DNA of 64,000 bases from Aliiglaciecola lipolytica (GTDB taxonomy: Bacteria > Pseudomonadota > Gammaproteobacteria > Enterobacterales > Alteromonadaceae). The DNA lies in NCBI RefSeq assembly GCF_018860635.1, contig NZ_JAHKPT010000025.1, positions 167,867 to 231,866 on the forward strand. Direction: 5' to 3'. Of this stretch, positions 1 through 64,000 are shown in pieces; within the stretch, counting starts at the first letter, position 1, and each line of letters opens with the position of its first letter. Both the position numbers and the translations under genes were made by a program. The notes under the pieces are model-generated. The model had not been told where the DNA came from and ran no database searches. It saw only the letters and a list, made by a program, of their open reading frames with translations.

Positions 1-386
1 TCTTTACCAGTACTTCTCTTATTACAAACTACGTGCCAAACTTTCAAATACAGCTAAACCATTGTTTATTATCTACTTTTAATATTGCCATCTGAATTTA
101 AAAAATACGTTTTGAATTTCAAATTAGGATATTAGTCAAATTCGCTAATTAGTTGGTCAAAATATTAAAACTAGGAAAGCGTTATAAAATAGCGGCAGAT
201 AAATGTTCGATGTCTGAATTAAGGGCGTGAAAAAAACGTCATAGTGATGGGAGTATGTTGTCGGCGCACAACATATCTTTAGAGAGATCGCGATCTCACT
301 AGGCAGACCAACAAACCTCTGAAAAGTGAATAGTACTTTTAGCAAGTCCGCTAAACCTAATACTAGGGTTTGAAACGGACGGGCAA
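1..386. other. Left-end region without a convincing gene; structured DNA
   Basis: No reading frame here has a ribosome binding site or a recognisable product. Two palindromes lie close together: arms TATGTTGT (254-261) and ACAACATA (268-275) around a 6-base loop, and the perfect 14-base palindrome GAGATCGCGATCTC (284-297). TAGTG (242-246) can pair with CACTA (297-301), which would enclose both hairpins in one larger fold. No U run follows, so it is not a normal terminator. It could be a structured RNA, a protein-binding site or the remains of a mobile sequence. Confidence 0.4.
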
Positions 387-806
387 CTAAAACTTCTTAA
401 GTACTTCCAGAACAGACTCCATTTGATATTGCCTTAAGTCAGATACACTATTCTCAGAAAAGTGTTTAAAGCTGACAGATGCATCTTCATACAATGCAGC
501 ACCTGTGGCCGATAACTTAACCAAACTTATTCTGGCGTCTCTTGGATTTTTTTGTTTTTCAATGAGGTGAATTTTTTCTAGAGGATTCAACATACGTGTT
601 ACACCTGAAGCTGTCATACCTAAAGCTTCAGCTAAGGCGATTCGACTCATTGTGTGCATCGGTTGATTAGACAAAACATGCAATGCCATGTACTCACTAA
701 AGCTAACCCCGTGCACACTTAAACTACGATCAAGCTTTTTATTAACCTTTACAGCAGCTAAGTTCAAATTGATTAACAGCGACATAGAGTCAGTTAGTTT
801 TTTCAT
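387..806 (-). CDS. MarR family winged-helix transcriptional regulator
   Basis: A 139-residue protein, the usual MarR length. The central part (about residues 30-95) is a winged helix-turn-helix; ALGMTASGVTRML is the recognition-helix region, followed by the MarR-like wing with KNPRDARISLVKLSATG. Proteins of this family bind palindromic operators as dimers and usually release them on binding a small phenolic ligand or on oxidation. No transporter or enzyme gene sits next to it, so the target is unknown. The upstream DNA holds an inverted repeat (821-856) that could be its own operator. The family is clear; the function is not. Confidence 0.88.
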   Translation of the reverse strand: MKKLTDSMSLLINLNLAAVKVNKKLDRSLSVHGVSFSEYMALHVLSNQPMHTMSRIALAEALGMTASGVTRMLNPLEKIHLIEKQKNPRDARISLVKLSATGAALYEDASVSFKHFSENSVSDLRQYQMESVLEVLKKF

Positions 807-820
807 TTCATATCCAAATT

Positions 821-856
821 ATTAATTGACACATCAAGTATATATCAACAATTAAT
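821..856. promoter_or_regulatory. Candidate operator upstream of the marR-type gene
   Basis: Arms ATTAATTG (821-828) and CAATTAAT (849-856) form an inverted repeat with a 20-base spacer that contains a second short dyad, TTGACACATCAA. It begins 15 bases upstream of the regulator's start codon, where autoregulatory MarR sites are commonly found. Both dyads are AT-rich and could arise by chance. Confidence 0.35.
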
Positions 857-961
857 TTAGTGAACCATTATTTTAGATGACAAAGCGGACAGGATGGAAA
901 GTTATTTAAGCTAAGGATGGATAAATTTCGAGAGGGTAATTTAAATAAAAGATGACGGTCT

Positions 962-1123
962 CTACTGCGCGTTGCGACCGTCATGATATTGGAGATTAGA
1001 ACCATTAACCGGTACTGCATGGCTGTTCTTTTTACACTCGACCAGACTAAATACTAATGCTGCTGCGAGGTAGGCCATTACCGGTGCTAATAATAGAGTA
1101 AGTAGATGTATGTGGTTAAACAT
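962..1123 (-). CDS. Very small single-pass membrane protein, unknown function
   Basis: A 53-residue frame starting ATG at 1123 and ending TAG at 962. Upstream lies AAGGAG with a 7-base gap, a strong ribosome binding site placed just after the stop codon of the secreted protein gene (1138-1425). The product starts MFNHIHLLTLLLAPVMAYL, one hydrophobic helix of about 22 residues ending near VFSLVEC, followed by a polar tail KKNSHAVPVNG. The 14-base gap to the upstream gene indicates co-transcription. I do not recognise a family. The good Shine-Dalgarno sequence and the membrane-helix composition support it being translated. Confidence 0.55.
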   Translation of the reverse strand: MFNHIHLLTLLLAPVMAYLAAALVFSLVECKKNSHAVPVNGSNLQYHDGRNAQ

Positions 1124-1137
1124 AGTTAGTCTCCTTA

Positions 1138-1425
1138 CTATTCAGCTTTATCACTTTCTTCTTTTTTAAGTTCAGTGTCACTGTTTAAATCTGTAATGGT
1201 TACGTTAGTTACATAATCTTGTGAATCAGACTCAAAACCAATTGAATTGTTTACTGTCAAAATGGCCTCTTCAACACCGTATGATATTTCTTCTTTAGTA
1301 ACGCTAACTGCTTGTGAAATAAGTGAACCAACAAGTTGTTCTACTGATACATTTGCTGCATGTACAGATGAAGCTACGAATAAACCTGAGATAAGTACTG
1401 TTGCTGCTGTGATTTTCTTAAACAT
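1138..1425 (-). CDS. Small secreted protein, unknown function
   Basis: A 95-residue protein with a clear Sec signal peptide: MFKKITAATVLISGLFVASS followed by VHA, cleavage expected after residue 23. The mature part is about 70 residues, acidic, without cysteine, and ends in a run of Glu, Lys and Asp. AAGGA precedes the ATG at suitable distance. The next gene downstream (962-1123) encodes a tiny membrane protein and begins 14 bases after this stop, so the two probably form an operon. No family recognised. Periplasmic or extracellular location is inferred from the signal peptide. Confidence 0.65.
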   Translation of the reverse strand: MFKKITAATVLISGLFVASSVHAANVSVEQLVGSLISQAVSVTKEEISYGVEEAILTVNNSIGFESDSQDYVTNVTITDLNSDTELKKEESDKAE

Positions 1426-1628
1426 AATAATTTCCTTAGTAGTTGTGCTGTATGTGTAACTGATTATTCAGTTACTAGTTAAGTCGCAATCATTATTGCG
1501 ATAGTTGTGCCAACTACTAAAAAAAATTTCATCCATTTGTTTTTTAAAGGATTTTCAAAAAACATGGGACGCGACAAATAAACCAAATAACATTTTTTTG
1601 AAGTAAAAAATAATATTTTAGTGTTTTT

Positions 1629-1663
1629 GACCAAGTCACTTAGCGTTTTTAACCAACTTGGTC
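1629..1663. repeat. Inverted repeat over the 3' end of dusA
   Basis: Arms GACCAAGT (1629-1636) and ACTTGGTC (1656-1663), 19-base spacer. The right arm lies inside the last codons of dusA. No U run follows on the minus strand, so it would be at best a stem that slows 3' decay or a weak Rho-assisted stop. Confidence 0.35.
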
Positions 1664-2680
1664 AGGTGCATGAGTATTGCGAAATTGTTCCGCTTGGAAT
1701 TGAGCTTCATCCAGAGTATCTAATGCATCATGCAATAACTCAATGCCGACACCTTTTTGAGTACCATTCTGACTTAAGTATCTGCGCCAAATACGCGCAC
1801 CAGGTTGTCCTTGGAATAAACCGAGCATATGCCGAGCTATGTGCCAGATTCGGGTATGAGGTAACTCTAATTGGACCTCTGCATACTCAATCATTTTTTC
1901 AACAACCTGATGACGAGTTGGAATAGCATGGTTATCGTTGTAAAAAAGCTTATCAACCTCGGCTAAAATATACGGATTGCTATAAGCCTCGCGACCTATC
2001 ATTGCCCCATCTATATATTTTAAGTGTAAGGCCACATCGTCTAACGTCTTCACTCCACCATTAATGCTAATGTGCAAATCTGGAAATTGCTCTTTTAAAT
2101 GATAAACACGCTCATACATCAAAGGCGGTATGTCGCGATTCTCCTTCGGACTTAAGCCCTTTAACCAAGCCTTACGGGCATGCACAATAAAGGTATCGCA
2201 ACCAGCACCCGCGACTTGTTCGATAAATCTGGTCAAATCTTCATACTCGTCCATTTCATCGATACCAATACGAGATTTCACAGTCACTGGAATATCTACC
2301 TCGGCCTGCATACTCTTAATACATGCAGCAACGGTTTCTGGCTCAGCCATCAAACAAGCGCCGAAGCGTCCATTTTGTACACGATCAGACGGACAGCCAA
2401 CGTTAATATTCACCTCATCATAACCACGTTGTTGTGCGAGCAGCGCACAGCGAGCCATATCCACGGGATCCGAACCACCTAATTGCAGCGCAACTGGATG
2501 CTCTTCATCATTGAAAGCTAAATAATCGCCCTTACCAAAGATGATAGCCCCCGTTGTCACCATTTCGGTATAAAGCAAAGAGTGTTGTGAAATCTGTCGT
2601 AAAAAATAACGACAATGTTTATCAGTCCAATCCAGCATTGGCGCGATTGAAATGGTGCGGTTGATGATTGAAGTATTCAA
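1649..2680 (-). CDS. dusA: tRNA-dihydrouridine(20/20a) synthase DusA
   Basis: A 343-residue FMN enzyme that reduces uridine 20 and 20a in the D-loop of tRNA, using NADPH. The N terminus [16 protein letters not shown], the active-site segment [19 protein letters not shown] with its catalytic Cys, and [15 protein letters not shown] are diagnostic of DusA as opposed to DusB or DusC. The middle [10 protein letters not shown]-type and [12 protein letters not shown] stretches belong to the TIM-barrel FMN site. The C-terminal third (from about residue 245) is the helical tRNA-binding domain. The chosen start is TTG at 2680, weakly preceded by GGA; no nearer ATG keeps the barrel intact. Stands alone. 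Confidence 0.95.
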
Positions 2681-3002
2681 TGGAATCCAGTTGCCTAAAA
2701 TATCGAGGTTATAAACCTATAGTTAAATTAATATGCGAAATTGTGACAATTTTTTAACATCTACGACAATTGGTCGATTTAATGGGTTGAAAAATTTGTA
2801 CATAGCCACTTTATAGGCGTATTTTACCATATAACAGATTGGGAGAAAGCAATTGCATAGGCATTACTTTTTCTCCTAATTTTGAACAACTTGATATTTG
2901 TTTGCATTTTCGGGTGAACCAAACACTTTTGGAGATGCCAAACAGTTAAGATTAATGTCACTGTCTGTAAATAATTACTAAGTAGTAAAGAGTAAGAATT
3001 TG
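2681..3002. other. Intergenic region, divergent promoters expected
   Basis: About 320 bases between the starts of dusA (minus) and a small secreted protein (plus). It must hold both promoters. I see only a weak AT-rich hairpin near 2738-2753 (AAATTG, loop TGA, CAATTT) and a loose GGAGAAA / TTTCTCC inverted pair near 2841-2875. No gene or recognisable binding site found. Confidence 0.5.
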
Positions 3003-3296
3003 ATGAAAACCCTTTGGTTCAATATATTGCTGATGTCGTGGGTAGCTAGTTTTAGCTTCTCATCAGTAGCATTTGAGAATCAACAAGGTGCAGTCGACCA
3101 ATCCAGTTCAATAGTAGAACAGGCGCAAATATTTAGTCTTGATCCTTTAGACTTTGATTTCGATGCGACCTTAAATTCATTCACTTCATCTTCAAGCCTA
3201 GTCAGCTATGCCCCCTTCGCTTATCAGCAAAATGCAGCTTTTATTGTATTCAAAAATGCTGACTTTATACGCGGTCCGCCCTCTATATCCATCTGA
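3003..3296 (+). CDS. Small putative secreted protein, unknown function
   Basis: A 97-residue frame starting at ATG 3003 (an in-frame TTG lies one codon earlier). MKTLWFNILLMSWVASFSF and SSVAFEN give a plausible signal peptide cleaved near residue 24. The mature part is about 70 residues, rich in Ser, Phe and Asp, without cysteines and without recognisable motifs. The ribosome binding site is poor (AGTAAGAAT). It lies upstream of the CBS-domain gene in the same direction, separated by about 155 bases. Lineage-specific; no function can be assigned. Confidence 0.5.
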   Translation: MKTLWFNILLMSWVASFSFSSVAFENQQGAVDQSSSIVEQAQIFSLDPLDFDFDATLNSFTSSSSLVSYAPFAYQQNAAFIVFKNADFIRGPPSISI

Positions 3297-3348
3297 TACA
3301 AAAACAATTTTTTAATTTTATAATTTTATAAAATCAGAGGGTATTCCC

Positions 3349-3474
3349 ATGAGTATAACTGACGTTTTAATTCGTTATCGTGTCGACTGTGCATTTATTC
3401 AGTCTAAAACAAAAAGCAATCTGTTAAAAAGTGTTAAAAAGGAGCGTGCAAATGAAAAAGTTAGCGCTCTATAA
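3349..3474 (+). CDS. Possible 41-residue ORF overlapping the CBS gene start
   Basis: ATG at 3349 is preceded by AGAGGG at a 7-8-base gap, better than many real genes nearby. The frame runs 41 residues (begins MSITDVLIRYRVDCAFIQ, then basic) and stops at 3474, 23 bases inside the CBS-domain gene in another frame. It could be a translated leader coupling to that gene, or a small basic protein. No family recognised; it could equally be chance. Confidence 0.35.
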   Translation: MSITDVLIRYRVDCAFIQSKTKSNLLKSVKKERANEKVSAL

Positions 3475-4012
3475 CACTGAATCGGTAGACAAACTCGTTT
3501 GGCCCCCCGAAAACACTAGCATCACAATGCGTTCAAATGCGTTGTCTATTTTCACTGATTTCAAGCAGTTCATGCCTTTGGTTATCGATTCCACAGCGAA
3601 AGCTGTGGAGCTTGAAGATCTGATGAAAAAGTCACATGTTAGAATGAAACTGGTACTTGATAGTGAAAAGAACTTCATTGGAGTTATTGCATTAAGTGAC
3701 TTAACCGAGCAGAAAATACTTGCGAAAGTTACCAAAAATCAACCTCGGGAAGAAATTACCGTCACCGATTTTATGCGTCCAAGAAACACGCTTAAAGCTT
3801 TCGCTTACGAGGAATTAAGTACAGCCAGAGTGGGTGATGTAGTAGAAACTCTGAGGGATAATCATCAACAACATTGTTTGGTAATTGATAAGAGTAATCA
3901 CGAAATTCGTGGGTTGATTTCAGCAAGCGATGTCGCAAGGCTGTTGAAATTACCAGTAGATATTCAATTACAGCCATCCTTCGTTGATTTATTCAATGTA
4001 GCTGAAGCGTGA
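3452..4012 (+). CDS. CBS-domain pair protein
   Basis: A 186-residue protein made of two CBS motifs (about residues 30-90 and 105-165) and little else. Typical features are NFIGVIALSDL in the first and HCLVIDKSNHEIRGLISASDVARLL in the second, each ending in the GhIoxxDh pattern. Such free-standing Bateman modules bind adenine nucleotides and often regulate a partner enzyme or channel. Start chosen at ATG 3452 because AAGGAG sits 7 bases upstream; a TTG 21 bases earlier lacks this. The partner cannot be inferred from neighbours. Confidence 0.85.
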   Translation: MKKLALYNTESVDKLVWPPENTSITMRSNALSIFTDFKQFMPLVIDSTAKAVELEDLMKKSHVRMKLVLDSEKNFIGVIALSDLTEQKILAKVTKNQPREEITVTDFMRPRNTLKAFAYEELSTARVGDVVETLRDNHQQHCLVIDKSNHEIRGLISASDVARLLKLPVDIQLQPSFVDLFNVAEA

Positions 4013-4074
4013 TAATTCCCATCCTATCTAACATTCAGATGGGATGTGGCTTGTTGGGTAAAGCTCACACTTCT

Positions 4075-4119
4075 TAACGCTTTGCACTCTACATAAAGAA
4101 GTAGGTATGCAAAGCGTTA
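4075..4119. repeat. 12-bp inverted repeat with TAACGC ends
   Basis: Arms TAACGCTTTGCA (4075-4086) and TGCAAAGCGTTA (4108-4119), 21-base loop, no U run. It lies between two convergent genes ahead of a true terminator. A similar hairpin with TAACGC/GCGTTA ends is at 13865-13913. Confidence 0.6.
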
Positions 4120-4186
4120 GTCATGCATTAGTTAAGCTATTTGCAATGAGAATTCACCGCAACATCCGATATCAAAACAAACCAAA

Positions 4187-4224
4187 AAAAATAGTGAAGG
4201 GTAATTATATCCTTCACTATTTTT
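4187..4224. terminator. Bidirectional intrinsic terminator
   Basis: AAAAATAGTGAAGG (4187-4200) pairs with CCTTCACTATTTTT (4211-4224) around a 10-base loop; U-rich tracts follow in both directions. It separates the convergent CBS gene (plus) and MDR gene (minus). Confidence 0.85.
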
Positions 4225-4244
4225 AGTTTTTTAACCGACTGAGA

Positions 4245-5366
4245 TTAACCTAAACTGGGGTTGAGTAAAAATTTCTCGCCGGTTTTCTTTGCCATATATT
4301 TGGCAATAACAGAAGGCTCTAGAACCTGCTCAAAAGACAGTTCATCGGTAAAATCAATGGCGAAAGTTGTATCGATTTCATTAGCAACACGCTGATGTAA
4401 TTGTTTTACCTTTTGTGGACTTTGTTTGCCTAAGAATTGCATTAGCAACCAGCCTCCAATACCCCATGTCATGCCATAGGCGCGATTTAACACTGTTGGA
4501 GAAAAGTCTAATCCACCATAAATGTACACCTGCTTGTTATCAGCTGAACCATAAGTATTAAATCCTTTGGCGTCTTTACTTCCCACTCTTTCCATTGCTG
4601 CGAGTATATTACTGACTAAGTCGCCACCACCAATTGCATCAAAGGCCAATGTGGCTCCGGTAGATTCGATTGCTTCATACAGATCTTGTTTGAAGTTTTC
4701 ACTTGAGGAATTACAAATGTATTTTGCCCCAAGCTTTTCTAGTATTTCTACCTGCTCTTGTTTTCTAACGATATTCACTAACGGAACATTTTCAGCAATA
4801 CATATTTTATTCAGCATTATTCCTAGACTCGACGCAGCTGCTGTATGTACCAAAGCAGAATGTCCTTCTGCACGCATAGTTTCTACCATACCTAAAGCGG
4901 TTAATGGGTTAACAAAAGAAGAAGCCGCTTGCTTAGCTGAGGTATTTTCATTATGGACAATACATGCTTGAAATGGCACAACACACAACTCAGAGTAAGT
5001 TGCACCACTTAATACGCCGACCGTTTTCCCCATCAAGGCTTTGGCTGATTCACTGTCTCCAGTGGCGACCACTTTACCAGCCCCTTCATTACCTATTGGT
5101 AAAACCTGATCCAATCTTGAGCGCACGCTAGCAAGCATCGCTGGTGCAACTGGCGCAGTAAATTCCATTTGATCTTTATTAAAGGTTCCTTCGTATACGT
5201 TAGCTGGACCAAACATTGGCCACATATCGGACGGATTAATAGGTGCGGCTTGGATTTGAACCATCACTTCATGAGGCTTCAAAGCGGGTATTTCTCGTTC
5301 TTTTAAAGAAACGGTTAGTTGGCCATTTGAAGTAATTTCGGTGAATAATTGTTTCGTGACTGTCAT
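4245..5366 (-). CDS. Medium-chain dehydrogenase/reductase, quinone-oxidoreductase-like
   Basis: A 373-residue MDR protein. The N-terminal GroES-like half has IQAAPINPSDMWPMFGP and IGNEGAGKVVATG, as in quinone oxidoreductases and enoyl reductases; the zinc-ligand pattern of alcohol dehydrogenases is missing. The second half is a Rossmann domain (around residues 165-320) with VHTAAASSLGIMLNKIC and FDAIGGGDLVSNIL binding NADP(H). The substrate is probably a quinone or an alpha,beta-unsaturated carbonyl, which is family inference only. The upstream region holds a 16-base perfect palindrome at 5463-5478 that may be its operator. Monocistronic, bounded by a terminator downstream. Confidence 0.8.
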   Translation of the reverse strand: MTVTKQLFTEITSNGQLTVSLKEREIPALKPHEVMVQIQAAPINPSDMWPMFGPANVYEGTFNKDQMEFTAPVAPAMLASVRSRLDQVLPIGNEGAGKVVATGDSESAKALMGKTVGVLSGATYSELCVVPFQACIVHNENTSAKQAASSFVNPLTALGMVETMRAEGHSALVHTAAASSLGIMLNKICIAENVPLVNIVRKQEQVEILEKLGAKYICNSSSENFKQDLYEAIESTGATLAFDAIGGGDLVSNILAAMERVGSKDAKGFNTYGSADNKQVYIYGGLDFSPTVLNRAYGMTWGIGGWLLMQFLGKQSPQKVKQLHQRVANEIDTTFAIDFTDELSFEQVLEPSVIAKYMAKKTGEKFLLNPSLG

Positions 5367-5731
5367 ATTTTAACTCTCATAATGTAAAGGCAAAATGTAT
5401 AAATCCAAGCTAACATTAAGTGTTGAGATATTCGAATGATAATATTTGTTTGATCTACATTAGTTACATTAATGTAACTTTATTAAACAACGATAAAGAG
5501 AATATTGAAAGAACGAATGAAAGCTTAATTTGCTACGGATAATTTAAGAACGGCAATTATTCAACGTTTTAGAAAGTGCTTAAGCTTTATCTAGCACTGC
5601 TAGTTCAAGGTACACATTGAAGCAAAGAATAATATACCGTTTGCTCATCTGCATTTAAAACTTTCCGTTCTCATTTTAAAGGCTAAATAAGCAAATTCAC
5701 CTGCAAACTTAGCATTTTATTTTCAACAAAA
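5367..5731. other. Intergenic region between divergent genes
   Basis: Holds the promoters of the MDR enzyme (minus) and the chemoreceptor (plus). Apart from the palindrome at 5463-5478 there is a short inverted pair AGTGCT / AGCACT near 5574-5598. No gene found. Confidence 0.5.
5463..5478. promoter_or_regulatory. Perfect 16-bp palindrome, candidate operator
   Basis: GTTACATTAATGTAAC is its own reverse complement and lies 97 bases upstream of the MDR gene. Size and symmetry suit a dimeric regulator, but no regulator gene is adjacent. Confidence 0.45.
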
Positions 5732-7240
5732 ATGTGGATATACGAAATGAATAGCATGAACCGACCATGGATAGACAGCGCTAACAAGGTTGTGACTTTT
5801 GTTTTACCAATACTATTACTGATCAGCTTCGCCATCGCTCCCATTTATGGAACTTGGCTTGAAGCGGCTGTGGTAGGCATTCCTGCCGTTATTATTCCAC
5901 TACTTTTGATCAATAAAAACGCGCAAGCCGAAATTACTCAGCACGTAGTTGCTGTCAGCTTTATGTTGTTTTCAGCTTTGCATATTCAGCAGATGCACGG
6001 CGCGATTGAAATTCACTTTGGCATATTTGTGTTGATGTCGTTTTTAGCTTTTTATCAAAATTGGCGTATTTTTATTACCGCAATTATTGTCGTTGCAGTG
6101 CACCATTTAGGCTTTTTCTTTTTACAGCAGGATGGTGCGCCCCTATATGTGCTGTTAGATGGTGAACTACTTTTCACCTTACTATTAGTGCATTTTGCTT
6201 ATGCTATTGCGCAAGGTGTGATTTTAGCCTGGATGAGTAAAAAGAACGCAGTTAACACCCAAGCTGCCCATGAATTGTTAAAAAGTGTTGGCGGCATTGC
6301 CACAGGTGACGGCAAATTTAATCTGACTTATCGCTCTAACCCCAATTCTAAAAGCCAATCAGTCATTGCCTTTAATCAATTAATTCAATCCTTTGAAATT
6401 ATTGTCAATGAAGTGGAGATGCTCGGGGAAAAAATAGACAAAAATGCGAGTTCCACCAAAGCTGCTTCAAATGAACTACAAGAATTTAAACCAATCGCAA
6501 ACTCCGAAATATCCGCTATTGCGAATGCTTCTGAGCAGCTATCGGATTCTGCCACAAGCATATCGGATTTAGCCATAGAAACCTATAATCGCGCTAGTGA
6601 TGCCAGACAGGATACCGAAAAAGCGCAAACGGAGATGACGAACGCAAATACCGAAGTGAGCAAATTAGTTGAGAACATTTCAAAGACCAGTAAAAGTATT
6701 GAAGACTTGGCCAATGAGTGCGATAGCATTTCTAGTGTTTTAGAAACCATACAATCTATAGCAGACCAAACTAACCTACTAGCACTAAATGCCGCGATTG
6801 AGGCGGCCAGAGCGGGTGAGCAAGGACGCGGATTTGCAGTAGTTGCCGATGAAGTTCGTCAATTAGCTTCGAGAACAAAAACCAGTACCGAAGAAGTCAA
6901 TGAAATCATGGCAAGACTGCTGTCATCTTCCAAACAGTCTAGTTTATTTATGCAGGAATGTATGACTTTAGGAAACACCACCAGTAAACAAGCTGATTCA
7001 GCGCTTAATTTAATGCAAAGCGTACAATCAAATATCGAACACGTTGATGAGGTGACTAATGGTTTGAAGAGCGCGGTGGAAAACCAAACCAATGTGATTA
7101 ACAATATCGCCAACTCTGTGGGGCAATTGGATTCAATTAGTCAGAAAGAGTCCGCATTAGTGCAATCTGTTTCCAATGAAACTCAACAGTTAGAGCTCAT
7201 ATCAAGCAAATTAATGCAAAGTCTTAGTAAATTCAGATGA
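5732..7240 (+). CDS. Methyl-accepting chemotaxis protein with polytopic membrane sensor
   Basis: A 502-residue receptor. Residues 15-175 form about six membrane helices with almost no periplasmic domain, unlike the usual two-helix receptor. After that comes a long coiled-coil signalling domain with the hairpin tip [20 protein letters not shown] and [18 protein letters not shown], the site that docks CheA and CheW. No NWETF-type CheR tether is seen at the C terminus. The sensor may respond to a membrane-associated or internal signal. Start taken at the first ATG (5732); an ATG five codons later is possible, neither with a good ribosome site. The next gene begins 9 bases after the stop. Confidence 0.93.
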
Positions 7241-7249
7241 AACTAACCG

Positions 7250-7774
7250 ATGACAATTAAAGGGATCTTAGCTGTGATTATGTGGGCAGGTGCAAGTCTG
7301 TTCGCATTATTTTACTTTGCTCAAAATAAGGTGACGAGTTTCGACCCCCAGCAATCATTGCTGCTAGCCTCAATGTCACAAGACTTTGATGACAAAGTTA
7401 AATCCGTTTTTTCCGGCGCCTTACAACCGATAAACAATACGGTCTTTCATATTCAAGGGGGATCTTGCAGTTGCAATAAACTGTCACAAACCCATATTCG
7501 TAAACTCAATATTACCTTTGCTGAAAATGGCTACAAGGTGCAAACAATTGATCCTAAAAATAACGCCAACCTGAAAAAACTAATTCCATCCTACCCAGCA
7601 GTGGTTATTTTTGATGAGTCAGGTAATTTAGGATATTTAGGCCCCTATTCCACTGGTTATCTGTGTAGCTCTCGGACAAGTTTAATAGAACCAATAGCTA
7701 AAACCATAGTCGCAAATAATCATCTAGGTGCCACAGTGGTCACTGATGGCGAAGGATGTTATTGCCAATCTTAA
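7250..7774 (+). CDS. Membrane-anchored thioredoxin-fold-like protein (DUF6436-like)
   Basis: 174 residues. An N-terminal membrane helix (GILAVIMWAGASLFALFYFA) anchors an extracytoplasmic domain with SCSCNK (near residue 77) at the place where thioredoxins carry CxxC, then a beta strand YPAVVIFDESGNLGYLGPYS as in the cis-Pro half of that fold, and a C-terminal CYC pair. The spacing is CSC, not CxxC, so classic disulfide exchange is uncertain. I associate it with the DUF6436 family, from memory. It starts 9 bases after the chemoreceptor stop, so the two are probably co-transcribed. Confidence 0.65.
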   Translation: MTIKGILAVIMWAGASLFALFYFAQNKVTSFDPQQSLLLASMSQDFDDKVKSVFSGALQPINNTVFHIQGGSCSCNKLSQTHIRKLNITFAENGYKVQTIDPKNNANLKKLIPSYPAVVIFDESGNLGYLGPYSTGYLCSSRTSLIEPIAKTIVANNHLGATVVTDGEGCYCQS

Positions 7775-7859
7775 GCAAACAACATGTTAGTCTAGGACAT
7801 TAACCAGAATATATTTAGGCAAATGCTGGTAGGCCAAAGTACGGAAGTTGATTGAAAAA

Positions 7860-8453
7860 ATGAATGAAAATATGGACTCGATAATGTGGTTAAAAAAACT
7901 ACAGACTTCAATAGTTGATAGCCAAACTAGACCTGAATCAAAATATGTCCAACTAGCGACTACTAATAATCAAAACCAGCCAGAAGTCAGAACCGTCGTT
8001 TTTCGTGGTTTTTTGAATACTACTACGTCTTTGCTTATCCACACCGATATACGAAGCAATAAAATCAATCAAATTCAGACCCATAACCAAGCTCAAATAT
8101 GTTGGTATTTTAGTCAATCCAGAGAGCAGTACCGCTTAACCGGCAATATCCAGATTATAGATTTCCAAAATGAGCAACATCAGTCGCTGCGTTTACAACA
8201 TTGGCAAAACCTGTCTTCTAGCGCGCAACAGTCGTATTCTTGGGAAACCCCCGGCGAAATTTTAGGTCTTGATGACATCCACCAAGCTCAAGTAAGTGAT
8301 AACGTTAACCAAGACGAAGTAAGTGTAAACTTTGCCTTGCTATTATTTTCGGTCTCCGAAGTTGATCATCTTCAGCTCAAACTCACCCCACATAAGCGAA
8401 ATCGCTACATTTATAGCAATCATGCATGGCAAACACTAAAGATAAACCCATAG
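7860..8453 (+). CDS. Pyridoxamine 5'-phosphate oxidase-like FMN-binding split-barrel protein
   Basis: 197 residues. YVQLATTNNQNQPEVRTVVFRGF and DIRSNKINQIQTHNQAQICWYF are the FMN phosphate-binding strands of the PdxH-like split barrel, in the variant of the Alr4036 type that lacks the pyridoxamine oxidase C-terminal dimer motif. FMN binding is likely; a role in vitamin B6 synthesis is not supported. ATG 7860 was chosen; a TTG 12 bases upstream is also open. It follows the thioredoxin-like gene by 85 bases in the same direction. Confidence 0.75.
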   Translation: MNENMDSIMWLKKLQTSIVDSQTRPESKYVQLATTNNQNQPEVRTVVFRGFLNTTTSLLIHTDIRSNKINQIQTHNQAQICWYFSQSREQYRLTGNIQIIDFQNEQHQSLRLQHWQNLSSSAQQSYSWETPGEILGLDDIHQAQVSDNVNQDEVSVNFALLLFSVSEVDHLQLKLTPHKRNRYIYSNHAWQTLKINP

Positions 8454-8472
8454 AATTCGAAGCATGTTGTAT

Positions 8473-9846
8473 TTAATTGTTATCCAGCGCAATACGCCCT
8501 GTTTTTACCGCTTGGCGCTTTACTCCTAATTGTGGAGCCAGCAAAAATATATCCCCATTATTGCCGGTTAACGTGCGTAAAACATTTGACTGCTTAGCTA
8601 AATAAGCGTTTCTTTGCATATGCATTTGTTCACCGTGAGTCGGCACTGCAACTTGTGGACGCACCCAGTTATACATTAATTTCAACTCTTCTTCACAAGG
8701 GTGACCCGAAGCATGAATAGCAAACTCACAGTCTTCAGACAAAACAGTGTTTATGTTACGCGCTTTGAACGCCTTGATCAGATTCTCAACGGCTTTTTCA
8801 TTTCCAGGAATGACAATAGAACTGAATATGACCAAGTCCCCCTCATCAAGTGACAAGTCACGGTAATGATCTTGCGCCAGTTTAGACATGGCAGCCCTTG
8901 GTTCACCTTGACTACCTGTAGCGACAGCCAATACTTCGTTAGCCGGCAAGTAGCCACTGTGATAAGAGTCAATTATGCTTAAATCTTCAGGCCAATGCCC
9001 TGTTGCCTTGGCGGCCCCTACGGTATTTTGCAATGAGCGACCAAGCAACGCTAGATATCGTCCTGTTTGTTTGGCGATTTTCGCTAGGGTAATCAATCGC
9101 GCAATATTACTACTGAAACAGCCCACGACTACACGGCCAGGTGCTTCATCCACTAGCTGCTTCAATCCTCGATAACAAGCCCCTTCGGATATAGAATATC
9201 CACTTTTTGTGGCATTGGTTGAATCACAAATCATGGCTAAAATATTCTGCTTTCTCAGTGACTTAAACGGTTGTTCATTAAATGCTTTACCGGTAACCGG
9301 ATGACTATCAATTTTCCAATCCGCAGTATGGAAAATATTCCCCGCTTCAGTCCGTATAATTAACGCATGGGGTTCTGGAATAGAGTGTGTAATTGGCATC
9401 CATTGCACATTGAAAACGCCAATATCCACAATTTGCTCAGACACCACTTCAATAATTGGCATATTTTGATTAGCGCTATTTCGCAATTTCCGACGAAGTA
9501 TTTCAGCGGTGTAAGGGGTTGTATAAACGGGACACTTAAAGCGTTGCCAAAGATGCGGTAAGGCACCAATATGATCCTCATGGGCGTGAGTGATAACTAT
9601 GCCAACCAAATTTTCTTTTTGACGAGTTATAAATGAGGGATCGGCACAGACCACATCATGTTTTGGTCCAACTGCAAATCCTTCTTTATAGGTTAATGGT
9701 TCATCGAAAGTGAGACCACAATCTACCATTAACCACTGATTGTTATGTCCAAAAAGATTCATGTTCATACCGATTTCGCCTGTACCACCTAACGGCAAGA
9801 ACCACAGATCATTTTGTCCTGGAATATAAGATTGAATAAATAGCAT
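8473..9846 (-). CDS. RNase J-like metallo-beta-lactamase/beta-CASP nuclease
   Basis: 457 residues. The N-terminal FLPLGGTGEIGMNMNLFGH is the signature of the RNase J / beta-CASP RNA-processing branch. Zinc ligands are in THAHEDHIGALPHLW, the later His of ITHSIPEPHAL and HTADWKID. The beta-CASP insert holds CFSSNIARL, and SGHPCEEELKLMYNWVRP followed by VPTHGE gives the closing His motifs. The ~100-residue C-terminal domain of Bacillus RNase J is absent, so the protein is shorter than the 550-residue standard. Expected activity is 5'-3' exonuclease and endonuclease on RNA. Unusual in a gammaproteobacterium that would normally rely on RNase E. Start ATG 9846 has AAAGG very close to it. Confidence 0.85.
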   Translation of the reverse strand: MLFIQSYIPGQNDLWFLPLGGTGEIGMNMNLFGHNNQWLMVDCGLTFDEPLTYKEGFAVGPKHDVVCADPSFITRQKENLVGIVITHAHEDHIGALPHLWQRFKCPVYTTPYTAEILRRKLRNSANQNMPIIEVVSEQIVDIGVFNVQWMPITHSIPEPHALIIRTEAGNIFHTADWKIDSHPVTGKAFNEQPFKSLRKQNILAMICDSTNATKSGYSISEGACYRGLKQLVDEAPGRVVVGCFSSNIARLITLAKIAKQTGRYLALLGRSLQNTVGAAKATGHWPEDLSIIDSYHSGYLPANEVLAVATGSQGEPRAAMSKLAQDHYRDLSLDEGDLVIFSSIVIPGNEKAVENLIKAFKARNINTVLSEDCEFAIHASGHPCEEELKLMYNWVRPQVAVPTHGEQMHMQRNAYLAKQSNVLRTLTGNNGDIFLLAPQLGVKRQAVKTGRIALDNN

Positions 9847-10124
9847 CCTTTTATAGATTCAACTGCAAGTCATTATTATGCACTAGCTTCACAAAAAGAT
9901 TATGTTTAAACGCAAATAAATATTTGAATCGAACGAAAATTGTATTGTTAGATTTTTTGCACTAAATCTGTCACAGTAGCTGTATATTATTTATACCGAT
10001 TTGGAACCATAATTATAATTACAGGCTCAAATTCCTGACAAAGTGGTTTGTAGACAATACAAGTAATCATCAATCGACCATTTTTCAGGGAGCTTGAAAC
10101 AACTACAGCGAGTTGGGGAAATTT

Positions 10125-10682
10125 ATGTTGGTATTGCGATTGAACAAATCTGGTATGCCGCAAGCGTGGATAACACCTGAAGAAGCGGCCAAGTATTATG
10201 CCCAAGATCGGGTTTTATTCGAGCTGGGTGAAAGCAAAAAAGTCATGCTTGGTGGCTGGAATAATCAAGGAATTCAGAGTCGACTTCAGCTTTCTTCAAT
10301 TATTGGTTGCGAAGGAAAAGTGACGAACTTGGACGGCAAAATTTCCCTGTGTAATCGTTATCTATTCCGTCGAGACAACTTTCTTTGCATGTATTGCGGA
10401 CAAAAATTTAAATCATCCCAACTCACTCGCGATCATATTATCCCTCGCTCTCGCGGCGGAAAAGATGTGTGGACCAACTCAGCAACTTCCTGCACACGCT
10501 GTAACTGCCACAAGGCAGCGCGTACTCCTGAAGAAGCTCAAATGTCGTTAATTGCAGTGCCCTTCACACCCAATTTGTATGAGCGATTTTACCTGATGAA
10601 TCGACGTATTTTGGCTGACCAAATGGCTTTTTTGGGGAATCACTTTTCACGAAATAGAAGTTGGCTGGATCAAATTTTGTAA
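10125..10682 (+). CDS. HNH endonuclease family protein
   Basis: 185 residues. The C-terminal half carries the HNH/zinc module: FLCMYCGQKF (first CxxC), LTRDHIIPRSRGGKDVWTN (the DH of the active site and Asn) and SCTRCNCHKAART (second CxxC). The N-terminal half is conserved-looking but unassigned. Stand-alone HNH proteins of this type are widespread chromosomal genes in marine gammaproteobacteria; their substrate is unknown. Start ATG 10125 preferred over TTG 10113 because GGGGA lies upstream of it. No methylase or phage gene is nearby, so this is not obviously a restriction system. Confidence 0.85.
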   Translation: MLVLRLNKSGMPQAWITPEEAAKYYAQDRVLFELGESKKVMLGGWNNQGIQSRLQLSSIIGCEGKVTNLDGKISLCNRYLFRRDNFLCMYCGQKFKSSQLTRDHIIPRSRGGKDVWTNSATSCTRCNCHKAARTPEEAQMSLIAVPFTPNLYERFYLMNRRILADQMAFLGNHFSRNRSWLDQIL

Positions 10683-10776
10683 TCGTCTACCGAATCACAA
10701 TAATTGTTTGCAACAAAGCCCACAATTTAGTTTACAATATCGCCCATTAATTCTGAGAAATGGGGTCTATTCTAGC

Positions 10777-11685
10777 GTGTCTATCCGCAATATTGTTGGT
10801 CATTTTATTGGTACCATATCTGTCATTATTTATTTTTTTAATACTGTCTTTTGGGTCATCCCCATTGTGATCCTTTCATTTTTAAAGTTGATCCCAATTA
10901 AATCTTGGCAAAAGTTGGTTAGTTATCCGTTAGATGGTTGTGCAACTGCTTGGATTGGCGTGAATAACTTAAATCAACGAATCACTTCCAATACCCAGTG
11001 GGATGTAGAAGGCGTTGAAACACTTACACTTAATGACTGGTATTTAGTGACGTCTAATCATCAGTCATGGGTCGACATTCTTGTTTTACAACGTATTTTT
11101 AATCGCAAAATTCCCTTTCTTAAATTCTTTCTAAAAAAGGAATTAATCTGGGTACCATTTTTAGGTATCGCTTGGTGGGCGTTAGATTTTCCTTTTATGA
11201 GTCGTCATTCGAAGTCTTTTCTAGCCAAGAACCCGCATTTGAAGGGTAAAGATATGGAAAGTACCCGCAAAGCATGTGAAAAGTTCAGCACTAAACCAGT
11301 CAGTATTATGAACTTCGTAGAAGGCACACGGTTAACAGAGGAAAAGTTGAAGCGAATCAACGGTCCCTATAAACACCTTTTAAAACCTAAAGCTGGCGGG
11401 ATGGCGTTTGTGCTTAGTGCCATGGGCAATCAATTGCACAAGTTTTTGGACGTAACAATATATTATCCAGAAGGTATACCGTCTTTTTGGGACTTTGTGT
11501 GTGGTAGGGTCAAAAAAATACAAGTAAAAGTGAGAATTTTGTCCGTCGAAGACATTCTTAATAGCGATGCCTTTGGAATGGATTATTTTGACAACCCCGA
11601 ACAACGCGCTCGATTCCAACGTTGGTTAAATCAATTGTGGTCTGAAAAAGATCACACTCTCACGACTATGTCTTCGAGTAAATAG
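10777..11685 (+). CDS. PlsC-like acyltransferase, YihG type (first paralogue)
   Basis: 302 residues from GTG 10777 (an in-frame TTG at 10708 would add 23 residues of non-homologous-looking sequence). An N-terminal membrane helix precedes the acyltransferase domain with block I NHQSWVDIL (HX4D), block II FLKKELIWVPFLGIAWWALDFPFM, block III FVEGTRLTEEK and a block IV region KPKAGGMAFVLSAM. Such enzymes transfer acyl groups to lysophospholipid and help set membrane composition. The paralogous gene begins 6 bases after the stop, with an MscS-type channel after that, so all three form one transcription unit. Confidence 0.88.
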   Translation: MSIRNIVGHFIGTISVIIYFFNTVFWVIPIVILSFLKLIPIKSWQKLVSYPLDGCATAWIGVNNLNQRITSNTQWDVEGVETLTLNDWYLVTSNHQSWVDILVLQRIFNRKIPFLKFFLKKELIWVPFLGIAWWALDFPFMSRHSKSFLAKNPHLKGKDMESTRKACEKFSTKPVSIMNFVEGTRLTEEKLKRINGPYKHLLKPKAGGMAFVLSAMGNQLHKFLDVTIYYPEGIPSFWDFVCGRVKKIQVKVRILSVEDILNSDAFGMDYFDNPEQRARFQRWLNQLWSEKDHTLTTMSSSK

Positions 11686-11691
11686 AGTGTT

Positions 11692-12588
11692 ATGTTGAGT
11701 TTTATCCCTGCTTTTTTGATGTTCCCAATCCATTTTGCATTACAAATACTTAATCTTGGTTTTTGGGCAGCGTTGATTATTATTTTGGGGGTAATTAAGT
11801 TTATACTCCCATTTAAATGGGTAGCATCACTGCTCAGTCCAATGATGCATTTTATGATGTTTGCGTTTGGGGTGGTTAGTGTCAAACTCATACGACTGAC
11901 CAACAACGTCCAATGGGACTGTTCTGTAGAAGGGGAGTTGAGCAAAGACAGCTGGTATTTGATGATGCCAAATCACTTAAGCTATTTAGATATCATTTTA
12001 TTGATTGAGTTTGCCGCATCGCGGATCCCCGCCCCCAAATTTTTCCTCAAGAAAGAACTCATATGGTTGCCCTTTGTTGGTTTAGGAGCCTGGGCCCTTG
12101 GCATGCCTTTTATGCAGCGCTATAGCAGAGAGTTCGTGGAGAAGAATCCCCACTTAAAAGGCAAAGACATTGAAACCACCCGTAGATACTGTAAGAAGTT
12201 TCAAAGCACACCAACTACGGTAATCAACTTTGTTGAAGGATCAAGATTCACACCAGAAAAGCAGCGGGCTAAATCCAGCCAGTACCAACATTTACTTCCC
12301 CCTAAAGCCGGAGGTGTAGCTTTTACATTAGCGGCTATGGGCGACCAATTTACTAATATCTTGAATGTCACCATTTTGTATCCTGAAAACAACCAACATC
12401 CAATGATGGATATGCTGTGCGGCAATCTTACCCGCATAGTTGTGCACATTGATGTACTCCCCGTGGCGGATGATGTTATTGGAGACTATTTCAACGATGC
12501 GGAGTTTAAAGGACGGTTCCAGATTTGGCTAAATGATTTGTGGGCCAGTAAAGATAAATTCATATCACAATTAGGTAGCTCGAAATAA
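11692..12588 (+). CDS. PlsC-like acyltransferase, YihG type (second paralogue)
   Basis: 298 residues, closely similar to the preceding gene: NHLSYLDII (block I, HX4D), FFLKKELIWLPFVGLGAWAL, NPHLKGKDIETTRRYC, FVEGSRFTPEK and PPKAGGVAFTLAAM all recur at the same spacing. The pair looks like a tandem duplication that has diverged. Both keep the catalytic His and Asp, so both should be active, perhaps with different acyl-chain or position preference. The stop overlaps the start of the MscS-type gene by one base, a sign of translational coupling. Confidence 0.88.
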   Translation: MLSFIPAFLMFPIHFALQILNLGFWAALIIILGVIKFILPFKWVASLLSPMMHFMMFAFGVVSVKLIRLTNNVQWDCSVEGELSKDSWYLMMPNHLSYLDIILLIEFAASRIPAPKFFLKKELIWLPFVGLGAWALGMPFMQRYSREFVEKNPHLKGKDIETTRRYCKKFQSTPTTVINFVEGSRFTPEKQRAKSSQYQHLLPPKAGGVAFTLAAMGDQFTNILNVTILYPENNQHPMMDMLCGNLTRIVVHIDVLPVADDVIGDYFNDAEFKGRFQIWLNDLWASKDKFISQLGSSK

Positions 12589-13829
12589 TGCTTCAACAAG
12601 AAAAAGTCAAAGAATGGTTGCTGACGAATTTAAGTACAATTGATGTAGGCATCACTGAGCATAGTTGGCTGTATCAAACCTCCGCTATTTTACTTTCTTT
12701 AGGTCTGGCCACAATCGCTTTCATGTTAACCCGTTTGTTGATGCGCGGGCGTATTTCGAGAATCGTTTCATTAAGCCGAAATAATTGGGATGATGAGCTC
12801 CATAAACATGGGTTTTTCCAGCGTATAGGCCACATAGTTCCTGCTTTGGTTATATTTTTATTAACCCCTGTTTTGCTTGACGTATCTAATATTCTTTACG
12901 CGTTTATTCAAAAAACCATGTTGATTTATATAGCTGTCTCAGTTGTATGGTCTAGTAGTGCGCTATTTAACACAATTGAAGACGTGTATAACGCGTCAGA
13001 TTTGGCCAAACGAGCGCCGATAACCGGCTTTATTCAGGTGGCTAAACTGGTCGTCGTGATCCTTGCTGTACTGCTTATTATTTCTAATTTACTCAATAAA
13101 TCTCCCCTACTGTTACTTTCAGGTCTTGGTGCTGTTACAGCCATATTATTATTGTTATTCAGAGACACTATTCTCGGTTTTGTGGCGGGAATTCAAATTG
13201 CAGCGAACCGAATGGTGAATACGGGCGACTGGATTGAACTGCAAAAATACGGTGCTGACGGTGAAGTATTAGAAGTTGGATTAACCACAGTTAAAGTACA
13301 GAACTGGGACAAAACCATCTCAACAATACCCACTTATACGTTAATCAGTGATTCGGTGAAAAACTGGCGCGGCATGTCTGAGTCGGGCGGGAGGCGAATA
13401 AAACGCGCGATTAAAATAGATATCAGTAGTATTAAGTTCTGTGATGCTGAAACGCTTAGCGAGTACAAAAAAATCCGATATATCAGTGACTATATTGAAT
13501 CTAAAATCCAGTTGCTGCGCGATTATCACGACCAACAACATATTGACGAGCAAGATTTATTAAACAGTCGCCGTTTAACCAACATAGGTACTTACAGAGC
13601 CTACGTTAATGCGTATTTGCATCATCATATGCAACTCAATAAAGATATGACCATGATGGTTCGTCAATTGCCACCAACTGAAACCGGACTACCTTTGGAA
13701 ATATATTGCTTTTGTGCAGATAAAAATTGGGTAAATTATGAAGGGGTGCAGGCAGATATTTTTGATCACTGTTTAGCTATGTTACCTATTTTTAATCTGA
13801 GAGCTTATCAAAGAGTTAGCGACAAATAA
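12588..13829 (+). CDS. Mechanosensitive channel, MscS superfamily, YbdG/MscM type
   Basis: 413 residues. The N-terminal third has four or five membrane helices; the pore helix region GLGAVTAILLLLFRDTILGFVAGIQ-like (residues ~180-205) is followed by the MscS beta domain with AANRMVNTGDWIELQKYGADG and TTVKVQNWDKTISTIPTY, the signature of the YbdG branch. A ~50-residue insertion in the cytoplasmic domain is also typical of YbdG. It protects cells from hypo-osmotic shock. The ATG shares one base with the stop of the second acyltransferase; lipid-modifying enzymes and a tension-gated channel in one operon make functional sense. Confidence 0.92.
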   Translation: MLQQEKVKEWLLTNLSTIDVGITEHSWLYQTSAILLSLGLATIAFMLTRLLMRGRISRIVSLSRNNWDDELHKHGFFQRIGHIVPALVIFLLTPVLLDVSNILYAFIQKTMLIYIAVSVVWSSSALFNTIEDVYNASDLAKRAPITGFIQVAKLVVVILAVLLIISNLLNKSPLLLLSGLGAVTAILLLLFRDTILGFVAGIQIAANRMVNTGDWIELQKYGADGEVLEVGLTTVKVQNWDKTISTIPTYTLISDSVKNWRGMSESGGRRIKRAIKIDISSIKFCDAETLSEYKKIRYISDYIESKIQLLRDYHDQQHIDEQDLLNSRRLTNIGTYRAYVNAYLHHHMQLNKDMTMMVRQLPPTETGLPLEIYCFCADKNWVNYEGVQADIFDHCLAMLPIFNLRAYQRVSDK

Positions 13830-13864
13830 TCAATACAGGGATTGCGCCCTAGTCTTGCAAACAA

Positions 13865-13913
13865 TAACGCTGACTGTTTGCATCCATTTAGAGGAAAACT
13901 TTAGTCAGCGTTA
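13865..13913. repeat. 11-bp inverted repeat with TAACGC ends
   Basis: Arms TAACGCTGACT (13865-13875) and AGTCAGCGTTA (13903-13913), 27-base loop, between two convergent genes. No U run in either direction. Shares the outer TAACGC/GCGTTA bases with the hairpin at 4075-4119. Confidence 0.6.
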
Positions 13914-13938
13914 ATATCATTGATTAAAAAGCTTAGAT

Positions 13939-14121
13939 TTAGCTCCAGGCTAGGGCTACGGACAACAACAAAGTCGCAACCAATCCCGTCACACCGAAGA
14001 ATCCATACTCAACTTTCTCACGCATTCCACCAGCAGGTGAAGGTAGAAAACCCATAATCAAACAGGTTGCGCCCAAAACAAACACAAGAACTGTTATTCC
14101 AAATAAAATGGCATCAACCAT
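13939..14121 (-). CDS. Small two-helix membrane protein, unknown function
   Basis: 60 residues: helix 1 AILFGITVLVFVLGATCLIM, a short loop with Pro, Gly and Arg (LPSPAGGMREKVEYG), helix 2 FFGVTGLVATLLLSVALAWS. TTGGAG precedes the ATG at a good distance. A candidate FNR-type site lies 65 bases upstream. Small size and clean two-helix topology support a real gene; I do not recognise a named family. Confidence 0.65.
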   Translation of the reverse strand: MVDAILFGITVLVFVLGATCLIMGFLPSPAGGMREKVEYGFFGVTGLVATLLLSVALAWS

Positions 14122-14185
14122 GCTATCTCCAAGTTAATTAACGTTAAACTCCGTACATTATGCACCAAAACGTCTAATTGGGGGA

Positions 14186-14199
14186 GTGATCTATATCAA
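14186..14199. promoter_or_regulatory. Candidate FNR/CRP-type binding site
   Basis: GTGATCTATATCAA matches the FNR consensus TTGAT-N4-ATCAA at 9 of 10 fixed positions. It lies 65 bases upstream of the small membrane protein gene and about 250 upstream of the yggN-like gene; the former position is better for activation. The rest of the 331-base gap (14122-14452) is AT-rich with no gene seen. Confidence 0.4.
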
Positions 14200-14452
14200 A
14201 CAGTTAAAATTTTCTTCAATATATAATAGCCAAAAGAATATAGTTAAATTGACTAACTTTTAGTATTTCTTCCTATTCATCGTAGGTCATATTACCAACT
14301 TCACAATTCTAAAATAAGTTAACTAATTGATTATACTGAACTAATTAAAACTGGCCAGAGTGTTGCTACCTTATTAATAAATTCAATCAACACAGTCAGT
14401 GGTCGCTAGCGGTCATTGTGCTAATTAGTTAATTTATGTAGAGGAAAAAATT

Positions 14453-15232
14453 ATGAAACAATCAGTGATCGCCGCAAGTATATTGTTGCTCTCTGGCACC
14501 GCGGCCGCAAATGAATGTGACGTTAGCATGGATGGTCAAGTTTCCTTAATAAACAACGTATTGACCATAACGACTGAAGCCAATGATGTAATTAAAATTG
14601 ATGCTGGCGAAGCGTTATTTGTAAACGGCCAGCGCATGGATGTAAACAGGGACCAAGAAAGGTGGGTATCTGAATACTACAATGGTATCTACGATGCAGT
14701 CCCAGTAGCGGCTGAACTTGCCCTAGATGGTGTAGCAATAGCCAATGTTGCAGTGTCTGAAGTTTTGGGTAATTTGCTGGGAACGGACAGCAACGCAGTG
14801 GATAAGATCCAAGAAAAATTAGATCAAATTAAGGAAAAAATTGAATTCAACTTTTACGCTGATGATGGCAGCATTCATATAGATTCTGCTAACTTTTCAG
14901 ATGGCGATTTTTTAGGTGCGCAGTGGCAACAAGATTTTGAAGAAACAGTGGAAGAAGTGGTTACCGCATCCATTGGCCATTTAATGATTGCCCTTGGAAC
15001 CGAACTTATATTTGGTGATGGTGATACAGATGCTTTCGATGAACGTATGGATAACTTTGGCCAAAATATCGAACAAAAGATTGAAGCCAGAGCTGAAAAG
15101 TTAGAACAAAAAGCCGATGCTTTTTGCATGCGTTTAGCAAGCATTGATTATGCTGAAAATAAACTTCAAAACTCAATGCAAGAGTTGTCAGGATTAAATC
15201 TGATTACCGTGAAGTCAGATTATAAAATGTAA
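14453..15232 (+). CDS. yggN: YggN family (DUF2884) periplasmic protein
   Basis: 259 residues with signal peptide MKQSVIAASILLLSGTAAA, cut before NECDVSMDG. The N-terminal domain (NVLTITTEANDVIKIDAGEALFVNGQRM) and the later LASIDYAENKLQNSM segment with the final Cys-containing helix fit the YggN/DUF2884 family, which has no known biochemical role. The middle is rich in acidic and alanine helices (DKIQEKLDQIKEKI, KIEARAEKLEQKADAF), likely coiled coil. AGAGGAAA precedes the ATG. A YeeZ-like gene follows after 17 bases. Confidence 0.75.
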   Translation: MKQSVIAASILLLSGTAAANECDVSMDGQVSLINNVLTITTEANDVIKIDAGEALFVNGQRMDVNRDQERWVSEYYNGIYDAVPVAAELALDGVAIANVAVSEVLGNLLGTDSNAVDKIQEKLDQIKEKIEFNFYADDGSIHIDSANFSDGDFLGAQWQQDFEETVEEVVTASIGHLMIALGTELIFGDGDTDAFDERMDNFGQNIEQKIEARAEKLEQKADAFCMRLASIDYAENKLQNSMQELSGLNLITVKSDYKM

Positions 15233-15249
15233 AAGGCAAAATAAATATC

Positions 15250-16062
15250 GTGAAAATAGCAATTATTGGGGCGGGTTGGTTAGGTTTACCACTTGCCCAA
15301 GCATTAACTCAAAGTGGCCACTCAATTGTGGCCACAAAACGTTCTGCCTCTGACGTCAAAAAGTTACAGGATATGGGTGTATCAGCGTTCCAATATGCTC
15401 TGGGCGATAACTTAAACAGCCCTGAACTAGGCAACTTGTTTGACGTGCAAACTCTTATCCTGAATATACCGCCAGGTCGCAAATCGCCATCTTTGACTGA
15501 ATACACTAATCAGATGCAAGCATTAGTCACAACAGCCAAACAAAAAGGTGTGCAAAAGGTTATTTTCATTTCAACTACTGCGGTCTATGGTAATCGCGAT
15601 GGAATAATTTACGAATATTCACCAGTAGCTCCACACACCAACAGTGGCAAAGCTCATGTCGAGATTGAAAATTGGATTCGCGATCTATTCCAGCAAAACG
15701 CCTGTATTCTTCGATTAGCAGGTTTGGTCTCACAAGATAGACATCCTGTACGTAGTTTAAGTGGCAGGAAAAATATTGAAAATGGTCAGCAAGCTATCAA
15801 CCTTGTACACCGGGAAGACGTGATTAGCGCCATTCAAAAGATAATTACAAACAATAAGTTTGGCCAGACTTATCACTTAAGTAGTGTTGAGCACCCAACC
15901 CGACAGCAATATTATACTGATGCCGCAACGTCTTTAGGCTTGCCGCCTCCTGAATTTACCCCTGTCACCTCAGCGCCCTCAGGCAAACGCATCAATTGTG
16001 ACCTCACCATTAACGCACTTGAGCTAACCTTAGCCTACCCTAGTCCATACGATATGCTTTAG
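15250..16062 (+). CDS. NAD(P)-binding epimerase-like protein, YeeZ type
   Basis: 270 residues from a GTG start, 17 bases after yggN. The Rossmann motif is IIGAGWLGLPLAQAL (GxGxxG), followed by ATKRS at the end of strand 2. FISTTAVYGNRDG is the extended-SDR Ser/Thr-Tyr region, but the usual YxxxK is replaced by less regular sequence, so catalytic activity is uncertain. YeeZ-type proteins bind NAD(P); no substrate is known. A strong bidirectional terminator follows at 16104-16127. Confidence 0.78.
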   Translation: MKIAIIGAGWLGLPLAQALTQSGHSIVATKRSASDVKKLQDMGVSAFQYALGDNLNSPELGNLFDVQTLILNIPPGRKSPSLTEYTNQMQALVTTAKQKGVQKVIFISTTAVYGNRDGIIYEYSPVAPHTNSGKAHVEIENWIRDLFQQNACILRLAGLVSQDRHPVRSLSGRKNIENGQQAINLVHREDVISAIQKIITNNKFGQTYHLSSVEHPTRQQYYTDAATSLGLPPPEFTPVTSAPSGKRINCDLTINALELTLAYPSPYDML

Positions 16063-16103
16063 CGCCAACCTAAAACCTCAAATTCATATTTATCAGATGT
16101 AAA

Positions 16104-16127
16104 AAAGCCGGTCTGTTGACCGGCTTT
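16104..16127. terminator. Bidirectional intrinsic terminator
   Basis: AAAGCCGGTC (16104-16113) and GACCGGCTTT (16118-16127) form a 10-bp stem with a TGTT loop; a run of A on the left gives a U run in the minus direction. It divides the convergent YeeZ-like and NSS genes. Confidence 0.88.
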
Positions 16128-16148
16128 AATTTGAAGTTAGTTACCTAA

Positions 16149-17570
16149 CTATCCAATCAGCGCTTTTCCGAAATACTTCAGTGCGACAGTATTAATAAAG
16201 ACTAAAAATAGGATTAGCGGAATAAAGGTTCCCACCGAAAAGTCGACGTATTTTTCAAAGAAACTGCCTTTGTAACTAGGAGCTCCTTGGTCTAACTCTG
16301 CATTAAAATTCTCTTTTTTCCAACGATAAATCACGAATAGACAGATTAGCAATCCATTTAACGGCAAAATTGTGTCATAAAAAACATCAACAATAATGTC
16401 GAACAAGGATTTATTCTGTCCTGCGTAACTCGTCAATGAGGTGACGGGATCCCAAATACCAAATGACAGAGTCGTCACCCCAGAGGTCACAACCAATAAC
16501 AGCCCCATTACGCCCAACGCTTTTTTCCGGCCCACTTTTTTCGATTCCATAAAGGATGCCACTGGCACTTCGAAAATTGAAACCAAAGAGGTTATGGCGG
16601 CAAAGAATACCAGTAAGAAGAACAAACCGGCGACAACACTTGCTCCAACGTAGCCAATGGAGGCCTGTAAAGCTAAAAATATCTTAGGCAAAAAGGTAAA
16701 AATCATTCCTACAGAGGAGTCACTCAACTCTGCTGTATTCGTATTAGGGTTAAACGAAAATACCGCTGGAAGAATTAAAAGCCCTGCAATGAAGGCCACC
16801 CCTGTATCCGCTAAAGCAACGAATTTGGCCGAACCTGGTACATCACTTTTGCTATCTAAATACGAACCATAGGTGATCATAATCCCCATCCCCAAAGATA
16901 AGGAAAAGAACGCTTGAGATAATGCGGCGCTGACCACAGATGCATCAATTTTACTGAAATCGGGGACCAAATAATATTCCACCCCAGCAAAGGCATTGTC
17001 TAGGGTAAGTACAAAAATAACCAGACCGATTAGCATGACAAACAAGGCGGGCATCATCACTTTTGCGGCTTTTTCGATCCCCTGTTTTACCCCTCCTTGC
17101 AAAATTAAGTACACCACAGCTAACACACCAACCATGTATATAAATAACTGCGAAGACTTTACGAAATCAGTAAATGTTGAAGGATCGGCTAATTTATCTA
17201 AATTACCCATCGCGATTTGAAACAGGTAACCAAAGATCCACACGGTAATGACCAGATAAAATACCGCGATCATAAAAGGCGTAATAATTGACAACCATCC
17301 CGCTATCCGCCAATGCAACTGATTTTGGCTAAGTTTGACATAAGCATTGAGGGGATCCATTCGACTTCGCCGTCCAATAGACATCTCTGCCAACATCACG
17401 GGTAAACAAATTAACATCACAAAAACGGCATAAATGAGCAAGAATGCTCCGCCACCATTTTTGGTGGCAGCAACTGGAAATCCCACCATGTTGCCAATAC
17501 CCACAGCGGACCCTGCCGCAGCCAAAACAAACCCGAGACGAGAACCAAACTGTTCGCGATCTGCTGCCAT
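16149..17570 (-). CDS. Sodium-dependent transporter, NSS/SNF family
   Basis: 473 residues with about eleven membrane helices. The first helix, FVLAAAGSAVGIGNMVGFP, is the NSS substrate and sodium site broken by Gly, and the second carries NGGGAFLLIY. Further conserved patches are SLSLGMGIMITYGSYL in helix 6. These proteins bring in amino acids or related amines with Na+, which suits a marine cell that also has a sodium-pumping NADH dehydrogenase. AAGGAAAA precedes the ATG. Single gene. The substrate cannot be told from sequence. Confidence 0.9.
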   Translation of the reverse strand: MAADREQFGSRLGFVLAAAGSAVGIGNMVGFPVAATKNGGGAFLLIYAVFVMLICLPVMLAEMSIGRRSRMDPLNAYVKLSQNQLHWRIAGWLSIITPFMIAVFYLVITVWIFGYLFQIAMGNLDKLADPSTFTDFVKSSQLFIYMVGVLAVVYLILQGGVKQGIEKAAKVMMPALFVMLIGLVIFVLTLDNAFAGVEYYLVPDFSKIDASVVSAALSQAFFSLSLGMGIMITYGSYLDSKSDVPGSAKFVALADTGVAFIAGLLILPAVFSFNPNTNTAELSDSSVGMIFTFLPKIFLALQASIGYVGASVVAGLFFLLVFFAAITSLVSIFEVPVASFMESKKVGRKKALGVMGLLLVVTSGVTTLSFGIWDPVTSLTSYAGQNKSLFDIIVDVFYDTILPLNGLLICLFVIYRWKKENFNAELDQGAPSYKGSFFEKYVDFSVGTFIPLILFLVFINTVALKYFGKALIG

Positions 17571-17764
17571 AATATTTTCCTTTTTTGTTGGTTGATTACC
17601 CCTTACTGTAGACTACAGCGCAGTTTAATCACCCTTATTGTTTTTAGGTTAGAATGACGATGTTAACAGGCTAATTTTAAAATGTCTTTTACTTAAAAAT
17701 ATAGGTTTGCCAAAAATTAAAACACAGCAGATATGCAGCGTAATATTGATAAAACACCCACATT

Positions 17765-18499
17765 TCACCATGGAATCGGTTGATTATCCCAATCAATAAA
17801 ATGCGGAGCTTGGTTGAAGTCTAATGTTTGCAGGTGTGATAGTAGTCTTTGCACAGTAAAATCCACACTAAATAACTTTTCCTTTGGCACATTGGATTGA
17901 AAAGGTTTAGACAACCCCGTATCTACTGTACCTGGGTGATAACAGATAAGTTCTACGTTTTTAAATCGACGTTTGTATTCCACCTGACTAGTTTTCACGA
18001 GCATGTTTAACGCGGCTTTACTGGCTCGGTAACCGTACCAACCTCCCAGTTTATTATCTTCTATACTGGCTACTCGGGCCGATAGAAAAACCACTTGAGA
18101 ATGAACCGATTTAGAAAAAAGCATAGGCAGGTGTTTTAACCACATCATAGGCGCCAGAGTATTTACTTTAAAGTAGTATTCCAATTGTCTAGCTGTAACA
18201 TCCTCTAGCCTTTTTTCTGGCCTCACCACCCCCGCTATGTCGTCGGCATGAAGAACGCCGATACAACAAATAACCAGGCTAAATTGACCGTATGCTTGCA
18301 ACTCTTTACAAAGGTTCTCTACTTGCACTTCATCTACACTGTCTAGTTGATGAGTGCAGAGTTTTGGATGTTCGATTTTATCGGGTCTTCTAGATACAGC
18401 ATGGACAACATCGAAGTGACTGTTATGACACAATCGACGAACAAGCTCGGCACCAATACCTGATGAACTGCCAATAATTAGCGCATTTGTTTTTTGCAT
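17765..18499 (-). CDS. Short-chain dehydrogenase/reductase (SDR), CsgA-like
   Basis: 244 residues. The cofactor loop is IIGSSSGIGAELVRRL and the active-site segment is VFLSARVAS followed by YRASKAALNML (Tyr-x3-Lys). SVDEVQVENLCKEL reflects the usual Asp-binding turn. It resembles the small C-factor/CsgA-like SDRs of gammaproteobacteria. Substrate unknown. Stands alone, divergent from msrA. Confidence 0.85.
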   Translation of the reverse strand: MQKTNALIIGSSSGIGAELVRRLCHNSHFDVVHAVSRRPDKIEHPKLCTHQLDSVDEVQVENLCKELQAYGQFSLVICCIGVLHADDIAGVVRPEKRLEDVTARQLEYYFKVNTLAPMMWLKHLPMLFSKSVHSQVVFLSARVASIEDNKLGGWYGYRASKAALNMLVKTSQVEYKRRFKNVELICYHPGTVDTGLSKPFQSNVPKEKLFSVDFTVQRLLSHLQTLDFNQAPHFIDWDNQPIPW

Positions 18500-18715
18500 A
18501 ACTGAATTTTACCTCTGTATTTAGAGCTCAATAGCTTGCCCCTTTCCGCTAACTCAATTATTCCCATGCACATCACTAAGCAAAATAAGAGAGGGTTAAG
18601 CGGGCAATGATAATCTTAGTACGCAAAACTATCTGTTGTGGATGCCTTGAACTAAACTAAATTCGTTACCATGTTAAGTGCAACAATTCACGAAAACTTA
18701 TTTTCTGAGGAAAAA

Positions 18716-19252
18716 ATGGCAAATATTCAACAAGCAACCCTAGCAGGCGGCTGTTTCTGGTGTATTGAATCAGCATTCAACTCTGTTGATGGCATCCAAT
18801 CAGCTTATTCAGGTTATGCTGCAGGTCACATTGATAATCCAACTTATGAGCAAGTTTGCAGTGGCTCAACGGGCCATGCTGAAGTGGTGAGAGTCAATTT
18901 TGATGCGGATAAAATTTCGTTTCGAGATGTATTGGAAATATTCTTTTCTTTGCACAACCCCACCCAATTAAATAGACAAGGCAATGATGTAGGCAGCCAA
19001 TATAGAAGTGCTATTTTTTATCATAATGATGAACAGAAGAAATTAGCCGAAGAGATTATCGCGGAAATTGAAGAGCAAAAGATCTGGCCAGACCCTGTCG
19101 TTACCGAAGTCACGGAAATCAACAATTATTACCAAGCCGAAGATTATCATCAGGATTATTTCACTAACAACCCACAGAACCAGTATTGCAATATGGTCGT
19201 GGCCCCTAAATTAGCGAAATTTAAAAAGAACTTTGCCAGTCGATTGAAATGA
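18716..19252 (+). CDS. msrA: Peptide methionine (S)-S-oxide reductase MsrA
   Basis: 178 residues. The catalytic motif GGCFWCIESAF contains the attacking Cys; SGYAAGH, TGHAEVV, FFSLHNPTQLNRQGNDVGSQ and YHQDYF are the other conserved MsrA blocks. It repairs oxidised methionine (S-epimer) with thioredoxin as reductant. ATG 18716 is chosen because TGAGGAAAA lies right before it; a further ATG at 18671 would add 15 residues without a ribosome site. Later Cys QYCNMVV may act as the resolving residue. No msrB partner in the window. Confidence 0.95.
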   Translation: MANIQQATLAGGCFWCIESAFNSVDGIQSAYSGYAAGHIDNPTYEQVCSGSTGHAEVVRVNFDADKISFRDVLEIFFSLHNPTQLNRQGNDVGSQYRSAIFYHNDEQKKLAEEIIAEIEEQKIWPDPVVTEVTEINNYYQAEDYHQDYFTNNPQNQYCNMVVAPKLAKFKKNFASRLK

Positions 19253-19287
19253 CAACGTTTTAACTATCAGGATATTCGAATAACAAA

Positions 19288-19326
19288 CAGCATAACCGAT
19301 AAGTATTTAACTCGTCGGTTACGCTG
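19288..19326. terminator. Hairpin between convergent genes, weak terminator
   Basis: CAGCATAACCGA (19288-19299) and TCGGTTACGCTG (19315-19326) pair with one mismatch around a 15-base loop. No clear U run, so termination efficiency is doubtful. Confidence 0.4.
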
Positions 19327-19334
19327 GTTCTTAT

Positions 19335-20447
19335 TTAGTTAAACCAATTAGGATCGATAGGCATAGAAAATAACAGCGGCGCCATTTGTTCGTATTTAGT
19401 TCGATTCGTTTCACAAACAACGTTTTCTTTGTAATATTTTTTCCACGGGTCGTTGATCATCCAAATTTTATCTCCCACTACAGCCAACCCCTCTAAAGAA
19501 GCGTTATTCATTAACTCCCATTGACCACAATTAGGATCATTAGAATTAGTAGGTGCGTAATAGTGAACTGGGATAATTTTGGTTTCGTGTTGTTTTTTTA
19601 AATCAACCAACCAAATATTGTTATCATTTCTAGCGGCAGCAACTAAATAGCCAGGGTGATTAGTTCTAGGCAAATAGTCCATGGCATTAATCGGATGATT
19701 ACCGGATTCAAACTTTGGTAATCTGAGCTCCAAATCAGTTACTTGAACAAAGTCATCAGATGCCCAAAAAGAATCTTCGACTTTGACTGAGAAGATTCGA
19801 GCGTTTACTTGTTTGTCCTTCTCCAAGCCCAAATAAAGAGTGCCATCGGGTCCAAAAGTCATCGCTTCGATACCGTCATTGGGGAAATTGCCAATGTTTA
19901 ATGATGCTTCAAACTGTAATGGCCTTACATGCGTGATCAACAATGAATTGTCGTCTTGTAGCTCAAGTCGCACTAACAATGTTGGATAGTCAGTTGAACC
20001 GCTGTTTCGATATTTTTCAAAACAACTTTCTGACATGCTTTCACCACGAGTCGCATCTTCGGTGACAACCACAAACACTTTATCATTACGCGGATCAACG
20101 GCAAGTGCCTCTAGATCAGGCGCATCATTTAAATATGCGGCAAAACAACTCTGCTGAACAGCTTCCGACATAACAAATAACAGTGATTCTTCTAAAACCA
20201 GTGCATTTTTAGGCTCGATAACATGTAGCTGCTTACGCTGAGAAATATCCGCACTTCCATCAGAGACAGAAAGTAATTTCCCACGCCAACTTTTAAGTCC
20301 GGAAGTTTGTGGATCAAGCATCACATCGCCAGTAGATTCAGTTAACCACTGACCTTGCAAAGGAATACTTTGTGATTTCTGCTCTTTCTCTTCCGCGCAC
20401 CCCGCCAGTCCAACAACAACTAAAAAAATTAGACTCAGTTTCTTCAT
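19335..20447 (-). CDS. Lipoprotein with phytase-like / esterase-like beta-propeller
   Basis: 370 residues from ATG 20447, which has GGAAAGGA just upstream. LIFLVVVGLAGC is a lipobox, so the protein is lipid-anchored at Cys. The mature part repeats blades of the type DLEALAVDPRNDKVFVV, GIEAMTFGPDGTLYLGLE, NAMDYLPRTNHPGYLVAA and SLEGLAVVGDKIWMIND, characteristic of the phytase-like propeller fold. Whether it cleaves phosphate esters is not shown. It is divergent from a PhoD-like phosphatase gene (20583), with about 135 bases between them. Confidence 0.7.
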   Translation of the reverse strand: MKKLSLIFLVVVGLAGCAEEKEQKSQSIPLQGQWLTESTGDVMLDPQTSGLKSWRGKLLSVSDGSADISQRKQLHVIEPKNALVLEESLLFVMSEAVQQSCFAAYLNDAPDLEALAVDPRNDKVFVVVTEDATRGESMSESCFEKYRNSGSTDYPTLLVRLELQDDNSLLITHVRPLQFEASLNIGNFPNDGIEAMTFGPDGTLYLGLEKDKQVNARIFSVKVEDSFWASDDFVQVTDLELRLPKFESGNHPINAMDYLPRTNHPGYLVAAARNDNNIWLVDLKKQHETKIIPVHYYAPTNSNDPNCGQWELMNNASLEGLAVVGDKIWMINDPWKKYYKENVVCETNRTKYEQMAPLLFSMPIDPNWFN

Positions 20448-20582
20448 TATTCCTTTCCTCATCCTTCGGCAGGTTTTATAAGTTGTTAATTTATTAATAG
20501 CAAGTAAATCAGAAAACTATTTGCTTGTTCGCTTAAAACTAATGCAAACTGAATAGAAATTTCGACTATTTTTAATATTGCT

Positions 20583-22499
20583 TTGGTAAAATCAAGACTT
20601 TCTCAACATCCTCCCAAAGAATTGCCCCCGATTATTGCGGGACCTATTCTTCGTGCAATTGATGAAACTAGTATTACATTGTGGATGCTAGTTAGTCACA
20701 AATACGAATTCGATGCTAAAGTCTGGACCAAAGAGTCTGATATCTTATATCACCAGAATATTGACGAACACTCAAATATCGTCAGAGTAGGCAAAAATGC
20801 GTTCATTTACGTCACTACCTTAGCACTTTCTGAATCGTTAACGGAAGCGACCCGCTATTTTTACGACATTACCCTTACCGATAACCAAGGCATTCGTAAA
20901 ACCTTGCAAGAATTGATGCCTGACATAGTGTATAACCAGCAAAGCTCTCCGAGTTTCTTTTTTAATAGGCAAATCAATAACGTCTTACATGGCTCCTGCC
21001 GTAAACCTCATCACAATAGTAAGGATGGGATGCTATCTATTGATCAGGCTTTGGAACAGTCATTTGCAGATGAAGCCTCAGCACCCGATTTACTCATATT
21101 ATCTGGCGATCAGGCTTATATTGATGATGTGGCAGGCCCGACTTTATTCGCTATTAACCAAGTTATTGAGTATTTAGGTTTATTCCAAGAAGAACTGTCA
21201 GGGGCGACAATAGATAGTAGTAAGCAATTACCAACTGATGAAAATTGTTATTACCAACGCCCTACTTTGTTACCTGACAATGATACAACTGAAAACGTAA
21301 TGTCTTACTTTTTCAAGGGTAAAAAGAAACCGATATTTACTTCGGTAAATGCAAATAACCATTTGATAAGCTTCGCAGAAGTAATAGGTATGTACGCGCT
21401 AATATGGTCTCCTGAAATGTGGCGTTTTAGCAAACTTGAAGCAGACAATATCGCCCCTCAATATCAAGCTACCTACGCAGAAGAATTGCATTGGGTAGAA
21501 GAATTTAAACAGGGGTTACCTAAAGTGCGCCGAGCAATGGCGCATATTCCTGTGTATATGATATTCGACGACCATGACATTACCGACGATTGGAACTTAA
21601 CCCGAGGTTGGGAGGAAGCGGTTTATAACAATGCGTTTGCTAAACGCATTGTTGGTAATGCCTTAATTGGATATTGGCTGTGCCAAGGTTGGGGCAATGA
21701 TGTAACAAAACTTTCTCCGCTCACAGAAAAATTACTGCCTTTTTTCAGCGATAGTGGTATCGAACAACATGATCAGGTTATTGATATTTTGCTGCACTGG
21801 GACCAATGGCATTATACCTTGAACACTCACCCGAAAATTGTTGTGTTAGACACGCGGACTCAGCGTTGGCGCTCGGAATCAAGTTTAAGTAAACCTTCAG
21901 GATTGATGGACTGGGAAGCGTTATGCGACTTACAACAAGAGTTGATCGATCAACCCGCTGTTATTATGGTTTCCGCAGCACCGATATTCGGTGTTAAACT
22001 GATTGAGACCATTCAGCGCATTTTTACCTTTTTTGGTCGAGCATTAATGGTTGATGCGGAAAACTGGATGGCGCACAAAGGCACTGCGAGTGTGATTCTT
22101 AATATTTTCCGGCATTACAAAACGCCCCCCAATTTTGTGATCTTATCTGGTGACGTACATTATTCCTTTGTCTACGACATAACCCTAAAATTCAGGCGCA
22201 ACAGTCCCCACATCACTCAAATAACCAGTAGCGGTATTAAAAACGAGTTTCCAGAAAAATTAATAAGTTGGTTTGATAGACTGAATCAGATTTTATTCGG
22301 TCCAAAGTCACCGTTGAACTGGTTCACACAACGTCGCAACATGACTATTCGCCATCGCCGTCCTAGCAACCAACAAATAAGAACGCTTCTAAACGGAGCG
22401 GGAATAGGCCAATTGAAAGTAAACGACGATTGCACCGAAGTAGAAGCCTCTGTTCTATTAGCAAATGGTGAGCAAGTCACTTTTATCAAAAAAGATTGA
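20583..22499 (+). CDS. PhoD-like metallophosphatase
   Basis: 638 residues. Metal-binding motifs of the PhoD/PhoX-like phosphodiesterase fold are LSGDQAYIDDVAGP, MIFDDHDITDDWN and ILSGDVHYSF, in the expected order, with CRKPHHNSKDG upstream. No signal peptide is seen, so this looks like the cytoplasmic PhoD-like 2 class and not the Tat-exported alkaline phosphatase D. The start is a TTG without a clear ribosome site; LPPIIAGPILRAI a few residues in is where the conserved domain starts. The adjacent divergent gene encodes a phytase-like lipoprotein. Confidence 0.85.
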   Translation: MVKSRLSQHPPKELPPIIAGPILRAIDETSITLWMLVSHKYEFDAKVWTKESDILYHQNIDEHSNIVRVGKNAFIYVTTLALSESLTEATRYFYDITLTDNQGIRKTLQELMPDIVYNQQSSPSFFFNRQINNVLHGSCRKPHHNSKDGMLSIDQALEQSFADEASAPDLLILSGDQAYIDDVAGPTLFAINQVIEYLGLFQEELSGATIDSSKQLPTDENCYYQRPTLLPDNDTTENVMSYFFKGKKKPIFTSVNANNHLISFAEVIGMYALIWSPEMWRFSKLEADNIAPQYQATYAEELHWVEEFKQGLPKVRRAMAHIPVYMIFDDHDITDDWNLTRGWEEAVYNNAFAKRIVGNALIGYWLCQGWGNDVTKLSPLTEKLLPFFSDSGIEQHDQVIDILLHWDQWHYTLNTHPKIVVLDTRTQRWRSESSLSKPSGLMDWEALCDLQQELIDQPAVIMVSAAPIFGVKLIETIQRIFTFFGRALMVDAENWMAHKGTASVILNIFRHYKTPPNFVILSGDVHYSFVYDITLKFRRNSPHITQITSSGIKNEFPEKLISWFDRLNQILFGPKSPLNWFTQRRNMTIRHRRPSNQQIRTLLNGAGIGQLKVNDDCTEVEASVLLANGEQVTFIKKD

Positions 22500-22676
22500 C
22501 GCCACATCATCGACTCTGCAGTAGTTAAAACGGCTGCTAACAGATAAAAATAAAAAATCGTTGGATATTGATAGCGCATACAGAGACAATAATGGTTGAG
22601 TAATCGTTAATACCTATTTCGTTTAGGAGCGTTTCTAAATAACGCATCCCTTATCGGAATTAGTATGAGGAAAAAA

Positions 22677-23219
22677 ATGTCAGAAAACGCCCTAAACATT
22701 GGTTTATTTTTCGGTTCTACCACCTGTTATACAGAAATGGCCGCAGAAAAAATCCAATCAGAAATCAACGAACTTTTCGATGCCCCTGTTGTTCAACTAT
22801 TTAATATAAAAGACGTAGCATTGAGCAAAGCACAATCATTCGACATATTGTTGTTCGGCATTTCCACATGGGATTTTGGTGAATTGCAGGAAGATTGGGA
22901 GTCGACTTGGGATGATATTAAAAGCCTGAACTTAAAAGGAAAAACCGTTGCCTTGTTCGGATTAGGAGACCAAATTGGTTATGCCGACTGGTTTCAGGAT
23001 GCGCTAGGAATGTTACACGACGAGTTAGCAGTGCTTGAGTGTGAATTTATAGGCTATTGGCCCAATCAAGGATATGAGTTTAATCATTCCAAAGGACTGA
23101 CTGCAGATAAAAGTCATTTTGTTGGATTATCATTAGATGATGAAAACCAATACGACTTAAGCGAACAACGTATCAGTCAATGGTGTGAACAACTGCTGAC
23201 TGAAATTCCACTAAGCTAG
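22677..23219 (+). CDS. fldB: Flavodoxin FldB
   Basis: 180 residues. The FMN phosphate loop FFGSTTCYTEMAAEKI, the W-loop FGISTWDFGELQEDWESTW, and ALFGLGDQIGYADWFQDALGML followed by FIGYWPNQGYEF match the long-chain flavodoxin FldB closely. It carries single electrons at low potential to flavodoxin-dependent enzymes. ATG 22677 is preferred (TGAGGAAAAAA directly upstream) over ATG 22665. A putative zincin gene follows after 7 bases and is likely co-transcribed. Confidence 0.92.
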   Translation: MSENALNIGLFFGSTTCYTEMAAEKIQSEINELFDAPVVQLFNIKDVALSKAQSFDILLFGISTWDFGELQEDWESTWDDIKSLNLKGKTVALFGLGDQIGYADWFQDALGMLHDELAVLECEFIGYWPNQGYEFNHSKGLTADKSHFVGLSLDDENQYDLSEQRISQWCEQLLTEIPLS

Positions 23220-23226
23220 CCATCTA

Positions 23227-24009
23227 ATGTCGGATATTATCCCTAGAATTCAGCGACCTTTTTATCGAAACGGTGCAGAGCATCGGGCGGGAGCGGACGT
23301 AAGTTTTGGAGATATTCGTAAAATTTTCGGTTTCAAGACGATTCAAATCGGAAAATGGGTAACCCAATCGGAGCAACAGTTAGCGGCTAACCTATTTTTC
23401 GATGCGCTGTGTGACTTAATGGACATCTTGCAAGTCAATGAGCAAGTCATTTCCCTCAATGGTACTTTGTCACTGGCTTTTGGGATTGGCGGACAAAAGC
23501 ACAGTAGCGCACATTATCATGCACCTAAGAGACAACTATCCTTAGCTAAAAATGCAGGTGGCGGCGCCCTAGCCCATGAGTGGTTCCATGGTTTCGATCA
23601 TTACATTAGCGCTAAAATGTATTCCACAAACCTACCCCATGCATTTGCCTCTAGTCTTTGGTTAGAAGATGCCATAATGCATTCACATCCTTTAAACCAA
23701 ACCCTCTCGAATTGGTTTCAAACCTTATTTTTAGACAGTAATGGAATCGAGCCCAGCGAATATGTCACACGCTGCGTACAAGCAGATAAAAGCATGCAAC
23801 TGTATTATTTCGCTCAACCACAAGAGATGGCTGCAAGGGCGTTTGAAGCGGCTATTCAGGATCAAAGCGTTAAAAATGCATTCCTAGTGCAAGGCACAAA
23901 ACAAACTGTAGAAGCACAAGTAGGAATATATCCGATTGAAAAACATAGGTTAGAAAGTAACGCTAGTGTGCTGAAATATTTTAGAATTTTGGGGAAAGCG
24001 CTCAATTAA
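23227..24009 (+). CDS. Putative zincin-like protein (CLCA_X / LPD1-like)
   Basis: 260 residues, no signal peptide. ALAHEWFHGFDHYI contains an HExxHxxxH pattern, which could bind zinc in a gluzincin or metzincin-like site, with QEMAARAFEAAIQ further on providing a candidate third acidic ligand helix. FFDALCDLMDIL and SLAFGIGGQKHSSAHY precede it. I recall this type as a CLCA_X family protein carrying a large polyvalent protein-associated domain; the name is from memory. It starts 7 bases after fldB. No substrate known; proteolysis is inference from the motif. Confidence 0.65.
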   Translation: MSDIIPRIQRPFYRNGAEHRAGADVSFGDIRKIFGFKTIQIGKWVTQSEQQLAANLFFDALCDLMDILQVNEQVISLNGTLSLAFGIGGQKHSSAHYHAPKRQLSLAKNAGGGALAHEWFHGFDHYISAKMYSTNLPHAFASSLWLEDAIMHSHPLNQTLSNWFQTLFLDSNGIEPSEYVTRCVQADKSMQLYYFAQPQEMAARAFEAAIQDQSVKNAFLVQGTKQTVEAQVGIYPIEKHRLESNASVLKYFRILGKALN

Positions 24010-24138
24010 CGGGCAATTTTAAACTCAAATTAAAATTAATTGCTAAAATCTAGCAACAAATTTCATTTAACGCATTTACTCTGACACCAAAGTGATTCTA
24101 TACTAGGACATTAACGATTAGTAACTGTGGTTGAATTT

Positions 24139-24549
24139 ATGAGAAAGAAAAAGCACGGCTCCGCTGATGACGAAGCTCAAATTGATATGACCCCCATGCT
24201 AGACATCGTTTTTATTATGTTGATTTTCTTCATTGTAACGACGTCTTTTGTAAAAGAAGCTGGCTTGATGGCTAATCGTCCAAAGGCTCCAGATGCGCCG
24301 CCGCCGCCAAGTAATGCAAAAACATTGGCGATACGAATTGATCAGCAAGGTACCATTGTAATGGATAACCGTGAAGTTGATATCCGTCGTGTTGTGGCAA
24401 ACATCCAAAGCTTTTTAGCAGAGAATAATACTGATTCTGCAGCGATCCAGGCTCATTCAAAAACCAAGCACGGTATCGTGGTTGAAGTAATGAACCAAGC
24501 CAAAGAAGCAGGAATAGACAAAGTGTCAATTCTTGTTAAAGACAGCTGA
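24139..24549 (+). CDS. ExbD/TolR family biopolymer transport protein
   Basis: 136 residues. DEAQIDMTPMLDIVFIMLIFFIVTTSF is the conserved N-terminal membrane helix with the proton-binding Asp, and the remaining ~95 residues form the periplasmic domain. ExbD works with ExbB in the TonB energising complex. No exbB or tonB is next to it, which is unusual: alteromonads normally cluster these genes. ATG 24139 was chosen; a GTG 12 bases earlier is possible. A strong terminator follows at once, so this gene is transcribed alone. Confidence 0.85.
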   Translation: MRKKKHGSADDEAQIDMTPMLDIVFIMLIFFIVTTSFVKEAGLMANRPKAPDAPPPPSNAKTLAIRIDQQGTIVMDNREVDIRRVVANIQSFLAENNTDSAAIQAHSKTKHGIVVEVMNQAKEAGIDKVSILVKDS

Positions 24550-24570
24550 TAAGATTCAAGTTGATTTTAA

Positions 24571-24598
24571 AAGCCCTTCAATTGAAGGGCTTTTTTTT
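24571..24598 (+). terminator. Intrinsic terminator after the exbD-like gene
   Basis: AAGCCCTTC, loop AATT, GAAGGGCTT, then an eight-T run (through 24598). Perfect 9-bp stem. Confidence 0.93.
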
Positions 24599-24655
24599 GG
24601 CTATTACTTTGTCATGACTCAAACTTGAGAATTATTCAGGTCATAGTTAACTTAA

Positions 24656-25033
24656 CTAAACAAAGTCTTTAATAATACGTTTGACCGAACGATGGTTTCT
24701 GGCTACACAGACATCATCAGCCACATGATCGGCAGGATAACCATACAACCCAAACCTATCTCCCTTGCTGTGAGTGATGATAACAACATGCTCAGGTGGC
24801 TTATCAATATTGCCTCGAAATGGATCAATTACTGGCACCTCATAGCGCCCAAGTTTGATTAGTGCCACACGTCGCCCATTACGATACATAAATCTGTCGA
24901 AAACGGAGTTATTTAAGATACTGTAAACTGCAAATTTGGGAATTTGAAACGGAATACCTTGCCATACAATTTCAACAATTTGCAGCTTATCGGCTAAGTT
25001 AGAGATTGAATCCGGTAGTTCAATATCACGCAT
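24656..25033 (-). CDS. CheW-like domain protein
   Basis: 125 residues. GIPFQIPKFAVYSILNNSVFD, GRRVALIKLGRYEVPVIDPF and VVIITHSKGDRFGLYGYPADHV follow the strand pattern of the CheW beta barrel, including the LIxLGxxxVPVIDP segment. It is shorter than CheW (about 165 residues) and lacks its first strand. It stands alone, downstream of nothing related to chemotaxis. It may link a receptor to CheA, or be a degraded CheW with a new role. Confidence 0.55.
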   Translation of the reverse strand: MRDIELPDSISNLADKLQIVEIVWQGIPFQIPKFAVYSILNNSVFDRFMYRNGRRVALIKLGRYEVPVIDPFRGNIDKPPEHVVIITHSKGDRFGLYGYPADHVADDVCVARNHRSVKRIIKDFV

Positions 25034-25145
25034 ACATCACCACTTTATCTAAACCATCTAAATTAAATATAGCAACAAATATGCTAAGAGAAAATTGTTT
25101 GTATAAAAAACCTTCAGCAAAGCAACTTAAAGTAACCATGCCGAT

Positions 25146-25889
25146 TCAAAAATTAATATAGTAGTCCCGACAAAGATCTAGGTATTCATCGGAATAAGCG
25201 CCTTGTTGGTTATGTATACTGAATTCCTTTGTAATTAGCTCTGTTTGACTAAATCCAAACCTTAGTAATTGACGTATTGCCGGCTTAGAAGGATTTGATT
25301 TCACCACTGTTAGCATTTGACAGAAAAGGCCTTGCTGCTTAGCAAGAGTAAAGATATCGCCACTTTGCAACGGTAATATGCAGTAAAAATGCCCATGCGG
25401 TGTTAATAAATTAGATACTGAGTGGAATAATTCGGCGAGGCTTAAGCGCGTATCGTGTCTAGCTTGCCTTCTTGATTCAGTCATGAAATTAGCGTCTGTG
25501 ACTTCTAGCTCTCCCATTTTTCCTTCAAAGTATGGCGGATTGCTAACAATTAAGTCGTATTGAGATGACCTAGGTAATTGCTGCAAAGCTGTATGTTGGA
25601 AAGACAGTTTTGTTGTCCACGGACAGTTGTTCGCATTTTTTCGAGCCTGTAAAACCGCTTTCTCATCAACATCTATGCCCAATATGTGACTTTGCTCGGC
25701 AGCTCGTTGCGCCAACATAATCGCAATTAAGCCACTGCCGGTTCCAATATCTAAAATAGAAGAGTAATTGCCTTTCGCCACCCAGCTTCCTAACAATATC
25801 CCATCAGTTCCCACTTTCATGGCACAATCTTTATGTTCAATATCGAATTGTTTAAATCGAAATCCGTTAAATTTAGTTTTGGGGATCAT
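25146..25889 (-). CDS. trmN6: tRNA1(Val) (adenine(37)-N6)-methyltransferase TrmN6
   Basis: 247 residues. FKQFDIEHKDCAMKVGTDGILLG is the N-terminal family signature, LDIGTGSGLIAIMLAQR is the S-adenosylmethionine loop, and IVSNPPYFEG is the NPPY catalytic motif of an N6-adenine methylase. It methylates A37 of tRNA(Val) in E. coli (YfiC). Gene is monocistronic with clear gaps each side. Confidence 0.93.
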   Translation of the reverse strand: MIPKTKFNGFRFKQFDIEHKDCAMKVGTDGILLGSWVAKGNYSSILDIGTGSGLIAIMLAQRAAEQSHILGIDVDEKAVLQARKNANNCPWTTKLSFQHTALQQLPRSSQYDLIVSNPPYFEGKMGELEVTDANFMTESRRQARHDTRLSLAELFHSVSNLLTPHGHFYCILPLQSGDIFTLAKQQGLFCQMLTVVKSNPSKPAIRQLLRFGFSQTELITKEFSIHNQQGAYSDEYLDLCRDYYINF

Positions 25890-25972
25890 TTGGAAGGATC
25901 ACTTACTTGCACGCTGCTATTCATAAAGTAGACGAGGTGGAAAATCATTCCCACCTAATTTGGCTATATCGC

Positions 25973-26344
25973 TTAAAACATATAATCGGCAAGGGTACGT
26001 TGAATGCCAACTACCACATTTTTATTTAATTCTTTTTCAATTGGCTCATCAATTCCAGATATCCAAATTTTGAACTCAGCATCTAAATCGAAATGTCCTG
26101 CGGTTTCCAGTTTAAATTGGGTAATTGCCCGATAAGGAATTGAGTGATAGTCGACTTTCCTTCCAGTTAAACCTTGTTTATCTATTAATATCAAACGCTT
26201 ATTAGTAAAGACGTACATATCACGGATTTCTTTAAATACACGTTCTATGGTTTCACTTGCCCCTATGATAGGAGCTAACTCTTCACTAACGTCAGCCACA
26301 TTAATTTCTGACGCATTCCCCATTATTTTGTCTAACAATCCCAT
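25973..26344 (-). CDS. Bacterial PH-domain protein (bPH_1 type)
   Basis: 123 residues. RDMYVFTNKRLILIDKQGLTGRK and DYHSIPYRAITQFKLETAGHFDLDAEFKIWI form the seven-stranded barrel core of PF08000-type proteins, followed by the final helix. ATG 26344 has AGGAGA upstream. Such proteins are widespread; no ligand is known. An ATG 18 bases earlier is too far from the ribosome site. Confidence 0.85.
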   Translation of the reverse strand: MGLLDKIMGNASEINVADVSEELAPIIGASETIERVFKEIRDMYVFTNKRLILIDKQGLTGRKVDYHSIPYRAITQFKLETAGHFDLDAEFKIWISGIDEPIEKELNKNVVVGIQRTLADYMF

Positions 26345-26531
26345 TTTTGTCTCCTGATTCATGTTGCGGTATTAAGCATAGGGGATTGGTTGCAAAACAC
26401 AATACACCTATACCCATTGTGTCGAGTTTATGCTTCACTAGGAAATCAAAAATAAACGTCAGACGAAGTAAGCCGCTTACTATACATAAAATCTGTAGAT
26501 AACGACTTAATATGCGAAAAAAGGAGTCTAG

Positions 26532-27515
26532 ATGACAAGCTATTCTGACATTGTTCAAGCCCGCAAACGGATTGCTTCAATGATACATCAAACCCCAATA
26601 ATTGAATCTTCGTTATTGAATGAATGGTTGGGCAGCCGAATCTTATTTAAAGCAGAATGTTTACAACGAACCGGCGCATTCAAAGTGCGCGGTGCTATTA
26701 ATACCTTGGCCAAACTAGCCGAACAGAATGCTTTACCAGAACGTGTGGTTGCCAATAGTTCAGGCAATCATGCCCAAGCAGTTGCATACGCAGCCAGCCT
26801 ATATGGTATTCCAGCGAAAATATTTAGTACCGAAAATGTATCGGCAGTAAAAGCACAAGCTACTCGGTATTATGGTGCTGAACTAGCGCTATACCCAACT
26901 CGACTAGAAGCAGACGATGCAGTAAAACAGGCATCCATAGAACCAGGAACCTTGTGGATACCTCCATTTAATCACCCCGACATTATCGCTGGACAGGGCA
27001 CCTTGGTAGTGGATGCACTCGAACAAACAGGTGATGTAGACGCGATATTTGCGCCCTGTGGTGGCGGTGGACTATTATCAGGTACGTTAATTGCGGCTCG
27101 AGCCCTTTGTCCATCGGCAAAAATATTGGGGGCAGAACCACTGGTAGCCAACGATGCCGCAGAGTCTTTACGTCAGAATAAAATAATAACGCTGAACAAA
27201 CCACCGCAAACCATGGCCGATGGGGCTGCGACGCCATCAATAGGTGAGCATACTTTTGCGGTACTAAAAATGCTAGATGGTATAGTGGAAGTATCCGAAC
27301 CTGATATCGCTTACTGGACTCAGTGGTTACAACATTTACTCAAGCTGCATATGGAGCCCACTAGCGCTATGTCGATGCAGGCCGTCATTGAGTGGTTAAA
27401 ACATCAACCGAAAGGTCAAACAATATTAGTGCTGTTATCGGGCGGAAATATTGATCATAAAAAAATGCAACAAATTTGGTCCGTCGATTACCTAGGTCAT
27501 TTACCTAGCTTATAA
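26532..27515 (+). CDS. Threonine/serine dehydratase-like PLP enzyme
   Basis: 327 residues, fold type II. FKAECLQRTGAFKVRGA carries the PLP-binding Lys, NSSGNHAQAVAYAA binds substrate carboxylate, and APCGGGGLLSG is the phosphate loop. It lacks the C-terminal ACT domains of biosynthetic IlvA, so it is closer to catabolic TdcB or to serine racemase. It would make 2-oxobutanoate (or pyruvate) and ammonia. AAGGAG sits upstream of the ATG. An exported amidohydrolase gene follows after 14 bases. Confidence 0.87.
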   Translation: MTSYSDIVQARKRIASMIHQTPIIESSLLNEWLGSRILFKAECLQRTGAFKVRGAINTLAKLAEQNALPERVVANSSGNHAQAVAYAASLYGIPAKIFSTENVSAVKAQATRYYGAELALYPTRLEADDAVKQASIEPGTLWIPPFNHPDIIAGQGTLVVDALEQTGDVDAIFAPCGGGGLLSGTLIAARALCPSAKILGAEPLVANDAAESLRQNKIITLNKPPQTMADGAATPSIGEHTFAVLKMLDGIVEVSEPDIAYWTQWLQHLLKLHMEPTSAMSMQAVIEWLKHQPKGQTILVLLSGGNIDHKKMQQIWSVDYLGHLPSL

Positions 27516-27529
27516 AAATAAGAGGATTT

Positions 27530-29182
27530 ATGAAAAATTTACTTGTACTGCTTGTCTGTTTCCTTAGCTTTTTTACACATGCTAAACCAACAATGGTAGG
27601 CAATGTTAAAGGATATACCCTCAATAATGATGGAGCGATGATCCAGTTTTCTCATATAGTCTTTGAAAACGGCAAAGTGATTTCCATCGGCGATCAAACC
27701 TTAATGAATCAATATCCAGATAGTGTATTTATTGATGGCCGCCAAAAAACCCTTTTACCGGGCTTAATTGATGCGCACGGGCATTTATTATACCTTGGCT
27801 ACTCATTGCTAGAAGTTGACTTACGCGATGTGCAATCTGCACAACTGTCAGCCTCTAAGGTAGGCGAATATGCAGCAGCAAACTCACATTTAGAGTGGAT
27901 AATAGGCGGCGGATGGAATCAAGTATTGTGGCCAGACAAACAATTTCCCAAAGCACAACTGCTTGACGAATATGTGAATGAAACCCCTGTTATTTTAAGT
28001 CGAGTGGATGGTCATGCCGTTTGGGTTAACAGTAAAGCAATGCAAATCGCGGGCATAGACAAAGACACTTTGGATCCGCCAGGTGGCAAGATCATTCGAG
28101 ATGAACAAGGAAATCCATCAGGTGTATTAATAGATACGGCGATGGATTTACTATCGGAACATCTACCAGAAGAAAGTAACGACAGCATTGAAGCTAGCTT
28201 AGAAGCCGCTTCACAGCACTTACTTTCAGTGGGTATAACCAATGTGCATGACGCTGGAATAAGCAAATCAGAATATGATTTTTTTAAACAAAAAGCCTTA
28301 GCAGAAAGTTTAGCTGTGCGTATTTATGCAATGTTCTGGTTTGAAGATCCCAGTTTACAGGAAGTACTCGAGGCGGGTTATTTTAATGATCCCGACGATT
28401 TTTTATCGATTAGAAGTGTCAAAGCCATGGCCGATGGAGCCCTAGGTAGTCGTGGAGCAGCTTTGTTCGAAGACTATTCAGATGCAGCTGACAATAAGGG
28501 GCTGATGGTCATGCAGGAAGCACAATTTAAACCCCTTTTTGATTTGGTACTCAAGCACAAATTTCAACTCAATGTGCACGCTATTGGTGATCTCGCTAAT
28601 CACTTAGCCTTAAATCAATTTGAAGCCTCATTCAAAACCGTTGGCGGTAAAGAGCTGCGCAATAGAGTGGAACATGCTCAAGTTATCAGCTTGAATGATA
28701 TCCCACGCTTTAAACAACTAGACATCATTCCCTCCATGCAACCTACCCATGCCACCAGCGATATGAACATGGCTGAAGACCGTTTAGGAAAAGACCGTTT
28801 ACGTGGTGCATACGCTTGGAAACGCTTCATTGATCAGGGCTCACCATTGCCGCTAGGTTCAGATTTTCCAGTTGAATTAGCTAATCCATTTTATGGCATT
28901 CACGCAGCTGTCACCCGTCAGGATAGAAACAACCAACCTGTCGAAGGTTGGATTCCTAGTCAAGCTTTAAGTCTCCAACAAGCTTTTAAAGGCTTTACCA
29001 TAGATGCAGCCTATGCCGCTCATCAAGAAAAAGTGTTAGGTGGATTAACTAAAGGTAAATGGGCTGACTTCATTTTGATAGATCAGGATATCTTCGAAAT
29101 TGATAAGAAAGAACTTTGGAAAACTAACGTAGTGGAAACTTGGGTTGCTGGTAAACGCGTATATGAGAATAGTAAAGAATAA
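27530..29182 (+). CDS. Exported amidohydrolase, YtcJ-like
   Basis: 550 residues with signal peptide MKNLLVLLVCFLSFFTHA. The TIM-barrel metal site begins with GLIDAHGHLLYLG (HxH after a beta strand); other landmarks are ADGALGSRGAAL, NVHAIGDLAN, EHAQVI and LGSDFPVE with the metal Asp. The YtcJ/NfdA branch hydrolyses amide bonds; substrate not predictable. TaaaatAAGAGG precedes the ATG. It is the last gene of a two-gene unit with the dehydratase-like enzyme. A nearby hairpin (29195-29232) lacks a U run on this strand and is better explained as the end of a minus-strand RNA. Confidence 0.85.
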   Translation: MKNLLVLLVCFLSFFTHAKPTMVGNVKGYTLNNDGAMIQFSHIVFENGKVISIGDQTLMNQYPDSVFIDGRQKTLLPGLIDAHGHLLYLGYSLLEVDLRDVQSAQLSASKVGEYAAANSHLEWIIGGGWNQVLWPDKQFPKAQLLDEYVNETPVILSRVDGHAVWVNSKAMQIAGIDKDTLDPPGGKIIRDEQGNPSGVLIDTAMDLLSEHLPEESNDSIEASLEAASQHLLSVGITNVHDAGISKSEYDFFKQKALAESLAVRIYAMFWFEDPSLQEVLEAGYFNDPDDFLSIRSVKAMADGALGSRGAALFEDYSDAADNKGLMVMQEAQFKPLFDLVLKHKFQLNVHAIGDLANHLALNQFEASFKTVGGKELRNRVEHAQVISLNDIPRFKQLDIIPSMQPTHATSDMNMAEDRLGKDRLRGAYAWKRFIDQGSPLPLGSDFPVELANPFYGIHAAVTRQDRNNQPVEGWIPSQALSLQQAFKGFTIDAAYAAHQEKVLGGLTKGKWADFILIDQDIFEIDKKELWKTNVVETWVAGKRVYENSKE

Positions 29183-29189
29183 TAGAAGG

Positions 29190-29232
29190 AAAAAACCCGC
29201 ACAAACCACAGGACACGAAAATTTGTGCGGGT
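29190..29232 (-). terminator. Intrinsic terminator, minus strand
   Basis: On the minus strand ACCCGCACAAA (from 29232) pairs with TTTGTGCGGGT (to 29195), 11 bp, then six T. On the plus strand the hairpin is not followed by T, so the orientation is clear. The nearest minus-strand gene stop is 29728, about 500 bases away. Confidence 0.85.
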
Positions 29233-29348
29233 AGTATTGCCTTCCTGCCTCAAACAACTTAGCTAGCGTTTGAAGTATTTCAACATTGTTTATTATTTTT
29301 ATTATCAATGGTTACACATATAACTTTTCTATCGTAGATGCGTAATCA
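29190..29348 (-). ncRNA. Predicted sigma-54-dependent small regulatory RNA
   Basis: The RNA would start about 29348, 12 bases after the -12 element, and end in the U run near 29190, giving about 160 nucleotides. It can form: an AAC(C)AUUG / CAAUGUU stem around an A-rich loop of AUA/AAA repeats suited to Hfq's distal face; a CUUCAAAC / GUUUGAGG 8-bp stem (29275-29268 with 29255-29248); and an 11-bp terminator stem followed by six U. No ORF with a ribosome site lies inside. Neither Qrr, GlmY nor any other family I know fits. Everything here is prediction from motifs; the promoter match is the strongest part. Confidence 0.55.
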
Positions 29349-29358
29349 AAGCTTACTT

Positions 29359-29375
29359 AGCAGCTTCAGTGCCAA
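29359..29375 (-). promoter_or_regulatory. Sigma-54 promoter (-24/-12)
   Basis: Minus-strand TTGGCACTGAAGCTGCT has GG at -25/-24 and GC at -13/-12, exactly ten bases apart, with the full TTGGCAC -24 box and TGCT at -12 (consensus TTGCT). It faces the predicted small RNA. Confidence 0.65.
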
Positions 29376-29437
29376 CTTTTTTATCTATAAAAATCAACAG
29401 CTTAATATTTTCACATTAGTGTCTTTTGACGCACATC

Positions 29438-29453
29438 ATACCAGTTTGGTGCA
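29438..29453. promoter_or_regulatory. NtrC-like enhancer site
   Basis: Minus strand TGCACCAAACTGGTAT. One half matches GCACC perfectly, the other gives GGTAT, spaced by five bases as in GCACC-N5-GGTGC. Its centre is about 97 bases upstream of the inferred start of the RNA, a normal enhancer distance. Confidence 0.5.
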
Positions 29454-29727
29454 TTAGCACTTTATTAGGGCGTACCGTTCAAACGAGTGCCTATTTTATG
29501 CGCATATATTTTCACTTTTTCGCCCTCATATAATTGTTCATTATTTGTACATGCGCTTGATTGCTATGGGAAATTTTGTACTCAGAGTTGACTGCGAGGG
29601 TAAAATTAAATAGTTACTTTAGATTTGAAAACGAATGTTTTGCATGGCGGCGTTGATTGATTTTGTTTTCAACCCCCAAACTTGCGTTGTTTTAACCTGA
29701 TTAGTGCTGATTATTTCAATCTGTTAT
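29454..29727. other. Rest of the intergenic region
   Basis: About 270 AT-rich bases between the NtrC-like site and the stop of the GNAT gene. No gene or further strong dyad seen, apart from a short palindrome ATGCGCAT near 29499. Confidence 0.5.
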
Positions 29728-30213
29728 TTAGTCTTTAATTAAATAGTCACACTTAGCCATCTCAGGTGTTATAGATTCCGGATAATTTACTCGCCGGAAA
29801 CCCAAAGATTGATACAGCTTCTTAGCGACTTTATTATGAGGCCATACAAATAACGAAAAGCCCTTAGTTACTAGGTATTCGGGGGCTTGAGTCAGTAGTT
29901 GCTTAACGAGTTGCTTACCAACACCACAGCCTCTGTTCTGAGGATTGACAACCAAACGGGCTAAGTGACACCTTCCAAGTCGTTCATAACACTGCCCAAA
30001 AGCGAGCATGTTGTTTTTGGTATCTATTAGCTTATAACTCCTTCCCTGCGCTAATTTAGTTTCTACAATTAGACTGCGGGAGCTAATGGGGAAGGAGATG
30101 TTAGGTCCCCCCCAATCACGAATTTCATCAAAACTGACAAACCACCCACAAAGGCTAGCTATATCCTGTTCGGAGGCCTCGACTAAAATTAACGGTAAAG
30201 TGTTCTTATCCAT
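29728..30213 (-). CDS. GNAT family N-acetyltransferase
   Basis: 161 residues. The acetyl-CoA loop is LARLVVNPQNRGCGVGKQLVKQ (R/Q-x2-G-x-G/A) and the C-terminal KLYQSLGFRRV is the standard last motif. The start overlaps the end of the upstream MBL gene by 25 bases, indicating translational coupling. Acceptor unknown. Confidence 0.85.
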   Translation of the reverse strand: MDKNTLPLILVEASEQDIASLCGWFVSFDEIRDWGGPNISFPISSRSLIVETKLAQGRSYKLIDTKNNMLAFGQCYERLGRCHLARLVVNPQNRGCGVGKQLVKQLLTQAPEYLVTKGFSLFVWPHNKVAKKLYQSLGFRRVNYPESITPEMAKCDYLIKD

Positions 30214-31046
30214 TTTTCTTCATTGATAAAAGCCCAGCTCCATTCTTTCCATTTATCATCTAATCCCGCGTCTATAATATCTTCAACTGGCAATCCATTT
30301 ATCTTCAACTGTTTAACTTGCGAAGATGTTTGTTTAATCATTTCAACAAATGCCTGTAATTGCGCCTTGTCGCCTAAAGGTCCATGACCTGGAATAATTT
30401 TAGTATCATCATCAATCATACTAATCAGTTTTTCTACCCCGGCAATGTAACCTTTTACTGAGCCCCCACTGTCTATATCGATATAGGGAAAAAGCCCATT
30501 GAAAAATAAATCACCAGTATGCAAAACATTGGCTTTTTCAAACATAACGACACTGTCTCCATCGGTATGAGCGTTGGATAAATGCATTACTTTTAGTGTG
30601 TCACCATTAAAGTGAAAGGTAACACCTTGAGAATAAGTGACGACAGGCAATTCCGAGTGTTTATGCTCCTCTTTGTTTAGCAGTCGGACACGGACATTAT
30701 CGTGGGCGAAAATAGTGGCATCTTTGACTTCTTTCATATACGCATTTGAGCCAGTATGATCACCGTGATAGTGGGTATTAATCACGTACCTTAACTTGTC
30801 TTTCAGAATTGAATCTAAAGCAGCAGAGATTTTTTCTGCCATAGGTTCATATTGGTCATCAATAATCAGAAGCCCTTCTTCACCGGCTGATACCCCAATA
30901 TTTCCGCCCATACCCGTTAGCATATAGACTGAATCCCCCAAATTTTCAGACTTCATAGTAACGTCATCAGGATTATTTTGAGCATAGCCAGACGTAGTTA
31001 AAAATCCAGTTAACAGAAACATCAATAAAACAACTTGTTTACGCAT
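30189..31046 (-). CDS. Exported MBL-fold metallo-hydrolase
   Basis: 285 residues with signal peptide MRKQVVLLMFLLTGFLTTSGYA. Zinc ligands lie in NTHYHGDHTGSN, the His of LSNAHTDGDSV, HTGDLFF and IIPGHGPLGD. It resembles the periplasmic subgroup near class B beta-lactamases and QuiP-like proteins, which mostly act on unknown esters or lactones. Translation is probably coupled to the downstream GNAT gene through a 25-base overlap. Resistance to beta-lactams should not be inferred. Confidence 0.85.
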   Translation of the reverse strand: MRKQVVLLMFLLTGFLTTSGYAQNNPDDVTMKSENLGDSVYMLTGMGGNIGVSAGEEGLLIIDDQYEPMAEKISAALDSILKDKLRYVINTHYHGDHTGSNAYMKEVKDATIFAHDNVRVRLLNKEEHKHSELPVVTYSQGVTFHFNGDTLKVMHLSNAHTDGDSVVMFEKANVLHTGDLFFNGLFPYIDIDSGGSVKGYIAGVEKLISMIDDDTKIIPGHGPLGDKAQLQAFVEMIKQTSSQVKQLKINGLPVEDIIDAGLDDKWKEWSWAFINEEKWIRTLYR

Positions 31047-31211
31047 TTTCCTATCCTATGTGTTTAATCAGTTATGAATATTAAGAGCTCAACTAATCGT
31101 TAGCATTTAACGACAATAGTGCCTAAATAGCTTAGAAGTTTAGCCTCCTTGGATGCTAGACTATTACTTTCTCAATTTGCTAAAGACATAATTACTTAGA
31201 GTGGCGCTAGA

Positions 31212-32942
31212 ATGAATAAATTGCAAAATAAGTTGACCTTTTTATGTATTATTTTAGGTTTAATAGGCGCTTTGTATGTCAATTTATATGTTTCAGCAAC
31301 TTGGGTCGAATCAAGGATACAATACCAAACCTACTTAACAGAACAAGGTGAATGGGCATACGTAAAGCAAGGTAATGAACAAATTATTAGCGACGTTACT
31401 CCTTACGAACAATCGCCACTGGCCCAGCATAAACTAAATTTACTGACCTCAGAACCAGAAATAAAAGAACAGTGGGTTGTCATCTCAGACGTCGGTCAAA
31501 ACCCTATTTTACTTCGCGCAGATTATCACTTTAAAGTATGGTCGCTGTTACCAGCATTCATCGCGATCGCCCTATGCTTAATCAGCCGAGAACCTCTGCT
31601 TGCCTTGTTTAGCGGGATCGTTGTGGGCGCTTTTATGTTAGGCAAGTTTGATATCAGCCAAGAAGTTTTAATACCTAATATGGCCACCACTGACGCAGCC
31701 TCAATTTTAATATTGTACTTGTGGTTGCTGGGCGGGCTGATGGGAATTTGGTCTAAAACAGGCGCGGCACAAGCGTTTGCGGAAATGATGAGTGAACGCT
31801 TTGTCACCGGTCCTCGTTCAGCAAAGCTAGTAACTTGGATGTTAGGGGTGTTGTTTTTCCAAGGTGGCACCATGAGTACTGTATTAGTTGGTACCACTGT
31901 CAAGCCCATGGCTGACAAAGCGAATGTGAGCCATGAAGAACTGAGTTATGTGGTTGACTCCACCGCTTCGCCTATTGCAGCAGTGATCGCATTTAACGCC
32001 TGGCCTGCATATATTCAGGCATTTATATTTGTTCCAGGGGTGGCATTCTTAGCCACTGAAGCCGACCGAATAGCTTTCTTTTTTTCCAGTATTCCATTTA
32101 GTTTTTACGGCATTTTTGCAGTAATTGGTACTCTCCTTCTTAGCTTAGAATTCACCGTTTTTTCCGGTGCACCAATTCGAAAAGCCATTTCTAGGGCCAG
32201 ACTGACCGGCCAGTTAGATGCTCCAGACGCGGCCCCTATTAGCGCAAAAGAACTGCAAGAGACGAGCGTGCCTGAAGGGTATAACCCTCATTGGATCGAG
32301 TTTGTTTTTCCTTTAGTCAGTCTAATTGGGATTGCTGTGGTAACCTTTATATTCACCGGTACCCCACAAATTCACTGGGCTTTTGGCGGTGCGTTACTCA
32401 TCGCTGTGCTCTTCGCGCTGGGTAAAGGTATGCAAATTCGCGAAATGCTCAATGGGCTTGGTATAGGCTGGAAAGGAGTCGTTGTTGCATCCGTCATTTT
32501 AATGTTAGCTATCACCATCGGCACTATCAGCAAACAACTTGGCGGCGGAATTTATTTAGTAGATCTACTAGGCGAAGAGCTACCGTTTTGGATTTTACCG
32601 GTGGTTTTACAACTACTCACCATGATCATCGCGTTTTCCACAGGTACAAGTTGGGGAACATTTGCCATTGCATTCCCATTAGCGATGCCCTTGGTGTGGG
32701 ACATTTCTCAAAACGAAATGTTAGCTAATCCAGAAGTATTTATGATGATTTGTTTTGCTGGTGTTTTAAATGGCAGCGTGTATGGCGACCAATGCTCACC
32801 GATATCGGATACCACCATTTTAAGTTCCATGACAACTGGCTGCGATTTAATGGATCATGTGAAAACACAACTTGTTCCTGCTACATTTGCCGCTTCGATT
32901 GCCGCGGTTTTATGGACGTTATGCGCGCTGTTTATGAGTTAA
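31212..32942 (+). CDS. NhaC family Na+/H+ antiporter
   Basis: 576 residues, roughly 12-13 membrane helices. An N-terminal helix and a ~90-residue periplasmic stretch (rich in Gln, Glu, Tyr) come first, then the NhaC core with [50 protein letters not shown] and the late block [19 protein letters not shown] plus [20 protein letters not shown]. It exchanges Na+ for H+ and complements the Na+ pumped by NQR, though it is not next to it. The extra N-terminal segment is not in the short NhaC proteins and could be sensory. Confidence 0.9.
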
Positions 32943-32968
32943 TCTTAAGCTGAAATAACGTTCTCTGT

Positions 32969-33724
32969 TTAGTTGGTTAACTCGTCGAGTTTCACTCTAT
33001 TTCGACGAGATAGGGTTAACACCTCACCACTTTGTAAAATCACTGAATAATCTCCTTTATCATTCGGCCGTAATTCACTTATTGCACTACGACGGACAAT
33101 AGATGAACGGTGGATTCGCACAAATTCTTGGGGATTAAGCTGTTCTTCTAAAGTCGAAAGTGTTTCTCGATGCAATACATGCTTGCCATCATCAAGATGA
33201 ATTTCGGCGTAATTTCCCGCCCCAGAAATAAAGGTAATTTGAGCCACATCAATTAAACGAATTCGCCCAGGATCTCGTATTACTAATCTTTCACGATACG
33301 CTTTTTGCTGCTCATAAAGCATCTGCTGAATGGCCTCACTCAATTTAGCATAGTCATCTTGTTGCTCACCGGTGATTTTTGCTCTAGCCCGCTCCAGCGC
33401 TTTAAAAAAACGTTCATCATCGTAAGGCTTTAAAATGTAATCAATCGCATTGAGTTCGAATGCCTCTACAGCATGCTCATTATAAGCGGTTGCAAAAATA
33501 ATAACGCTTTCAGGAGGTACATGTTTAGCAACTTGGATACCCGATATTTTTGGCATTTCAATATCTAAAAATACCACGTCAGGTTTAAATTCGCTGACCA
33601 GTGAGAGTGCTTGATTGCCATCTTCGGCCTCATAAATATTGCCAATATCTGATTCGTTGGATAATAATACTTTGATAGTTTCCCGAGCCAAATATTCATC
33701 GTCTGCGATAAGAACATTAAGCAT
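32969..33724 (-). CDS. LytTR family response regulator
   Basis: 251 residues. The receiver domain (1-120) has the acidic pair ADDEY, the phospho-acceptor in VVFLDIEMPKISG, Thr/Lys sites in FATAYNEH and YILKPYDDERFF. The C-terminal LytTR DNA-binding domain runs from about 150, with FISGAGNYAEIHLDDGKHVLHR, VRIHRSSIVRRS and TLSRRNRVKL. It overlaps the upstream histidine kinase gene by 8 bases, so the two form one operon. Targets unknown; the neighbouring NhaC and TonB genes are candidates. Confidence 0.93.
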   Translation of the reverse strand: MLNVLIADDEYLARETIKVLLSNESDIGNIYEAEDGNQALSLVSEFKPDVVFLDIEMPKISGIQVAKHVPPESVIIFATAYNEHAVEAFELNAIDYILKPYDDERFFKALERARAKITGEQQDDYAKLSEAIQQMLYEQQKAYRERLVIRDPGRIRLIDVAQITFISGAGNYAEIHLDDGKHVLHRETLSTLEEQLNPQEFVRIHRSSIVRRSAISELRPNDKGDYSVILQSGEVLTLSRRNRVKLDELTN

Positions 33725-34799
33725 CTTGTCCTCCTATCGGTATTGCTAATAAGGTTTCGAATAAATCGTTTTCAAGTGGATGCAATTCCAAACGAAATTG
33801 TCCATATAATCGAGCTAACCTCTCACGGGTATTGCTAAGGCCAATTCCAAAGCCACAATGATTATCGTTCCTTGCAACCTTGTTGGTTAACACGACTTTA
33901 AGTTCGTTTTCATCACGACTTATATCTAAATTCAAAAGGTTTCGACTCGACTCTAATTGGGAACCATGCTGCACCGCATTTTCAACTAAAGGATGCAAAA
34001 GCATGTTCGGAATAGTCAGCTCGAGACATTCTGGCTGCACATGAATATGGGTATCTAATTTATCTGCAAAGCGCATTTTTTGGATCGCTAAATAACTGTT
34101 TATAAAAGCAACTTCATCTTTGATCTTAATATCATCATGATTTTTAGTTTCGAGTATTTTACGTAACATAATACTCAATTCGGATAGGGCTGTTACTGCA
34201 TCCTTTTCACGTTTTAAGCGCACTAAGCTGGCAATAGTATTCAATGCATTAAACAGAAAGTGGGGGTTCAGCTGAGAACGTAAAGTCCGTAACTGTTCTT
34301 GGATGAGTTCATGATGCAAACGCTTCAATTCAAGACTTTCTTGCACTGCATTATGATAAAAACGCAATGCCATCGCTGCCCCAAGCACTCCTAAATACAT
34401 AGAAATATCCAATTGTGCATTCTGAGTTATGGTGCGCAGAAAGTAATACGAAAACTCATCCATTGTTCGATCTGTTACGGCGATGATGAGTAGATGCGCC
34501 GTGCCCCAATAGATAAATAGAATAAACACCATCCAACTTAAGTGAAAAAAAACTTTAACAGTGGTTGAATGAGATGAGTGGCTTGTGTATTGCACTAGCT
34601 TAAAGATAATGGCGGTCACGCCTATCCAAATAATAAACCAAGGACTTATCGCGATCCAAAGTTCTGTCCAATTTGGATTTTTGTCATTTTGCTCAAACGC
34701 TAAAAATTTAACGTGTGTGTAAAGGGCGTGAACAGCCAACCAAAAGAAGGTGTTGGCAAACCAGAAATAGCGATTAAAAATAAGTTTTGAATGGGCCAT
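33717..34799 (-). CDS. LytS/AlgZ-like sensor histidine kinase
   Basis: 360 residues. Four N-terminal membrane helices, then the His_kinase domain LRSQLNPHFLFNALNTIASLV (the His in NPHFLFN is phosphorylated) and a compact ATPase region with HPLVENAVQHG and GFGIGLSNTRERLARLYG. No extracytoplasmic sensor domain. It pairs with the LytTR regulator gene that overlaps its end by 8 bases. Confidence 0.92.
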   Translation of the reverse strand: MAHSKLIFNRYFWFANTFFWLAVHALYTHVKFLAFEQNDKNPNWTELWIAISPWFIIWIGVTAIIFKLVQYTSHSSHSTTVKVFFHLSWMVFILFIYWGTAHLLIIAVTDRTMDEFSYYFLRTITQNAQLDISMYLGVLGAAMALRFYHNAVQESLELKRLHHELIQEQLRTLRSQLNPHFLFNALNTIASLVRLKREKDAVTALSELSIMLRKILETKNHDDIKIKDEVAFINSYLAIQKMRFADKLDTHIHVQPECLELTIPNMLLHPLVENAVQHGSQLESSRNLLNLDISRDENELKVVLTNKVARNDNHCGFGIGLSNTRERLARLYGQFRLELHPLENDLFETLLAIPIGGQDA

Positions 34800-35255
34800 T
34801 TCAATTATTCTTTATCGTTGGCTTTTTTTTAACATATCGATGTTTTCATAAATAATCCACACATAAAATTGCATTAAAGTGGGTTAACTATTCATCACAA
34901 CCTGTCCCCACTCGCCCCAAAGCCATCTCAATTAAAACTTTAGAAGTAACCAGCCTAAAGCACAACAAAAATCGTATAAATATAATTTAATCGCTAAATT
35001 TCAATAACTTAATTAATTTCCGAGTAATTTATTGGGCGACAATTAAACCTGCACAGCCGCCGTTCATCGAAAGTTCCCCCGCTTCAACACGCAAAACACT
35101 CCTTTGGTCACACACTTACAACGCTTGACGGAAACCACCTAGAGCAACTCCGAGATAGCGCATAGCTTATCTCTAGACAAGTGGTTTTTGTCACAAACTA
35201 ACTATACAAAAAATGTGAGTCCAATTAACCATTGAGACCCATTGGGGAGCTAAAA
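34800..35255. other. Intergenic region and leader of the TonB receptor gene
   Basis: 456 bases between the histidine kinase start (minus) and the receptor start (plus). It must hold both promoters. The main structure is at 35132-35187; no gene was found. Confidence 0.5.
35132..35187 (+). promoter_or_regulatory. Structured leader upstream of TonB receptor
   Basis: AAACCAC (35132-35138) pairs with GTGGTTT (35181-35187). Inside, GAGATAGC (35152-35159) pairs with GC-T-TATCTC (35165-35173), while CTAGAG (35139-35144) can instead pair with CTCTAG (35171-35176). The last two pairings share bases and exclude each other, as in a switch. About 70 bases separate it from the ATG. No known riboswitch consensus recognised. 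Confidence 0.35.
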
Positions 35256-38213
35256 ATGTATATCACCTCAAAACTAGCCAGATCAATTAAGTTGGCACTT
35301 TGTGCTAGCTCGATGGCAGCAATTAGTACATCATTTGTTGCCGCTCAAGAAGCTACAGACACGACCGATGTAGAAAAGATTTCAATAACAGGTAGTCGTA
35401 TTTTGTCACCCGGAGTTGAATCATCCAGTCCTATTTTTTCCTTGGGAGAGGAAGAGATTGGTTATTTACAAACCCCCGAGTTTGAAAAAATAATTCGCTC
35501 ATTACCCTCTACTATTCCCGCCGATGGTGGCAACGTAAATAATGGCACCGCAGGTGCTGCAACCATAGATTTACGTGGTTTAGGGGCGCAACGTAATTTA
35601 GTACTGCTAAATGGAAAACGCATGGTGCCATTTAATTTTAATGGCCAAGTAGATACCGCCAACATTCCTACGGCACTAATTGACAGAATCGATGTAGTCA
35701 CCGGGGGAGCTTCTGCCGTTTATGGTTCTGACGCCATTTCTGGTGCAGTGAACGTTGTACTGAAGAACAACTTTCAAGGTGTTGCTCTGGATATGAATCA
35801 CTCGCAAAGTAGCGAAAGTGATGGCGACCAAGACAATATGTCTCTTACCATTGGCGCTAACTTTGACGACAGCCGAGGGAATGCGGTTTTATCAATTAGC
35901 TGGATGGAACGGGACTCAGTACTGCTCGGCGATCGTTCCTTAGGATTATTCGGTATTAATTCCAACACAGGTTCCGGTTATCAAGAGTTTCTAAACGGAG
36001 ATGTAGCCACACCGCCGCCGGCTGGTTGTGGCGGTCCAAACGTTGTGGATTTATCTGGTAGCGGTTCAACTACTGCAATCCCCACTCGATTTGAATTAAT
36101 AGGAACCGGTGTAAGTGGACAGTTTAGAGAGGACGGTACCCTTGGTTCAAACTGTAGTTTATTCAACTTTAACCCATTTAATTATTATCAAACGCCAGCT
36201 CAACGTTATGGCGCAACAGCCCTTGCTAACTATGAAATAAACGATCACATGGAATTCTACTCATCGTTTAACTTCACTAATACCACAGTGGTTCAGCAAG
36301 TCGCGCCTTCCGGTACATTTGGTAGCAGTTTTAATTTACCGCTATACAACCCTCTCATTGGCACACAGGCTTTAGACTTTATTCTTGATGGCGCGAATGC
36401 CGCTGTAGGTGATGGAACCTTATTAAATGGTGGCAGTTGGAATGATGCTAACAACAATGGAATTGTGGATACAGAGGATTCTCTAACCGTTAGATTACGT
36501 AGACGAACCCTAGAATTAGGCCCACGTTCCGAACGCTATGATGCCGAACTTTGGCAAATTAATGCCGGTATTCGCGGCGAGTTAGTAGCCGACTGGGATT
36601 ATGATTTTTCTTACCAGTATGGTGAGTCAAACCGCACAACAGTGCGTGACGGCTATACCAATCTTGGTAACATCCAAAATGCATTGGATACCCGTGATGG
36701 TGTCACCTGTGCAGTGGGTGGAACTTGTGTTCCTATTAATTTATTTGGCGGCTTTGGCACTATTACAGATGCGGCTTCGGCCTACGCTAGAGCGATTGCT
36801 TTACAGCAACAAAAATACGAACAAGAAATTATATCCCTAGTACTTACCGGCCCAGTAGACTTCATTGAGTTACCCACTGCTGGGGCTCCACTAGCCATGA
36901 GTTTTGGTTTTGAAAACAGGACGGAGACTGGTATTTTGGAGCCGGATGAATGTTTAAAAGAAACCCCAGCTAGCTGTCAAGGTGGAGCTGGAGGTAACTT
37001 GCTTCCAATTAAAGGTGGTTTTAAAGTTGATGAATTTTATTTTGAAGGGATTCTACCCGTGTTCGATGGTGCTGCGTTTGCTGAAACCATGGATCTAGAA
37101 TTCGGTTTTAGGACTTCAGATTTTGATACTATCGGAACTGCAGAATCATGGAAAATAGGATTCAATTGGCGTCCAGTAGGGCCACTGTTATTGCGAGTGA
37201 TGCAACAAAAAGCCAATAGAGCGCCAAACGTAGGTGAACTGGCTTCCCCTGTCACATCTGGTTTAGATAATGCCGTTATTGATCCCTGCTCGATAGCCAA
37301 TGCAGGAAATATTGACGCGGCATTAACAGCACTATGTGTCTCAACTGGCATGACTGAAGCGCAAGTAGGCGTGATACCCGACATTATCTCGGGTCAAATC
37401 AATACCTTTAACGGCAGTTCACCCAGTAATCCGCCAGGACCAGAAGAAGCAGACACCTTCACTGCTGGTTTCGTGTGGACCCCAGATTTTGATTGGGCCA
37501 ACGACTTTACATTATCGGTCGATTATTACGACATCGATATTTCTGGGATCATTGGTAATTTTTCCGCGCAGGAAATACTTGATTCATGTTATATCAATGG
37601 TGACGCTGGTGAATGTGCCAAAATCAATCGTGTTGGAGGAGACTTAACCGGTTCTGCGGCGGGTGTAAATCAATTCACTACCAATTTGAAGTATCTTCGT
37701 GCTGAAGGGATTGAAATTGGATTCAACATGAATTTTGATTTAGATGACATGGGTAATCTCGCTATCTCAGGTAACATCAATAAATACTTAACTCAGGAGT
37801 CACAAAGCTCAGACACAGTACCAGTGCTAGACTGCAAAGGATATTATGGCACCAGTTGTGATCCGCTATCTGATATACGTTGGATCCAGCGTACAACTTG
37901 GTCATATGATGACTTTACTGTTTCGTTATTGTGGAGACATATCAATTCTGTGGATGTAGAACCAGGAGAACGCGAACTACGATTCGAAGCATTCAGAAAA
38001 ATCGACTCTTATGACTACTTCGACATATTTGCCAGTTATAGTTTTACCAAATACGCCACCTTTACTTTGGGTATAGATAATATGTTTGACAAGGAACCAC
38101 CGGTTTTAGGCAATGATATTGGTGACACCAGTTCAAATTCGGGCAATACCTTTCCAAGCAACTATGAAGTTTTGGGTAGAATCTATAAAGCAGGTCTTAA
38201 ATTTAAGTTTTAG
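35256..38213 (+). CDS. TonB-dependent outer-membrane receptor
   Basis: 985 residues from ATG 35256 with GGGGAG upstream. Signal peptide ends near AAISTSFVAAQ. The TonB box region is VEKISITGSRI, then the plug domain with AATIDLRGLGAQRNLVLLNGKR and VVTGGASAVYGSDAISGAVNVV, then a 22-stranded barrel ending GLKFKF with the C-terminal Phe. The extracellular part has cysteine pairs (for example in PPPAGCGGPN). Such large receptors in Alteromonadales take up oligosaccharides, peptides or metal complexes; the substrate is not readable. Its neighbours, a LytTR pair and an NhaC antiporter, give no clue. The gene ends in a clear terminator. Confidence 0.95.
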   Translation: MYITSKLARSIKLALCASSMAAISTSFVAAQEATDTTDVEKISITGSRILSPGVESSSPIFSLGEEEIGYLQTPEFEKIIRSLPSTIPADGGNVNNGTAGAATIDLRGLGAQRNLVLLNGKRMVPFNFNGQVDTANIPTALIDRIDVVTGGASAVYGSDAISGAVNVVLKNNFQGVALDMNHSQSSESDGDQDNMSLTIGANFDDSRGNAVLSISWMERDSVLLGDRSLGLFGINSNTGSGYQEFLNGDVATPPPAGCGGPNVVDLSGSGSTTAIPTRFELIGTGVSGQFREDGTLGSNCSLFNFNPFNYYQTPAQRYGATALANYEINDHMEFYSSFNFTNTTVVQQVAPSGTFGSSFNLPLYNPLIGTQALDFILDGANAAVGDGTLLNGGSWNDANNNGIVDTEDSLTVRLRRRTLELGPRSERYDAELWQINAGIRGELVADWDYDFSYQYGESNRTTVRDGYTNLGNIQNALDTRDGVTCAVGGTCVPINLFGGFGTITDAASAYARAIALQQQKYEQEIISLVLTGPVDFIELPTAGAPLAMSFGFENRTETGILEPDECLKETPASCQGGAGGNLLPIKGGFKVDEFYFEGILPVFDGAAFAETMDLEFGFRTSDFDTIGTAESWKIGFNWRPVGPLLLRVMQQKANRAPNVGELASPVTSGLDNAVIDPCSIANAGNIDAALTALCVSTGMTEAQVGVIPDIISGQINTFNGSSPSNPPGPEEADTFTAGFVWTPDFDWANDFTLSVDYYDIDISGIIGNFSAQEILDSCYINGDAGECAKINRVGGDLTGSAAGVNQFTTNLKYLRAEGIEIGFNMNFDLDDMGNLAISGNINKYLTQESQSSDTVPVLDCKGYYGTSCDPLSDIRWIQRTTWSYDDFTVSLLWRHINSVDVEPGERELRFEAFRKIDSYDYFDIFASYSFTKYATFTLGIDNMFDKEPPVLGNDIGDTSSNSGNTFPSNYEVLGRIYKAGLKFKF

Positions 38214-38251
38214 TACTTTGATTTAAACTAAAAAGTAACTTTAGCAAACTC

Positions 38252-38279
38252 AAAACGGAGCTTAAATAGCTCCGTTTTT
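38252..38279 (+). terminator. Intrinsic terminator of the receptor gene
   Basis: AAAACGGAGCT (38252-38262), loop TAAAT, AGCTCCGTTTT (38268-38278) with a T run; it also works for minus-strand transcripts. Confidence 0.9.
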
Positions 38280-38319
38280 AATTGTCTGTTTTAAGCCTCA
38301 AGGCGCTACAGCTCTGCTT

Positions 38320-38526
38320 TTAATCGATAAATCGAAACCGCGGAATAAGTTTGCCTTCAACATCAACCTCTTCAATGAACATCTCCAATGGCCTCACCCA
38401 TAAATTTCTTTCACCATAAAGTGGACGGTAAACCACTAATTCGGTTTCATCCTCGGAGTGCTTAGCAACCCCAATCACTTCGTAATCATTGCCTTTGTAA
38501 TGACGATACTTACCTGCTTTTAGCAT
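38320..38526 (-). CDS. DUF1653 domain protein
   Basis: 68 residues. KYRHYKGNDYEVIGVAKHSE, LVVYRPLYG and WVRPLEMFIEEV are the typical DUF1653 stretches. Function unknown. It begins two bases after the MFS stop, so it is the last gene of a two-gene unit. Confidence 0.85.
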   Translation of the reverse strand: MLKAGKYRHYKGNDYEVIGVAKHSEDETELVVYRPLYGERNLWVRPLEMFIEEVDVEGKLIPRFRFID

Positions 38527-38528
38527 AC

Positions 38529-39728
38529 TTACCCTTCTCCATTCAATTCCAATACTGTTGCTGATCTAATCCGCCAAGCCTGCCAAGACAGCAAAATTAG
38601 ATGGCAACAAATAATCATAAAACTAGTTAGCATTAACCCCTTCCAACCTAAAGCAAAGAGTAGTGCACCGGCTCCCAACGCAGCCATGCCTTGAGCACTA
38701 AAAACAGCGAATTCATTAATACTCTGAACTTGGAACTTCTGCTCAATAGTATGTGTTTGCGGCAGAAGCACAGTTCCACCTAAGAATAAAAAATTCCAGC
38801 CTATACCCAATAAAATGAGAGCGACCCAGTAATTGATCAGTTGACTGTCAATTGAACCAACCGCAATGGTTAACAAGTAGATAATAAGACCCGCCACTAT
38901 CACCCGATAAACGCCGAGTTTTGCAATCAACAGACCACTGAATATTGAAGGAATGTACATCGCCAGAATATGACTTTGAATTACCCACTTAGCTTGCTCT
39001 AAGCTATACAAAGTATTGATATGCATATGCACAGGTGTTGCTGTCATGATAAAGCTCATGAGTGCATAACCTATCACTGACGCAGAAACCGCAATAATGA
39101 AAGAAGGCTTAGACAAGACGTCACGAATAACAACTTTTTGCTTTCCTGTATGTTGCAGCGGGGTATGGGTCTCTTTAAATAAGCCGAATAACCCTATACA
39201 AATCAAACAAAGTACGGCCATTAAAACGAATGAACCAACAAATGGGGTTGCCAATAATTGATTACCAATAGTGGCGAGTTCCGGACCTATGATGGCTGCG
39301 GCTAAGCCGCCAAGTAGTACAGTGGATGCAGCTTTAGGGGCACGTTCAAAGGTCACTGACTCCATAGCGGCGAAGCGGATTTGCTGAAACCCAGAAATTG
39401 CTATCCCTAACAAAAAAGTAGCCACTAAAAATAATATAAAATGTGCAATATATATACTCAATGCAGCAAGCAATGAGGCACAACAAGCCAATCCAGCAAC
39501 GGCTAAAAAAACAGGTTTTCGACCTAGCTTTCCCATGCAACGAGTAACGGGTATGACGCCAAAAGCGGTACCTATGATCATCATTGCTACCGGCAACGTG
39601 GAAAGACCAACAGAGGGGGCTAAATTCGCTCCAACAAGGCCTCCTACCATTACCATCATCGCTCCCGCACTCATCGCTAAGGCAAGTATAAATGTCAAAA
39701 TCCAAACATTTCGAGGGAGGGAAAACAA
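38529..39728 (-). CDS. MFS transporter
   Basis: 399 residues, twelve hydrophobic segments in two halves with a central loop (KETHTPLQHTGKQ). TRCMGKLGRKPVF is the Asp/Gly-rich loop 2-3 motif of the family. TTG start at 39728, with AGGT upstream at longer distance; no better start exists. Substrate unknown; probably co-transcribed with the DUF1653 gene. Confidence 0.85.
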   Translation of the reverse strand: MFSLPRNVWILTFILALAMSAGAMMVMVGGLVGANLAPSVGLSTLPVAMMIIGTAFGVIPVTRCMGKLGRKPVFLAVAGLACCASLLAALSIYIAHFILFLVATFLLGIAISGFQQIRFAAMESVTFERAPKAASTVLLGGLAAAIIGPELATIGNQLLATPFVGSFVLMAVLCLICIGLFGLFKETHTPLQHTGKQKVVIRDVLSKPSFIIAVSASVIGYALMSFIMTATPVHMHINTLYSLEQAKWVIQSHILAMYIPSIFSGLLIAKLGVYRVIVAGLIIYLLTIAVGSIDSQLINYWVALILLGIGWNFLFLGGTVLLPQTHTIEQKFQVQSINEFAVFSAQGMAALGAGALLFALGWKGLMLTSFMIICCHLILLSWQAWRIRSATVLELNGEG

Positions 39729-39841
39729 AGTATTAACTACCTAATAGAGTGAAAACGCATACTTGAAAATAACATAGTTTAAAGTGCAACTGTTAAACAT
39801 CATTTAACTACATTTGCTGCAAACAAGTTAGCGCATTATGG

Positions 39842-40909
39842 CTATGTTAGGGCTGAATCAAAAGGCAGCACCATTTGCTGAAACCGACTTTTAGTTGGTA
39901 AGCCTACATGCAAGCCAACTAAGCGAATTCCACGTTCGGTTTTGCGACTAAAGGCTTCATCAAGCAATTCAACAAAATAGTTTTTATCTAATTCAGAACA
40001 TCGGTGCTCAACAGTGGTTTGTTGAAAGTCACTAAACTTTAGTTTCACACCTTGAGTTTGAATCTTGTTGTCACTGCGGGCTGTTTTTAATCGTTCTTCC
40101 AATTTAGGGTAGAGGTTTTCTAATACTTGCAAACATTGTTCTTTGGTCTGAATATCTTCATGTAATGTGCGCTCAACACCAACGGATTTTCGTTCACGAG
40201 ATAAACTGAGATCGCGATCATCTATGCCATTGCTACGCTTCCAAATTATCGGACCAAATTTACCAAAGATCTTAATTAACTGCTCAATGGGATAAGTGCG
40301 CACATCATTGCAGGTGTATAAGCCTAAATTATGCAACTTCTGCACAGTCACTTTACCCACTCCAGGAATTTTCCCTAGTGGCAGTTTTTTTACAAAATCA
40401 TCAAGTGTTTCTGGCGTGATCACGCAAATGCCGTTGGGCTTGTTTTCATCGCTGGCAATTTTTGCCACAAACTTGATAGGCGCAACACCAGCTGAAGCAG
40501 TTAATCCTATTTCATTCTGAATCGCTTTACGTATGTCTTCTGCGATTAAAGTGGCACTGCCGGAAAATAATGTGGAGTCAGTAACATCTAAATAGGCTTC
40601 ATCTAAAGACAGCGGTTCTATTTTGTCGGTGTATCGTTGGAATATGGCGCGTATTTGTTTGGAAATCTGTCCATATAGTTCCATACGACCTGGCACCATA
40701 ACAAGGTTAGGACAGAGTTTAAGCGCATGTGCCGTAGCCATCGCAGAACGTACCCCAAATTTGCGAGCGGGATAGTTACAAGTTGAAATAACACCTCGCT
40801 TGTCAGATCGACCTCCGATAGCAATAGGTACATTTTGTAACGCAGGATTATCACGCATTTCTACTGCTGCATAAAAGCAATCCATATCGATATGAATAAT
40901 TTTGCGCAT
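39842..40909 (-). CDS. dinB: DNA polymerase IV
   Basis: 355 residues, Y-family polymerase. [18 protein letters not shown] and [12 protein letters not shown] carry the metal-binding acidic residues, [17 protein letters not shown] the fingers, [18 protein letters not shown] the helix-hairpin-helix, and the C-terminal little finger follows. Start chosen at ATG 40909 from family homology; an earlier ATG (40927) would lie almost on the LexA box. The C terminus lacks a QLVLDL-type beta-clamp tail but has QQMVLPF, which probably serves. Regulated by the LexA site at 40932-40947. Confidence 0.95.
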
Positions 40910-40931
40910 AACCTCAACCAAAACCATTAAA

Positions 40932-40947
40932 CTGTTTTTTTATACAG
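40932..40947. promoter_or_regulatory. LexA (SOS) box
   Basis: CTG-TTTTTTTATA-CAG matches CTG-N10-CAG with the usual AT-rich middle. It ends 22 bases upstream of the dinB start and would block the promoter when LexA is intact. Confidence 0.85.
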
Positions 40948-40968
40948 TAATGGTAAATTCAGGTCAAG

Positions 40969-41865
40969 TCATTTGAATGCAGGAAGTTCAGGCTCTAGTG
41001 ATTTCATTTGCGCATATATAGGTTTGGCAATTTTTTTGAAGCCCGACTCTGTAGGATGAATTTCATTCAGCCAATCTGTTTTATTACCAGGTCGCAAAAT
41101 TCCTTGGGTATCCACAACAATGAGTTTATTCAAATGTTCCGGACGACTTGCTAACGCTTGAAGTCGCGTTTTTAGCGTACCTAAAAGAATTTCGACTATC
41201 GGCAAATGTAGCTCTAGTGGTATATTTTTTTCTATTAAATAAGGATAAATCCAAGGTTTTGTCTTTATCAGCCCCCAAAAAAACTCAGCGCCGTCTTTAC
41301 TCGGTTTGGCAATATCGTAAGTATGGGTAATGATAGTTGCTTGAGGATTATACTCGTCACGTAAATCAATTAACTGATCATAAGCTAACATGATTGCATC
41401 CATTTTGCGGTTAAAGCGTGAAGCGTGAATGCAGTCCTGAGCGCTAAATCCTTCTTCGTATTGGTTCAAAATCATTGGCATGTCACGTTTACCGACAATA
41501 TCGTTGCCGCCGCCAGAGAATAAAATCAACTTCACGTATTGAGCACTCTGTTGCAAAACTGAAGATAGGTCTGCTTTTTGCTGACCTGACATCATATTAA
41601 CCGCTTCATCGCCATTACTTGCCAGCCTAAGTAAGTTGACTTTATCTGTTCTAGAAACCACATTCTCAATATGATGGATAACGTTAATATCGCCACCAAA
41701 TGCAACCCACTTCTTAGGGTATGCAAACCAAGAATCGCCTTCTGTGATGATGCCAATTCTATCAGGGTGTTTTTTGCAAATATGTAAAAAATCAGTTCGT
41801 AAACTGGTGATGCCGGTATGCGCTGCTATGCGTCTGCGACGTTCTATTGGGGTTTCTTTAGGCAT
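40969..41865 (-). CDS. SGNH/GDSL-like hydrolase family protein
   Basis: 298 residues. IITEGDSWFAYP fits block I (Gly-Asp-Ser), ILFSGGGNDIVG fits block III (GxND) and NEIHPTESGF fits block V (catalytic His). A Gly in block II is less clear. SGNH enzymes are esterases or lipases; the long helical middle is unlike short thioesterases. No signal peptide, so cytoplasmic. It ends 21 bases upstream of the dinB LexA box but has no visible link to repair. Confidence 0.7.
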   Translation of the reverse strand: MPKETPIERRRRIAAHTGITSLRTDFLHICKKHPDRIGIITEGDSWFAYPKKWVAFGGDINVIHHIENVVSRTDKVNLLRLASNGDEAVNMMSGQQKADLSSVLQQSAQYVKLILFSGGGNDIVGKRDMPMILNQYEEGFSAQDCIHASRFNRKMDAIMLAYDQLIDLRDEYNPQATIITHTYDIAKPSKDGAEFFWGLIKTKPWIYPYLIEKNIPLELHLPIVEILLGTLKTRLQALASRPEHLNKLIVVDTQGILRPGNKTDWLNEIHPTESGFKKIAKPIYAQMKSLEPELPAFK

Positions 41866-41978
41866 TTTCTTTCCCTGCTTAGCTTTTTACTAAGTGTAGT
41901 AAAAGTAATTTATTTTGCAGTATATTATCTTGCAACCAGCTGGGAAATAGCGGAAAAACGGTTTAAGTTTTGGTAGGT

Positions 41979-42008
41979 ACAAGGTTGTAATAAAACTTAC
42001 AACCTTGT
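41979..42008. terminator. 12-bp hairpin downstream of nqrM
   Basis: ACAAGGTTGTAA (41979-41990), loop TAAAAC, TTACAACCTTGT (41997-42008). Very stable, but no U run follows in either direction; it may end transcription weakly or stabilise the mRNA end. Confidence 0.55.
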
Positions 42009-42028
42009 GATAATTTTCATCTCAGAAT

Positions 42029-42262
42029 TTATAAAATTTGGTTCTGTTTCCATTCGGCCAGTTTTTTCTGGCGTATTTCTTCTTTTTCTAAGCGCGCTTT
42101 TTTGCGGTCACACGGTTCTGGACAGTCACAAGCTTTTGCAATACCTAGCGCACCTAAACCTCCACAACTTCCTGCAATTGTTTTTTGCTGGAATATGTAA
42201 CCTACTGCCATGGCTAGCACCACAACGAGAAAAAACACAAAGGCTAAAATAAATGTACTCAC
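42029..42262 (-). CDS. nqrM: NqrM, NQR maturation protein
   Basis: 77 residues: one membrane helix ILAFVFFLVVVLAMAVGYIF, then AGSCGGLGALG and ACDCPEPCDRKK. The conserved cysteines fit a role in delivering iron to the NqrD/NqrE centre. Located just downstream of apbE, 27 bases away, as in Vibrio. Confidence 0.93.
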   Translation of the reverse strand: MSTFILAFVFFLVVVLAMAVGYIFQQKTIAGSCGGLGALGIAKACDCPEPCDRKKARLEKEEIRQKKLAEWKQNQIL

Positions 42263-42289
42263 ACTATATCCTAACTATTTTAATTTAAA

Positions 42290-43321
42290 TTACTGCTCAG
42301 TTGCAGCGTTAATATATTCGTCAAACTTTCCGGTAGTATACGCTTTAAAGCTACCTTTTTCTCGCGTAATTAACATCACGTCTAGGTTATGTTCTTTCGC
42401 AACTCGCAGTGCATCGTCTTTCCCCAATACATTTAAAGCCGTCGCTAAACCATCTGCAGTCATAGAAGAAGGATGAACAACGGTTACCGCAACCAAGTTA
42501 TGCTGAATAGGGTAGCCAGTTCTGGGATCAATCAAGTGGGAGTAACGAATGCCATCTTGTTCGAAGTAATTACGGTAGTCTCCCGACGTTGCCACCGCGT
42601 TATTCCCAATTGTGAGGATTGACTGTACAGCGCGTTCGTTATTGACTGGCTTTTCAACCGCAATACGCCAACCTGAACCATTGCTCTTTACACCGGCCAC
42701 GCGCATCTCGCCACCAATTTCTACCAAATAGTTTTTGTAACCGTAAGACTCCAATAATTCAGCTACAACATCTACACCATAACCTTTTGCAATGGTCGAC
42801 AAATCCACGTACAAGTCAGGCTGCAGTTTAATTAGATAGTTATCTTGGATAACCAACTTGTTCAGGCCAATTTGTTCTTTAAGCGAATCGATTGTCTGCT
42901 GTGAAGGAATTTTTTCTGGTCGGGCTTCAGGTCCAAAGCCCCACAAATTAACTAGAGGTCCTATAGTTACATCCAGTACGCCCAGACTGACTTCCCCTAG
43001 CCTTTTCGCTTCCTTTAATACTGTTAGTGTAGCTGGCGACATTTTAAAGGGTTCAGAGCTAAGTTGTTGATTAAAGCGGGACAACTCGGAGTTAGGATCG
43101 TAGGTTGACATTAACTTATTGATATCGACCAACAGGTCATCAATTTTTTGCTGTAATTCTTCCGGAGGCAAACCCACATCTGCAAGAACTTTCACATTGT
43201 AGCTAGTCCCCATAGTCGCACCTGACAAATGGATTTCGCCAGCACTTTTAGGAGTATTCCAAACAACCAGTATTACCACTAAAACACATAATAGTAGGCC
43301 AAGGGATTTCACTTTATTCAT
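42290..43321 (-). CDS. apbE: FAD:protein FMN transferase ApbE
   Basis: 343 residues with an N-terminal hydrophobic segment (LGLLLCVLVVILVVW), probably a signal anchor or lipoprotein-like leader. ATMGTSYNVKV, STYDPNSELSRFN, DLSTIAKGYGVDVV and the VEIGGEMRV segment are typical. It attaches FMN to Thr residues of NqrB and NqrC. The nqrF terminator lies upstream, so it has either its own promoter or read-through. Confidence 0.94.
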   Translation of the reverse strand: MNKVKSLGLLLCVLVVILVVWNTPKSAGEIHLSGATMGTSYNVKVLADVGLPPEELQQKIDDLLVDINKLMSTYDPNSELSRFNQQLSSEPFKMSPATLTVLKEAKRLGEVSLGVLDVTIGPLVNLWGFGPEARPEKIPSQQTIDSLKEQIGLNKLVIQDNYLIKLQPDLYVDLSTIAKGYGVDVVAELLESYGYKNYLVEIGGEMRVAGVKSNGSGWRIAVEKPVNNERAVQSILTIGNNAVATSGDYRNYFEQDGIRYSHLIDPRTGYPIQHNLVAVTVVHPSSMTADGLATALNVLGKDDALRVAKEHNLDVMLITREKGSFKAYTTGKFDEYINAATEQ

Positions 43322-43354
43322 ATAACAAGCTCATTTAATAACACTAATGCTCAC

Positions 43355-43379
43355 AAAAAAAAGGGACATAAATGTCCCT
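43355..43379 (-). terminator. Intrinsic terminator between nqrF and apbE
   Basis: Minus strand AGGGACAT-TT-ATGTCCCT followed by a run of T (from A at 43355-43361). It would separate the nqr operon from apbE-nqrM, allowing separate levels. Confidence 0.85.
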
Positions 43380-43402
43380 CTTTACAACTTTCCATTTAGA
43401 TA

Positions 43403-44635
43403 TTAGCCACCGAAGTCATCTAACATGATGTTTTCGTCTTCAACGCCTAATTCTTTAAGCATATTGATGACTGCAGCATTCATCATAGGAGGCCCACACA
43501 TGTAGAACTCACAATCTTCTGGCGCTGGATGATCTTTCAAATAGTTTTCCAACAATACGTTGTGGATAAATCCAGTATCACCTTCCCAATTGTCTTCTGG
43601 TTGAGGGTCAGATAAGGCAACGTGCCATTTAAAGTTTTCGTTTTCTGCTTGAAGCATATCAAAATCTTCAACATAAAACATTTCACGTAGCGAACGAGCA
43701 CCATACCAAAAGGTAATTTTACGGTCAGTCTTAAGTCGACGCAATTGGTCAAAAATATGAGAACGCATTGGCGCCATACCTGCACCACCACCCACAAAGA
43801 CCATTTCAGCTTGTGTGTCTTTAGCGAAGAATTCACCAAATGGACCAGAAATAGTGGCTTTATCGCCTTCTTTCAAACTCCAAATATAAGAAGACATTTT
43901 ACCCGCAGGCAAGCTTAGATTGTTCGGTGGAGGCGTAGCAATACGCACATTCAGCATGATTATCCCTTCTTCTTCTGGGTAATTAGCCATTGAATATGCA
44001 CGGATAGTTTCTTCGTCTACTTTAGATTCGATATTAAAGAAACCGAAACGTTCCCAATCAGGCTTGTACTCGTCAGGAATGTCGTAATCTTTGTATTTAA
44101 CGTGATGAGGTGGAGCTTCAATTTGAATATAACCACCGGCACGGAAAGGAACACTTTCACCATCTGGCACAGCCAATTTAAGTTCTTTGATGAAGGTTGC
44201 TTTGTTATCGTTAGAAATAACTTCGCAATCCCATTTTTTGATCCCAAAGACTTCTTCTGGTAATTCAATATCCATGTCTTGTTTAATCGCAACTTGACAA
44301 GATAGACGGCAACCTTCTTTCGCTTCACGTTTACTTATGTGATCCAGTTCAGTAGGCAAAATCTCGCCACCACCAGATTTAATATCAACACGGCATTGGC
44401 CACACGAGCCACCACCGCCACACGCAGATGATACGAAAATACCTGAATCAGCCAAAGCGCCAAGCAACTTGCCGCCAGGTGAAGCCGTAATGGCTTTATC
44501 AGGGTCGCCATTGATAGTGATAGTCACGTCGCCTGATGGTACAAGCTTAGACTTTGCGAACATGATGATAAGTACGAGTGCCAATACAATGGCAATAAAC
44601 ATACCTACACCAAGGTAAATTTCATTTGGATTCAT
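43403..44635 (-). CDS. nqrF: NQR subunit F (NADH dehydrogenase, 2Fe-2S, FAD)
   Basis: 410 residues. A membrane helix leads to the 2Fe-2S domain ([15 protein letters not shown] and a later GCRLSCQV), then the FAD-binding barrel (RAYSMANYP) and NADH-binding Rossmann fold ([25 protein letters not shown]). NADH electrons enter here. Confidence 0.97.
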
Positions 44636-44661
44636 TTACAAATACTCCTTAGTGTCTTCGC

Positions 44662-45270
44662 TTAAAGGGCTACGCCAGTGAACGACTGGAAACCCAATGC
44701 CATAAGACCTGCAATCATAAACACAGAGCCTAATCCACGTATGCCTTCAGGCATATCAGCATATTTTAATTTTTCACGTACTGCCGCTAGTAGGGTAATC
44801 GCGATTGCCCAACCTGCACCACTACCGATACCGTAAACCACACTTTCAGTGAAGTTATATTCACGTTGTACGGCGAAAGCTACACCACCAAAGATGGCGC
44901 AGTTAACGGTAATTAGCGGTAAGAAAATACCTAACGCGTTATATAGCGCTGGGAAAAACTTATCCAAACTCATTTCTAGAATCTGAACTAATGCTGCGAT
45001 AACACCGATAAAGGTTAAGAAGTTTAAGAAACTCAAATCTGCATCAGGGAAACCAGCCCAAGCAAGTGCACCAGGAGCAAGAATGTTTACGTAAATTACT
45101 TGGTTTACAGGTACTGAAATACCCAACACTACGATAACCGCAACACCAAGTCCCATAGCAGTTTTTACTTTTTTAGATACTGCTAAGAAAGTACACATAC
45201 CTAAGAACAATGACAATGCCATGTTTTCAATGAAGACAGACTTAACAAAAAGGCTTAAATAATGTTCCAT
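44662..45270 (-). CDS. nqrE: NQR subunit E
   Basis: 202 residues, six membrane helices; NLILAxx-type start [19 protein letters not shown] and a conserved Cys in [13 protein letters not shown]. It shares the fold of NqrD and binds an iron centre across the membrane. 26 bases after it comes nqrF; nqrD precedes it by 3 bases. Confidence 0.96.
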
Positions 45271-45273
45271 GTC

Positions 45274-45906
45274 TTACTCCTTAGGTTCGACTTGTTCAGG
45301 ACGAATGGTACGAATAAACCAAATTAATCCACCGATCAAAATGAAAGAACTGAAAGGTAGAATTAATAGACCATTACCTTGATACCAGCCACCATTTTGT
45401 ACTAGCGGTAAAATTGGGAAACCGAGAATGGTACCAAAACCAAACAATTCTTTAATTGTACCGATAATAATAAGTACTAAAGAATAGCCTAAGCCATTTC
45501 CGATACCGTCAAGGAAGCTCATGAAAGGTGGACTCTTCATTGCGTAGGCTTCTGCACGCCCCATTACGATACAGTTAGTAATAATCAAACCAACAAATAC
45601 CGATAATTCTTTAGCAATATCGTACGCGACCGCCTTTAGAATTTGGTCAACAACGATTACCAAAGATGCAATGATTGTCATTTGAATAATAATCCGAACG
45701 CTAGAAGGTATCTGCTTACGAATTAGAGAGATAAACAAATTAGAAAATGCCGTTACTGAGGTCAGGGCTAAAGCCATAACCAATGCAGTTTCTAATTTAG
45801 TAGTAATAGCAAGTGCAGAACATACACCTAACACTTGCAATGCGATGGGGTTGTTGTCCAGAATGGGTCCGAACAGCACCTTTTTCATTTCTTTAGTTTC
45901 AGCCAT
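45274..45906 (-). CDS. nqrD: NQR subunit D
   Basis: 210 residues. [14 protein letters not shown] followed by [20 protein letters not shown] is the normal N terminus, so ATG 45906 is chosen over an earlier frame start. [19 protein letters not shown] carries the iron-ligand Cys. Six helices. Confidence 0.96.
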
Positions 45907-45917
45907 TGTGCTTCGCC

Positions 45918-46676
45918 CTATGATTTCCAAGTCTGATTTTTGAGGTATGGTCCGAAACCATTCTCACCCAACCAATATGTCAATGTGTTCTGCACACCGT
46001 TACTGGTTAAGGTTGCCCCGGATAGTGCATCAACAGCGTAGTCGTTGCCAGATCCTGCATTTTTCTTAACCTGAATTGCCACATCACCATCTTTATACAG
46101 TTTTTTACCGTCCCACTTCGCTTTCCAGCTAGGGTTTTGTACTTCACCGCCTAATCCTGGTGTTTCTTTTTGTTGATAGTAAACCAATTCACGAACGGTG
46201 TTGCCATCAGCATCAATCGCAAGGAAACCATACATCAAATCCCACAATCCAGAACCATGAACAGGTAAAACGATGCGAGTGACTTGATTGGCTTCATTTT
46301 CAATCAAATAAACACTGGCGACGCTAGAGCGACGTTGGAAACCGACGTTGCTGTTTTCGACTTTAACACTGTACTTTTCTTCTTTAGCCGCTTTATACAT
46401 ATCGAAGTCTTCTTCAACTTCAACATATTTACCCGTTGCTAAATCAACATAACGTTCAGTAACAAACTTATTAAAAGTACAAGGAACGTCACATTCTGCT
46501 GTTGTTTCAAGGCCAGCAGCTTGAAGAATATTACTACGCTTATCATTGGCAGCGTTTGTTTGTTGCATTTCTCGCAAGCCTACGGCTGCGCCAGAAACAA
46601 CAACTGAGCAGACTAGACATACAGCGACTACAACACCGATAGTTCTGCCTAAGGTTTCTTTTTTCTTATCCGACAC
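45918..46676 (-). CDS. nqrC: NQR subunit C, covalent FMN acceptor
   Basis: 252 residues from GTG 46676, which has GGAGGG upstream; this overlaps the nqrB end by 11 bases. One membrane helix ([18 protein letters not shown]) then the periplasmic FMN-binding domain. The FMN goes on Thr of [11 protein letters not shown] (residue 222). Confidence 0.96.
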
Positions 46677-47874
46677 GAGCAACCCTCCGCTTAATGTTAC
46701 TTTGAGCCACGAAATAATCGAATAGTGGCGCCCATAAATTTGCAAATAATATGGCTAGCATCACACCCTCAGGGAATGCAGGGTTAAGTACACGAATCAT
46801 CACTGTCATAAACCCGATTAAGAAACCATATGCCCATTTAGCTTTATTAGTGAAAGAAGCTGAAACTGGGTCTGTTGCCATAAAGAACATACCAAACGCT
46901 AATCCACCAGTTACCATATGCCAGTACCACGGCATCGCGAACATTGGGTTAGTGCTACTGTCTACAAAGTTCAATAGAGATGCAAAGAAAGCAACACCTA
47001 ACAGAACACCCAGAACGATTCGCCATGAGGCAATGCGCATATAAATAATAAATAGACCACCAAGCATGATGGCTAGCGTCGATACTTCACCGACCGAACC
47101 TGGAATATTGCCGAAGAACGAGTTCCACCAAAGGTCCATGTTGGTATAGTCCATCTCGCCAGACGCAGCTTTGCTCAACCAAGTTGCGCCAGAATAACCG
47201 TCAGCTGCAACCCAAATTTGGTCGCCGGATATTTGCCCAGGATATGCAAAGTATAAGAAGGCACGACCAGACAACGCTGGGTTTAAGAAGTTACGACCTG
47301 TACCACCAAAGACTTCTTTGGCAATAACAACACCGAAAGTAATACCTAAAGCAACTTGCCATAGTGGAATCGTTGCCGGTAGGGTCAATGCAAACAACAC
47401 TGAGGTAACAAAGAACCCTTCGTTTATTTCATGTTTACGCACAGAAGCGAATAACACTTCCCAGAATCCACCAACAATAAATACAGTGGCATAGATAGGA
47501 AGAAAGAAACACGCACCGTAGGACATCATGCCTAACCAGCCTGTACCTTCAACACCAATTTGCCCACCTAATGCGCTAAACAAATTCGCTTGCCAAATAT
47601 CAGGCAAGGTGCCAGCACCAAGTAACAATGCTTCATGAGCTTGAGCACCAACGTTGTACATACCGTAAAACATAGCTGGAAAAGTAGCCATCCATACCAT
47701 GATCATGATGCGTTTAAGATCTATGCTGTCACGTACGTGAGTAGATGCTTTGTTTACTTTACCTGGCGTGTAAAAAATAGTCGCTGCTGCTTCGTAAAGC
47801 GCATAAAACTTTTCATATTTACCACCGGCTTCGAAATTCGGTTCTATTTTTTCTAAATAGGCTTTTAATCCCAT
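46666..47874 (-). CDS. nqrB: NQR subunit B, covalent FMN acceptor
   Basis: 402 residues, about ten membrane helices. The ApbE target is Thr231 in [29 protein letters not shown] and [16 protein letters not shown] are other conserved blocks. It carries the quinone- and Na+-related path with RNF relative RnfD. Confidence 0.97.
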
Positions 47875-47877
47875 GAC

Positions 47878-49218
47878 CTAACCCTCTTTCTCAATGGTGG
47901 TGAGACAGTCACGTAGAATAGGTCCGTAGTTGTATTTACCCGGACAAACATACGTACACAACGCCAAATCTTCTTCGTCAAGCTCCAAACAGCCCAGTGT
48001 TTGCGCACTGTCGGTATCACCAGAAATGATGTCACGAAGCAACAAAGTTGGTAAAATATCCAGCGGCATAATGCGCTCGTAATTACCAATAGGTACCATG
48101 GAACGGTCTGAGCCATTGGTAGACGTTGTCATATTAAATAGTTTTTTAGGTGATAAATGCGCTAGATAGGCACGAGTAACAGAATGCATGTCACTGCCTG
48201 GCGCTAACCAACCTAAGAATTTTTTCTCACGGCCTTCAGCTAATAATGAAATTTGCGTGTGATAACGGCCTAAGAAACCGTGAACGCCATGAGCATGCGT
48301 TCCCATAAGCACTGAACCTGAAATCACTCGAACATCATCCCCCACTGTTTCACCAGCAGTTAACTGTTCAATGTCAGCACCAAGGATAGTATTCACCAAA
48401 CGAGGATTTTTCGCCGCAGGGCCACCTAAAGCAACCACGCGTTGGTTATTCAACTCACCAGAAGTAAACAAGGCACCAAATGCCATGACATCTTGATAGT
48501 TAATCGACCAAACGGTTTTACTTGCACCCACTGCATCCAAGAAATGGATATGAGTACCAGCTAAACCTGCAGGATGTGGACCAGCAAACTCTTCTACTTC
48601 AACCGGAGTTGAACCAGTAGGAATATCAGCGCCAGGAGCCTTACAGACGAATACTGAGCCAGAGGTAAGTTGCTTCAATACCGCTAAACCGTTTTCAAAA
48701 TCAGTTTTGCGTTGAGCAATTACTACTTGCGGATCGGCGGCCAATGGGTTGGTATCCATTGCGGTAACAAAAATTGATTTTGGCTCACTTCCCAGTGCAG
48801 GCACTTTACTGTATGGACGCGTTTTGAATGCAACCCACAAGCCTGACTTAACCAAATTCTCTTCAACTTTTTCACGTGCTACTGAACTCAATTGTCCAGC
48901 GTCATATTTGTCGAAGGTTTCTTGCTCGTCACCAGCTAATTCAATAACCACAGATTGCAAAACACGTTTTGCTCCACGATTAATTTCAACTACCTTGCCC
49001 GCTGCTGGCGCAGTAAAGAGAACACCAGGATTCTTTTTGTCTTCAAAAAGAGCCTGACCTTTCTTTACAACATCGTCTACCTGAACAAACATGGTAGGAC
49101 GCATGCCAACATATTCTTCCCCCAAGACAGCCACGCGAGTGACGTTCGGGCCGTTTTGAATTGTTTGGTTAGGAGCCCCCTGAATAGGAAGGTCTAACCC
49201 TTGCTTGATTTTTATCAT
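47878..49218 (-). CDS. nqrA: NQR subunit A
   Basis: 446 residues. [13 protein letters not shown] and [21 protein letters not shown] are the expected N-terminal blocks; peripheral subunit binding quinone on the cytoplasmic side. ATG 49218 is chosen by family match; a TTG two codons earlier is in frame. First gene of the operon; start of a 446-residue protein with the usual length. Confidence 0.96.
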
Positions 49219-49699
49219 ATGCAACCGCAGTCTTGTAAAAATAAAATTAAAGTGAAAGAAATATCAATTTTGAATTCTGGCTAAATAATGCGAAGAATGG
49301 TGACATCCGCAGTTTCGCTTGAAAACTCAAAGGTGATCTTACTTATCAACTATTTTTGTCTTTTGTTGAGTGTGAATCCTTAACCAGGTGAACACAGAAA
49401 TAAAATCCGTATTGGTCCACACCTCGCAAGAGAATGATTGAGCAATTGAGTCACTTATGAACTAATTAAAGAAACTCATGTCAGTAAACTCTGGAATTTT
49501 AGCATTATTCCAGCTGTTTACGCTACGCTATTTACGGCTAAATAAGGATTTTCCGCATAATATTTAGGGATTTTCTAAATATAGTGCAAATTATGCACAG
49601 CACTCACCTTTTTAACAAGTAACTAAATTGTTAAAAAACCCTAATGCGCGAGCGACAATTAGGGTTTTGAATAACATTAGAAATAGTTCTAAAGGCTAT
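49219..49699. other. Intergenic region with nqr promoter
   Basis: About 480 bases between fabV and nqrA, same strand. It must hold the nqr promoter. Inverted repeat ATATTTAG (49560-49567) / CTAAATAT (49575-49582). No gene seen; the fabV terminator is at 49633-49668. Confidence 0.5.
49633..49668 (-). terminator. Intrinsic terminator of fabV
   Basis: AAAACCCTAAT (minus strand from 49668) pairs with ATTAGGGTTTT (to 49635) around a 12-base loop, followed by T to 49633. Confidence 0.88.
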
Positions 49700-50878
49700 C
49701 TACCATTCTACTAATGGGTTGATATCCTGTTCGTAATCGACACCGTCAATATCAAAACCAAACAATTTCAAGAACTCGTGGTGATAACCTGCGTAATCAC
49801 TTAGTTCATGGAAGTTATCTTGTGTGACTTTATCCCACAAACCTTTGATAACAGCCTGAGTAGCTTCGTTGGTTTCTTTGCCATCCATACGAAGTCGATT
49901 GGCTTCGTCAGTTTCAGGAGAATCTACCAGCAGTTTTTGTTGGAATAAACCAGTGATTTGTTCAATACAACCTTCATGGGTTCCTTCTTGTTTCATGACT
50001 TTGTAAATTAACGATATATACAAAGGCATTACTGGAATCGCTGAACTTGCTTGAGTAACCAATGCTTTCAAAGAAGAGACATAAGCCGAAACATTTTTGT
50101 CGCTATGCTGCTTAATAATTTCACTCGCGGCACGATCAAGATCTTCTTTAGCTTTACCGATAGTCGCTTGACCATATATTGGCCAAGTTAACTCTTTACC
50201 TATATAGGTATAGGCTGTTGTTTTGCAGTTATCCGCCAACAAATCAGCATCAGCTAGAGCGTTCAACCATAGCTCCCAATCTTCACCACCCATGACTTTA
50301 ATGGTATTGGCAATCTCTTCCTCATTGGCCGCTTCTAATTCAATTTCGTGGATCAGATCTTTGTCGGTGTCATAGGTTTTGGTTTTATAGTTTTGTCCAA
50401 CAGGCTTAAGAGTAGACTTATACACTTCACCAGTTTCTGGGTCGGTTCTGCGAGGAGAAGCCAAACTATAAATAACCAAATCAACCTTACCTATGTCGGC
50501 TTTAAGAGTTTCAATCACTTGTTGTTTGATTTCATTGGAAAATGCATCACCGTTTATGGTTTTTGCATAAATACCAGCGTCTTTTGCTTGCTGATGAAAT
50601 GCAGCAGTATTGTACCAGCCGGCCGTCGCCGTTTTTCTTTCCGAAGGTGGCTTTTCAAAACAAACACCAAGGGTTTTTGCCCCATAACCAAAAGTAGATA
50701 CGATTCGAGACGCAAGGCCGTAACCTGTTGAGCATCCCAAAACTAAAACGTTTTTGGGACCATCTCCTAAATCTCCCTGACTTTTAACATACTCGATTTG
50801 TTCTTCAACACTTGCAGCGCAACCTACTGGGTGGGCGTTAGTGCAGATAAAGCCGCGTACCTTGGGCTTAATTACCAT
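49700..50878 (-). CDS. fabV: Trans-2-enoyl-ACP/CoA reductase FabV
   Basis: 392 residues. VLGCSTGYGLASRI is the NADH-binding loop (a GASSG variant). The active-site Tyr-x8-Lys is YGQATIGKAK. RTDPETGEVYKSTLKP and LYISLIYKVMKQEGTHEGC are additional FabV blocks. It performs the last step of fatty acid elongation and is resistant to triclosan in other organisms. Confidence 0.96.
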   Translation of the reverse strand: MVIKPKVRGFICTNAHPVGCAASVEEQIEYVKSQGDLGDGPKNVLVLGCSTGYGLASRIVSTFGYGAKTLGVCFEKPPSERKTATAGWYNTAAFHQQAKDAGIYAKTINGDAFSNEIKQQVIETLKADIGKVDLVIYSLASPRRTDPETGEVYKSTLKPVGQNYKTKTYDTDKDLIHEIELEAANEEEIANTIKVMGGEDWELWLNALADADLLADNCKTTAYTYIGKELTWPIYGQATIGKAKEDLDRAASEIIKQHSDKNVSAYVSSLKALVTQASSAIPVMPLYISLIYKVMKQEGTHEGCIEQITGLFQQKLLVDSPETDEANRLRMDGKETNEATQAVIKGLWDKVTQDNFHELSDYAGYHHEFLKLFGFDIDGVDYEQDINPLVEW

Positions 50879-50949
50879 AGTCTATTTTCCTCAAAAATTT
50901 TACCGAACATTTTAAACAGCCAGTCATCTATTAAAACCGCATTATAAAA

Positions 50950-50999
50950 AAAATTTTCAATAGGTTTCAGAATAGCTTTTACACTATAAAGGCCTATTG
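50950..50999 (-). terminator. Possible terminator after the TRAP operon
   Basis: CAATAGG / CCTATTG (7 bp, 28-base loop) followed on the minus strand by AAAA and eight T. Long loop and short stem make it a weak candidate. Confidence 0.4.
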
Positions 51000-51038
51000 T
51001 AATAGCCATTGCAACAACAACAAATCTGAACAGCTAGT

Positions 51039-52136
51039 TTATTTTTTTTGTTGTCGATTAATATAGTATTCCATCTCAGAAATTTGGTGATACTTAGATA
51101 CGCCTTCTTGGAACTTTTGATAAGACGCGTAAATTTTAGCAAACGTAGGATCCGCAGCGGATTGTTCTTGCATGACTTCAATACTAGCAGCATGTAAAGC
51201 AGCAATAACATCTTTAGGAAGAGGGCGCATGTCAACACCATGGGTTTCAACAAGCGCTTGAACGGCATCATTATTAGCCGCGGTATACTCATCCCACATG
51301 TCTTGATTCACAGCTCTTGTAGCCACCTCGATAATGGCCTGTAAATCATCAGGCAAAGCTTCATAGGCACTTTTATTAACAATGAACTCTAAACTAGCGC
51401 CAGGTTCATGCCAGCCAGAGTGATAATAATATTTCGCGGCTTTGTATAAACCAAAAGATAAATCGTTGTAAGGCCCAACCCATTCAGTTGCGTCAATGGC
51501 ACCAGATTGCAATGAAGTGAATAATTCCCCTCCAGTTAACGCCACAGGGATACCACCCAATTTTTTAAGAACTTCAGCTCCCAGCCCTGGAATCCGCATT
51601 TTTAAGCCTTGCAAATCTTCAACGCTATTAATTTCTTTTTTAAACCAACCCGCAGTTTGTACGCCGGTATTGCCACCTGCAAAGGGGATTAAATTAAATG
51701 GGGCATATAATTCTCGCCACATTTCTATGCCGCCACCGTAGTGCAGCCAAGCATTAAACTCAGTGGCATTCATGCCAAACGGAATAGCGGTAAATATTTG
51801 TGCCGCTGGGGCTTTCCCCTTCCAATAATATGATCCTGAATGACCCATTTCAGCGGCACCACTAGAAACAGTATCAAAGACTTCAAATCCAGGGACCATT
51901 TGACCTGCGCCAAACACTTTAATTTTTAAGCGGCCGTTAGACATGCGCTCTACTTGTTTAGCAAATGTCTCTGGGGCTCTTCCTAAACCTGGAAAGTTCT
52001 TCGGCCACGAAGTAACCAGTTTCCACTGATAGGTTTGTTGCGATTCAGTGGCATTAGAATCGGACGATGACTTGCCACCACAGGAAGCAAGAAGAGCAAT
52101 CGAAAAAAATAAAGATACAAACTTAAAGGTTTTCAT
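51039..52136 (-). CDS. TRAP transporter solute-binding protein, TakP-like
   Basis: 365 residues. The lipobox is ALLASCGG, so it is anchored at Cys. YQWKLVTSWPKNFPGLG, YYWKGKAPAAQIF, MRIPGLGAEVLKKLGG, DATEWVGPYNDLSFGLYKAAKYYY and GWHEPGASLEF are blocks shared with the alpha-keto acid binding protein TakP of Rhodobacter. The substrate is therefore likely pyruvate or another 2-oxoacid with Na+, an inference by family. Last gene of the dctQ-dctM-dctP order. Confidence 0.88.
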   Translation of the reverse strand: MKTFKFVSLFFSIALLASCGGKSSSDSNATESQQTYQWKLVTSWPKNFPGLGRAPETFAKQVERMSNGRLKIKVFGAGQMVPGFEVFDTVSSGAAEMGHSGSYYWKGKAPAAQIFTAIPFGMNATEFNAWLHYGGGIEMWRELYAPFNLIPFAGGNTGVQTAGWFKKEINSVEDLQGLKMRIPGLGAEVLKKLGGIPVALTGGELFTSLQSGAIDATEWVGPYNDLSFGLYKAAKYYYHSGWHEPGASLEFIVNKSAYEALPDDLQAIIEVATRAVNQDMWDEYTAANNDAVQALVETHGVDMRPLPKDVIAALHAASIEVMQEQSAADPTFAKIYASYQKFQEGVSKYHQISEMEYYINRQQKK

Positions 52137-52155
52137 TTAATTGAATCCATAGGGG

Positions 52156-53514
52156 TCACAAAATCGAAGGCAGCCACGTTACCAGATCCGGCCAAATAGC
52201 CAAGCCTATCAATAATAGTAATTGAATAATTATAAAGGGTATCACGCCTTTGTATATTTGAGTGGTCTGAACATTTGCTGGCGCTACACCTCGCAAGTAA
52301 AACAGAGCAAATCCGAAAGGTGGTGTCAGAAACGAAGTTTGCAAATTGACGGCAATCATAATACCGAGCCAGATTGGATCTACCCCCATAGCCAGTAGAA
52401 CCGGCGCGACTATTGGCACTACAACAAAAGTAATTTCAATAAAATCAAGAATAAATCCGAGTAAAAAGATAACAACCATGACCAGTAAAACCGCACTAAA
52501 AGCACCACCGGGAAGCTGTTCAAAGAAGTGTTCAATCAACTCTTCACCACCAAAGCCGCGGAAAACCAATGAAAATATCGAAGCACCAATAAGAATCAAA
52601 AAGACCATCGCAGTGACACGAGTAGTACCCAACATCACTTCTTTCAATTTTTCTAAACTAAACTGTTTCTTGGCCAAACCCAGTACCAGAGCTCCAGCAG
52701 CTCCGACCCCAGCAGCTTCAGTGGGTGTTGCGAAGCCACCTAAAATAGACCCTAGCACCACAAATATTAAGATCAAAGGTGGGAATAAAGCGCCTGCAAG
52801 ACTGACCTCAGCTTGTGTTTCTCGTTGTTCGTTTCGGACCGTTTTATCGATATGTCTATTGGCAAACACCACCACGTATAGCAGGTACATCGCCACTAAA
52901 ATCATGCCGGGTACTAAGGCTCCAACAAACAAATCCCCTACCGATACAGACTCAGGTGAAAATATCCCCATGTTAAGCTGTGCCTGTTGAAACGCACTAG
53001 ATAACACATCACCTAACAAAACCAGCGCGATGGAAGGCGGTATAATCTGCCCTAATGTGCCTGTGGCACAAATTGCTCCGGTGGCAAATGAAGGTGAATA
53101 TCCTTGTTTCAACATTGTCGGTAGTGACAACAGGCCCATAGTGACCACTGTTGCGCCTACAATACCGGTGCTCGCGGCTAGTAACATACCAACCAACACC
53201 ACTGAAATTGCCAAACCGGAGTTCAACCGTCCAAATACTTGGCCCATGGCAATTAATAAATTTTCAGCGACTTTGGATTTTTCTAACATGATCCCCATAA
53301 AAACAAACAAGGGCACGGCGATTAAAGTTTGATTTGTCACTATGCCATAAAGACGGCTAGGTACCGCTTGCAAATAAGCGGTATCAAAAACACCAAATAA
53401 TGCACCCACACCCGCAAAAATTAAAGCGGTTCCAGCTAACGTATATGCCACTGGATAGCCCAGTAACAACGTGAAGCAAACAACTAAGAACATGATCAGA
53501 GAGAGGTATTCCAT
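52156..53514 (-). CDS. TRAP transporter large permease (DctM)
   Basis: 452 residues, twelve or more membrane helices, with IIPPSIALVLLGDVL and GGFATPTEAAGVGAAGALVLG, the usual DctM blocks. It carries the Na+-coupled transport path. It shares one base with the stop of the small permease gene. Confidence 0.93.
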   Translation of the reverse strand: MEYLSLIMFLVVCFTLLLGYPVAYTLAGTALIFAGVGALFGVFDTAYLQAVPSRLYGIVTNQTLIAVPLFVFMGIMLEKSKVAENLLIAMGQVFGRLNSGLAISVVLVGMLLAASTGIVGATVVTMGLLSLPTMLKQGYSPSFATGAICATGTLGQIIPPSIALVLLGDVLSSAFQQAQLNMGIFSPESVSVGDLFVGALVPGMILVAMYLLYVVVFANRHIDKTVRNEQRETQAEVSLAGALFPPLILIFVVLGSILGGFATPTEAAGVGAAGALVLGLAKKQFSLEKLKEVMLGTTRVTAMVFLILIGASIFSLVFRGFGGEELIEHFFEQLPGGAFSAVLLVMVVIFLLGFILDFIEITFVVVPIVAPVLLAMGVDPIWLGIMIAVNLQTSFLTPPFGFALFYLRGVAPANVQTTQIYKGVIPFIIIQLLLLIGLAIWPDLVTWLPSIL

Positions 53515-54053
53515 TATTTATCCTCAATAATCACGTTTTTAGGGTGATTTAAACAAACGCTGATATTGCGAATTAATTCTGAAATTCCCTGCAAAACCAT
53601 GAGCGCGGCAAATAAAAGTATGAAGGTTTTGAGTAGAAACACCGCTGGTAAGCCACCAGCTGCTTGTGAGTCTTCCATAATATTCCAAGAAGATGCCACG
53701 TAATCCCAACAAATAATAAAAATAAATAAGTTAACCGGCAGCATAAAAAATAATGTACCAAAAGTATCTATTTTAGCTTTTTTAACGGTATCGAATCGAC
53801 TGTAAAATATGTCGACTCTGACGTGCTCATTAACCCGCAACGTATGGGCACTACCTAATAAAAACACACAAGCGTGCAAATACATTACAGATTCTTGCAT
53901 CGCAATCCAGCCAATATCGAAGCCATACCTTAATATCACGATAAGCAATGTGATTAACGCCATAAACAAAGTAAACCAGCTAACTAATTTGCATATATTA
54001 TCGTTAATAACGTCAATGGTCCGCGATAGCGAAGCGGCGTTAAACATTCCCAT
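53514..54053 (-). CDS. TRAP transporter small permease (DctQ)
   Basis: 179 residues with four membrane helices; GWIAMQESVMYLHACVFLLG and HVRVDIFY are typical of DctQ. It stabilises the large subunit. First gene of the TRAP unit, divergent from the riboswitch. Confidence 0.9.
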   Translation of the reverse strand: MGMFNAASLSRTIDVINDNICKLVSWFTLFMALITLLIVILRYGFDIGWIAMQESVMYLHACVFLLGSAHTLRVNEHVRVDIFYSRFDTVKKAKIDTFGTLFFMLPVNLFIFIICWDYVASSWNIMEDSQAAGGLPAVFLLKTFILLFAALMVLQGISELIRNISVCLNHPKNVIIEDK

Positions 54054-54179
54054 ATACCTGTCTTATTATTCTATTTGTACGATATTAAACGTTTTTTTAG
54101 CAAATAACGCTAGGGCACAAGGACAAAGATTGCTATATTTTGGCTATATAATAGATTCGGTTTTTCACTCCAAGTTACG

Positions 54180-54310
54180 CACAGGGTAGTTTTATTTCCT
54201 GCGCTTCAGTGAAAACAAAATGGGAATTTGGTGTAAATCCAAAACTGTACCCGCAACTGTAATTAATTGGCATTCTTGCCGATTGAGAGTCAGATACCAG
54301 CCGCATCTTT
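54180..54310 (+). promoter_or_regulatory. Cobalamin (AdoCbl) riboswitch
   Basis: Consensus pieces in order: AAAATGGGAA (54217-54226), TTGGTGTAAATCC, AAAACTGTACCCGCAACTGTAA and the B12 box GAGTCAGATACCAGCC (about 54287-54303). It lies just upstream of btuD and would switch off the operon when B12 is plentiful. The exact 5' end is approximate; no terminator hairpin is obvious downstream, so translation control is possible. Confidence 0.92.
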
Positions 54311-54467
54311 ACTTATACCTTTTTTCTAGCGTGCGGGAATACACGATCGACTTGCATAATCATTTCGTTGCGATTTCCCTAAATACCAATAATTTTAAAC
54401 ATCGAATAGGTTGTTACATCGCTTAACATCCCTTCGATAAAACAAAATGGGAAAGACTGTCACACCA

Positions 54468-55286
54468 ATGCTCAAACTGAATAAGCTCAATTACTATATT
54501 GCTGATACGCAAATATTATCTGATATTGGGTTTCAGGTAGAAGAGGGAGCGCTAATTGCTGTGGTAGGGCCAAACGGTGCGGGTAAAACCACATTACTAA
54601 AATTAATTTCTGGTCAATATCCTTCTGAGCAACAGGTATTTTGGCACTCAAAAGCGCTCGAAAACCTTTCCGCAATTACCCGAGCTAAACAAATAGCAGT
54701 AGTGAATCAATTCAATGCGAGTGTTTTCAATCTAAACCTTGAACAAATAGTTAGTATGGGCTTACTTCCTCATCAATCTATATTTTCCAAGGTATCCTCA
54801 GAACAAAAAGCAAGGGTTACTGAAGCAATCGCACAGGTTGGTTTAAGGGAGAAAAGTCATCAACTATTTAGTTCGTTGTCGGGGGGAGAACAACAGCGAG
54901 GGCAAATTGCCAGAGCGTTAGTTCAAGGTGCGGGACTGTTTGTGTTAGATGAGCCGATAAACCACTTAGATGTGTATTATGAACATCAAATATTATCCTT
55001 ATTGCGCAAAATAGCGAAACAAAACAAAGTCACTATAGTCATGAGCCTGCACGACTTAAATCACGCGGCCGATTACTGTGACAAAATCGCGCTTTTAGCT
55101 CAAGGTCAGTTATTAGCCTTTGGCTATCCTAAAGATGTGTTGACCCAACAGCGATTGCAGCAGGTTTTCAAAACCCCCTGTCAAATTATTGAAAAGCCAA
55201 GTGCGAATAAAATAAGAATCGAGTTTTATCCTCCTGATATTGATTTTGACGATTATGAGAAGAATAGAGGCTCAGTCGATGTCTAA
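54468..55286 (+). CDS. btuD: Cobalamin ABC importer ATPase BtuD
   Basis: 272 residues. Walker A is GPNGAGKTT, the signature LSGGEQQRGQIARAL, Walker B LFVLDEP and the switch His in MSLHDLNHA. Family also includes HmuV/FecE, but the riboswitch upstream settles B12. ATG 54468 chosen by family; an ATG seven codons earlier is in frame. Confidence 0.92.
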   Translation: MLKLNKLNYYIADTQILSDIGFQVEEGALIAVVGPNGAGKTTLLKLISGQYPSEQQVFWHSKALENLSAITRAKQIAVVNQFNASVFNLNLEQIVSMGLLPHQSIFSKVSSEQKARVTEAIAQVGLREKSHQLFSSLSGGEQQRGQIARALVQGAGLFVLDEPINHLDVYYEHQILSLLRKIAKQNKVTIVMSLHDLNHAADYCDKIALLAQGQLLAFGYPKDVLTQQRLQQVFKTPCQIIEKPSANKIRIEFYPPDIDFDDYEKNRGSVDV

Positions 55287-56307
55287 GAGTAAATGGGGGA
55301 TTCTTACCAGCCTCAGCTTACTGAGTATTTTCTGTGGATTGTTTTTTGGCGCAGCAAACCTTGATGTGCTCACCGTATTTCAATCTGTGCTAAATAATTG
55401 CCCAGCTAAGGTTGATGACGTTATATTTTGGCAAGTTCGACTACCTCGCGTGCTTGTTGGTTTTTTAGTTGGAGCAGGTTTAGCTGTCGCCGGGGCAACA
55501 TTACAAAATGTCTATCGCAATCCATTGGCGGATCCCTATTTATTCGGAGTGGTTTCAGGAGCGGGGTTAGGAGCAAGTATTGCGACCCTACTATTCAATG
55601 GTAGCTTAGCTTCATACTCTTCAACTTTTGCTTTTCTAGCGCAAATCCCCTTTACTTATGCATTGCCTTTAGCTGCCTTTTTAGGGGCTTTTCTAGCTGT
55701 CACTATTGTTCAGATACTATCCCGTAAATTATTTGGAAATCGCACCGAACATCTACTCTTAGCCGGTGTGGCCGTTTCGTTTATGCTAAGCGCTTTAAGT
55801 CATTTTTTATTATTCATGGCTGAGCCCTTTGCTGCCAATAAAGTCATTTTTTGGTTACTCGGAAGTTTAGCCAATGCACAAATGTGGTTCGTGTGGATTA
55901 TGCTCCCCATCGTCACTATTAGTGTTGTTTTATTGTGGCTTTTCGGTCGTCACATAGACGCAATGTTGTTAGGTGATGAAAATGCACAAACATTAGGAAT
56001 TAAAGTAGACTCATTGCGTCTAATGGTTTTAGTCATTTGCGCAGCACTCACCTCATGCATAGTGGCCTATTGCGGCGGAATTGGTTTTGTTGGATTAATG
56101 ATCCCGCATATTGTCCGAGGTTGGTTTGGGGTAACTAGCCGAAATTTAATAATTGGCTGTGTACTAGTTGGCGGTAGTTTTTTAATTTGGGTCGATGTTG
56201 TCGCCAGAGTGATAGTCGACAACCAAGAAATCCCCATTGGGATTATCACCTCCGCAATTGGCAGCCTATTTTTCTTATTTGCCCTACAAAAAAACCGAGG
56301 ACGTTAA
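55279..56307 (+). CDS. btuC: Cobalamin ABC importer permease BtuC
   Basis: 342 residues, FecCD family with ten membrane helices. VGFLVGAGLAVAGATLQNV, NPLADPYLFGVVSGAGLGAS and GFVGLMIPHIVR are conserved. ATG 55279 has AGAGG upstream and overlaps the btuD end by 8 bases. Confidence 0.93.
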   Translation: MSKSKWGILTSLSLLSIFCGLFFGAANLDVLTVFQSVLNNCPAKVDDVIFWQVRLPRVLVGFLVGAGLAVAGATLQNVYRNPLADPYLFGVVSGAGLGASIATLLFNGSLASYSSTFAFLAQIPFTYALPLAAFLGAFLAVTIVQILSRKLFGNRTEHLLLAGVAVSFMLSALSHFLLFMAEPFAANKVIFWLLGSLANAQMWFVWIMLPIVTISVVLLWLFGRHIDAMLLGDENAQTLGIKVDSLRLMVLVICAALTSCIVAYCGGIGFVGLMIPHIVRGWFGVTSRNLIIGCVLVGGSFLIWVDVVARVIVDNQEIPIGIITSAIGSLFFLFALQKNRGR

Positions 56308-56309
56308 AG

Positions 56310-57218
56310 TTGCCTTTTCAAATCATCAAAGTCAGGTTTATTTATGGGCTCTTTGCCTTAGCCTGCGCCCTACTCTCTACTTCGATTTGTTTAGCGTCGC
56401 AAGGTACTGAGCAGTCATTACAAACGGATAAACAAAATTTAAAAATAATAGCCTTGGCACCACATATTGTAGAGCTGCTATTTGACATAGGTGCTGGCAA
56501 GCAAATAATAGCTACTGGTTCATATGCCGACTATCCAGAGCAAGCTAAAACACTGCCCAGAGTGGGAGATCATAGTCGTTTGCAAATCGAAAAAATATTG
56601 AAGTTGAAAGCCGATATCGTGATTGCTTGGAGAAGTGGAAACCCACTGGAAGATTTAGCCAGACTAGAACAGTTTGGCATTCCCGTTATTTATTCTGACC
56701 CCAAACAATTAGAAGATGTCGCTAAAGAACTCCTCATGTTTGGCGAAGTGACGGGTAGACAAACGTTAGCCCGGTTGCGAGCCGACACCTTTGTAATGGG
56801 CTTGAAAAAATTGCGCGAGCAATATGCCAATCAAATTCCAATTTCAGTCTTTTTCGAAATATGGTCAGCGCCACTACAAACCATTGCGGGAAATGCATGG
56901 CCACAGCAACACTTAAATATTTGCGGCGCACAAAACATCTTTGCTGATTTATCGAATGACTACCCTTCCGTGTCGCTAGAGCAAGTAATTAGTAAAATGC
57001 CGCAGGTTATTATTCAACCTAAAGCAAATAAACAATTAGCAAGTAGACTTTATGATTGGCAGAAATTTGATTTTTTGCCGGCGGTAAAAAACGATTTTGT
57101 ATTTCGCCCTGATGCAGACAGGCTATATCGAATGACGACACGAGTATTGGATGAAGTTCAGGTTATCTGTGAGCAGATTCAACTGGCTAGGAGATACTAT
57201 CAACAGCAGCAAAGCTGA
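56310..57218 (+). CDS. btuF: Cobalamin-binding periplasmic protein BtuF
   Basis: 302 residues from TTG 56310, 2 bases after btuC, with GAGG 5' of it. Signal peptide around GLFALACALLSTSICLA. IIALAPHIVELLFDIGAG and VGDHSRLQIEKILKLKADIVI are the class III binding-protein lobes. Completes the importer. Confidence 0.9.
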   Translation: MPFQIIKVRFIYGLFALACALLSTSICLASQGTEQSLQTDKQNLKIIALAPHIVELLFDIGAGKQIIATGSYADYPEQAKTLPRVGDHSRLQIEKILKLKADIVIAWRSGNPLEDLARLEQFGIPVIYSDPKQLEDVAKELLMFGEVTGRQTLARLRADTFVMGLKKLREQYANQIPISVFFEIWSAPLQTIAGNAWPQQHLNICGAQNIFADLSNDYPSVSLEQVISKMPQVIIQPKANKQLASRLYDWQKFDFLPAVKNDFVFRPDADRLYRMTTRVLDEVQVICEQIQLARRYYQQQQS

Positions 57219-57285
57219 AGTAATCCATAATTTTAGAAAATGGAGCGCTCCTATAATTAAGAGACACTCCTTAAGTTATCTCAGA

Positions 57286-57609
57286 TTAAGATGCCGCTTG
57301 TTTCGAGCCGCCTAAACAATTAGGTGAATCGGGGGAGTTACCGTACAAACTCTGCCACTCTTCACCAGTGTAAGTATGTAACGCCAAAGCGTGTATTTGC
57401 TCCGCAAGCTCTTCTTTGAGGACTGCGTTTACCGCTCTGTGGCGATTAATTAAACGCTTACCAGCAAATTCAGGCGTGACCAAAACCACTTTAAAGTGGG
57501 TTTCAGCGCCATTAGGTACATTGTGCATAAAGCTTTCGTTGATAACCTCCAAATGTGCTGGATTGAAATGCGACAGCAACTTCTTTTCAATATTATTTTG
57601 GATATTCAT
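57286..57609 (-). CDS. bolA: BolA family protein
   Basis: 107 residues. LEVINESFMHNVPNGAETHFKVVLV and LINRHRAVNAVL contain the BolA helix-turn region, His and Arg. BolA proteins bind glutaredoxin-type iron-sulfur clusters and act in the stress response. Confidence 0.93.
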   Translation of the reverse strand: MNIQNNIEKKLLSHFNPAHLEVINESFMHNVPNGAETHFKVVLVTPEFAGKRLINRHRAVNAVLKEELAEQIHALALHTYTGEEWQSLYGNSPDSPNCLGGSKQAAS

Positions 57610-57749
57610 GATGTGGTCCCTCTGTGTGTCTAACTATAAATTTAGCCTGTTCGGGAAAAATTAAAAAACTATTTTTTCATGTTTTCGACTAAGTGATTGA
57701 GTCTGATAGATATAATTTCCGGTCGATGACTCGGCTATTCTTATAACGA

Positions 57750-58379
57750 CTAAATTTGTTGAAATATCTTGCGAAATGTCAGATTTATGCGTCCTGCCAT
57801 TAATTGACTGCGTTTAGGAAGGCTATGTTGCCAAAATTGTTGGGTATTTCCAGCCATTATTAACAAACTGCCATTGTGCAGTGGAAATCTCACTTTCTGA
57901 CCGCTTTGCATATGTTTAAAATCGAAATCACGGGTTTGACCTAAAGTTAATGAGGCAATAATCGGTTGTCTACCTAGTTCTATTTCGTTATCGGCATGCC
58001 AACCCATGCTGTCTTGCCCGTTGCGATACCAATTTGCCAAAACAGAATTGAAATGGGTTTCACAAACTTGCTCTAAAGTCTTTTTAAGCTGTTGCAACTC
58101 GCTGATCCAAGGATTAGGTTGCATGCTCAAACCTGAATACTGATAAGTAGCCTCTTGATCTCCGTACCATGCCTGTAAACGCGGAATCGCCACCGTTCGT
58201 CCATAGATTTGAATTGAATCTTGTTGCCAAGCTAATTTAGTCTGTAATTTCTGATACAATTCAGTGGCAGTGTCCTGCTCCAAAAAATCTGCCTGATAAT
58301 GCACATCTGCATCTTTCATCGGCATTTGAGTAAGGCCTGCTTGGTGGGATGAAAATAAATCCTGTTGCATATAACTCAC
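57750..58379 (-). CDS. alkB: Alpha-ketoglutarate-dependent DNA repair dioxygenase AlkB-like
   Basis: 209 residues. The iron triad is His and Asp in GWHADNEIELG and a later His in FWQHSLPKR; the 2-oxoglutarate Arg is in GRINLTFR. It removes alkyl groups from DNA bases. GTG 58379 has AGGA upstream. It is divergent from rlmG with only 15 bases between starts. Confidence 0.9.
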   Translation of the reverse strand: MSYMQQDLFSSHQAGLTQMPMKDADVHYQADFLEQDTATELYQKLQTKLAWQQDSIQIYGRTVAIPRLQAWYGDQEATYQYSGLSMQPNPWISELQQLKKTLEQVCETHFNSVLANWYRNGQDSMGWHADNEIELGRQPIIASLTLGQTRDFDFKHMQSGQKVRFPLHNGSLLIMAGNTQQFWQHSLPKRSQLMAGRINLTFRKIFQQI

Positions 58380-58394
58380 GTGAATCCTGCTGAA

Positions 58395-59534
58395 ATGAAC
58401 ACTAGCTTTAACTTTTTAGGAAAGTCCCTGCAATTATACCGCTATCCAAAGCGATTTACTCACCCTAGTTGGCAAGCATGGGATGCCGCAGACGAATTGA
58501 TCCTCGATCATATTCAACAAAACCAAGACAATATCGATCAAACCAATATTGTTATCCTGAATGATGATTTTGGCGCGCTAAGCTGCTGGTTGCACGACGC
58601 CAACATTCACCATGTGAGTGATTCTCTAGTTTCCCAGATGGCATGTAAACAAAATATTAGTCTAAATAACTTAGACAATACCCAGATCACCTATATTGAT
58701 AGTTTAGCGCAAATGCCGCAACAGCCAGACTGGGTAATCATCAAAATACCCAAAACGCTAGCGCTGCTAGAACATCAGTTAATTCAGTTACAAAGCGTGG
58801 TTTCAGCAAAAACTAAAATAGTGGCTGCAGCTAAAGCTAAGATGATACAAAAATCGACCTTATCACTGTTTGAAAAGTACCTCGGAAAAACTCATACATC
58901 CTTAGCGAAGAAAAAGGCTCGCTTAGTCTTTTGTGAACCTAATCTTGGATTACAGCAAAAGCCGTCGCCCTATCCTACTGTTTGGAAAATGGACCAAGAA
59001 CCTTTTACCATTAACAATCATGCAAATGTGTTTGCTCGTCAACAAATTGATATTGGCGCTCGTTTATTAATTGATAATTTACCGGATTGTACAGCTAAAA
59101 CCGTAGTTGATTTGGGTTGTGGAAACGGCGTTTTAGGCTTATGCATATTAAAACGATATGACAATGCAGAAGTCATTTTTATAGATGAATCATACATGGC
59201 TGTCGCATCAGCTAAACTCAATGTGCAAAATAACTTGCCGACACAGATGCACCGAGCACGTTTTATCGTTAGCAACTGCCTTGAACAATTGGAAAATCAA
59301 ACACAAATTGATATGGTAATTTGTAATCCACCGTTTCATCAACTGAATACCATCACTGATCACATTGCGACCCAAATGTTTGAAGATGCGCACTTAAAAC
59401 TCAAAAAGGGTGGTGAGTTACGGATAATCGGCAATAGGCATTTAGAATATCCGCAAAAATTAAAGCGCTTATTTGGTGGCTATAATGTTATTTCAAGTGA
59501 CAAAAAATTTAGTATTTTATCTTCGTTGAAGTAG
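58395..59534 (+). CDS. rlmG: 23S rRNA (guanine(1835)-N2)-methyltransferase RlmG
   Basis: 379 residues. A degenerate N-terminal methylase-like domain precedes the active C-terminal one with VVDLGCGNGVLGLCIL (AdoMet) and MVICNPPFHQ. Length and two-domain layout match RlmG. Start ATG 58395; in-frame GTG 58380 or TTG 58365 are possible. Confidence 0.88.
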   Translation: MNTSFNFLGKSLQLYRYPKRFTHPSWQAWDAADELILDHIQQNQDNIDQTNIVILNDDFGALSCWLHDANIHHVSDSLVSQMACKQNISLNNLDNTQITYIDSLAQMPQQPDWVIIKIPKTLALLEHQLIQLQSVVSAKTKIVAAAKAKMIQKSTLSLFEKYLGKTHTSLAKKKARLVFCEPNLGLQQKPSPYPTVWKMDQEPFTINNHANVFARQQIDIGARLLIDNLPDCTAKTVVDLGCGNGVLGLCILKRYDNAEVIFIDESYMAVASAKLNVQNNLPTQMHRARFIVSNCLEQLENQTQIDMVICNPPFHQLNTITDHIATQMFEDAHLKLKKGGELRIIGNRHLEYPQKLKRLFGGYNVISSDKKFSILSSLK

Positions 59535-59546
59535 AGAGTAATTATC

Positions 59547-60146
59547 ATGAAAAACTGTTTGTTAACGCTGACATTCATCTTAGTCACGTTTTTATCCCAC
59601 GCAAAACCCAAAGACGATGGTTCACAAATTCAACCTGATAATTATTACCCAAGAGTGATGATGCATACGACCATGGGCGACTTTGTCGTTGAGCTTGATA
59701 GATCTAGAGCCCCCATCACAGTGAACAATTTTTTACGCTACGTGGATAAGCGCAGCTTTGAAGGGACTATCTTTCACAGGGTCATCGCCGACTTTGTTGT
59801 GCAAGGTGGAGGTTATGATAAAGACTTCAAAGATTTGTCCAAGTTTCCGGATATTTACAACGAAGCTGGAAACGGTCTAAAAAATCAAACCTATACCATA
59901 GCTATGGCGCGTTCGAATGATCCTCACTCGGCAAATCGTCAATTTTATTTTAATCTCAGTGACAATGAGAGCTTAGATCCTGGTAGGAAGTGGGGGTATG
60001 CCGTATTTGGTTATGTCACTGAAGGCACAGATATTTTAGATGCTATTTCTCAGGTAGAAACCCAATATGACGCCATTATAGGTTGGGCCGATGTACCAAT
60101 AGAACCGGTAATATTAAACAAAGTGACAATTTTACCACCACTGTAG
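59547..60146 (+). CDS. Exported cyclophilin-type peptidyl-prolyl isomerase
   Basis: 199 residues with signal peptide MKNCLLTLTFILVTFLSHA. TTMGDFVVELDRSRAPITVNN, FHRVIADFVVQGGGYD and ANRQFYFNLSDN are the cyclophilin catalytic blocks. Periplasmic folding helper of the PpiA type. Follows rlmG after 12 bases. Confidence 0.92.
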   Translation: MKNCLLTLTFILVTFLSHAKPKDDGSQIQPDNYYPRVMMHTTMGDFVVELDRSRAPITVNNFLRYVDKRSFEGTIFHRVIADFVVQGGGYDKDFKDLSKFPDIYNEAGNGLKNQTYTIAMARSNDPHSANRQFYFNLSDNESLDPGRKWGYAVFGYVTEGTDILDAISQVETQYDAIIGWADVPIEPVILNKVTILPPL

Positions 60147-60169
60147 TTATTCAAATTTAGAGTTAAGCG

Positions 60170-60688
60170 CTATTTTGAATAGGTAAACAGCATAGTGTCT
60201 TCTGCTTGGTGTTGAACGATCTTGGTGTACTTAAAACCCAAGCGTTCAATTAGATTGATTGACTGTGTATTTTCTGCTGAAATCATAGCGTGCACGGTTT
60301 TTAAGCCTAAACGTTTACAATCGGCTTGTAATACACCGTTACAAGCTTCTAGTGTCAAGCCTCTGCGCCTAAACGCGGGCAAAATTGCATAGCCAATGTC
60401 AGGGTGGTCTAGGAAGGGTCTTTTTAACATACCGCAAATTCCCATAGGCCGGTTTTTTCGATTATCACAGAATACGTACAAACCGTAGCCATTTTGCTGA
60501 TAAGACACAAAAGGGCCATTCTCAATGAATTCACGGGCATCAGCTTGATTGTGAATGTTGCGGTCACCGATGTGCCGAATCCAATCTGGATCATTCACTA
60601 ATTCTAATATGAAGAAAGCTTCTGCTAAAGTGACTTTGCGTATATTTAAACGTTCTGTCTGCGCAACTAGGGTACCTTTACAATTCAT
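60170..60688 (-). CDS. GNAT family N-acetyltransferase (RimJ/RimL-like)
   Basis: 172 residues; DIGYAILPAFRRRGLTLEAC is the CoA-binding block and AENTQSINLIERLGFKYTK the closing motif. The start overlaps the stop of the diguanylate cyclase gene by four bases (ATGA). Acceptor unknown. Confidence 0.87.
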   Translation of the reverse strand: MNCKGTLVAQTERLNIRKVTLAEAFFILELVNDPDWIRHIGDRNIHNQADAREFIENGPFVSYQQNGYGLYVFCDNRKNRPMGICGMLKRPFLDHPDIGYAILPAFRRRGLTLEACNGVLQADCKRLGLKTVHAMISAENTQSINLIERLGFKYTKIVQHQAEDTMLFTYSK

Positions 60689-61827
60689 AAATTGGTCATT
60701 TCATTGGTTTGCGAGAAAACACTACGGACTTTATTTTTGCCGGCTTTTTTAGCTAAATATAGTGCTTTGTCGGCTTTTTCTAGCAAGGCGACAACACTCT
60801 CCCCCTGCATAGCTGTGAGACCAACACTGATTGAAATATTACATTCTAATATTTGGCTATTTATCGACCGCACTTCGTTTCGCATTCTATCTGCAATTTG
60901 CAACGCATTGTTTGGATTAGTCTCTATCAAGATAACCAAAAATTCGTCGCCGCCCATTCTTCCTACATAATCAACATCACGGACGTGTTTTTTGATGCTT
61001 CTTGAGATATCTATAAGTATCTGGTCACCAAAAACATGACCAAACCCATCATTAATTTGTTTGAAGTTATCCACGTCAATCATTAACAGAGACAACGGAT
61101 GATCAAAACGTTCACTTCTGGCCATTTCCCTTTTTAGCGCACTATCAATAGCTCTGCGATTAAGCAGTTTAGTCAGATGATCCTGTTGAGTAAGGGTGCG
61201 TAATTGCCGGTTTGTACTGCTTAATTTAGAAATCTCTTCAAAGCTTTTCAATCTACTTTTTTCAATTAAATGAGCCACTGCAAAACACACTAGCGTACTG
61301 CTAAAACCGAGACTTATATCGAACCAAATATCACGGCTTAGACTATTTACAAGCAATCCGATAATAAGCCCTAGAAAGGCAAAACCGAGAATGCTCAACA
61401 AATAACTTAGGTGCCCTTGCAGCGAAAAGCACAGTAGCATCATGATAAAAATAAAAGGCGCTATGCCATGTCCATCATTGACACTCAGTAGCGACCAGAA
61501 AACACCTACACTGGCAAAAAACACAGTAAACAGAATTTCAATGGCGTTGACAAATGATGACAACCTAGGGAGTGCTTTTAACTTGCGTAACATCAAAACA
61601 TTACACGCTGCGAAAACAAAAGAAACCATATATAACAGGGTATATGGCATGTTGGCGGCAAAGAGCATATCACCACCAAGGCGAAGGTGATTTAATAATT
61701 GAATACCGAAAACCACAGATGCCAAACAAGAAAAGTAAATGGCATACTGAATGTTATTGGAATTACTGTGAACCAAATAATCTGCCAGAAAAGCAGGTTT
61801 TGGTTTGGGAAAAAGTCGTGACATCAA
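60685..61827 (-). CDS. Membrane diguanylate cyclase
   Basis: 380 residues. Six or so membrane helices (about 25-195), then a GGDEF domain: DHLTKLLNRRAIDSAL, LMIDVDNFKQINDGFGH and RMGGDEFLVIL. The allosteric I-site RDVD lies five residues before GGDEF, so product inhibition is expected. It makes cyclic di-GMP. Overlaps the GNAT gene by 4 bases. Confidence 0.94.
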   Translation of the reverse strand: MMSRLFPKPKPAFLADYLVHSNSNNIQYAIYFSCLASVVFGIQLLNHLRLGGDMLFAANMPYTLLYMVSFVFAACNVLMLRKLKALPRLSSFVNAIEILFTVFFASVGVFWSLLSVNDGHGIAPFIFIMMLLCFSLQGHLSYLLSILGFAFLGLIIGLLVNSLSRDIWFDISLGFSSTLVCFAVAHLIEKSRLKSFEEISKLSSTNRQLRTLTQQDHLTKLLNRRAIDSALKREMARSERFDHPLSLLMIDVDNFKQINDGFGHVFGDQILIDISRSIKKHVRDVDYVGRMGGDEFLVILIETNPNNALQIADRMRNEVRSINSQILECNISISVGLTAMQGESVVALLEKADKALYLAKKAGKNKVRSVFSQTNEMTNL

Positions 61828-61998
61828 TCCACTCGTAAAATCGAAACCTATGTGTACTTCATTTTATTGGAGAACAAACAAAGCAATACTTGTTAGTGCG
61901 TCGATTAAAAATCCATCACTTCTAGTTTAACAAAAATTGGATGCCATACCACGTATTTTGTCGATCCAAACCACTAAATATAAGTTCAGATTCCTGAA

Positions 61999-62976
61999 TC
62001 AGGCGTTATTAATGGAAAAACTCATTACCTGTTCAATATTATTGAGCTCACACGCAAGCATAATTAGCCTATCAACTCCCAGCGCGACGCCTGAACAATC
62101 AGGTAAACCACTTTCCATAGCAGCCATAAAGTGCGGGTCTAAAGAAATCTTTCCTAATCCATTTTGTATACGAGCTTGATTGTCCCGTTCAAATCGTGTT
62201 TGTTGCTCCTTCACATCGGCCAGTTCATGGTACCCATTGGCAAGTTCTAATCCTTTGAAATAAATTTCAAAACGCTCAGCAACTCGTGGATCATCTTTAT
62301 TCAACCGCGCTAATGCAGCTTGTGATGCGGGAAACTGGGTTAATGCCACAGGTCTTAAACATCCAATTTTAGGTTCGACAACTTGGCTACAAAGCAGTTG
62401 CAACAACACATCTTTCGAATTCTCTACTTGGGCGATATTAGCAAAGCCAAAATATTCTGCTTTGCGTTTTAACTCCGCTAAACTGCAGGTCAAGGGATCG
62501 ATATCACAGTATGTAAGAAACGCCTGCTGATAGCTTAACCTGTCAAGTGGTTCTGTTTTGAGTACGAGTTGTAATAGCGCATCGACTTCGTCGATTAACT
62601 GCAAATGGTTAAAACCCACTCGATACCACTCTAACATGGTAAATTCTGGATTATGCTGCTTGCCAGCCTCTTCATTGCGGAAAGATTTACACAATTGAAA
62701 GATACAGCCGCTACCTGCACACAAAAGTCGTTTCATGGCAAATTCTGGGGATGTCTGCAAAAATAAATTTGCGGGTTCTGGGTTCAGAGGGCTATTGAAT
62801 TGAGTGTTAAATGCGTGCAAATGTATATCAGTGACACCGGCGTGGGCTAACGCAGGCGTTTCCACCTCTAATACATTACGTTGTGCAAAAAATTGGCGGA
62901 TCTGAGCGTTAATCTCAGCCCGTTTTTTCAAAGTTTGAATAGACGCGGTTGGTCGCCAGTTAACTGATGAATTCAT
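61999..62976 (-). CDS. epmA: EF-P beta-lysylation ligase EpmA
   Basis: 325 residues, a class II lysyl-tRNA synthetase-like core without the anticodon domain. [39 protein letters not shown] and [11 protein letters not shown] are motifs 2 and 3. It joins (R)-beta-lysine to EF-P Lys34. Confidence 0.95.
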
Positions 62977-62994
62977 AAAAACCAGATAAATTGC

Positions 62995-63016
62995 GAGCCC
63001 AATTGAGATTGGGCTC
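62995..63016 (-). terminator. Hairpin between efp and epmA
   Basis: GAGCCCAA / TTGGGCTC (8 bp, 6-base loop), directly after the efp stop. T-poor tail, so it may only partly stop transcription. Confidence 0.55.
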
Positions 63017-63028
63017 TAGAAAGGTAGA

Positions 63029-63598
63029 CTACTTTTGAGCCCGTGAAACGTATTCACCGCTGCGAGTGTCAACTTTTATCACTTCGCCAGTTTGTACAAA
63101 CAAAGGTACCCTAACTACTGCACCGGTGACCAAAGTGGCTGGTTTACCACCTGTACCTGCAGTATCACCTTTCAAACCAGGATCAGTTTCTGTGATCTCT
63201 AGTTCAACGAAGTTTGGAGGCGTAACAACAATTGGGCTACCATTCCACAAGGTGATTGTGCAATTGTCGTTCTCGACTAGCCATTTCACATTTTCACCAA
63301 CTGCTTTTTCGTCAGCGGCAATCTGTTCGAAAGTTTCGTTGTTCATAAAATGATAGAATTCGCCATCGTTATACAAATACGTAAGTTCCGTGTCCATTAC
63401 GTCTGCACCTTCGACGCTATCACCGGATCTGAATGTTTTTTCTAACACTTTACCGGAAATAAGTTTACGAATTTTAACGCGGTTAAAGGCCTGACCTTTA
63501 CCTGGTTTAACATATTCGTTCTCAAGAACGTTGCAAGGTTCGCCGTCGAGCATTATCTTTAAGCCCGCTTTGAATTCATTTGTGCTGTAATTAGCCAT
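63029..63598 (-). CDS. efp: Elongation factor P
   Basis: 189 residues. The modified Lys34 is in [14 protein letters not shown]; the three beta-barrel domains follow, ending [10 protein letters not shown]. It rescues ribosomes at polyproline. AGAGGA precedes the ATG. The start is only 20 bases from the epmB start on the other strand. Confidence 0.97.
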
Positions 63599-63618
63599 AA
63601 ATCCTCTAAATTAATCGA

Positions 63619-64000
63619 TTGAGTACTCGTTTGGCGCTGATAATACCTAAAAAATCCATCTCTGTAGAGAGTAACTGGCAAAAAGAACTGGCAACTAGTT
63701 TTAATGATCCGCAAAAACTGCTGGAATATCTTGATATTCCAGTGGAAAAACAGATCGAAAATATTAAGGCTAGATCACTTTTTCCCATGCGTGTCCCACA
63801 ACACTTTGCTCGTTTAATGAGCAAAGGAGATCCCCAAGATCCGTTGTTTAAGCAGGTCTTCCCATTATATGAGGAATTCCTTGAAGACCCCAGATACACT
63901 GTGGATCCGTTGCAAGAGCAAGAAACCCCACAGCAAGGGATACTACACAAATATCAAACCAGAGCTCTGCTGATGGTGCGTGGTGGCTGTGCAGTCAATT
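63619..64000 (+). CDS. epmB: L-lysine 2,3-aminomutase EpmB (5' part)
   Basis: The window ends inside this gene. From TTG 63619 the frame gives LFPMRVPQHFARLMSKGDPQDPLFKQV and GILHKYQTRALLMVRGGCAVN, strongly like EpmB up to just before its radical-SAM Cys cluster. It isomerises lysine to beta-lysine for EpmA. The exact start is unsure; TTG 63631 is an option. Confidence 0.9.
   Translation, partial: MSTRLALIIPKKSISVESNWQKELATSFNDPQKLLEYLDIPVEKQIENIKARSLFPMRVPQHFARLMSKGDPQDPLFKQVFPLYEEFLEDPRYTVDPLQEQETPQQGILHKYQTRALLMVRGGCAVN

What the first reader, a model, noticed from the sequence alone, without database searches (positions are those of the whole stretch)
29190..29453. Predicted NtrC/sigma-54-controlled small RNA with its own terminator
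On the minus strand an NtrC-like dyad, a -24/-12 promoter with exact GG-N10-GC spacing, about 160 nucleotides with two internal stem-loops and an A-rich loop, and an 11-bp terminator with six U follow in the correct order and distance. No ORF uses them: the nearest minus-strand gene ends about 275 bases before the site. Sigma-54 control of small RNAs is known for Qrr, GlmY, CrcZ and NrsZ; this one does not look like those. I read it as an undescribed nitrogen- or sigma-54-responsive RNA of this lineage.
Basis: partly seen in the sequence, partly recalled or inferred. Interest (0 to 1): 0.78.

Follow-up and report, generated by a model that had tools for sequence, protein, structure and literature searches.

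The report
Stand-alone RNA descended from nitrate-gene leader
A short, self-terminating RNA gene with the kind of promoter bacteria use under nitrogen shortage appears to have split off from the control region of nitrate-uptake genes in a family of marine bacteria and to have been kept on its own, but what it acts on is unknown.

Summary
On the minus strand of what is probably an Aliiglaciecola genome, an NtrC-type upstream site, an exact sigma-54 promoter (29375-29360), about 159 nt of RNA and a strong terminator (29231-29190) lie in order, with no gene downstream. Singly, promoter and dyad are at chance level in the window; the composite occurs twice in the 5.03-Mb genome, the other time in the leader of the nitrate transporter gene nrtA.
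The element belongs to a family found, in the searches made, only in Alteromonadaceae. In many relatives it is the leader of nrtA or narK and carries an A1/G4 hexaloop hairpin (P2) of the kind ANTAR antiterminators such as NasT bind (22 of 22 loci). In the window's lineage, and in a recC-adjacent copy of Alteromonas and allied genera, it stands alone; there P2 is lost (0 of 34), while promoter, covarying terminator and a near-invariant terminator loop (GUGUCCUG) are kept. Rfam has no match.
Best reading: an NtrC/sigma-54-driven sRNA born from a NasT-type nitrate leader, probably acting in trans through its terminator loop. A relic is the main rival. No transcript, activator or target has been shown.

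The parts
29440..29460 (-). Upstream activating site GTGCTAATGCACCAAACTGGT: GTGC-N4-GCAC followed by an NtrC-type half site GCACCA-N3-TGGT
   Evidence: Located; GTGC-N4..6-GCAC lies 85-100 bases upstream of the promoter in 47 of the 57 distinct elements that have a promoter match; 94%, 83%, 53% identical in G003, G001, G005. That this is an NtrC-type sequence is recalled knowledge.
29360..29375 (-). Sigma-54 (-24/-12) promoter TTGGCACTGAAGCTGC, GG-N10-GC
   Evidence: 95%, 95%, 85% identical in three orphan relatives; promoter pattern found in 57 of 63 distinct elements
29190..29348 (-). Predicted RNA, about 159 nt; start inferred about 12 bases downstream of the -12 GC, end at the U run
   Evidence: Coordinates; transcript not observed
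29310..29347 (-). 5' hairpin GAUUACGCAU...AUGUGUAACC
   Evidence: same fold in G000 and G003, similar in G001; not more stable than shuffles
29289..29305 (-). A-rich single strand with AAN repeats, a possible Hfq distal-face site
   Evidence: Read; Hfq role is inference
29248..29275 (-). Hairpin CUUCAAAC...GUUUGAGG
   Evidence: Folds; no statistical support on its own
29230..29241 (-). Degenerate remnant of the ANTAR P2 hairpin (GGC AAUACU ACC; cis leaders have GGC AnnGnn GCC)
   Evidence: P2 present in 22 of 22 nrtA/narK leader loci, absent here
29190..29231 (-). Intrinsic terminator CCCGCACAAA...UUUGUGCGGG-UUUUUU
   Evidence: z -5.37; changes on both sides in 7 of 12 pairs and 7 of 13 pairs
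29209..29221 (-). Terminator loop region UUUUCGUGUCCUG; its GUGUCCUG is in 61 of 63 distinct elements
27530..29182 (+). Convergent amidohydrolase gene (Amidohydro_3) whose 3' end faces the terminator
29728..30213 (-). Upstream GNAT acetyltransferase gene; its stop is 275 bases before position 29453

Best explanation
It is an autonomous small-RNA gene derived from the leader (attenuator) of a nitrate-transport operon. Phosphorylated NtrC, made active by nitrogen shortage, would bind the upstream site and drive sigma-54 polymerase from 29375-29360; transcription would stop at the built-in terminator at 29190 and release an RNA of about 159 nt. In related genomes the homologous element is the 5' leader of nrtA or narK, where NasT (a response regulator with an RNA-binding ANTAR domain, released by nitrate) is expected to bind the P2 hairpin that overlaps the terminator and let polymerase into the operon. 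The window copy has no gene behind it and has lost P2, so it should terminate regardless of nitrate. What it keeps, and shares with nearly all other copies, is the promoter, the terminator and the terminator loop; the likeliest function is therefore in trans, by pairing of the loop GUGUCCUG with a target RNA. Shown by computation: architecture, homology, conservation, covariation, loss of P2. Inferred from known families: NtrC, sigma-54 and NasT roles. Guess: trans action through the loop; no target found.
For: The composite upstream-site-plus-promoter pattern hits, in G000, only this element and the nrtA leader; over 9 genomes it gives 14 hits, 12 of them in elements of this family (one before a porin-like gene in G004) and 2 elsewhere; reversed control 0. 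Elements of the family directly precede nrtA or narK beside nasT, nasS, nirB and nitrate reductase genes. In Aliiglaciecola G004 and G007 the element with GNAT and MBL genes upstream is followed by nrtA; in G000, G190, G001, G003 and G005 it is followed by the amidohydrolase 3' end instead. P2 with A1/G4: 22 of 22 nrtA/narK leader loci against 0 of 4 orphans of this genus and 0 of 30 recC-adjacent orphans; on distinct sequences 19 of 19 against 0 of 42. Orphan identity to G003, G001, G005: promoter 95, 95, 85%; terminator 100, 98, 80%; RNA 5' part 96, 86, 55%; against 80, 72, 64% for the adjacent coding end and 52, 40, 27% for the upstream spacer. Terminator stem covaries. The recC-locus orphan is a heavily covarying RNA: 26 of 46 pairs with changes on both sides, 96.5% of cells paired, 31 sequences. 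ntrC (756.5 bits, over cut-off) lies beside glnA, ntrB and the nitrate cluster.
Against: No transcript data for this genome. The 5' half of the window RNA is not stable beyond shuffles, and in G005 that half (55%) and the upstream site (53%) are less conserved than the adjacent coding end (64%). No conserved antisense target: complements of the loop gave only unrelated or non-shared sites, at numbers like or below the reversed controls. NtrC is inferred from half sites; the perfect GCAC-N7-GTGC dyad seen in 15 of 19 distinct cis leaders is in none of the 42 distinct orphans. A matching P1 hexaloop is found in only part of the cis leaders, and one presumed porin leader (L148) has an imperfect P2, so NasT control of the leaders is itself inferred. 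Six of 37 distinct recC-locus elements lack a promoter by my pattern.
Confidence: 0.68

Rival explanations
1. A non-functional relic: the leader of an nrtABC operon that was lost or moved from this place, still transcribed perhaps, but without a job.
For: Same synteny with nrtA downstream in G004 and G007; P2 already decayed; 5' part and upstream site diverge in G005; G007 itself has what looks like a decayed leader after nasS (L139).
Against: Promoter and terminator are more conserved than the neighbouring coding end in all three comparisons; the terminator stem in G005 changed by compensation while the loop stayed; a stand-alone form is also kept at the recC locus in 37 distinct sequences, with strong covariation.
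Confidence: 0.2
2. A NasT decoy: the stand-alone RNA soaks up the ANTAR protein NasT, like EutX/Rli55 for EutV.
For: Homology to ANTAR-type leaders; a decoy of this kind is known in ethanolamine systems (PMC5821096, passage read).
Against: The dual A1/G4 hexaloop motif that defines the binding site (PMC3369931, passages read) is absent in all 34 orphan loci tested; P2 is exactly what was lost.
Confidence: 0.05
3. A cis-acting device for the convergent amidohydrolase gene: its transcription or occasional read-through makes antisense RNA against the 3' end of that gene.
For: The U run ends at 29190, 8 bases from the last base of the convergent gene at 29182.
Against: The terminator loop and promoter are conserved at unrelated places (before nrtA, narK, moaA, recC); a strong terminator limits antisense.
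Confidence: 0.05
4. A sigma-54 sRNA as described, but driven by another enhancer-binding protein than NtrC.
For: GTGC-N4..6-GCAC is not the textbook NtrC dyad (recalled), and the perfect dyad is missing in the orphans; several other sigma-54 activators are encoded in the genome.
Against: Perfect GCAC-N7-GTGC dyads stand at this site in 15 of 19 distinct cis leaders; the same dyad stands before ntrB in this genome; the genes controlled are nitrogen genes.
Confidence: 0.12

Closest known systems
NasS-NasT / NasR (ANTAR) antitermination leaders of nitrate-assimilation operons
   Same: Homologous elements directly precede nrtA and narK beside nasT and nasS; P2 hexaloop A1/G4 overlaps the terminator
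   Different: The window element has no downstream gene and no P2
EutX / Rli55 ANTAR-sequestering sRNAs
   Same: Stand-alone RNA related to ANTAR leader RNAs
   Different: No ANTAR site left; no riboswitch seen; sigma-54 promoter
5'-UTR-derived sRNAs such as Vsr217 (malK) and Rli51 (mpl)
   Same: Short RNA made from a gene leader, acting also in trans in those cases (abstracts read)
   Different: Here the RNA became a separate gene, with sigma-54 promoter; no target known
NrsZ, CrcZ, GlmY, Qrr (sigma-54-dependent sRNAs; recalled)
   Same: Sigma-54 promoter and enhancer-type upstream site before an sRNA
   Different: No Rfam match at gathering score to any of 4227 families; unrelated sequence and origin
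Aln1a-c sRNAs of Alteromonas macleodii
   Same: Intergenic sRNAs of Alteromonadaceae
   Different: Aln1 come from three starts in one 404-bp region and carry CsrA sites (PMC5864184, passages read)

Membership tests
Sigma-54-dependent sRNA (general kind) | -24/-12 promoter with GG-N10-GC | tested here: met
   29375-29360; conserved
Sigma-54-dependent sRNA (general kind) | Upstream activator site and activator gene in the genome | tested here: met
   Composite pattern; ntrC over cut-off; binding itself not testable
Sigma-54-dependent sRNA (general kind) | Observed rpoN-dependent transcript | not testable with these tools
   No RNA data for this genome; rpoN itself was not searched for
ANTAR (NasT) target leader | P2 hairpin with hexaloop A1/G4 overlapping the terminator | tested here: not met
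   Window: GGC AAUACU ACC; 0 of 4 orphans, 22 of 22 nrtA/narK leader loci
ANTAR (NasT) target leader | P1 hairpin with hexaloop A1/G4 | tested here: not met
   None found upstream in the window element
ANTAR (NasT) target leader | Regulated gene downstream | tested here: not met
   Only the convergent amidohydrolase lies beyond the terminator
EutX/Rli55-like ANTAR decoy | Intact dual-hairpin ANTAR site on a stand-alone RNA | tested here: not met
Known Rfam sRNA families (Qrr, GlmY, CrcZ and others) | Covariance-model match at gathering score | tested here: not met
   Window scan: only a cobalamin riboswitch elsewhere; relatives: nothing reaching gathering score (5 loci, 5 loci)

The most novel reading that the evidence does not exclude
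The short transcript itself is the regulator throughout this clade. A nitrogen-starvation RNA whose working part is the terminator loop is made either as the terminated leader of a nitrate-transport operon, so that NasT and nitrate switch one promoter between making sRNA and making mRNA, or as a gene of its own where the operon has gone (Aliiglaciecola window locus; recC locus of Alteromonas and allied genera). The function would be tied to the loop and not to the place.
Probability: 0.35. Interest if true: 0.8.

Novelty: new variant of a known kind. Interest (0 to 1): 0.62.

Why it matters
It gives a concrete case, with intermediates in living relatives, of how a small RNA gene can arise: an operon leader keeps its promoter, terminator and loop, loses its antitermination site and its operon, and is retained as a separate gene. 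It also adds a nitrogen-regulated RNA (regulation inferred) to Alteromonadaceae, a family of marine heterotrophs, and makes the function of a conserved terminator loop directly testable. In ten searches of the open-access paper library (at most 20 rows listed each) no listed title or abstract start describes it; most subscription papers are not in that library, and the supplementary sRNA table of the Alteromonas Te101 transcriptome could not be read.

Tried and rejected
Chance co-occurrence: rejected by conservation in relatives and by the whole-genome composite pattern. Of 72 stretches matching a short terminator pattern in named genomes, 41 have a strict sigma-54 promoter within 300 bases, and all 41 have a stem of 12-13 pairs; 5 more (L075, L094, L096, L104, L117) have a 13-pair stem but no strict promoter or too little upstream DNA; of the other 26, 24 have stems of 9 pairs or fewer, two (L071, L120) 12 and 11, and none has such a promoter.

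NasT decoy: rejected because P2 and P1 are missing in the orphans tested.

Intramolecular pairing of the conserved loop with the RNA's own 5' part: no better than shuffles in any group.

Antisense targets: the 11-mer CAGGACACGAA in 15 genomes gave 21 sites, 12 of them the elements themselves; the other 9 compare with 28 in the reversed control. They lie in other genes, among them cysN (G000, G003) and prfC (G030, G128, G002), named by me from the translations. CAGGACAC near an ATG gave 10 sites in G000 and 12 in G030 (one of them the element) against 8 and 9 in the reversed control, with no gene shared by inspection of the translations; a panC-like start in G000 has the site over its ribosome-binding region but is not seen in G030.

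Rfam: a sub-threshold CyaR match (28.8 bits, cut-off 47) to a relative was not followed. Phage origin: no match to the terminator pattern in viral contigs. Published Alteromonas ncRNAs: AltRNa2 (309 nt, table of PMC4223743, section 9 read) could not be placed and is too long; not equated.

Detection caveats: one search reports no P2 for the moaA leader L043 because its pattern starts early, with another method, finds GGC AAUGCU GCC there. L148, a presumed leader of a porin gene, has GGC AAUGUC ACC, loop kept but stem imperfect; it is not in the 22. L151 was dropped because its terminator did not match the pattern. Searches used stricter filters, so genome counts may miss weak members; some of their weakest hits are chance (for example L162).

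Full report
What was checked. The minus strand of 29190-29460 holds, in order, an upstream site GTGCTAATGCACCAAACTGGT (29460-29440), a -24/-12 promoter TTGGCACTGAAGCTGC (29375-29360), an RNA predicted to start near 29348, and a terminator ending in six U (29231-29190). The GNAT gene upstream ends at 29728; beyond the terminator lies only the convergent amidohydrolase gene (27530-29182, plus strand). The terminator hairpin is highly non-random (z -5.37). The promoter pattern and the dyad taken alone are at chance level in the window. Rfam gives nothing here at gathering score; its only hit in the window is a cobalamin riboswitch elsewhere.

Where it comes from. The window lies in a 5.03-Mb genome, contig C4. 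The window genome is therefore taken to be Aliiglaciecola; this is inference.

Conservation at the same place. Of the 7 other same-genus genomes in a search of 60, the DNA query found the element over most of its length in 4 (G003, G001, G004, G007) and its 3' end in the other 3 (G002, G005, G006). In the lineages where it stands beside the amidohydrolase gene, identity to G003, G001 and G005 is 95, 95, 85% in the promoter, 94, 83, 53% in the upstream site, 96, 86, 55% in the 5' part of the RNA and 100, 98, 80% in the terminator, against 80, 72, 64% in the coding end of the amidohydrolase gene and 52, 40, 27% in the upstream spacer. Promoter and terminator beat the coding end in all three comparisons; upstream site and 5' part beat it in two of three. 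In G003 the amidohydrolase gene is there but no GNAT gene was found in the stretch held.

A wider family. A covariance model of the 3' end (10 sequences, 9 distinct; 7 of 12 pairs with changes on both sides, all cells paired) finds matches at E up to 0.01 in 54 of 295 Alteromonadaceae genomes, 13 of 52 genera; the weakest of these may be chance. In a sample of the order, 13 of 394 genomes match at E up to 0.001, 11 of them in this family. The two outside the family lack promoter and loop (L160, L161), as does one weak hit inside it (L162). A plain terminator pattern in the one-genome-per-species collection gives 72 stretches. Of these, 41 have a strict sigma-54 promoter upstream and a stem of 12-13 pairs; they are Alteromonas, Aliiglaciecola, Paraglaciecola, Aestuariibacter, Marisediminitalea or unnamed Alteromonadaceae records plus one unnamed gammaproteobacterial bin. 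Five more have the stem but no strict promoter or too little upstream DNA. The other 26 are taken as chance: none has the promoter and 24 have stems of 9 pairs or fewer.

The link to nitrate assimilation. Two further copies in the window's genome lie at C8:7256-7309 and C8:19938-19990. They sit between a sigma-54-type promoter and narK and nrtA respectively; the promoter before narK (TTGGATTGATTATTGC) is off consensus. The cluster also holds a PP2C-kinase fusion, nirB, a nitrate-reductase-like gene, nasT (response regulator plus ANTAR domain, E 3e-19), nasS and nrtB, followed by an nrtC-like gene, a porin, glnA, ntrB and ntrC. In Paraglaciecola and several Aliiglaciecola genomes the copy with the GUGUCCUG loop is itself the leader of nrtA or narK. 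In Aliiglaciecola G004 and G007 it has GNAT and MBL genes upstream, as in the window, and nrtA downstream. The composite upstream-site-plus-promoter pattern occurs in G000 only at the window element and the nrtA leader. Over 9 genomes it gives 14 hits: 12 in elements of this family, including one before a porin-like gene in G004, and 2 elsewhere (G004:C29, G097:C1); the reversed pattern gives none.

The ANTAR test. ANTAR proteins bind two small hairpins with six-base loops having A at position 1 and G at position 4, upstream of a terminator (PMC3369931, passages read); NasT binds the nasA leader in Paracoccus (PMC3795266, passages read). A P2 hairpin GGC-AnnGnn-GCC whose 3' arm runs into the terminator is present in 22 of 22 cis leader loci with the conserved loop (13 nrtA, 9 narK; three elements appear twice under different records), in the moaA leader of Aestuariibacter salexigens, and in both leaders of the window's genome. 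It is absent in 4 of 4 orphans beside the amidohydrolase gene (one, G001, keeps the stem but not G4) and in 30 of 30 recC-adjacent orphans. On distinct sequences the count is 19 of 19 against 0 of 42. Of 13 further, weaker hits viewed, six have P2 with another terminator loop, among them nirB leaders of two Alteromonas genomes; the presumed porin leader L148 keeps the loop but not the full stem. P1 is less clear: a hexaloop with A or G first and G fourth, 31 bases upstream of the terminator, occurs in 8 of 13 nrtA loci and in the nrtA leader of the window's genome; such a loop at 21 bases occurs in 2 of 9 narK loci (one element under two records). The orphan has thus lost the antitermination site while keeping promoter, terminator and loop.

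A second orphan. In Alteromonas, Salinimonas, Marisediminitalea and others the element lies between a dUTPase gene and recC; in Ae. salexigens moaA and mobA still lie between element and recC. Of 37 distinct recC-locus sequences 31 have the promoter, 28 the upstream site pattern, 36 the exact loop, none P2. Thirty-one of them fold into a common structure in which 26 of 46 pairs show changes on both sides and 96.5% of cells pair; the slid controls reach at most 41.7%. Related sequences can inflate such counts, but the size of the effect is strong evidence that the stand-alone form is a working RNA there. Its 5' half is not visibly related to the window's; only the 3' end, promoter and upstream site are shared, so the window orphan borrows only part of this support.

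Mechanism and its limits. Shown: architecture, homology, selective retention, covariation, loss of P2. Inferred: NtrC and sigma-54 control, from sequence and gene neighbourhood; the consensus of NtrC sites is recalled, and the best internal support is GCAC-N7-GTGC in 15 of 19 distinct cis leaders, though in 0 of 42 orphans, and before ntrB. Inferred: NasT antitermination of the leaders. Guess: trans action through GUGUCCUG. No target emerged and no internal partner for the loop. A relic still transcribed is the main rival.

Comparison with the known. Leader-derived RNAs that act in trans are known: Vsr217 from malK and Rli51 from mpl (abstracts read). A stand-alone ANTAR RNA is known in EutX/Rli55 (PMC5821096, passage read), but as a decoy with intact site. 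Sigma-54-driven sRNAs (Qrr, GlmY, CrcZ, NrsZ) are recalled; no Rfam family matches. I therefore file this as a new variant: a sigma-54-type sRNA gene descended from a NasT-type leader. RNA-seq in Alteromonas macleodii Te101 reported 127 chromosomal sRNAs (PMC5864184, passages read); whether the recC-locus RNA is among them could not be checked.

Noticed in passing
window 54167-54319 (+): Cobalamin riboswitch, Rfam RF00174, 55 bits.
   Followed up: no
L074, L066, L086 and the other recC-locus elements (37 distinct sequences), between dUTPase and recC genes: A conserved, heavily covarying sigma-54-type RNA of Alteromonas and allied genera with a nearly invariant apical stretch GCCAGGCAA and the loop GUGUCCUG; no Rfam match in the 5 loci scanned.
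   Followed up: partly
L139 (G007:C1:2046500-2058500), hit near 6025: After nasT-nasS, a leader-like element with P2 but a changed terminator loop and no nrtA hit downstream in the stretch; probably a leader left behind when nrtA moved.
   Followed up: no
L136 5852-7579 (+): A PP2C phosphatase-Ser/Thr kinase fusion between narK and nirB in the nitrate cluster, with homologs beside narK in Paraglaciecola loci.
   Followed up: no
window 29286-29263 (-): A seven-codon reading frame (ATG...TAG) inside the RNA, read by eye; similar short frames seem present in G003 and G001 but not in G005 (alignment). No ribosome-binding site seen.
   Followed up: no
L147 (G221), elements at 3276 and 9003: Both nitrate leaders of one genome carry the GUGUCCUG loop, while several other genomes carry it in one leader and a different loop in the other.
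   Followed up: no
L148 3345-4547 (+), L231 1009-2247 (+) and L177 (G004:C27): Outer-membrane Alginate_exp-family porins linked to nitrate genes; in G122 one follows a leader of this family, and in G004 a similar-looking gene follows an element with upstream site, promoter and terminator.
   Followed up: partly
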